NCBI GenBank assembly: GCA_013153685.1
Contig: JAADDX010000055.1
Span: forward strand, 1 to 33,119
Source: Campylobacterota bacterium
Lineage (GTDB): Bacteria > Campylobacterota > Campylobacteria > Campylobacterales > JAADDX01
Direction of reading: 5' to 3'
Length of the DNA stretch: 33,119 nt
Below are positions 1 through 33,119 of the stretch, one piece after another (the first letter of the stretch is position 1; each line of letters starts with the position of its first letter). A program made the translations under genes and the position numbers. Below the pieces are notes generated by a model. It was not told where the DNA came from and searched no databases. It was given only the letters and a program-made list of their open reading frames with translations.

Positions 1-277
1 TGATGGTATCTAAGATTTTTACTTGCTCATCCATAGCTTTATCAGCTGTTTGAATGATCCCAATACCGTCATTTGCATTTTTAATAGCTTGCCCAAGACC
101 ATTTGCTTGACTTCTTAAACTATCTGCAATTTGAAGTCCAGACGCATCATCCGCTGCTTTGTTAATTCTAAGTCCTGAAGATAATTTCTCTAAAGACTCA
201 TTGATAGCTCTATTGTTCATTGTAGCCGTAGCGTGTGCATTAAGTGCAGCTACGTTTGTGTTAATTCTAAATCCCAT
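1..277 (-). CDS. Flagellin, N-terminal part (3' end runs off the window)
   Basis: Reverse-strand translation from ATG at 277..275: [92 protein letters not shown], the classic flagellin D0/D1 N-terminus. Confidence 0.96.
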
Positions 278-335
278 TTTAAACTCCTTTTTGGTTTAGT
301 TTAAAGAGTGACTTCCTTGTCAACCCTTTTGATAA

Positions 336-365
336 TTATATCGTATTTTTTACAAAAAACTTAAG
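336..365 (-). promoter_or_regulatory. Putative sigma28 (FliA) promoter of flagellin
   Basis: Minus strand reads CTTAA-N17-CGATATAA upstream of the flagellin ATG; CGATAT is the sigma28-type -10 core of Campylobacterota flagellin promoters. Confidence 0.65.
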
Positions 366-400
366 AATTTTTTTAAATTTTTTGTAAATTTTCACAAAAA

Positions 401-418
401 TCCCAAAATTTGGGATTA
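401..418 (-). terminator. Intrinsic terminator of amt
   Basis: Minus strand TAATCCCAAATTTTGGGATTTTTG: near-perfect palindrome overlapping the amt stop codon, followed by a T-run. Confidence 0.65.
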
Positions 419-1576
419 GAATGATTTTTTGAATTCCGGATATGCTTCAATACCGCATTCCTCACTATCAAGCCCTTCTACTTCTAGTTCTTCATCAGCT
501 CTAAATGGCGAGAATTTGTTTATAATATAGATTACAACATAGCTAATACTAAACGATAAAATAGCCACTACCACAATCCCTTTTAGTTGAGCTAACAAAC
601 TATAATCGCTAAATAAAGCTACAGCAATAGTTCCCCAAATACCATTTACAAGGTGAACACTCAATGCTCCTACCGGATCATCTATTTGTAGTTTATCAAA
701 AAACATAACAAAATAAAACACCAAAATTCCACCAATTCCTCCTATAATAATAGGAGCATAAATCCCTACTACATCAGCCCCAGCAGTAATAGCCACAAGT
801 CCTCCTAGAGCACCGTTGAGTATCATTGTGATATCAAATTTTTTATACATAATATAAGATAGTAACATTACCATTATTCCACCCGCTAAACCGGCTGTAT
901 TTGTATTCATAATAGTAAGTGCTACAGCATCGGCGTTTTCTTTTGATGAAATTGCACCAACACTACCTCCATTAAAACCAAACCAACCAATCCACAACAA
1001 AAACGCCCCTAACGTTACCAAAGGGATATTACTCGCTGGTATTACTCTAATCTTACCATTTTTATATCTTCCCTTCCTAGGTCCAATAATCATAATAGCA
1101 GCCAACAAAGCCCATGCACCAGTAGAGTGAATTACAGTTGATCCGGCTAAATCGTGCATACTAGAAATATCCAAAAATGTCCCGCTAAATACATTACTTC
1201 CCCATGTAATATTCACAATAAAAGGGTAAATAAAACCACCCATAGCAATCGTAAAGAATATTAACGGAATTAAGCGAGTTCTCTCACTCACACCACCACT
1301 CATAATATTAACAGTCTTTCCTACAAAGGCCATCTGAAATAAAAATACAGCCCATGCACTCATACTATCACTCCCAAAAGCACCAAAAGCAATATGATAA
1401 CCACTTAATAAAAACATCATACTAGCTACTAAGTATATCATCGTATTAGTTGTCAAAACTGCTGTAACATTTTTAGTCCTTACAAGTCCCGCCTCAAGCA
1501 TAGCAAAACCAGGGACCATCATGATAATCAGCACAAAACTAAATAATGCAAACAAGGTATCCACTACGTAATTCAT
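416..1576 (-). CDS. amt: Ammonium transporter (Amt/AmtB family)
   Basis: 386 aa, many TM segments; Amt motifs such as VPGFAMLEAGLVRTKNV, STGAWALLAAIMIIGPRKGRY, WIGWFGFNGGS, VHLVNGIWGTIAVALF. Confidence 0.96.
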   Translation of the reverse strand: MNYVVDTLFALFSFVLIIMMVPGFAMLEAGLVRTKNVTAVLTTNTMIYLVASMMFLLSGYHIAFGAFGSDSMSAWAVFLFQMAFVGKTVNIMSGGVSERTRLIPLIFFTIAMGGFIYPFIVNITWGSNVFSGTFLDISSMHDLAGSTVIHSTGAWALLAAIMIIGPRKGRYKNGKIRVIPASNIPLVTLGAFLLWIGWFGFNGGSVGAISSKENADAVALTIMNTNTAGLAGGIMVMLLSYIMYKKFDITMILNGALGGLVAITAGADVVGIYAPIIIGGIGGILVFYFVMFFDKLQIDDPVGALSVHLVNGIWGTIAVALFSDYSLLAQLKGIVVVAILSFSISYVVIYIINKFSPFRADEELEVEGLDSEECGIEAYPEFKKSF

Positions 1577-1602
1577 CCATAACTCCTTCTAAGTTTTTTG
1601 AA

Positions 1603-1608
1603 ATTATA
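1603..1608 (-). promoter_or_regulatory. Putative sigma70 -10 element of amt
   Basis: Minus strand TTTTTGATATAATTTC upstream of amt with an AAGGAG ribosome-binding site; same TTTTTGATATAAT context recurs at 13611 and 16471. Confidence 0.45.
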
Positions 1609-1720
1609 TCAAAAATAACAAAAAGTTACATTTCCACTAATAAAACACAAAATTACTCTTATTTGCTATTTGTTTTTTACAAATTTTATGATATCATTCA
1701 ATAAAAAAAAGGATTACATT

Positions 1721-2536
1721 ATGATAAAACAAAAGCAAATGAATTATCTTAGATTCTTATACGCTTCTTTTATGACGCCCAATAGAGAAATAGCGGAAAT
1801 TTTTGAAGATTTTGGCTTGATTGAATATAAACATATGATGTGGGCTATGAATGATATGGTAAATAATGGTGTTGAATTTGATATGGATATTGATAACATT
1901 GACCTTAAAGTCACAAATACCGGCGAATTAATTTCAAAATTAAAAGATACACTCAACCAATCACTAAACAATACAAATACCAAAGGGATAGACCACGAAA
2001 CTCTACAAAGATTTAAAAGCGATGAAGAATATATGTTAAATACCCTAAATACACTAAACGACAATACCAAAATTACTGCATTTGATGAACATAAAACACT
2101 TGAGAATATTTCCCTAACTCCACAACAAGCAGATGCGTTTAATTTCTTTTTAATAGGAGAAACATTTAAAGAATATGAATTAATCACTATATATTCATAT
2201 CTAAAAGCACACATCAATAACAATGTAGAAGCTGTAAATTGTTTTAGTGATTTGGCAAGTGATTCTATCTACCATCTCAAACGATTTGCAAAATTTGCTG
2301 CAGAACTTGGAACTTTGTCGTTTGTAAGAAGCGTAGATAAAAGTAAATATCAAAATGTGGAAATAGTAAAATTCCTAAAAGAAAATATAGAAGAGGAAAT
2401 TGGTGCTGAGAAGGAATGTTTGGTATTGGCACAGAAGATAGGAAATAAAGAATTGAGTGACTTTTTGCTCTTTATATCAAGACAAGAGGTATATCACGCA
2501 AAATTACTTCAAAAAGCCCTTCAACATCTCAAATAA
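1721..2536 (+). CDS. Ferritin-like/rubrerythrin-like putative di-iron protein
   Basis: Start revised from 1670 to the ATG at 1721 (preceded by AAAAGGATT). Helical protein with ExxH motifs (EYKH, EVYH) and a rubrerythrin-like second half EEEIGAEKECLVLAQKIGNKELSDFLLFISRQEVYHAKLLQ. Confidence 0.6.
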   Translation: MIKQKQMNYLRFLYASFMTPNREIAEIFEDFGLIEYKHMMWAMNDMVNNGVEFDMDIDNIDLKVTNTGELISKLKDTLNQSLNNTNTKGIDHETLQRFKSDEEYMLNTLNTLNDNTKITAFDEHKTLENISLTPQQADAFNFFLIGETFKEYELITIYSYLKAHINNNVEAVNCFSDLASDSIYHLKRFAKFAAELGTLSFVRSVDKSKYQNVEIVKFLKENIEEEIGAEKECLVLAQKIGNKELSDFLLFISRQEVYHAKLLQKALQHLK

Positions 2537-2551
2537 TTCCGTGAATAAAAC

Positions 2552-2601
2552 GGTGAAATAGATGTGATTTGGTGTTAATTACTCAATCTATCTATTTCAC
2601 C
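2552..2601 (-). terminator. Putative terminator of the kdsA-PAS gene pair (perfect 12-bp inverted repeat)
   Basis: GGTGAAATAGAT (2552-2563) / ATCTATTTCACC (2590-2601); on the minus strand followed by GTTTTATT. The 26-nt loop is large. Confidence 0.45.
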
Positions 2602-2610
2602 ACACATGTG

Positions 2611-3279
2611 TTATTGCGTAATAAACGGAAATAACACACTTATTTTATCTGGTAAAAACTCCACTTTGATATTTTCATAATTGATGTGAATTCTTTGAAT
2701 ATCTTTTGCAAAAAGAGTAATTTCTAATAATTTATGTTTTTTGTGATCGATGATTATGTATTCCCCTATTCTAATTTTTACGACTGTTTTGATGATTGAA
2801 TTGTTTTTGAGTGCACTATATAACAATTTAAAAATTTCCACCACCACTTCTTGGTTAAACAAAATATTGGCTACATCCGGATCAAACTCATCTACAAATG
2901 TCACATCCTTATCAATAAACACATAAGTACGGGCCAAGTCAATTACCAAATACAAATTAATAGGCTCAAGAATTAGTTGGACTTTACAGCTCTTTTCTGT
3001 AAGTCGTTTATAAAACTTCACCCCAATTTCATCATAATTATCATACCCTATTAACGCATAATCATACACAAATTCCCCAAAGACGAATTCATGTTTTACA
3101 TACCGAAAGTCTGGTGAGGTAGGAGCGTAGCCGATGATAGTGTTATACACTTCTTTTGGTGATACGAACGAGAGCAAATATTCACCGGCATAGTTAGTAT
3201 ACACAACCTTGGCGTTATTGTTAAATATAATTAACGCATCAGTATCATGTAAAATCCAATTTTCCAACAAAGTCTTCAT
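2611..3279 (-). CDS. Hypothetical protein with N-terminal PAS-like domain
   Basis: 222 aa; N-terminus [30 protein letters not shown] is PAS-like; overlaps the kdsA stop by 4 nt (ATGA). Confidence 0.55.
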
Positions 3280-4061
3280 TGGATAGTACTAATCTTTTCT
3301 AGTTGAGGAATAAGGGTTTGTAATTGCTCTAACTCTAGCATATTATCTCCATCACTTAGAGCTTCTTGTGGATTATAGTGCACTTCAAAAAAGAATCCAT
3401 CCACACCAACTGCCGCTGCTGCCCTAGCTAAATACGGCACATATTCCCTCTTACCACTACTTTTGCCATTAGCACCTCCAGGCATTTGAACAGAATGTGT
3501 AGCATCAAATATCACAGGAGCAAATTGTCTCATAATAATCAAACTTCTCATATCCACTACCAAGTTATTATAACCAAAACTTGATCCTCTCTCTGTAAGC
3601 CAAACTTTATGTTTTAGTGAATTATCGTAATTCACTTCATTGCACCCACGTGTTTTTAGCACCTTCAAAACGGAAAATTTCATATCATTCGGTGACATGA
3701 ACTGCCCTTTTTTAATATTCACAATTTTATCGGTTTTTGCCGCTTCTACCAACAAATCTGTTTGCCTACACAAAAATGCGGGTATTTGCAATACATCCAC
3801 CACTTCACTAACCGGTTTTACTTGTGAAGTCTCGTGAATATCTGTGAGTATTTTGTATCCAAATTCGTTGTTAACCTCTTGTAGAATCTTCAATCCTTCC
3901 TCCATCCCAACACCTCTAAAACTATCAAGACTTGTGCGATTAGCTTTATCAAAGCTTGCTTTGAAATAAAACTCATGCTCTTTTAAATAATGCAAACTTT
4001 CAGCAATTCTCATCACTTGTTCTTTGCTCTCTATAACACAAGGTCCGGCAATAACAATCAT
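3276..4061 (-). CDS. kdsA: 3-deoxy-8-phosphooctulonate synthase (KDO8P synthase)
   Basis: [89 protein letters not shown]. Confidence 0.97.
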
Positions 4062-4091
4062 TCTTCATCCTTTATAACGTGTATTTTGGGG

Positions 4092-4138
4092 AATTATACC
4101 ATAAGAATTTGGAAAATTACGGTTTTTTTGGTATAATT
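4092..4138. promoter_or_regulatory. Divergent kdsA/dnaA promoter region with mirrored extended -10 elements
   Basis: AATTATACC (4092-4100, minus strand GGTATAATT towards kdsA) and GGTATAATT (4130-4138, towards dnaA) form a perfect 9-bp inverted repeat of two TATAAT elements. Confidence 0.55.
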
Positions 4139-4167
4139 AAGATTATTTCGATATTGAAGGGGTTAGC

Positions 4168-5463
4168 TTGCTTGATAAGATTAAATTAGCATTAAAATAC
4201 AGTGAAGATGAGATAGTTTATAAGCGATATATCCAGAATCTAAAGCTAGATAAGAGCTCTAATTCACAATTTCTAAAAATCGAAGCCCCAAATATATATA
4301 TAGCAACGTACCTAAAAAGACATTTTAAGCAAAAATTTATCGATATATACCAAAGGGAGACTGAAATCGTCCCGAAGATAGAATTCATCACCAAATCATA
4401 CCAAGGAAAAATTGATTTTGAAGAAGCTATTAAGAAGGATTTCACTAACTCCACAGTAACGTTGGTGCCTGAATTCACTTTTGATAGTTTTGTAGATGGT
4501 GCGAGTAATTTATTTGCCTACAACACTGCCAAATCAGTAACCAAATCCCCTGGGACATTATATAATCCATTGTTTATTTATGGAGGAGTTGGACTTGGAA
4601 AGACTCATTTACTCCAAGCTATCGGAAACGAACTTAAAAACAAATTACAAATCACATACGTGACTAGCGAACAATTTACCAATGATTTTACGTACCACTT
4701 AAGAAATGACTCTATGCAAGATTTCCACAAAAAATACAGACAGTGTGATTTGTTGTTAATAGACGATATTCAATTCTTTGCGGATAGAGAAAAAACTCAA
4801 GAAGAATTTTTTCACACTTTCAACGAGCTCATAGCCAACAAAAAACAGATTTGCGTTACCGCAGATAGGCACCCCAAAAACATACTTGGGATAGAAAAAC
4901 GCCTATCTACGAGATTTGAACAAGGTATTATTGCAGAGATTCAACCACCGGAATTAGAGACAAAAATCGCTATTATCAAAAAAAAGTGTGAATTAAACAA
5001 CATCACGTTACCAGATGACGTAATTCACTTCATCGCTACTACACTAAATAATAACATTAGGGAAATTGAAGGTATGATTACACAAACTTACGCGATGGCC
5101 AATATGATCGGAACAGAGATCAGTCTCGACTTTACCAAAGAGATATTCAAAGAACAGATGGATAACAAGGAAATTACACTAGATACAATAATCAAAATCA
5201 TATCAAAAGAATTCAATCTAAAACCAAGTGAAGTAGTAACCAAAAGCAGAAAACCGGCTATCGTATTAGCAAAAAGGACTGGAATATTTCTAGCACGTGA
5301 ATTAACCAAAAAATCAACCACACAAATCGCTAAATTTTTCGGATTAAAAGACCACAGTGCTGTAAGTCATGCTATAAAAGCATTTAATAAAAAGATTAAA
5401 GATGATAAAGACTTTAAAATCAAACTCGAAGAATTGAAAAATAAAATCAAAAATAGTGAATAA
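4168..5463 (+). CDS. dnaA: Chromosomal replication initiator protein DnaA (TTG start)
   Basis: 431 aa; NPLFIYGGVGLGKTHLLQAIGN Walker A, DLLLIDDIQFF Walker B, C-terminal KSRKPAIVLAKRTGIFLARELTKKSTTQIAKFFGLKDHSAVSHAIK DnaA-box-binding helix. Confidence 0.98.
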   Translation: MLDKIKLALKYSEDEIVYKRYIQNLKLDKSSNSQFLKIEAPNIYIATYLKRHFKQKFIDIYQRETEIVPKIEFITKSYQGKIDFEEAIKKDFTNSTVTLVPEFTFDSFVDGASNLFAYNTAKSVTKSPGTLYNPLFIYGGVGLGKTHLLQAIGNELKNKLQITYVTSEQFTNDFTYHLRNDSMQDFHKKYRQCDLLLIDDIQFFADREKTQEEFFHTFNELIANKKQICVTADRHPKNILGIEKRLSTRFEQGIIAEIQPPELETKIAIIKKKCELNNITLPDDVIHFIATTLNNNIREIEGMITQTYAMANMIGTEISLDFTKEIFKEQMDNKEITLDTIIKIISKEFNLKPSEVVTKSRKPAIVLAKRTGIFLARELTKKSTTQIAKFFGLKDHSAVSHAIKAFNKKIKDDKDFKIKLEELKNKIKNSE

Positions 5464-5580
5464 TGTGAAAATATTTTCACAGATTTTTCACCGTTAAAAA
5501 TCCCATAAAATGGGCTTTAAATGGTATTTTCACATATTCACTATGCTTATTACTATTACTAAAAAATATTTAATAATTTA
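5464..5580. other. Candidate replication origin (oriC) between dnaA and dnaN
   Basis: TTTTCACA-type motifs at 5464-5471 (inverted), 5474-5481, 5484-5492, 5525-5534 and 5533-5541; then TTA TTA CTA TTA CTA (5547-5561), i.e. five DnaA-trios 3'-[A/G]AT-5'; then AAAAAATATTTAATAATTT. Confidence 0.8.
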
Positions 5581-5590
5581 AGGAGAAAAA

Positions 5591-6652
5591 ATGAACATAC
5601 AAATCCAAAAATCTATCTTAGATAACATTCTAAATCAAATGGTCAATTTCACAGACAAGGATAACTCACAAATAACATCTCATATACTAATCCAAGCTCA
5701 AAACAACACAATAACTCTAAAAGCTACTGATAAGGAAATAAATATCATCTATACAATAAATGTAGATAACATACAAGAAGAGGGGATTACTAGCATTAAC
5801 GGAAAGAAGCTTCATGAGATTATCAAAACACTCAATGATGATCTTATTACTATAAAAACAACAGATTCAATCAACATAATTTCTCAAAAAGATTCTATCT
5901 ATAAATTGCCAGCATTTGATGTAAGTACATATCCTCAATTTCCAGCAATAGATGATAACTTTGTAAAACTAGATATTAATCCAATCCTATTTATAGAAGG
6001 TTTGAAAAAAACTTTTGTAACAATAGATACAAACAATGCCAAATACGAACTAAATGGGGCTTTGATTGATTTTGATGATACCCAAACAAACATAGTATCC
6101 ACAGATACCAAAAGATTAGCGTTATTTGCTATACCCAATCAAAAACAACATCCTCAAATTATTATTCCCAAAAAAGCGATTGCGGAAATTAAAAAATTGT
6201 TTTTAGATAACTTTGAAGTATTTGTAAATGATATTCAATTAGCTGTAAAATCGAACAATATCACTTTTTTTACCAATCTTATCAATGGTGTATTTCCGGA
6301 TTATAAACGTATTATTCCAACTCAATACAAATACACACTTACCCTAAATAAAAACGATTTTATAAAAGCAATCAAAAGAATCAACGTTATTTCCAATGAA
6401 GTAAAAATAACTATTATGCCAAATATGATGGAGTTTGAATCTATCTCATCTGAATCAATAGAAGCAAAAACAGATATGCCAATTACCACTCCTATAGAAA
6501 ATTTCGTATTTGCGATAAATTCAAAGTTTGTCTTAGAATTTTTAAATGTGGTTGATAGCAATGAGATAGAATTGTGTCTAAACGAACCAGAAATCCCTTT
6601 TACTCTAAAAGATGGAAATTTTCAAACTATCGTAATGCCTTTGAGTATATAA
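5591..6652 (+). CDS. dnaN: DNA polymerase III subunit beta (sliding clamp)
   Basis: 353 aa; three-domain clamp signature, position directly after dnaA, C-terminus ELCLNEPEIPFTLKDGNFQTIVMPLSI. Confidence 0.95.
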   Translation: MNIQIQKSILDNILNQMVNFTDKDNSQITSHILIQAQNNTITLKATDKEINIIYTINVDNIQEEGITSINGKKLHEIIKTLNDDLITIKTTDSINIISQKDSIYKLPAFDVSTYPQFPAIDDNFVKLDINPILFIEGLKKTFVTIDTNNAKYELNGALIDFDDTQTNIVSTDTKRLALFAIPNQKQHPQIIIPKKAIAEIKKLFLDNFEVFVNDIQLAVKSNNITFFTNLINGVFPDYKRIIPTQYKYTLTLNKNDFIKAIKRINVISNEVKITIMPNMMEFESISSESIEAKTDMPITTPIENFVFAINSKFVLEFLNVVDSNEIELCLNEPEIPFTLKDGNFQTIVMPLSI

Positions 6653-6779
6653 ATACGTCTTCTTCATCAAAGGCGATATTTTACCATATCGGTCAACACT
6701 AAAAAATATTATCAAAAATTGGACTTTTTTCTTTTTTTTTGATATTATACTCAATCAAAAAAATATCAAAGGTGTTTAA

Positions 6780-8057
6780 ATGGTAGAAAAAATAGATACT
6801 GCAAATTTTATTATCAAAGCAAAAATTAGCAAAGATGACATAGCAAAACAAAAAGAAAAAGTTGCTAAAAAGCTTGCAAAACAAGTAAAAGTAGACGGGT
6901 TTAGAAAAGGTAAAACTCCAATTGCTATAGTAAAAAAGATGTATGCAAACGAAATCGAAAAAGAAGCGATAGATGAGTTAGTAGCAAAAGAGTTTGAGAG
7001 TGGGTTAAAAGAATTGAACATCTCAAGAAGTCAATTAGCTGGAGAGCCGATTTTTACTAAATTTGAGCAATCTGATGATGGAGTGGATCTAGAGATACAA
7101 ATCTCAATTAATCCTACAGTGGAAATAACTGATTATGAAGATGCTATCCCAGAAGTTAACAAACCTCAAGTTACTCCAGAAGAGATTGATGATAAAATCA
7201 AACAATACGCACAAGATGCGGCAGAGCCGGTAGATAGCGATAAGACTCAAGCAGAAAACGGAGATATTGCGGTAATCGACTTTGAAGGGTATATTGATGG
7301 TGAGAAGATGGAGAATGGAAGCGGTGAGAATTATCCATTAGAGATAGGAAGCAATACATTTATCCCTGGATTTGAAGAGCAACTTGTAGGGATGAAGGTA
7401 GGAGAAGAGAAAGATATCAAAGTAACATTTCCACAATCATACCACGCAAAAGAGATAGCTGGTAAAGAAGCGACATTTAAAGTAAAACTTAACAAAATCC
7501 AAGAGAAAAAAGTCCCAGAAATTAACGATGAATTAGCTAAAAAACTATTACAAGATGAAAATGCGGATGTTGAGAAATTAAAAGAGGAAATTAAAAAAGA
7601 ACTTCAACTTGCAAAAAAAGCGGAAATATATAATCCAAAAAAAGAAGAATTAGCTGAAAATCTAATCAAAAAATTCTCATTTGATGTGCCTCAAACTATC
7701 GTAAACAAAGAAGCGGAAATCATCATCAATCAAAAAGCATCAACACTAAAACCAGAAGAGTTACAAGAAATTTCACAAAATGAAGAGAAATTAAAACAAT
7801 TCCAAGAAGAAGCAAAAAAAGAAGCAATAGATAGAGTAAAACTGACATTTATCGTAAATGAACTTGCTAAAAAAGAAAATATCGATGTAAGTGATAACGA
7901 AGTATTACAACTTATCTATTTTGAGGCGTTAAGAGCTGGTGAAGATATCCAGAAAGTGTTGGATTATTACAAACAAAACAACCTATTACCGGCTGTAAAA
8001 ATGAGCTTAATTGAAGATAAATTATTTACTCATCTACTAGACAAAAAAGCCAAATAA
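6780..8057 (+). CDS. tig: Trigger factor
   Basis: 425 aa; VDGFRKGKTPIAIVKKMY ribosome-binding motif and FKBP domain GDIAVIDFEGYIDGEKMENGSGENYPLEIGSNTFIPGFEEQLVGMKVGE. Confidence 0.97.
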   Translation: MVEKIDTANFIIKAKISKDDIAKQKEKVAKKLAKQVKVDGFRKGKTPIAIVKKMYANEIEKEAIDELVAKEFESGLKELNISRSQLAGEPIFTKFEQSDDGVDLEIQISINPTVEITDYEDAIPEVNKPQVTPEEIDDKIKQYAQDAAEPVDSDKTQAENGDIAVIDFEGYIDGEKMENGSGENYPLEIGSNTFIPGFEEQLVGMKVGEEKDIKVTFPQSYHAKEIAGKEATFKVKLNKIQEKKVPEINDELAKKLLQDENADVEKLKEEIKKELQLAKKAEIYNPKKEELAENLIKKFSFDVPQTIVNKEAEIIINQKASTLKPEELQEISQNEEKLKQFQEEAKKEAIDRVKLTFIVNELAKKENIDVSDNEVLQLIYFEALRAGEDIQKVLDYYKQNNLLPAVKMSLIEDKLFTHLLDKKAK

Positions 8058-8125
8058 TTTCTTTGGTTTTTTTGGATTTGATGAGAAAATGATATATTTT
8101 TTTATTAAATCTAAAAAGGATACAG

Positions 8126-8707
8126 ATGTTAATACCTACAGTGATAGAAAAAACCGGAAGAGGTGAGAGAGCTTATGATATTTATTCAAGATTACTAAAA
8201 GATAGGATTATTATTTTAAGTGGTGAGATTGAAGATCATAAAGCTAGTTTGATTGTGGCTCAGTTGTTGTTTTTAGAAGCGGAAGATCCTCAAAAGGATA
8301 TCTATTTATATATAAATTCCCCTGGTGGAGTGGTGACTGCTGGTATGAGTATTTATGATACTATGAATTATATCAAACCAGATGTTGTGACTATTTGCTT
8401 GGGGCAAGCTGCGAGTATGGGGGCGTTTTTGCTAAGTAGTGGAGCCAAAGGAAAAAGATACGCTTTGCCTCACGCTAGAATCATGATCCATCAACCGCTT
8501 GGTGGAGCACAAGGACAAGCTACCGATATTGAGATTCACGCTAAAGAAATCTTAAGAATGAAAAAAGAATTAAATGAAATTTTAGCCAAAAATACCGGTC
8601 AAACTTTGAAAAAAATTACAGCCGATACTGAAAGAGACAATTTCATGTCTGCTAAGGAAGCGTTGAAATATGGGCTAATTGATAAAGTATTGGAAAAAAA
8701 GGAATAA
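8126..8707 (+). CDS. clpP: ATP-dependent Clp protease proteolytic subunit
   Basis: 193 aa; [41 protein letters not shown] catalytic Ser, [23 protein letters not shown] catalytic His. Confidence 0.98.
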
Positions 8708-8720
8708 ATAGGAAGTAGTT

Positions 8721-9695
8721 ATGGAAGCATTAAGTTTAAACGAACCTTCAACTGAGATTGAGATTTTTGCAAAAAGGGTATTGGATAAATTAATAGAAGA
8801 TAGCGTGGAGCCTATCCCGTATTATTATAGTATTTACTTTTTTAACATGTTAGATGAAGAACCGGAGGCTTTTCAAAAGACTGTAAAAGAATTGATTGAT
8901 TTAGAGAGTAACAACGAGTTAGAAGAGGACTTGAAGTTTGAACAAAAATTAAAAGAATCATTCAAATATTCCAAAGAATTATTGCAAGATAGTGCTATGA
9001 TATACAAAATTTCCAATACACTAAAAGAAAAAAATCAAATGTTTTTAAAAGAAGCTGAGAGTGTCTCAACTCCCCAAGCCTTCAAGAATATGTTAAGAAC
9101 ATTCAAAAAAAATACCGAAATGCTTTCTAAAAAACTAGATCAAGTAATCCACAAAATGAAAGATGTATATGCCAAAAATATCACAACCCTCAAAGAGATA
9201 GAAAAAGAATCTATGTTTGATGCTTTATACGGTTTGTATAACAAAAACTATTTCCTAAAAGGTGTAAAAAAGGAAATTGCTCAAGTTAAGAAATTTAAAC
9301 ATGCAAGTAGCTTGATGTTGTTAAAAGCTTCAAAAGAGGTAATGGGTTCGTTATCTGATAAAGGTAAAATAGTAGTAAATAGATTTGTTGCGAAAATTTT
9401 GCTAAAAACTTCAAGAAGGACGGATATTATAGCCCATCTAGGTGATGGTGTATTTGCTATGCTATTAAAGCACACAGACAAAGTAGGGGCTATGAAAACC
9501 AGTGAGAGGCTATCTGATATGATATCAACTTCGACGATTTTTATCGAAGGTGATGAGCTTGAAGTGAAGATCGTAATAGGTATTAGTGAGATTACTGGTG
9601 AGAAAAACGAAGTAGAGATTGTTGAGTGTGCAAATAACAAATTAATAGAAGCCGAAGAAGATGGTGTGTTGTATAAAATTTGCGAGGATGACTGA
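8721..9695 (+). CDS. GGDEF-family protein with degenerate active site
   Basis: 324 aa; C-terminal diguanylate-cyclase-like fold (ESMFDALYGLYNKNYFLKGVKKEI ... RRTDIIAHLGDGVFAMLLKHTD) with GGDEF replaced by LGDGV. Confidence 0.75.
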   Translation: MEALSLNEPSTEIEIFAKRVLDKLIEDSVEPIPYYYSIYFFNMLDEEPEAFQKTVKELIDLESNNELEEDLKFEQKLKESFKYSKELLQDSAMIYKISNTLKEKNQMFLKEAESVSTPQAFKNMLRTFKKNTEMLSKKLDQVIHKMKDVYAKNITTLKEIEKESMFDALYGLYNKNYFLKGVKKEIAQVKKFKHASSLMLLKASKEVMGSLSDKGKIVVNRFVAKILLKTSRRTDIIAHLGDGVFAMLLKHTDKVGAMKTSERLSDMISTSTIFIEGDELEVKIVIGISEITGEKNEVEIVECANNKLIEAEEDGVLYKICEDD

Positions 9696-10204
9696 TGGAG
9701 ATTATAACATACCCAAATAAACTATTAAAACAGATATCAAAACCGGTAGATAAGTTTGATAAAGAACTACATAAATTACTTGATGAGATGTATGAGATAA
9801 TGGTGAAAAATAATGGCGTTGGATTGGCTGCGATTCAAGTGGGTATCCCTATTAGGGCATTGTTGATTGATATAGGAGATGAAGACGGTAATCAGAGTAA
9901 AAATACATTACTTGAAGTAATCAATCCGGAGTTTTTGGAGTGGAATGGTACGCAAAAAGATACGGAAGGGTGTTTGAGTGTGCCTGATTATTATGATGAA
10001 GTTGAGAGATATGCTAATGTGAAGGTGAGATATTTTGATAGAAACGCCAAAGAGCATATTGTCGATGCTAGCGGGCTTTTGAGTGTAGCGTTTCAACATG
10101 AGACAGATCATCTAGATGGACATTTGTTTATTGAGAGGCTAGATTACATTAAAAGAAAAAAATTCGAAAAAGAATGGAAAAAGAAACTAAAACAAAAAAA
10201 ATAA
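9695..10204 (+). CDS. def: Peptide deformylase
   Basis: 169 aa; NGVGLAAIQVGIP, EGCLSVPDYYDEVERY, FQHETDHLDGHLFIERL (HExDH). Confidence 0.97.
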   Translation: MEIITYPNKLLKQISKPVDKFDKELHKLLDEMYEIMVKNNGVGLAAIQVGIPIRALLIDIGDEDGNQSKNTLLEVINPEFLEWNGTQKDTEGCLSVPDYYDEVERYANVKVRYFDRNAKEHIVDASGLLSVAFQHETDHLDGHLFIERLDYIKRKKFEKEWKKKLKQKK

Positions 10205-11634
10205 ACTCAGCGATTTTTGATGGCGAGGTTCATTATGTAGAAGTGGAGACTACTTTTATTAAAGCCTTGCCCTCATTTAGTATCGTGGGATTAGCTGGTA
10301 ATGCCGTTCAAGAGAGTAAAGAGCGGATAAAAGCAGCTTTGATGAACAATGATTTTACATTTCCTCCACTCAAAATCATCACCAATCTCTCACCCGCTAA
10401 TTTGCCCAAAAAATCTACAGCCCTTGATTTACCAATAGCCCTTACGATATTGTTTCAAAATAGAGATGTTGATTGGAGTGAATATCTAGTATTGGGTGAA
10501 TTGGGTTTGGATGGTAGTATCAAAGCTACCAACGATATGTTTGCGATAGTTTTAGGTAGTAAATACAAGAAAATAATCGCTCCGATGGAAATTGCAACAA
10601 CGCTAGCAAAAATACCGGATAAGGAAATTTACGGTTTTGAAAATATTTCTGAATTTTTTGACCTCAAGCTCACTCCGATTGCAAGTTCGCAGATTGATTA
10701 CAAATCTATAGTTATTGATGATAAGAAATATTTCTACAACGATGAATTTGTGTTAGATTTCTCTGATGTCAAAGGGCAAGAAGCAGCCAAGAGAGTAGCG
10801 TTGATTAGTGCTGCTGGGATGCATAATGTATTATTTGAAGGTAGTGCCGGAGTGGGAAAGAGCATGATTATTAATCGCCTAAGATATATTTTGCCCCCTG
10901 TGAGTTTGGAAGAATTGTTAGAAATCCAAAAACAATATGCCCTAGAAGGTAGGGATATCGATTTTAATCCTGTGCGACCGTTTCGGATGCCTCATCACTC
11001 TAGCAGTAAAGCTGCTATTTTTGGCGGCAGACAAAAGATTGGTGAGATAGCTTTGGCAAATAATGGGATTTTATTTTTTGATGAATTACCGCAATTTAGA
11101 CGCGATATTTTAGAAGATTTGAGATTGCCATTACAAGAAGGCAAAGTGCTGATTTCGCGTGTGGATAGTAAGATAGAGTATAAGACGAATATTTTGTTTG
11201 CAGCTGCAATGAACCCTTGCCCTTGTGGAAATTTACTAAGTCAAAAAGAGTGTCGATGTAGTGATCTTGAGATTAAGAGATATAAAAATCGTATTAGTGA
11301 GCCATTGATCGATAGGATAGATTTGTATTTTCAATTATCAGAAGATTTTTCTAATTCTACTATTTCCTCTCAAGAGATGTATCATAAAGTATTGATAGCT
11401 TTTGAAAAACAAGCCAAAAGAGGGTATCTTAATTCGCGACTTCCTGATAATTGGGAATTTGATTTAAGTAGTGATGCTAGAGATATCCTAAAGAAGGCTA
11501 TTAATAGTTATAATCTATCCAAAAGAAGTGAGCTTAAGATTTTAAAAGTTGCTAGGACTATTGCTGATTTGAACGAACATGATAAGATAGATAAGATAGA
11601 TATTATTGAAGCTATCGGATATAGAAAAAGATAA
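10174..11634 (+). CDS. comM: YifB/ComM family Mg-chelatase-like AAA ATPase
   Basis: 486 aa; N-terminal LonC-like region, FEGSAGVGKSMIINRL Walker A, RPFRMPHHSSSKAAIFGG, ILFFDELPQFRRDILEDLRLPLQEG, AAMNPCPCGN. Start overlaps def by 31 nt; no better downstream start codon seen. Confidence 0.93.
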   Translation: MEKETKTKKINSAIFDGEVHYVEVETTFIKALPSFSIVGLAGNAVQESKERIKAALMNNDFTFPPLKIITNLSPANLPKKSTALDLPIALTILFQNRDVDWSEYLVLGELGLDGSIKATNDMFAIVLGSKYKKIIAPMEIATTLAKIPDKEIYGFENISEFFDLKLTPIASSQIDYKSIVIDDKKYFYNDEFVLDFSDVKGQEAAKRVALISAAGMHNVLFEGSAGVGKSMIINRLRYILPPVSLEELLEIQKQYALEGRDIDFNPVRPFRMPHHSSSKAAIFGGRQKIGEIALANNGILFFDELPQFRRDILEDLRLPLQEGKVLISRVDSKIEYKTNILFAAAMNPCPCGNLLSQKECRCSDLEIKRYKNRISEPLIDRIDLYFQLSEDFSNSTISSQEMYHKVLIAFEKQAKRGYLNSRLPDNWEFDLSSDARDILKKAINSYNLSKRSELKILKVARTIADLNEHDKIDKIDIIEAIGYRKR

Positions 11635-11637
11635 ATA

Positions 11638-12021
11638 TCAAGCTTGGGCTTTTATCATATCAAAAAATCCCGCAGTGACAGTATCCATAGTCTGGATATG
11701 ATTTTCAAGCCAAGGGATAAAATGGTGCGTAAAATATTCTTCTAGAAATTTCCTATCATGTAATTTTGTTTGTTGAATATTTTGTAATTCTTTAATGATT
11801 TTATTGTGCTCCATTTTGTGAGGTATTTGTGCAAAAAAATTATATTTTTGCATTAAGTCCTCTTCAAAAGCGAAATGATTTTGCACATCATCGAAAAATA
11901 ACTGAAAGTCTGTTTGAATATCACCGTTATTACGAATAGTATCAAGGAGTTTGTGTAGCAATCTAATCTCCTCTTCATGAATACGATTCATCGGATCATA
12001 CGCTACTTTAAAAAAAGACAT
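11638..12021 (-). CDS. Bacteriohemerythrin / hemerythrin domain protein
   Basis: 127 aa; hemerythrin ligand pattern NRIHEEE, NHFAFEEDLMQ, PHKMEHNKII, HHFIPWLENHIQTMD. Confidence 0.85.
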   Translation of the reverse strand: MSFFKVAYDPMNRIHEEEIRLLHKLLDTIRNNGDIQTDFQLFFDDVQNHFAFEEDLMQKYNFFAQIPHKMEHNKIIKELQNIQQTKLHDRKFLEEYFTHHFIPWLENHIQTMDTVTAGFFDMIKAQA

Positions 12022-12063
12022 CGCAAACCTCTTATAAAGGGCAAAAGGAGAGAGAAAAAGCCC

Positions 12064-13488
12064 TTATTGAGCTAATACAGCCCCAAAGTCTTTGTCTATA
12101 TCGCTAATTACGTTTAGGTTGAATTGTTCATTTAAGAAATTGAAAATATCCTCATTTACAAATTGAGGAGCATTTACACCGATATAAATATCTTTGATTC
12201 CAAGGTATAATAAAGCAAGTAAAATTAATACAGCTTTTTGTTCCATCCACATTAATGCGATTGAAATTGGTAAATCGTGAATTGTTACCCCAAGAGCTTC
12301 TGCTAATGCAATAGCAATATGCACAGCACCGTTACTATCGTTACATTGTCCTAAGTCGAGGTATCTTGGAATTTCTGTTCCTGGAACTGTTCCAAAATCA
12401 ATATCGTTAAATCTAAATTTACCACAGCTTGATGTGATAATTACGTGATCTTGTGGAACTCTCTCAGCTAATTCTCTAAAATAATTTCTGCTCTTACCTG
12501 GTGCGTCACATCCTGCGATTACCCAGAATCTTTTGATTTTTCCAGATTTGATAGCATCAAGAATTGCTGGTGCTAATGTAAGGATAGTTTTGTAGTGGTG
12601 TCCTGTTACAAGTTTTTCATCACTATCAAATCCATCTACATCTGGTAATGATAATGTTTGATCGATTAATGGATCGAAGTTATCGTTTTCGATTTTTTTT
12701 GCACCTTCTACACCTACGATTTTGTAAGTATAAAGTCTATCGATGTAGTTTGCTACTTTTTTAGATTTTTCTGGCGGAACGATACAGTTTGTATTTACAA
12801 CACAAGTCCCATTCCATTTTGAAAATACGTCAGTTTGATCAAACCAAGCACCACCGATATTTCCTTTTAAGTTTTTGAATTTTCTTAATTCCGGATATGC
12901 GTGAGCTGGAAGCATTTCAGAGTGAGTATATACGTTGATTTTGTCACTTAATCCTCTCTCTTCGATTCTTTGAAGTAATTTATGAAGCATATCAAGGTTG
13001 TGTCCAGAGATTAGGATACCTTTTCCTTCTGCTTTGTTTTGAGTTACTTCTACTGGTGTTGGTACACCTAATGTATTTGTGTGTCCTCCACTTAATAAAT
13101 CCATCACTTTCACACCTGCTTCACCAATTTTCATAAGTTGAGCGATATGTTCGTCAAAGTTAAAGTTTACGTTTGTTAGTGTGAAATACAATGTTTCACT
13201 CATTACATCATCAATTTCGATTAATGTTTTTAAATCTTCATTGTTTGGATTCATATCCATAAGCTCTCTTGCATGCTCTCTGTATGCAGATAACCCTTTT
13301 AATCCAAATACCATCAAGTCTTGAAGTCTTGCTTTTGTAGCAGTTTTACCACAAGTTCCTTTCTCTTGTCCATGAGCTCCACACCCTTCTGGCATACTCA
13401 TTTCACATTGATAACAAAACATTTTCGGGTGACAATCTCTTTGAGACGATGCTTTGTCTCCACCGCTTAGAAAATCAAATAATCCCAT
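12064..13488 (-). CDS. hcp: Hybrid cluster protein (hydroxylamine reductase-type)
   Basis: 474 aa; MFCYQCEMSMPEGCGAHGQEKGTCGKTATKARLQDLMVFGLKGLSAY, ISGHNLDMLHKLLQ, SEMLPAHAYPELRKF, GNIGGAWFDQ, FWVIAGCDAPGKSRNYF. Confidence 0.95.
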   Translation of the reverse strand: MGLFDFLSGGDKASSQRDCHPKMFCYQCEMSMPEGCGAHGQEKGTCGKTATKARLQDLMVFGLKGLSAYREHARELMDMNPNNEDLKTLIEIDDVMSETLYFTLTNVNFNFDEHIAQLMKIGEAGVKVMDLLSGGHTNTLGVPTPVEVTQNKAEGKGILISGHNLDMLHKLLQRIEERGLSDKINVYTHSEMLPAHAYPELRKFKNLKGNIGGAWFDQTDVFSKWNGTCVVNTNCIVPPEKSKKVANYIDRLYTYKIVGVEGAKKIENDNFDPLIDQTLSLPDVDGFDSDEKLVTGHHYKTILTLAPAILDAIKSGKIKRFWVIAGCDAPGKSRNYFRELAERVPQDHVIITSSCGKFRFNDIDFGTVPGTEIPRYLDLGQCNDSNGAVHIAIALAEALGVTIHDLPISIALMWMEQKAVLILLALLYLGIKDIYIGVNAPQFVNEDIFNFLNEQFNLNVISDIDKDFGAVLAQ

Positions 13489-13517
13489 CTTTTCTCCTTA
13501 GTTTTTTTAGTGTGGAA

Positions 13518-13523
13518 ATTATA
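13518..13523 (-). promoter_or_regulatory. -10 element of hcp
   Basis: TATAAT on the minus strand, predicted start about 13511-13512, SD AAGGAG before the ATG. Confidence 0.5.
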
Positions 13524-13546
13524 CAATAATATGACACACAAATTCA

Positions 13547-13560
13547 TTGACTCAAATCAA
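13547..13560. promoter_or_regulatory. FNR/CRP-family binding site upstream of hcp
   Basis: TTGA-CTCAAA-TCAA matches FNR-type TTGA-N6-TCAA half-sites; centre is about -41.5/-42.5 from the predicted hcp start. Confidence 0.6.
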
Positions 13561-13617
13561 TAAATCATGAATATCCAAACCAAAATAAAAATTTCCAAAC
13601 AAACGTATATTTTTTGA

Positions 13618-13623
13618 TATAAT
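13618..13623 (+). promoter_or_regulatory. -10 element of metF
   Basis: TTTTTTGATATAATTA, T-rich upstream and extended TATAAT, typical of Campylobacterota sigma70 promoters. Confidence 0.5.
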
Positions 13624-13645
13624 TAGCCCAAAACTATTTAAGGTC

Positions 13646-14554
13646 ATGTGCATGGAATTGATACAAAAACTAAAAGATGATACATATCTTACACTCGAGA
13701 CCACTCCTCCGAAATTACCTACATTTGATGGTATTTTACAAAAGATAGAGGAGACTCAAGCATATAAATATGTAGATGGATTCTCAACTACGGATTCACC
13801 GTTATCTAAAATGAAATACAACTCTATTATTGCAGCTTATAAATTGCAACAAAAATTTAACTTACCCGCAATTGCGACTATGAGTATGCGAGATAGAAAT
13901 AAGATAGCACTACAAAGTGATTTGTTGGGTGCGAATGATTTGGATGTGGTAAATATCCTAGCATTGACCGGTGATCCGGCTAAGATGAGTGATCAACCAA
14001 ACACAAAGGCTGTCTTAGAAGGAAATTCGACTTTATTGTTGCAAATGATTAGAAATTTTAACAATGGCATGGATTATGCTGGTAGAGAGTTTAAAATACA
14101 TCCCAAACATATCAATGCCTTTGCTGTGAGTAATTCGTATGCGAAAAATTTCTCATCAATAGAAAAAAAGATATACACAAAAGTAAAAAATTGTGCTGTT
14201 GGTATTATTACTCAACCGGTTTATGATTTGCAAATAGTTAAAATGTTGCTTGATATTCAACAAAAAGTAGCTAGAGAGTTTAATGATAAAAGAAATGAAT
14301 TTCAGCTTATATTGGGCGTATTTCCTATTACGAGCCTCAAGACAGCTCAGTTCCTCTCAGCCCATGTGCCGGGTATTTATGTGCCTGATGTGTGGATTGA
14401 GAAGTTGATAAAAGCTCACAAAGTTTCATCTGATGAGGAATATAAAGTCGGTATTGAGATGAGTAAAGAGCTTTTAGCTGAGTTATTGAAAATTCACCCA
14501 AAAATTCATATTATGACTGCCAATAAGTTTGAAATTGTACAAGAATTATTTTAA
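13646..14554 (+). CDS. metF: Methylenetetrahydrofolate reductase family protein
   Basis: 302 aa; LETTPPKLPTFDGILQKIEE, DVVNILALTGDP, GIITQPVYDLQ, LGVFPITSLKTAQFL. Confidence 0.85.
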   Translation: MCMELIQKLKDDTYLTLETTPPKLPTFDGILQKIEETQAYKYVDGFSTTDSPLSKMKYNSIIAAYKLQQKFNLPAIATMSMRDRNKIALQSDLLGANDLDVVNILALTGDPAKMSDQPNTKAVLEGNSTLLLQMIRNFNNGMDYAGREFKIHPKHINAFAVSNSYAKNFSSIEKKIYTKVKNCAVGIITQPVYDLQIVKMLLDIQQKVAREFNDKRNEFQLILGVFPITSLKTAQFLSAHVPGIYVPDVWIEKLIKAHKVSSDEEYKVGIEMSKELLAELLKIHPKIHIMTANKFEIVQELF

Positions 14555-14563
14555 GGAGAGATT

Positions 14564-15583
14564 ATGATATTTATTGATGCATGTTTTAAAAAACCCACAC
14601 CAAGAACGCCAATTTGGATGATGAGACAAGCGGGAAGATGTTTGCCAGAGTATAGGGAAGTGAGAAAAAGAGTAGGGAATTTTATCGATATGACAAAAAA
14701 TCCTGATGTAGTATGCGAAGTAACATTGCAACCTGTTGAAAGGTTTGATGTAGATGCAGCGATACTTTTTAGTGATATTTTGAATTTACCTATGGAGATG
14801 GGATTAAATTTAAGATTTGAAGCGGGAGTTGGACCTATATTTGATAATCCTATCTCTACAAGTGAAGATATAGATAAGCTAACACCCGCAAGTGATAAGC
14901 TTGAATACGTATATGAAGGTGTGTCAAAAATTAGAGAAAAATTAGACCCATCAAAAGCACTTATTGGATTTGCTGGAAGTCCTTGGACGATAGCTACTTA
15001 TATGGTAGAAGGAAGAGGGAGCAAACAATATCCAAAAATCAAAAGAATGGTATATGCAGATCCTGATACTTTACACAAGCTTTTGGCTTTTAATACACAA
15101 GAGACGATAGGATATTTAAAAAATCAAATCAAAGCTGGTGCAAATGCGGTAATGGTATTTGATAGTTGGGGTGGAGCATTAGAAAAAGAGAAGTTTTTTG
15201 AATTTAGTTGGAATTATATGAAAAAGATAGCTTCATCAATCAAAAAAGAATATCCAAATATTCCGGTTATTTTATTTAGTAAAGGAGTAGGATTATATCT
15301 TGAAGATATGGTAGATGGAGAGTTTGATGTAATTGGGATTGATTGGAATACACCTATTGAATATGCTGCAAATATTGTAAACAATCAAAAAACAATCCAA
15401 GGAAATATGGATCCAACAAGACTTTATAGTCAAGAAGCTACAAAAGAAGCAGTATTACATATTGCAGATGTGATGAAGGATAAGCATCATATTTTCAATC
15501 TAGGACACGGAATACTACCTGATACACCTTGGGAGAATGTGAAATATTTTGTGGATTTAGTAAAAGAAACTACAAAGAGATAA
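14564..15583 (+). CDS. hemE: Uroporphyrinogen decarboxylase
   Basis: 339 aa; [85 protein letters not shown]. Confidence 0.97.
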
Positions 15584-15586
15584 TCG

Positions 15587-16429
15587 ATGCAATATTTACT
15601 CAAAATGGCAAAATTGGTGAAGTTCGAACACACCATATTTTCTATGCCGTTTATTTTTGTCGCTATGCTAGTAGCTAGCCATGGTTGGTTTGGTATGAGA
15701 TTATTTGTTTTGGTGGTATTAGCCGCGGTATTTGCTAGAAATTTCGCTATGGGAGTGAATAGATATCTAGATAGAGATATCGATATTAAAAACGAAAGAA
15801 CCAAAGATAGAGTGAGTGTCAATGGTGAAGTTAGCCCTTGGCAGATGCAAATATTTATTTTGTTAAATGCACTTGGATTTTGGGTGGTAACGTATTTTAT
15901 CAATCAAGCGGTATTTGTATTGGCTCCTTTTATTTTGTTGGTGCTTGGCGGATACAGCTATTTTAAACGTTTTAGCGAATATGCTCATATCGTACTTGGA
16001 GTATCTTTAGGGCTAGCTCCTATTGGAGGCGTATTGTCCGTATTAGGTATTGTTCCTGCGTGGAGTGTATTTTTGGCTTTTGGAGTTGTGTTTTGGGTAA
16101 GTGGTTTTGATATTTTGTATTCGTTACAAGATATGGAATTTGACAAAAAAGAGGGGCTCTTTTCTATCCCTTCACGATACGGAGTGAATGCTAGTTTATT
16201 TTTGAGTGGTTTATTTCATATATTGGCTGTAATTTTTTGGTTTTTGTTTATTGTGTATACACATCTATCTTTGTCCGCTTATATCGGATGGTTGGTGTGT
16301 GCTGCGTTTTTGTATTATGAACAAAAATTAGTCAGAGAAGATTTCCGAAATATCCCTCGTGCATTTTTTGATTTGAATGGGTATTTAGGTATTATTTTTC
16401 TCGTTGGCGTGATCTTTGCACTATGGTGA
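15587..16429 (+). CDS. UbiA-family prenyltransferase (likely menaquinone pathway, MqnP-like)
   Basis: 280 aa membrane protein; FARNFAMGVNRYLDRDIDIKNERTKDR (NxxxDxxxD) and second Asp-rich motif GFDILYSLQDMEFDKKEGLFSIPSRYG. Confidence 0.88.
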   Translation: MQYLLKMAKLVKFEHTIFSMPFIFVAMLVASHGWFGMRLFVLVVLAAVFARNFAMGVNRYLDRDIDIKNERTKDRVSVNGEVSPWQMQIFILLNALGFWVVTYFINQAVFVLAPFILLVLGGYSYFKRFSEYAHIVLGVSLGLAPIGGVLSVLGIVPAWSVFLAFGVVFWVSGFDILYSLQDMEFDKKEGLFSIPSRYGVNASLFLSGLFHILAVIFWFLFIVYTHLSLSAYIGWLVCAAFLYYEQKLVREDFRNIPRAFFDLNGYLGIIFLVGVIFALW

Positions 16430-16477
16430 GATAAGCTTATTTTTGGGCTTTTTTTCTCAAAATTCTACTTTTTTTGA

Positions 16478-16483
16478 TATAAT
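16478..16483 (+). promoter_or_regulatory. -10 element of the HDOD gene
   Basis: TTTTTTTGATATAATTATAC, same motif as the metF promoter. Confidence 0.45.
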
Positions 16484-16509
16484 TATACAAAATTCCCATT
16501 TCTTAAGGA

Positions 16510-17373
16510 TTGATGATGTTAATTAGCAAACAAGAAATTGAAGAAAAATTACAAACAATACCCCCATTGCCTGAATCTGTAAAATCAAGTATAGAGTATT
16601 TAAAACAAGGGGACTTACAACGAGCAGCTGATGTTGTGGATAATGATTTGGTATTAAAAAAGAAAATAGAAGCTATTGTAAATAGTGCTTATTTTGGTTT
16701 TAGCAAAAAGCTCACCGATACAAGACAAATGTTCTCAGCTATGGGATTGGAGATGGCAAAGAGTGTGATATTAAGCTACATGGTGAGTTTGATAACACCA
16801 AAAGAGTGGAAAGTATTTACGAAGTTAAATTTTGAAGATTTCCAGAGTGCTTTTTTGTCTGGTTGTAAGGATGCTATTATCCTTGAGACCGATTTAGCCA
16901 CATACAAAAAATACGCAGATAGTGTTGCTTTGATACCGGCAACTATTTGTTTGATAGATGAAATACTGGGGGCTAAAGGTGAGAAGTTGGAAATTTTCTT
17001 AGCGAGTGCTGATTTGAATTTCGGTCAAATTGTTAAGAGATTTACCGGTATGAGTATGTTTGAGCTTGGTTCTTTTGTGGCTGAGAAGTGGGAATTGGAT
17101 AAACCAAATATTAACATGGTAAAATACGCCGAATGTGCGAATTGTAAATGTTTGGAAGATTTATCAAAAGAGGAATTAGAAGATGAGGAAATGATTAAAA
17201 ATATCCAAATTACTTCAAAGCTTGAAAAAGTAGTAGCAGCTACTTTGCATTTGGAATTTTTCTATACCGTATCAAAGCCGGCGTTTTTTCAGCTAAATAG
17301 TTTTATTGATTTTAATGATGAGGTGATTAATATTGCCAAAAAAAATTACGAAAGGAAATTAAATGAGGAATGA
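16510..17373 (+). CDS. HDOD domain-containing protein
   Basis: 287 aa; IPPLPESVKSSIEYL, DNDLVLKKKIEAIVNSAYFGFSKKLTDTRQMFSAMGLEMAKSVILSYMV. Confidence 0.75.
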   Translation: MMMLISKQEIEEKLQTIPPLPESVKSSIEYLKQGDLQRAADVVDNDLVLKKKIEAIVNSAYFGFSKKLTDTRQMFSAMGLEMAKSVILSYMVSLITPKEWKVFTKLNFEDFQSAFLSGCKDAIILETDLATYKKYADSVALIPATICLIDEILGAKGEKLEIFLASADLNFGQIVKRFTGMSMFELGSFVAEKWELDKPNINMVKYAECANCKCLEDLSKEELEDEEMIKNIQITSKLEKVVAATLHLEFFYTVSKPAFFQLNSFIDFNDEVINIAKKNYERKLNEE

Positions 17374-18052
17374 GAACATAGAAGAATTCTATGAGTGTTT
17401 GGGTTATACGTTTAAAAATAAAGACCTAATAACCGAAGCACTAACTCATAAAAGTTATACAAGAGATTATAACAACGAACGGTTGGAGTTCTTAGGTGAT
17501 GCCGTTTTGGATTTGGTTGTGGGAGAATTCTTGTTTGACAAATTTAAAGATTCCGAAGAGGGTGTATTATCAAAATTGCGTGCATCTCTCGTAAATGAAA
17601 ATTCTTTTATGAAGCTTGCTAATGAGATTAGATTGGGTGAATTTATCTACATTTCTCCAGCAGAAGAACACAACAACGGAAGAACAAAACCGTCTATTTT
17701 ATCAAACGCATTTGAAGCGGTAATGGGTGCGGTGTATTTAGAGGCTGGATTGGAGACGGTGCGAAATATTGCACTGAATCTGATTGTGCGTGTATACAAA
17801 GAGATCGATCCTAATAAATTACTAAAAGATTACAAAACTACTCTCCAAGAAATTACCCAAGCACACTTTGGGTGTACACCGGATTATTTGTTGGTAGCTT
17901 CAACCGGACCAGACCACAAAAAAGAATTCGAAATATGTGTGCAAATCAATGACAAAACTTATGCAAGTGCAAAAGGACATTCTAAAAAGGTAGCCCAACA
18001 AAATGCAGCTAAATTGACTATCGAATTGCTTAAAAAGGAACTACAAATATGA
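17363..18052 (+). CDS. rnc: Ribonuclease III
   Basis: 229 aa; LTHKSYTRDYNNERLEFLGDAVLDLVVGEFLF, NAFEAVMGAVYLEAG, C-terminal dsRBD DYKTTLQEITQAHFGCTPDY. Confidence 0.97.
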   Translation: MRNENIEEFYECLGYTFKNKDLITEALTHKSYTRDYNNERLEFLGDAVLDLVVGEFLFDKFKDSEEGVLSKLRASLVNENSFMKLANEIRLGEFIYISPAEEHNNGRTKPSILSNAFEAVMGAVYLEAGLETVRNIALNLIVRVYKEIDPNKLLKDYKTTLQEITQAHFGCTPDYLLVASTGPDHKKEFEICVQINDKTYASAKGHSKKVAQQNAAKLTIELLKKELQI

Positions 18053-19125
18053 TGAATAGTTTTGGGGAAATTTTTAGATTTACAACGTTTGGTGAGAGCC
18101 ATGGTTTAGCTATCGGAGTGGTGGTAGATGGCGTTCCGGCTGGTGTGCCAATCAAACAAGAGTCGATTCAAGCTGAACTTGACAAGAGAAGACCTGGACA
18201 AAATCAATTTGCCACTCAGCGAAAAGAGGCTGATAAAGTAGAGATATTAAGCGGTGTTTTTGAAGGTAAGAGTACTGGTACTCCAATTGCTATGGTGATT
18301 TATAACCAAAATCAAAAAAGCAAAGATTATTCAAATATCAAAGATATTTTTCGCCCAGGGCATGCGGATTTTACCTATTGGCATAAATATGGTATTAGAG
18401 ATTATCGTGGTGGTGGTAGAAGCAGTGCTAGAGAAACTGCCGCTAGAGTAGCGGCTGGGGGTGTTGCAAAGTGTATATTGGATGAATTTGGGATTGATGT
18501 GCTAAGCGGTATAGTGCAAGTAGGAGATGTTCGAGCGATGGTGGAAGATTTTGAGTATGCCATTAGTAGTGAGATATTTGCATTAGATAAATCAAAAGAA
18601 GCAATATGGAAAGAGAAGATTTTACAAGCTAAGAATAATCATGATTCGCTAGGCGGTGTAGTGAAGCTAAAAATCACAAATTTACCAATCGGCCTTGGTG
18701 AACCGATCTACTATAAATTAGACAATATTTTAGCTAGTGCAATGGTGAGTATTAATGCGGTTAAAGGTGTGATGATAGGAAATATAAATTCCCATACACT
18801 AAGCGGTAAACAAAACAACGACCAGATTACAAAAGATGGTTTTGTTAGTAATAATAGTGGCGGTATACTAGGGGGGATCAGTAATGGTGAGGATGTGGAA
18901 GTGGAGATCTACTTCAAGCCTACACCCTCTATTTTTCAAACACAAAAGACAATAGATACCAGTTATAACGAAGTGGATTTTACATTGCAAGGTAGGCATG
19001 ATCCTATTGTAGCAGTTAGAGGAAGTGTGGTAGCTCAAGCGATGGCACGGGCTGTGATTGTGGATATGTTGTTGTTGAATATGACAAGAAGATTGGATTA
19101 TCTAAAAAAAGTATATGGAGAGTAG
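18049..19125 (+). CDS. aroC: Chorismate synthase
   Basis: 358 aa; FRFTTFGESHGLAIGVVVDGVPAG, RPGQNQFATQRKEADKVEILSGVFEGKSTGTPI, RPGHADFTYWHKYGIRDYRGGGRSSARETAARVAAG. Confidence 0.98.
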   Translation: MMNSFGEIFRFTTFGESHGLAIGVVVDGVPAGVPIKQESIQAELDKRRPGQNQFATQRKEADKVEILSGVFEGKSTGTPIAMVIYNQNQKSKDYSNIKDIFRPGHADFTYWHKYGIRDYRGGGRSSARETAARVAAGGVAKCILDEFGIDVLSGIVQVGDVRAMVEDFEYAISSEIFALDKSKEAIWKEKILQAKNNHDSLGGVVKLKITNLPIGLGEPIYYKLDNILASAMVSINAVKGVMIGNINSHTLSGKQNNDQITKDGFVSNNSGGILGGISNGEDVEVEIYFKPTPSIFQTQKTIDTSYNEVDFTLQGRHDPIVAVRGSVVAQAMARAVIVDMLLLNMTRRLDYLKKVYGE

Positions 19126-19779
19126 ATGGATATTATAAACATTATAGCAATGGTGCTGGCTTTGTTGATTGCTATTATTGGGCATGAGATTATGCATGGT
19201 GCTGTTGCGAAAATATTTGGGGATTATACCGCTTTGTATGCAGGTAGGTTATCAATCAACCCTATTAAACATGTTGATGTTGTAGGGACTATAATATTTC
19301 CGGTATTTTTATTTTTATCTCAAAAAATGGCTGGAGTTAGCCATCCGGTGTTGTTTGGATGGGCTAAGCCAGTACCGGTAGATATGAATATTGTAATTAG
19401 AAATGGCGGATATCTAGCAGGAGTTGCGGTAAGTTTGGCAGGAGTTTTTTATAACATTATAGTAGCGGTTATCGCTTCTTTGTTTATCCATTTTGAACCT
19501 AGTGGAATGGTGAGTGTGTTGTGGTTTTATCTTTTGTATCATTTGATTTTTATTAATGTGATTTTATTTGTATTTAATCTTATCCCAATTCCTCCGTTGG
19601 ATGGAGCAAATGCCGTGAGATATTTGGCTGATTTTATTGGGATGAAGCAAATTGGTGTGTTTTTTGATAAAATCGAAAATTATGGTATGATTATCATTAT
19701 TGTTTTGCTATTTACACCGCTGGGACACACGATATTTGCCCCAGCACAATTGATTATTAATCACTTAATAGGAGGATAG
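19126..19779 (+). CDS. Site-2 protease family (M50) membrane metalloprotease
   Basis: 217 aa; GHEIMHG (HExxH) near the N-terminus, LFGWAKPVPVD, NLIPIPPLDGANA. Confidence 0.9.
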   Translation: MDIINIIAMVLALLIAIIGHEIMHGAVAKIFGDYTALYAGRLSINPIKHVDVVGTIIFPVFLFLSQKMAGVSHPVLFGWAKPVPVDMNIVIRNGGYLAGVAVSLAGVFYNIIVAVIASLFIHFEPSGMVSVLWFYLLYHLIFINVILFVFNLIPIPPLDGANAVRYLADFIGMKQIGVFFDKIENYGMIIIIVLLFTPLGHTIFAPAQLIINHLIGG

Positions 19780-19780
19780 T

Positions 19781-20332
19781 ATGGCAAGAGTATGTATTCC
19801 ATTGGCTGAAGGTTTTGAAGATATTGAGGCAATTACATTAATTGATGTAATTAGAAGAGGTGGTATTGAGGTAGTGACTGCTGGAGTTGGTGCGGATATT
19901 ATCACTTCGGCACATAATGTCAAAGTAATAGCAGATACTACAATCGATAAGGTATCGGCTGATGATTTTGATTTGGTGGTATTACCAGGAGGATTACCAG
20001 GGGCTACAAATCTAGCAAAAAGCCAAGAGGTAAAAAAGCTTTTACAAGATATGGATAAGAAGGGCAAATACGTAGGTGCGATTTGTGCAGCTCCTATAGC
20101 ATTAAAAGAAGCGGGAGTATTAAAGGATAAATATACAGCATATCCTGGTTGGCAAGATAATATCAAAGAGGAAGGTTATGTATCAGATGCTAAAGTTGTA
20201 GAAGATCAAAATGTCCTTACATCAAAAGGTCCAGCAACGGCTATGTGTTTTGGTCTGGAGATAGTAAGAAAATTTGCATCACAAGAGATGTATGAACAAC
20301 TCAAAGCCGGTTTGTTGGCAGATTTTTGCTAA
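19781..20332 (+). CDS. DJ-1/PfpI family protein
   Basis: 183 aa; LAEGFEDIEAITLIDVIRRGGIEV, VLPGGLPGATNL, VGAICAAPIAL (nucleophile Cys), TSKGPATAMCFGLEIV. Confidence 0.93.
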   Translation: MARVCIPLAEGFEDIEAITLIDVIRRGGIEVVTAGVGADIITSAHNVKVIADTTIDKVSADDFDLVVLPGGLPGATNLAKSQEVKKLLQDMDKKGKYVGAICAAPIALKEAGVLKDKYTAYPGWQDNIKEEGYVSDAKVVEDQNVLTSKGPATAMCFGLEIVRKFASQEMYEQLKAGLLADFC

Positions 20333-20341
20333 GGATACCGC

Positions 20342-20872
20342 TTGATACTGATTATTTCCGAGAGTAATGAGATTATAGGAGCTGATGAAGAATTTTTACA
20401 AAACAGCACTCTAGATAGACTCAAAGAAACATTTCCATCTATGGATTTGTTTGTTTTGCAGTCTTCAAATAAGTATTTTACATTTACTTACAATAATGTC
20501 AAATATAATGTAGAAAAACATCAAGTAATAGTCAATCATCAAAAAGCTAATTTATTTTATTTCATCGATTCATCAAAAGCCACAGCGACATATAATACGC
20601 AAGATAGTGATGAATTTGTAATAGATACTTCTCCTATTGATATTACATTACAGATAAACAATCCATACATTATAGAGCTTGAAAATATACAAGAGTTAAT
20701 ATTGCAATATCGCCTAAAACAAGACAATATAGTAGAAAAAAGCGTGCAGGTGTTTTTGGCATATATCAATGAATGTAAGGAAGAGTTTAAAAACCAACAA
20801 CTAAACTATTTTGAGGAAATATTGCAAAATTCACCTTTTGAAGAGTTGCTTGAACATATAAAGGGCAAATAA
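20342..20872 (+). CDS. Conserved-operon hypothetical protein (TTG start likely)
   Basis: 176 aa open frame packed between DJ-1 and livF genes, preceded by AAGGA; no family recognised. Confidence 0.6.
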   Translation: MILIISESNEIIGADEEFLQNSTLDRLKETFPSMDLFVLQSSNKYFTFTYNNVKYNVEKHQVIVNHQKANLFYFIDSSKATATYNTQDSDEFVIDTSPIDITLQINNPYIIELENIQELILQYRLKQDNIVEKSVQVFLAYINECKEEFKNQQLNYFEEILQNSPFEELLEHIKGK

Positions 20873-21555
20873 TGTTGCAAATTAAAAATTTGTCTGTAAA
20901 GTATGGTGTGATTGAAGCTGTAAAGGGCATAGATATCACTATACCGCAGGCAAGTATAGTAACATTAATCGGTAGTAATGGTGCTGGCAAAACTTCAAGT
21001 TTGAATGCGATTATGAATTTAATCCCTAAATTAGGCACTATTAAACTATTTGATAAAGATATCTCCACTATGCCAACTAATGAGATTGTAAAATGTGGTT
21101 TAACACTGGTGCCAGAAGGTAGGAGGGTGTTTGTGAATTTGACCGTGGAGGAGAATCTCAAACTTGGAGGTTTTAATACCGATACGAACATTGAGATGGC
21201 GTATAATATGTTTGGGAGATTGAAAGATAAAAAAAATCAATTAGCTGGGACGTTAAGCGGCGGTGAACAGCAGATGCTTGCTATTGCAAGGGCACTTATG
21301 AGCAATCCGAAGATTTTGATGCTTGATGAGCCGAGTTTGGGATTGGCTCCAAAAATTATCGGTGATGTCTTTGAGGCCATCCAACAATTAAAACGTCAAG
21401 GACTTACAATATTTCTAGTAGAGCAAAATGCTTATGCCGCACTGGAAATATCCGATTATGGGTATGTTATAGAAAACGGACATATAGTCCTCAAAGACAA
21501 AGCACACCATTTGTTGCGTAATTCTTTGATAATCAAAAAATATTTAGGTGGGTAA
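20872..21555 (+). CDS. livF: ABC transporter ATP-binding protein, LivF-like
   Basis: 227 aa; LIGSNGAGKTSSLNAIMNL, LVPEGRRVFVNLTVEENL, LSGGEQQMLAIARALMSNPKILMLDEPSLGLAPKI, VEQNA. Confidence 0.9.
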   Translation: MLQIKNLSVKYGVIEAVKGIDITIPQASIVTLIGSNGAGKTSSLNAIMNLIPKLGTIKLFDKDISTMPTNEIVKCGLTLVPEGRRVFVNLTVEENLKLGGFNTDTNIEMAYNMFGRLKDKKNQLAGTLSGGEQQMLAIARALMSNPKILMLDEPSLGLAPKIIGDVFEAIQQLKRQGLTIFLVEQNAYAALEISDYGYVIENGHIVLKDKAHHLLRNSLIIKKYLGG

Positions 21556-21556
21556 C

Positions 21557-23074
21557 ATGATAAAAAAGTATTCTTTTAATATTGATACCATAGTAGGAGT
21601 ACAAAACGGCAAATATTATTTGTTGCAAAATAATACAGTTAAACAAATTACTGATATTAAAAGCTCTCATACGATAGTTGCTACATTACCGCATAATCTC
21701 GTAAGATTTACTACTTTTGAGATAGAAGAACATATTCTTAATAAGCTTACAACCGAGGAAATTAGCGGTTATATCGAAAATGAGGTATACCAAAATCTCA
21801 AACTAGATCAAACGGAGGAATTTATCATCAAATATCTTTTAGATGATAATATAGCCAAAGTATTTATTGTATCTGTAGCACAATTAGAGAGAGAATTTAG
21901 TCCTATTGTCGATAAAACCAAATACATTGATTATCTTATTTATCCGGTGACCGCTTTTGAAGTATTGTATGAGTTGAAGTTTGTTATGCCGGATAATGAT
22001 TTGTTTATTCATTTGAATAACGAATATGTATTGATGACATTGTATTCTAATGGGCAGTTTGTGACCTTTAAAGTAATTAAATACGGTTTGTTGCAATGTT
22101 ATGACAACTTTATTAAAAAAGCAAATTTAGTGGATTTTGAATTTGAAGATTTTTTGGAATTGTTAGAAAAAAAGGGAGTGGATATTGAGAAGTATTCAAA
22201 AGATGAGAACTTTTTGTTTAATATCCTTACTGAATGTTTTAGTAATCTATTTTTACAAGTAACTAACGAAGTATATGGGATACAAAGAACGTTTCATATC
22301 AAAATAGATAAAATTTTTCTAAATACAAATACCAAAATTTCTCATTTTTTCCATTTTTCAAACACTTATCTAGATATCGATATCAAACCCCTTACTCTAA
22401 ATAAATACAATCCTACAAATATCAAAATTGACTTTTTGTTATTGTTATCGATGTTGCATGTGCAGGTTAATCATCGCAGGGAAAGTTTGATTTTTAATTG
22501 GTCAATCTTCAAGCGACCAGTCAATTTCCTATATCGCACTAGCGGAAAGTTTGTGGTATTTAATGTATTTTTAGCTGCAATATTGCTAGCGTCTATGGGG
22601 TTTGTTAAGTTTGAGATTAACAACACCCAACACCAAATCCAACAACTCCAAAATCAATTAACCCAACTCCAAAATCAGCACCAACAACTAGTGCTACAAA
22701 GCAAACAATTTGATAAAGATATCAAACAACAAACTAAACTATTACAAAAGTATCTATCAATCAAAAAATCCAAAAATCAACACATCAGCAATACAATCGC
22801 ACTATTATCTCAAATTCTACATAAATATCGTGTATACCTCAAGGTGCTTACATATCAAAGCGGCTCTACATCACTTACATCATCACATCCAAACAATACC
22901 CAAGATATTACCCAAACTCCGGTATTGCGGTTGCAAGTATACTCATATCAGCTAGATAATATGCTGCAATTCAATCATGAAATCTTACAAAAGTTTAATG
23001 CAACAATACACAAATATATTAAGACTAAAAAGGTGTATACGGAGACTTTAGTGGTGCAATTGCAAAAGAAATAA
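21557..23074 (+). CDS. PilM/PilN-like (or GspL-like) type IV pilus/type II secretion assembly protein candidate
   Basis: Start revised to ATG 21557. About 340 aa cytoplasmic region, one TM (FNVFLAAILLASMGFVKFEI), then a Q-rich coiled coil and small C-terminal domain, i.e. PilM+PilN / GspL topology. Family call is topology-based. Confidence 0.5.
   Translation: MIKKYSFNIDTIVGVQNGKYYLLQNNTVKQITDIKSSHTIVATLPHNLVRFTTFEIEEHILNKLTTEEISGYIENEVYQNLKLDQTEEFIIKYLLDDNIAKVFIVSVAQLEREFSPIVDKTKYIDYLIYPVTAFEVLYELKFVMPDNDLFIHLNNEYVLMTLYSNGQFVTFKVIKYGLLQCYDNFIKKANLVDFEFEDFLELLEKKGVDIEKYSKDENFLFNILTECFSNLFLQVTNEVYGIQRTFHIKIDKIFLNTNTKISHFFHFSNTYLDIDIKPLTLNKYNPTNIKIDFLLLLSMLHVQVNHRRESLIFNWSIFKRPVNFLYRTSGKFVVFNVFLAAILLASMGFVKFEINNTQHQIQQLQNQLTQLQNQHQQLVLQSKQFDKDIKQQTKLLQKYLSIKKSKNQHISNTIALLSQILHKYRVYLKVLTYQSGSTSLTSSHPNNTQDITQTPVLRLQVYSYQLDNMLQFNHEILQKFNATIHKYIKTKKVYTETLVVQLQKK
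22643..22677 (+). repeat. Imperfect tandem coding repeat, 21-nt period
   Basis: CAACTCCAAAATCA at 22643-22656 and again at 22664-22677; encodes LQNQ(L/H) heptads of a coiled coil. Confidence 0.6.
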
Positions 23075-23083
23075 AGGTTTAAT

Positions 23084-24154
23084 ATGATAATTACAAATAT
23101 AGCAAATTCAAAAGATATAAGAATATCAGATGGAATGATTGTAGAGATAGGCGATAATCTTAAGGATAAGGAAATATATGACGCTAAGGGGATGGAAATA
23201 TTTCCATTGGCTGTGGATTTGAATGTAAAAAATTCAGAATCTATCTCCAAGCTAAATACCAAAGCACTCCAAGGGGGGGTAGGAACCATCCTTATGATCC
23301 CCCAACATAAACCTATCTACAACAAGCTTCAACTAGCCTATAATCTCACAAAAGAGAAAGATATTACATTGCTTGTAGCTATTGAAGCTATACATGATAA
23401 TAAGCTTACGGATATTCATATCCTTATAGACAAAGGTGCGAGTGCTTTGTTTGTAAATAGTGATGAAGATATGAATCTAATTAAGCGAGTTTTTCAATAC
23501 GCTCAAATGCTAAGAGTTCCTATTTTTGTAAATGCTAACAATACAACACTTGTAGGTAACGGGCAGATGAATAGCAGCAAAAACGCATATTTGCTCGGAC
23601 TTGAAGGGATTGATAATTATGTAGAGAGTATCGAAGTGGCAAAGATTTTAGAGTTTAGTCAATATTTTGATGTGCGAGTAATTTTCCAATCAATTACCAC
23701 CAAAGAAAGTTTATCTCTCCTGCAAAAAAGAGATCGCGATAAAATTTTTGTAGACGTATGTATTGATAATTTGCTGTATACGGACGATGAGATAGGGGAG
23801 TTTAATACGTTTTTTAAAACATTTCCACCATTAAGATCACAAGAGGATAGATTGGCTTTATTAGAAGCTGTGGCAAATAATCAGATTGATTTTATCTCTT
23901 CCAACCACATAGCTACTAGTGATGAAAATAAGGATGTTGCTTTTGAAGTAGCACAGTTTGGGATACCAAAATTGGATAAGTTTGCTCAATTAGCCTATAG
24001 TCTGGATATAGATAGAGATATTATCACACGTCTTATTTCCACTAATCCAGCCAAACTATTTGCTTTAAATGAGGGTGAAATCAAGGTAGGATATAAAGCC
24101 AAATTGATGTTGATGGATGATAATGGTCATATTCATCATACATTTATGGGATAA
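23084..24154 (+). CDS. Dihydroorotase-like protein (PyrC'-type, probably non-catalytic)
   Basis: 356 aa; overall dihydroorotase layout, terminal ISTNPAKLFALNEGEIKVGYKAKLMLMD; metal-ligand motifs degenerate (see findings). Confidence 0.8.
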   Translation: MIITNIANSKDIRISDGMIVEIGDNLKDKEIYDAKGMEIFPLAVDLNVKNSESISKLNTKALQGGVGTILMIPQHKPIYNKLQLAYNLTKEKDITLLVAIEAIHDNKLTDIHILIDKGASALFVNSDEDMNLIKRVFQYAQMLRVPIFVNANNTTLVGNGQMNSSKNAYLLGLEGIDNYVESIEVAKILEFSQYFDVRVIFQSITTKESLSLLQKRDRDKIFVDVCIDNLLYTDDEIGEFNTFFKTFPPLRSQEDRLALLEAVANNQIDFISSNHIATSDENKDVAFEVAQFGIPKLDKFAQLAYSLDIDRDIITRLISTNPAKLFALNEGEIKVGYKAKLMLMDDNGHIHHTFMG

Positions 24155-24157
24155 GAT

Positions 24158-25114
24158 ATGTTAGTAGATAGCTTTAATAGAAAAATTAATTATATGAGAG
24201 TCTCTGTTACTAGTAGATGTAATTTCCGATGTTTGTATTGTATGCCAAATACGCCGTTTTCTTGGGAACCGAAAGAAAATGTTTTATCGTATGAGGATAT
24301 GTTTGAATTTATTAAAATTGCTATTGATAGTGGTATTGATAAAATCAGATTAACCGGTGGAGAACCTTTGGTGCGGAAAGATATCGATAAGTTTATCCGT
24401 ATGATTTCTACATACGCACCAAATATAGATTTGGCTTTGACTACGAATGGATATTTTTTGGATCATTTAGCACCGTTGCTAAAAGAAGCTGGTTTAAAAA
24501 GAGTGAATATATCGCTTGATTCTTTACGTCAAGATACATATCTTAAGATAGCTCAAAAAGATGTATTATATAAAGTATTAAATGGGATTGAAGCAAGCTT
24601 GTCTGCCGGATTAGGGGTGAAATTAAATGTTGTGATTTTAAAGGATGTTAATGATATGGAAATTAGCGATTTGTATCAATACGCTAAGAAATTACATGTG
24701 CCTATTAGGTTTATTGAATATATGGAAAATAGCACTGCAAATGCGAATATCCAAGGTGTTTCTAGTCAATATATATTAGATGAATTATCATCAAAACACA
24801 ATATTACCGAACTTCCGCGTGATAATTCACCGGCTGTATATTACAAGGATGAGGATGGTTATGTATTTGGGTTGATTAAACCGCATGATGATGAATTTTG
24901 TAAAAACTGCAATAGAATTAGATTGACAGCAGAAGGGTATTTGATACCGTGTTTGTATTTTGATGAAAGCTACCAAATCAAGCAAGCAATACAAGATGGA
25001 GATATCAAAAAGGCGAGTGAAATTCTACAAACAGTTATCCAAAATAAACCGGAGAAAAACGACTGGACGGAACACAAAATAAGTAATCGTGCATTTTATG
25101 AAACAGGAGGGTAG
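24158..25114 (+). CDS. moaA: GTP 3',8-cyclase MoaA
   Basis: 318 aa; [15 protein letters not shown] radical SAM motif, [24 protein letters not shown]-terminal [22 protein letters not shown]. Confidence 0.97.
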
Positions 25115-25133
25115 TTTATACGACTCCCTGTTT
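25101..25133. terminator. Shared bidirectional terminator between convergent moaA and gdhA
   Basis: AAACAGG (25101-25107) / CCTGTTT (25127-25133), followed by TTATC; lies across both stop codons, which are 1 nt apart. Confidence 0.5.
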
Positions 25134-26471
25134 TATCATAGCAGTTGCTACCCTTTTAAATCCTCTGATGTTTGCTCCTATTACCAGGTTGTCCGCATAT
25201 CCGTATTCTTTGGCTGTGAGTGCAATATCGACATAAATTTTTTTCATTTCTTCTTTTAGTTTTTCGTCTAAAATTTCTTTGCTCAGACTCTCAAATGAAG
25301 CATTTTGGCTCATTTCATATACACTTGTCACCACACCACCGGCATTTACCGCTTTGCTTGGAGCAAATTTGATCTTGTTTGATAAGAAATAGTTGATTGC
25401 ATCTGTTGTCGATGGCATATTAGAACACTCTATCACATATTTGGTGCCGTTTTTTACGATATTTTTGGCATCGTTTAGATTTATTTCGTTCTCTGTAGCA
25501 CTTGGCATCACGATATCTGTCGGCACATCCCAGATATTATTACGTGTTTTGTAGAACTTTTCGCGTGGGATGAATTTGGCTTTTGGTCTATCTTTGGTAT
25601 ATTCTGCTAGACTTTTGTGATTTTTCATTTTTAGCTTGTCTAGGATTTGTAGATTAATACCTTCTTTATCGTATATATAACCGGTCGAATCACTGCATGT
25701 GACTGGGATAGCTTGGAATTCGTATAACTTTTTGATTACGTGAAAAGCTACATTTCCAGCCCCACTTACCGCTACTGTTTTGTCTTTTAGTGTGTCGTTG
25801 TGCGAATTTAACATCTTTTCGGCAAAATATACAGCCCCATATCCTGTAGCTTCTACTCTACAAAAGCTTCCTCCAAATTCGATAGGTTTTCCACTTAGTG
25901 CACCATCAAATCGATTAGTTAGTTTTTTATACATACCAAAAAGATAACCGATAGCTTTCTCTCCTACTCCTATATCACCTGCTGGTATGTCTGTGTGAGC
26001 ACCTATATGTCTAAATAACTCACTCATGAAGCTTTGGCAAAATCTCATAATTTCCATGTCGCTTTTACCATGTGGATCAAAGTCACTACCACCCTTTCCT
26101 CCACCTATGTTAAGCGAAGTTAGTGCATTTTTAAATGTTTGTTCAAAACCGAGGAATTTAAACGTATCTATGCTTACGTCTTTGTGAAATCTAATCCCAC
26201 CTTTGTATGGACCAATTGCACTATTGAATTCTACTCTATACCCTCTATTAACTCTTACTATGCCATTATCATCTACCCATGGTACCCTAAAGGTCAATAC
26301 TCTCTCTGGCTCGATAATTCTCTCTAGTAAAGACACATCCTTTAGATGTGGATTAGCCTCTAGATATGGTATAATAGATGTTAATACATCCGTAACAGAT
26401 TCTAAAAATTTCTCGTTATATGGCTCTATTTGTTTGATATGTTCTAAGATACTATTTACATATTCTTTCAT
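25116..26471 (-). CDS. gdhA: NADP-type glutamate dehydrogenase
   Basis: 451 aa; RVPWVDDNGIVRVNRGYRVEFNSAIGPYKGGIRFHKDV, GGGKGGSDFDPHGKSDMEIMRFCQSFM, DIPAGDIGVGEKAIGYLFG, VSGAGNVAFHV. Confidence 0.97.
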   Translation of the reverse strand: MKEYVNSILEHIKQIEPYNEKFLESVTDVLTSIIPYLEANPHLKDVSLLERIIEPERVLTFRVPWVDDNGIVRVNRGYRVEFNSAIGPYKGGIRFHKDVSIDTFKFLGFEQTFKNALTSLNIGGGKGGSDFDPHGKSDMEIMRFCQSFMSELFRHIGAHTDIPAGDIGVGEKAIGYLFGMYKKLTNRFDGALSGKPIEFGGSFCRVEATGYGAVYFAEKMLNSHNDTLKDKTVAVSGAGNVAFHVIKKLYEFQAIPVTCSDSTGYIYDKEGINLQILDKLKMKNHKSLAEYTKDRPKAKFIPREKFYKTRNNIWDVPTDIVMPSATENEINLNDAKNIVKNGTKYVIECSNMPSTTDAINYFLSNKIKFAPSKAVNAGGVVTSVYEMSQNASFESLSKEILDEKLKEEMKKIYVDIALTAKEYGYADNLVIGANIRGFKRVATAMIKQGVV

Positions 26472-26476
26472 GTTTA

Positions 26477-26941
26477 TTAATTCTCCTTCTCAAAATTAAG
26501 TACCACATCCCCTCTATCGCATGCATATTTCAATTGTAACGTATGTTTATCGGTGTGTTTGAAGTATACTTTGTAATATTTCATCCATTTATTATAAAAT
26601 GGATAATCTTTGATATCGCTGGTAGTAAGTGGTGTAGCTTTAATGAAGGGCTGATTATTGAGTGTTAAGTGATATGCTTTATTGAATATACCTTGTCCGT
26701 TGTTTTGGTAATTGTTGTATACACCTACAATAAACACTTCATATTTATCATTATGTGAAATTGGGTTTAAATATGTAGCATTAATAAGAGCTACTGTTTC
26801 TAAAGAGTTGACAATATCGCTTCTTCGAGTAAATTTACTTAATTCGATATATTTTGTATCTTGTTGAAAAATATTATCCACATTTACATGCCCGCATCCA
26901 CCCATCAATAGTATTAGTAATATAGCTAGCAAATATCTCAT
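26477..26941 (-). CDS. Hypothetical lipoprotein
   Basis: Start revised from 26980 to the Met before RYLLAILLILLMGGC (signal peptide with lipobox-like LMGGC); follows the PilO-like gene. Confidence 0.6.
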   Translation of the reverse strand: MRYLLAILLILLMGGCGHVNVDNIFQQDTKYIELSKFTRRSDIVNSLETVALINATYLNPISHNDKYEVFIVGVYNNYQNNGQGIFNKAYHLTLNNQPFIKATPLTTSDIKDYPFYNKWMKYYKVYFKHTDKHTLQLKYACDRGDVVLNFEKEN

Positions 26942-26954
26942 TTGAACCCTTTTA

Positions 26955-27479
26955 TTATTTGAAATAGTAGTATTTCGCAACGTTAAAATCTATGATAAAT
27001 TGTCCTTTTTTTACTACGATTTTATTGATGCTTACACCCTCAATTCTATCTTCTAACGCATATAAAAACTCTACGAAATTCACAAAATTTCCATGCAATA
27101 CAAAAACAATATTGCGACCGGTATATTCGAGTTTTTGTAACTTTAGATAATAGCGGTAAGCCATCAGTGACATTTTGTCTATAAATAGTTTTACTTCCGT
27201 TGTTTTAATACTCTTTTCTAATTCTTTGTTTTGTTTGAGTATCGCGTTTAATTTATTTCTTTTTTTGTTATTCTGATTAAGCAACATCATGTTGCGTAGT
27301 TTTAAATCATTGATGCTATTTTCAAGTCTCATCTTTTGTTCGAGCTTTTGTTGATATACTTCGATTTCGGGAGACAATAGCATAAAGCCAACAAATGCAA
27401 ATACGATAAACGACAATACAAAATACCCAATTACATCTTTTAATGGTTTATTATCAAAGAATTCGTCTATTTTATTCAA
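26955..27479 (-). CDS. PilO/GspM-like assembly protein candidate
   Basis: 174 aa; single N-terminal TM (VIGYFVLSFIVFAFVGFMLLS), coiled coil, C-terminal VNFVEFLYALEDRIEGVSINKIVVKKGQFIIDFNV resembling PilO/GspM ferredoxin-like domains. Confidence 0.5.
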   Translation of the reverse strand: MNKIDEFFDNKPLKDVIGYFVLSFIVFAFVGFMLLSPEIEVYQQKLEQKMRLENSINDLKLRNMMLLNQNNKKRNKLNAILKQNKELEKSIKTTEVKLFIDKMSLMAYRYYLKLQKLEYTGRNIVFVLHGNFVNFVEFLYALEDRIEGVSINKIVVKKGQFIIDFNVAKYYYFK

Positions 27480-28060
27480 ATTACTTCCTTAAAAAAATAT
27501 TCTAACGCCCTTTTAATATTCGGACGATTAAAGCTGATAGGGCTGGGATGATAGCTAATACCTATTTGAGTATGTAATCCGTCAATATCAAAATCATATA
27601 AAATGTTTCTCGTGAAACATTTTATATCTTTTGCGTTTGGGATAGGTAAGTAGCTAAAGGCTCTTACGGCTGAATTACCAAGTAACAGTATTAATCTTGG
27701 TCTAACTATTTTAATTTCCTCCAATAACAGTTTGGCACCCACTTTGAGTTCTTTTGCAGAGGGTGTCCTATTTGTGGTATCACGATAAGTTCGAAAAGGA
27801 AAAGCGTTTGTAATTAAGAAATCCCTATCTCTATCGTATCTGCTTATGGAAATTAAATAATTTAGATTTTCTCCAGCTTTCCCTACAAACGGTTGTTGTT
27901 GCAATACTTCATTCTTTCCAGGAGCTTCACCTACGATCATGATAGGGTTATCTGTGGTTTTGTGTAATGTCTTGTCGTATACGTTAGTATAATCTACATT
28001 TGCAAAGTTAATATATTCTTTTCTACTTAGATAAAAATCGTTAAGCTTTGATATCCACAT
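27476..28060 (-). CDS. Uracil-DNA glycosylase family protein
   Basis: 194 aa; GEAPGKNEVLQQQPFVGKAGENL, NAFPFR, RPRLILLLGNSAVRAF, SYHPSP. Confidence 0.85.
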   Translation of the reverse strand: MWISKLNDFYLSRKEYINFANVDYTNVYDKTLHKTTDNPIMIVGEAPGKNEVLQQQPFVGKAGENLNYLISISRYDRDRDFLITNAFPFRTYRDTTNRTPSAKELKVGAKLLLEEIKIVRPRLILLLGNSAVRAFSYLPIPNAKDIKCFTRNILYDFDIDGLHTQIGISYHPSPISFNRPNIKRALEYFFKEVI

Positions 28061-28235
28061 TCACACCATTCCCAGTTGCTTGAGCAACATTTTGATTTGT
28101 GGCATCTATTTGTGCTTGTGCTTTTTGTGTCTCAGGCGTCATTCCAATTGCCGATAATACTTGCTGTGCTTGCACATCTTTTGACTTATTAAACGCATAT
28201 ATCCCAGCACTTGTTGCTACATCATTTACATCCAT
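28041..28235 (-). CDS. Small protein, possibly YjfB-like putative motility protein
   Basis: 64 aa: MDVNDVATSAGIYAFNKSKDVQAQQVLSAIGMTPETQKAQAQIDATNQNVAQATGNGVNVDIKA; strong SD AAAGGAGGA; sigma28-like element upstream. Family call is tentative. Confidence 0.5.
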   Translation of the reverse strand: MDVNDVATSAGIYAFNKSKDVQAQQVLSAIGMTPETQKAQAQIDATNQNVAQATGNGVNVDIKA

Positions 28236-28264
28236 TTTATCCTCCTTTGGATAATCTTACAAGT

Positions 28265-28291
28265 ATATCGGTAATTATACCATAAATTTTA
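28265..28291 (-). promoter_or_regulatory. Putative sigma28 promoter, overlapping a sigma70-like TATAAT
   Basis: Minus strand TAAA-N17-CGATAT; an embedded GGTATAAT could also be a sigma70 -10. Confidence 0.5.
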
Positions 28292-28296
28292 GAAAA

Positions 28297-28533
28297 TTAA
28301 AATTCATCTTGAATACACTCTCCATCACCATCGCAAGATAATGTAGGCCCAAGATATCTATAAGGATATCCGTTTGTGCAGTCTTTGTAAATATTTCCTT
28401 GTTGATATATCTCTCCTGGAATGATGTTATATGTTTTGCTTAAGTGATGAGTAGTGTTTGGTGGTGTGACATAATACGTATCCCCACATCCTATCAACAA
28501 CAAAGAGAATAATATTAGTGTATAAATCCGCAT
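28297..28533 (-). CDS. Small putative lipoprotein
   Basis: 78 aa; MRIYTLILFSLLLIGCGDTYY, signal peptide with lipobox LLIGC. Confidence 0.65.
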   Translation of the reverse strand: MRIYTLILFSLLLIGCGDTYYVTPPNTTHHLSKTYNIIPGEIYQQGNIYKDCTNGYPYRYLGPTLSCDGDGECIQDEF

Positions 28534-28547
28534 TTACAACCTTGATG

Positions 28548-28572
28548 ACTAATTCCAGAAATTGGAATTAGT
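28548..28572 (-). other. Perfect 10-bp stem hairpin between two lipoprotein genes
   Basis: ACTAATTCCA-GAAAT-TGGAATTAGT; overlaps the stop codon of the upstream gene; no T-run follows. Confidence 0.6.
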
Positions 28573-28747
28573 AATTATCAACGTAAGAAATATCGTCGCT
28601 ATTTTGAGGTTTTAGTGTTGTGCTATTACAAGCTGGTTGAGAGGCGGTGAGACTACTACTTCCATTACAGCTACCATTATAATTATACAAATCAGCACAA
28701 CCTACTACAAACAATCCTAAAATAGCTATCATTATTAATTTTTTCAT
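28568..28747 (-). CDS. Small putative lipoprotein (not in the ORF track)
   Basis: 59 aa read directly: MKKLIMIAILGLFVVGCADLYNYNGSCNGSSSLTASQPACNSTTLKPQNSDDISYVDNY; lipobox FVVGC; SD AAGGAG. Confidence 0.65.
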   Translation of the reverse strand: MKKLIMIAILGLFVVGCADLYNYNGSCNGSSSLTASQPACNSTTLKPQNSDDISYVDNY

Positions 28748-28756
28748 TTCCTCTCC

Positions 28757-29224
28757 TTATTTGCATTGATATAAGCTTGGAGCTGTGAGGTATTTGCTCC
28801 ATCTACATGCATCTAAATTTACTCTTAATACCACAGTATATAATCCATCTTTATAATTTTCATCATCAATAGTAGCACCTTTGATGATACCAAATACTTC
28901 TGTTTTAACACTTGTGCTTTGTGTGATAAGATCTTTTACTTTGTCTCTTGCACTTAGTTTGATTCCATACATTTTTTCTGCTAGACTTCTATAGGCATCC
29001 ACAACTGCAGCTCTTCTTGCAAGTGCTTTTGCTTGAGCATGTGATATTGCATTAAGAGGAGCTACCCCTTGTCCAATACCAGTAACTCTAATAACAGGCG
29101 ATTTTTTGATCACGGGTGAATTGGCAATAATACCTACTACCGAAGAGGTTTGAATGGCCGGTGCTGAAATAGTAGCCGCAACAACGCTACTCGCAACTAA
29201 TATCGGTAAGATAACTTTTGTCAT
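28757..29224 (-). CDS. LPP20/FlgP-like family protein, copy 2
   Basis: 155 aa; signal peptide, VTGIGQGVAPLNAISHAQAKALARRAAVVDAYRSLAEKMYGIKLSARDKVKDLITQ...FGIIKGATIDDENYKDGLYTVVLRV typical of LPP20/FlgP. Confidence 0.75.
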   Translation of the reverse strand: MTKVILPILVASSVVAATISAPAIQTSSVVGIIANSPVIKKSPVIRVTGIGQGVAPLNAISHAQAKALARRAAVVDAYRSLAEKMYGIKLSARDKVKDLITQSTSVKTEVFGIIKGATIDDENYKDGLYTVVLRVNLDACRWSKYLTAPSLYQCK

Positions 29225-29255
29225 ACCATATCCTTTTTTGATTGATTTGGATATG

Positions 29256-29282
29256 ATATCGACAAAAAATCAATTTCTTTGA
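29256..29282 (-). promoter_or_regulatory. Putative sigma28 promoter of LPP20/FlgP-like copy 2
   Basis: Minus strand TCAA-N17-CGATAT, same spacing as the flagellin element. Confidence 0.5.
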
Positions 29283-29319
29283 TATAATCTACTCGCTTTT
29301 TACAAAATAGCAATTAAGA

Positions 29320-29628
29320 CTAAAAATTATCGATATAAGGAGACACAACTGGTGCCGCATCTTGATTACAACAATTTCCATAATAGCTATTACAATTAGC
29401 ACATGCGTTTGTTGTATTTGGGACTTTTACTACAATGTTGATTTTTTTAGGTACTTTTAATTTTATGTTTGCCGTTTTTTTGTTTTGTTTTGTTTGTGTG
29501 GTTGGTTTTTTGATAATTTTTGGATTGTTTACTGTAACTTTTTGGATGGGTTGTGGTAATACGAAATATTGGTTTTGTGTACACCCTACAAAAAAGGCAG
29601 CAATCCCAATTAATGCTAATTTTTTCAT
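29320..29628 (-). CDS. Small putative lipoprotein, Lys/Thr-rich with Cys-rich C-terminus
   Basis: 102 aa; MKKLALIGIAAFFVGC lipobox; CANCNSYYGNCCNQD near the C-terminus. Confidence 0.65.
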   Translation of the reverse strand: MKKLALIGIAAFFVGCTQNQYFVLPQPIQKVTVNNPKIIKKPTTQTKQNKKTANIKLKVPKKINIVVKVPNTTNACANCNSYYGNCCNQDAAPVVSPYIDNF

Positions 29629-29637
29629 GCTATATCC

Positions 29638-30150
29638 TTATCTACATCTATATAAGCTCGGAGCTGTGAGGTATTTACTCCATCTACATGCATCTAATTT
29701 TACTTTCAACACAACCGTATACAATCCATCTTTCCATGTTTCATCATCAATAGTAGCACCTTTGATGATACCAAATACTTCTGTTCTTACTTCTGTTCTT
29801 TGTGTGATTAAATCTCTGATTCTATCTTTTGCACTTAATCTAATCCCATACATTTTTTCTGCTAAACTTCTATAAGCATCCGCAATAGCAGCTCTTCTTG
29901 CTAGGGCTCTTGCTTGTGCTGGAGATACGGTATTTACCGGAGGTACACCTTCACCAACACCAGTTACATTGATGATTGGAGATTTTTTAAGGATTGGAGA
30001 ATTTGGGATAATACCTACTACACTTCTTTGTGTTACAGGCTGTGGATTGTTTTGTTTTAACACTACGTTGATATTTGTAGGCGTGTTTTGTGTCTGTGCC
30101 GCAAATAAACCGACACTCCCGATTAATAAAGTCGCAATGCTCTTTCTCAT
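29638..30150 (-). CDS. LPP20/FlgP-like family protein, copy 1
   Basis: Start revised from 30240 to ATG 30150 (MRKSIATLLIGSVGLFAAQ signal peptide, SD AAAAGGAA). Highly similar to the protein at 28757..29224. Confidence 0.77.
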   Translation of the reverse strand: MRKSIATLLIGSVGLFAAQTQNTPTNINVVLKQNNPQPVTQRSVVGIIPNSPILKKSPIINVTGVGEGVPPVNTVSPAQARALARRAAIADAYRSLAEKMYGIRLSAKDRIRDLITQRTEVRTEVFGIIKGATIDDETWKDGLYTVVLKVKLDACRWSKYLTAPSLYRCR

Positions 30151-30176
30151 GACGAATTCCTTTTTTTCACAAAGAG

Positions 30177-30192
30177 CAGCAATTATTGTTCC
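30177..30192 (-). promoter_or_regulatory. Sigma54 (RpoN) -24/-12 promoter upstream of LPP20/FlgP-like copy 1
   Basis: Minus strand TTTTTGGAACAATAATTGCTG: GG and GC exactly 12 nt apart (GGAA-N6-TTGCT); predicted start about 30167, 17 nt before the ATG. Confidence 0.65.
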
Positions 30193-30279
30193 AAAAAGTA
30201 TGACTAGATGTATATGTGAGTAGTGTGAGGAAATTGACAAAAGTAAGATAATGTGGAAATATTACATGTAATGTGCAAA

Positions 30280-30298
30280 AGAGGCTTATTCAGCCTCT
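30280..30298 (-). terminator. Intrinsic terminator of ilvD
   Basis: Minus strand AGAGGCT-GAATA-AGCCTCTTTTG: perfect 7-bp stem followed by TTTT, overlapping the ilvD stop codon. Confidence 0.75.
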
Positions 30299-31974
30299 AA
30301 AACTGCTCCATTACTTGCATTTGTAACAAGTGCTCTATATTGTCTTAACCATTTTCCTGGGACATCTTTTACTTTTGGTTTAAATTCTGCTTTTCTTTTA
30401 GCTATTTCTTCATCAGATAATCTAACTTCGATTTTGAATTCATCAGTATTGATATAGATTTCATCTCCATCTTTTAGTAATCCTATCATTCCACCCTCAG
30501 CCGCTTCTGGTGATACGTGACCGATACTAAGTCCTCTTGTAGCCCCAGAGAATCTACCATCAGTGATAAGTGCTACATCACTACCAAGTCCCATACCCAT
30601 AATCAAACTTGTAGGTGCAAGCATCTCTTGCATCCCAGGACCACCTTTTGGTCCTTCGTATCTGATAACTACTACATCACCTTTTTTTACTTTTCCACCT
30701 ACAATTCCATCTATTGCTTCTTGTTGGCTATCAAAGCATACCGCTTTACCTGTAAATTCTCTACTTCCTACAATTCCAGCAGTTTTAATTACACACCCCT
30801 CTTTGGCAAGATTTCCAAAAAGAATCGCAAGCCCTCCTACTTTTGAGTATGGATTTTCTATTGGGTGGATTACGCTTGTATCTAATACTTGTGCATCAGC
30901 TATTCTCTCTTGAAGTGTTCCACCTTCAATTACCGGATTATCAAGATAAAGGATTGTATCGCTTCTTTTGCTAACTTCTTTTAATACCGCACTCATTCCA
31001 CCTGCTCTGTGGATATCTTCCATATGAACCGTTTGTAAGCTTGGTGAGATTTTAGCTATGTGGCTTACATGTTTTGCTATTTCATTGATTTTTGCTATAT
31101 CAAAATCCACCCCAGCTTCTTTTGCGATAGCAAGTGTATGAAGCACGGTATTACTACTTCCACCCATTGCCATATCTACTACAAATGCATTGTGGATTGC
31201 TTTTTCGTTTATGATGTTTCTTATTCTATACTCTTCTGTTAGTTTTTCATCTTTTGCTATTTCACATACTCTTCTTGCTGCTTTTCTTAACAATTCTTCT
31301 CTCTCTGGTGTAAGGGCAAGGATAGTTCCATTTCCTTTTAATGCAATTCCCATCGCTTCAATAAGAGTATTCATAGAGTTGGCAGTAAACATACCACTAC
31401 AACTACCACCACTTGGACATGCTACACATTCAAGCTGGGTTAGCTTTTCTTCGCTCATCTCCCCTTTTTCAAATTTACCAACACCCTCAAATACGGTTGC
31501 TAAATCTACCGGAGTCCCATCACTTAAATGTCCTGCTTTCATCGGACCACCTGTTACAAATACCGTCGGCACATTTACTCTTAAAGCACCCATTACCATC
31601 CCAGGGGTTATTTTATCGCAGTTTGGAATAGCTATCATAGCATCAAGTTTGTGTGCGTTCATCACCGTCTCAATACTATTTGCAATAATCTCTCTACTTG
31701 GCAAACTATAAAGCATTCCATCATGCCCCATAGCAATCCCATCATCTACACCGATTGTATTAAATTCAAACGGCACACATCCATTTTTTCTAATCTCATC
31801 TTTAATAATTTCTGAATATTTATTTAAAAAGAAATGTCCAGGAATAATCTCAATAAAACTATTTGCTACACCAATAAAAGGCTTATCAAAGTCCTCATCT
31901 TTAAGTCCTGTTGCTCTAAATAAACTTCTATGTGGGGCTCTATTAAACCCTTTTTTTACTTCATCACTTCTCAT
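30286..31974 (-). CDS. ilvD: Dihydroxy-acid dehydratase
   Basis: 562 aa; [117 protein letters not shown]. Confidence 0.98.
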
Positions 31975-32416
31975 TTTTTTCTCCTTTGATAATTTTTAAA
32001 ATTTCCTCTTTTGGAATTTCTAATTTTTGTGAAATTGTATCAATATCCATACCAATTTCTAATAAAACTTTTACTGCTTTTTGGTGAGCTTGTTCTATTC
32101 CTCGCTCCATTCCTTGCTCGTATCCGATATGCCAACTTGGTAAATCTTGGTAAGTTGTAGTTCTTAACATTTCCATCTCCTTAACATCAGTTAATAAATC
32201 TCTATTTGTGCTTAATGTCTCTAACATCATAATATATTTTCTGTATTGATTCAAATTCTCATCAGTATAGTCTCTTAATTTATCTATAATGTATTTTATC
32301 ACATCTTTTGGATTTTTGTCCTTAAAATCACATAAAATTGCTAAAACTAACGCTTCTGGGGAGTTTTGATGAAGTAAATTCATTTTTATATTAAATTTAC
32401 CCATTGATACCACCAT
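31964..32416 (-). CDS. Orphan C-terminal part of an Rpn/PD-(D/E)XK 'putative transposase' family protein
   Basis: Up to 150 aa; [52 protein letters not shown] tail typical of this family; no N-terminal nuclease domain; start uncertain (32416, 32404 or 32383). Confidence 0.55.
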
Positions 32417-33119
32417 AAAAATACAATAAAACTATCCCAAAAACAATCCTATACCACCCAAAAGCAACAAAAGTAAACTTCTCTAAAAATTTCAAAAACA
32501 ATCTCATCGTAATATATGCTACTACAAATGCCGTAACAAATCCACTAAGTAACACTACCATATTTTGTCCTACAAATTCGTTATAGTGTTTTAAGATATC
32601 ATATCCACTTGCCGCAAGCATTACGGGAAATGCAAGCAAAAAGCTAAATTCCGCACTTGCTTGTCTACTAAGCCCACTCAAAAGTCCTCCAATGATTGTA
32701 GCCCCACTTCTACTTGTGCCTGGAATTAAGGCAAAAACTTGTGCTATTCCGATAAATAAGGCTTGTTTGAAGCTAACTTCTTCTATGTCTGATATATGAT
32801 GATGTTTTTCTTTATAAAATTTCTCTACTACCAAAAACACAATTCCACCTATAACAAACATAATAGCTACAATCTGCACCGAAAAAAGCTCTTTTATTTG
32901 GTGTCTAAAGATAAACCCAATTATCGCAAGCGGCAAAAATGCTACAAAAATCTTACTCCAAAGGTTTATCTCTTTGAAATTAAACTTATCTTTATAATTT
33001 AAAACTATTGCTAAAATACTTGCAAGCTGGATTATCACTTCAAAGGCTTTATTTTCGCTATTTTGAGGAAGTCCAAGCCACTGAGATACTATTATCATAT
33101 GTCCGGTTGAAGAGATTGG
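32397..33119 (-). CDS. uppP: Undecaprenyl-diphosphatase (5' end outside the window)
   Basis: Frame stays open to the window edge ([20 protein letters not shown]); [42 protein letters not shown]. Confidence 0.95.

Follow-up and report, generated by a model that had tools for sequence, protein, structure and literature searches.

A probable origin-unwinding module between dnaA and dnaN of an uncultured Campylobacterota bacterium, with reverse DnaA boxes at a class-wide distance and without a canonical oriC1

Unwinding of the chromosome origin has been mapped to the dnaA-dnaN region in A. butzleri, W. succinogenes and S. denitrificans (PMC5043019) and in C. jejuni (PMC6052347). In H. pylori, unwinding takes place downstream of dnaA and is abolished by mutations of the DnaA-trios (PMC8235120), and the box-trio module is required (PMC8287927). 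Neither H. pylori nor B. subtilis reportedly survives the deletion of oriC1 (PMC5043019). An upstream box of B. subtilis works in both orientations and with helical phasing, and probably acts through a DNA loop (PMC6669920). Tail-to-tail boxes were noted earlier for three species, and no particular box pattern was conserved among four (PMC5043019); no clear-cut pattern was described for the boxes of C. jejuni (PMC6052347). How DnaA box arrays direct the opening of the strands is still being worked out, and their patterns have been described as variable, even between closely related bacteria.

The DNA analyzed here, referred to as the window, is a single contig of 33 kb (C87) from an uncultured Campylobacterota bacterium related to Nautilia and Campylobacter, whose assembly amounts to 1.3 Mb in 92 contigs. 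Its DnaA shares 78% identity with that of one genome from the same family and about 60% with those of family f15, and the closest named relative is a Nautiliaceae MAG. About 100 relatives were compared, as discovery genomes and held-out loci. A contig scan with a single protein query gave no matches, while an alignment-based scan retrieved eight named relatives of the group. Two genomes of family f23 (G038 and G052) have atypical dnaA neighborhoods, with no dnaA match to the query. In the window, the gene order is kdsA-dnaA-dnaN-tig, with the initiator gene dnaA at 4168-5463 (+ strand; Pfam Bac_DnaA and Bac_DnaA_C) and the sliding clamp gene dnaN at 5591-6652 (+ strand; identified by Pfam). 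The order ruvC-dnaA-dnaN-gyrB is not present, given that ruvC is found on contig 19 and gyrB on contig 20. HobA, the partner of DnaA in Campylobacterota, is encoded on contig 7 (PF12163, E 7.4e-58). Elsewhere in the window, two similar adjacent genes on the - strand (28757-29224 and 29638-30240) have in common a LARRAA.DAYRSLAEKMYGI stretch and appear to be a tandem duplication.

The region 5455-5590 is very probably the unwinding half (oriC2) of a Campylobacterota chromosome origin that opens by a box-trio mechanism. This assignment rests on the elements themselves, on their class-wide conservation, on a fixed distance between boxes, on the low stability of the duplex and on a skew switch at dnaA in the complete relative G015. 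With the 9-mer register of this class, which has the TTCAC core at positions 4-8, six cores are found in all, two of them reverse (starting at 5456 and 5465), two forward (5476 and 5487) and two in twin forward boxes (5529 and 5537). The stop codon of dnaA (5461-5463) is directly followed by a perfect 18-bp palindrome, TGTGAAAATATTTTCACA, at 5464-5481. The first predicted DnaA box, TTATTCACT on the - strand (5455-5463), overlaps the last dnaA codons and the stop codon, and occupies a slot, here called -73, that is kept across the class. The left arm of the palindrome is a predicted box ATTTTCACA on the - strand (5464-5472) in the conserved -64 slot. Its right arm is the same predicted box on the + strand (5473-5481), a lineage-specific extra that is also found in the sister genome G001. 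A further predicted + strand box, TTTTTCACC (5484-5492), is likewise a lineage extra, with a forward core also present there in family f15, whose spacers carry two forward cores in the stretch matching the right arm and this box.

The predicted twin boxes follow on the + strand, ATTTTCACA at 5526-5534 (core 5529-5533) and ATATTCACT at 5534-5542 (core 5537-5541), the latter being proximal to the unwinding element. After the spacer ATGC (5543-5546) come five DnaA-trios, TTATTACTATTACTA, at 5547-5561 on the + strand (TTA TTA CTA TTA CTA; bottom strand 3'-AAT AAT GAT AAT GAT-5'), recognized from the sequence and from relatives, and then an AT-rich tail (5562-5580). The TTCAC-core box at 5534-5542 thus has three or more trios (.A. 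on the bottom strand) no farther than 16 bp away, the arrangement by which an oriC2 or basal unwinding system is recognized. An earlier note on this DNA had listed the palindrome after the dnaA stop, TTTTTCACC, two boxes, the TTA/CTA triplets and the AT-rich tail, and all were located as given. It had described the two boxes as abutting and five nucleotides from the trios; the boxes are present, but the 9-mer register places them with a 1-bp overlap and four nucleotides from the trios. It had also placed the start of unwinding at about 5547-5575, which agrees with the finding that the least stable 40 bp of the whole window, an AT-rich unstable element, begin at 5542. The predicted DNA unwinding element, made of trios and tail, spans 5542-5582. 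The sixth core (reverse, 5456-5460, in the box over the dnaA stop codon), the meaning of the left arm and the absence of oriC1 are points beyond that note. Between the two groups of boxes, CATAAAAT (5504-5511, + strand) aligns with the TATAAT of G047 and may, with low confidence, be the -10 region of a dnaN promoter; it is overlapped by a hairpin, ACCGTT...CCCATAAAATGGG...AATGGT (-9.5 kcal/mol, in 5490-5525).

The box sequence TTTTCACA occurs 77 times in the 1.3 Mb, a frequency similar to that of its reversed control, and three of these copies fall within 71 bp at this locus; no second cluster of it was found anywhere in the genome. The twin-box motif TTCACNNNTTCAC has its single genome occurrence here, and (YTA)x5 occurs twice in the genome, once at this locus. 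In 60 dinucleotide shuffles of the window no more than four TTCAC cores were found per 120 bp, versus the six observed, and the combined pattern of twin boxes and trios had a mean of 0. The only other run of three TTCAC cores in the genome, on contig 72, is without twin boxes. A perfect 18-bp palindrome is expected 0.2 times per shuffled window, which is weak evidence alone, and this one is unique in the genome even when two mismatches are allowed.

The module sits between dnaA and dnaN and recurs in relatives, in line with the proposal of the earlier note that an origin candidate with boxes and trios lies there. The sister genome G001 has a nearly identical layout, TTCACTTATTCAC-ACAGC-CTATTACTATTACTA, and in most of 57 relatives the region downstream of dnaA has forward boxes that a short spacer separates from YTR runs, ahead of dnaN. 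The alignment of dnaA-dnaN spacers, which that note had suggested as a check, showed that boxes and triplets are conserved. Runs of at least four YTR triplets are found in 12 of the 57 relatives and of at least five in six of them; because many families have shorter or interrupted runs, five clean trios represent the strong end of the range and are not unique. Boxes are oriented tail to tail in 45 of 54 spacers. An order-wide search for the twin-box and trio pattern gave matches in 160 of 400 genomes, with the reversed control also matching a fair number. Given that the pattern is too strict for degenerate twin boxes and that the control matches too, this search was used mainly to draw held-out loci. 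Two genomes, G005 (f5) and G012 (f12), have none or one box upstream of dnaA and no recognizable box-trio module (oriC2) after it.

Base composition was examined as well. In G015, the nearest complete relative, dnaA lies at 203-204 kb and a negative GC skew becomes positive at about 200-220 kb, within about 20 kb of the gene; a second change of sign is found near 1.07-1.16 Mb, roughly opposite dnaA; this genome has no skew minimum distant from the dnaA locus. In the 33-kb window, from a genome in 92 contigs, the skew and the GC3 skew switch near 5.5-6.7 kb. Most genes of the window, on either strand, have a replication-type GC3 skew, whose sign switches around dnaA-dnaN with little dependence on the strand of the gene. 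The GC3 skew of dnaA versus dnaN was considered as a fine test of the initiating side and set aside; it is gene-specific and negative in both genes across the class (50 genomes), and is therefore uninformative for the fine placement of the switch.

The reverse boxes keep a fixed distance to the twin boxes. Counted from the first twin core to the reverse core, the left arm of the palindrome precedes the twin boxes by 64 bp, or about six helical turns, and the second reverse box lies at 73 bp. In the discovery set of 49 genomes, 38 have a reverse core at 62-66 bp and 36 have one at 71-75 bp; the former slot is represented in 16 of 18 families. Family 9 fits the slots once its first twin box, which is degenerate, is taken as the starting point, and inspection by eye adds one spacer of family 13. 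The held-out set consisted of 60 further loci from the order-wide search, in which twin boxes and trios were the sole requirement; these loci were split by eye, on the box-trio sequence and before the reverse boxes were inspected, into 53 likely origins and seven chance matches. Of the 53 likely origins, 47 have a reverse core in at least one of the slots (62-66 and 71-76) and six in neither; none of the seven chance matches has one. Within 150 bp, 82 of 96 reverse cores fall in the slots, versus 7.3 expected, and 14 fall outside; in shuffles, 0.4 loci (maximum 4) have a core at 62-66. Eight named loci (from Nautiliaceae, Sulfurovum, Sulfuricurvum, Sulfurospirillum and another) have distances of 62-64 and/or 71-74 bp. 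The distance between reverse and twin boxes has a standard deviation of 0.8 bp, compared with 45 bp for the distance to the dnaA stop, and among relatives the reverse box is found from 1 to 252 bp after that stop. Three loci (L232, L233 and L243, from G218, G352 and G087) have additional reverse cores, at 85-86 and 95-96 bp, which lie some two turns past the slots and suggest steps of whole turns. No earlier report of the 64/73-bp spacing was found in the literature searched, subscription journals lying outside its coverage.

This geometry bears on how the locus is to be read. All the genomes belong to one order-level group, so that the distance could simply have been inherited by shared ancestry without functional constraint. 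This appears unlikely, given that the DNA between reverse and twin boxes keeps its length although its identity between families has fallen to about 36% (29-31% when shuffled), that the position of the box group with respect to the dnaA stop varies by up to 250 bp, and that many off-slot cores, at 54, 83-86 and 95-96 bp, are near whole turns from 64. A promoter shared between the box groups was rejected as the cause of the fixed distance, because the position of the promoter varies among families. For the same reason, among others, it is highly improbable that the boxes serve mainly for control of dnaN transcription by DnaA and that the origin is elsewhere. The possible -10 element between the box groups and the location of the trios within the likely dnaN leader would suit such control, but repression needs neither trios, nor twin boxes, nor the stretch of lowest stability; the genome has no other TTTTCACA cluster, with the triple-TTCAC run of contig 72 lacking twin boxes, and relatives unwind in the dnaA-dnaN region (PMC5043019, PMC6052347).

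The palindrome was proposed in the earlier note as a special unit for autoregulation or core binding. As such this is not supported, because relatives retain both cores and not the perfect symmetry; the left arm corresponds to the class-wide -64 box and the right arm to an extra forward box, so that one half of the palindrome reads as universal and the other as local. Its perfect 18-bp symmetry, together with a predicted RNA hairpin of -7.2 kcal/mol (z -3.0) that has a U-run after it, would be expected of a site for a dimeric regulator or of a dnaA terminator rather than of two DnaA boxes. Such a reading of the palindrome is nonetheless distinctly unlikely: in relatives the 64-bp distance and both TTCAC cores persist without the symmetry, the cores being 6 nt apart in G000 and G001 and 11 nt apart in family f15, and most relatives lack the forward arm. 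As a terminator it was rejected, the hairpin being weak and the symmetry lost in relatives. A CRP-like site was also discarded, given that TGTGA and TCACA are 8 bp apart in the palindrome and 6 bp apart in the CRP consensus. Double use of the palindrome, as DnaA boxes plus regulator site or terminator, may occur.

With the region read as oriC2, experiments in relatives suggest how DnaA binding, filament formation and unwinding at the trios may proceed at this locus. DnaA would occupy the twin forward boxes (5526-5542), from which a filament of ATP-DnaA would grow onto the five bottom-strand trios (5547-5561) and open the adjoining AT-rich DNA for helicase loading. The reverse boxes (5455-5472) lie on the same helical face as the twin boxes and six to seven turns before them; DnaA bound there would probably touch the twin-box complex, and the contact, through a short loop or wrap, may aid or gate opening. 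It is the spacing that points to this bridging, to which we give slightly better than even chances. A helically phased distance in at least 16 families leads to a simple physical model, that of same-face contact over six turns.

The other half of the origin does not have its usual form. In 45 of 52 genomes, a divergent ruvC precedes dnaA and the gap between the two genes contains 2-10 TTCAC cores, the oriC1 of the literature. Here, kdsA is the neighbor of dnaA, at a distance of 106 bp. No TTCAC core, and hence no canonical oriC1, is found in this gap (4062-4167) or in the 300 bp upstream. The dnaA promoter core TTTTTGGTATAAT, common to G001, is retained. A 480-bp upstream frame gave four cores because it extends into kdsA and dnaA, with none in the gap. 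Other genomes without adjacent ruvC (G033, G041, G003 and G021) retain upstream boxes. Relocation of the old oriC1 together with ruvC was rejected, because no cluster of boxes is found at ruvC, which lies beside thyX on contig 19, or at gyrB on contig 20. Misassembly at the kdsA-dnaA junction may be considered; against it, ruvC and gyrB each lie within other contiguous neighborhoods.

These observations, with ruvC and gyrB on two further contigs, the former without boxes, would be explained if the origin is truly monopartite, oriC1 having been lost once kdsA came beside dnaA, and we lean a little towards this. Speaking against it, six TTCAC cores are found inside kdsA at 3617-3838 (3617-, 3631+, 3718+, 3804+, 3824- and 3834-). 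Six cores in these 222 bp compare with 1.8 when synonymous codons are resampled (P 0.0015) and with 2.8 under within-gene permutation (P 0.014; P <0.002 for the cluster), and kdsA in 29 relatives has about one core on average. Given that the cluster is above the synonymous-codon nulls, oriC1 may have been rebuilt in coding DNA, inside kdsA, for which this is weak evidence, the kdsA test having been chosen post hoc. The dnaA reading frame itself contains 10 cores, versus 3.5-5 by synonymous-codon nulls, and such cores are enriched in dnaA across the class (234 observed versus 151 expected in 55 genomes), strongly so in the family of the window.

The locus therefore carries a known origin module, and what is new is that the reverse boxes keep a fixed distance throughout the class and that a canonical oriC1 is absent. 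An origin of this kind is a natural experiment on the role of the second half. Taken together, we hold it to be somewhat more probable than its opposite that a strict Campylobacterota rule exists, with a reverse pair 63-65 and 72-75 bp upstream of the twin boxes, whose fixed short loop works in opening and outlived the loss of canonical oriC1, the latter being maybe rebuilt inside kdsA. Such a rule would run counter to the literature, in which no shared pattern of boxes is recognized.

Among described origins, that of C. jejuni is similar in having its unwinding region between dnaA and dnaN, boxes 1-2 with a 1-bp overlap followed after about 5 bp by the unwinding element, and further boxes in the 3' end of dnaA, and it is treated as monopartite; it differs in its degenerate trios, versus the five clean ones here, and in still having boxes upstream of dnaA (PMC6052347). 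The bipartite origins of A. butzleri, W. succinogenes and S. denitrificans also have boxes with TTCAC cores and tail-to-tail oriC2 arrays, and unwind in oriC2, 8-18 bp past the proximal box; they are defined by an oriC1 between ruvC and dnaA, which is missing here, where ruvC and gyrB are not neighbors (PMC5043019). In H. pylori, oriC2 likewise has a pair of boxes beside a short spacer, about five trios and an AT-rich tail (PMC8235120, PMC8287927). Unlike the locus described here, it is accompanied by an oriC1 and by topology-sensitive boxes of other sequence, and the distal box of its oriC2 does not face outward (PMC5043019). The basal unwinding system at incC of B. subtilis also combines twin boxes and trios, there with a phased upstream box, and its phasing and looping would be a natural model for the Campylobacterota reverse boxes; nonetheless, the upstream box of B. 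subtilis is functional at many positions (PMC6669920), whereas the reverse boxes of Campylobacterota are fixed at about 64 and 73-74 bp.
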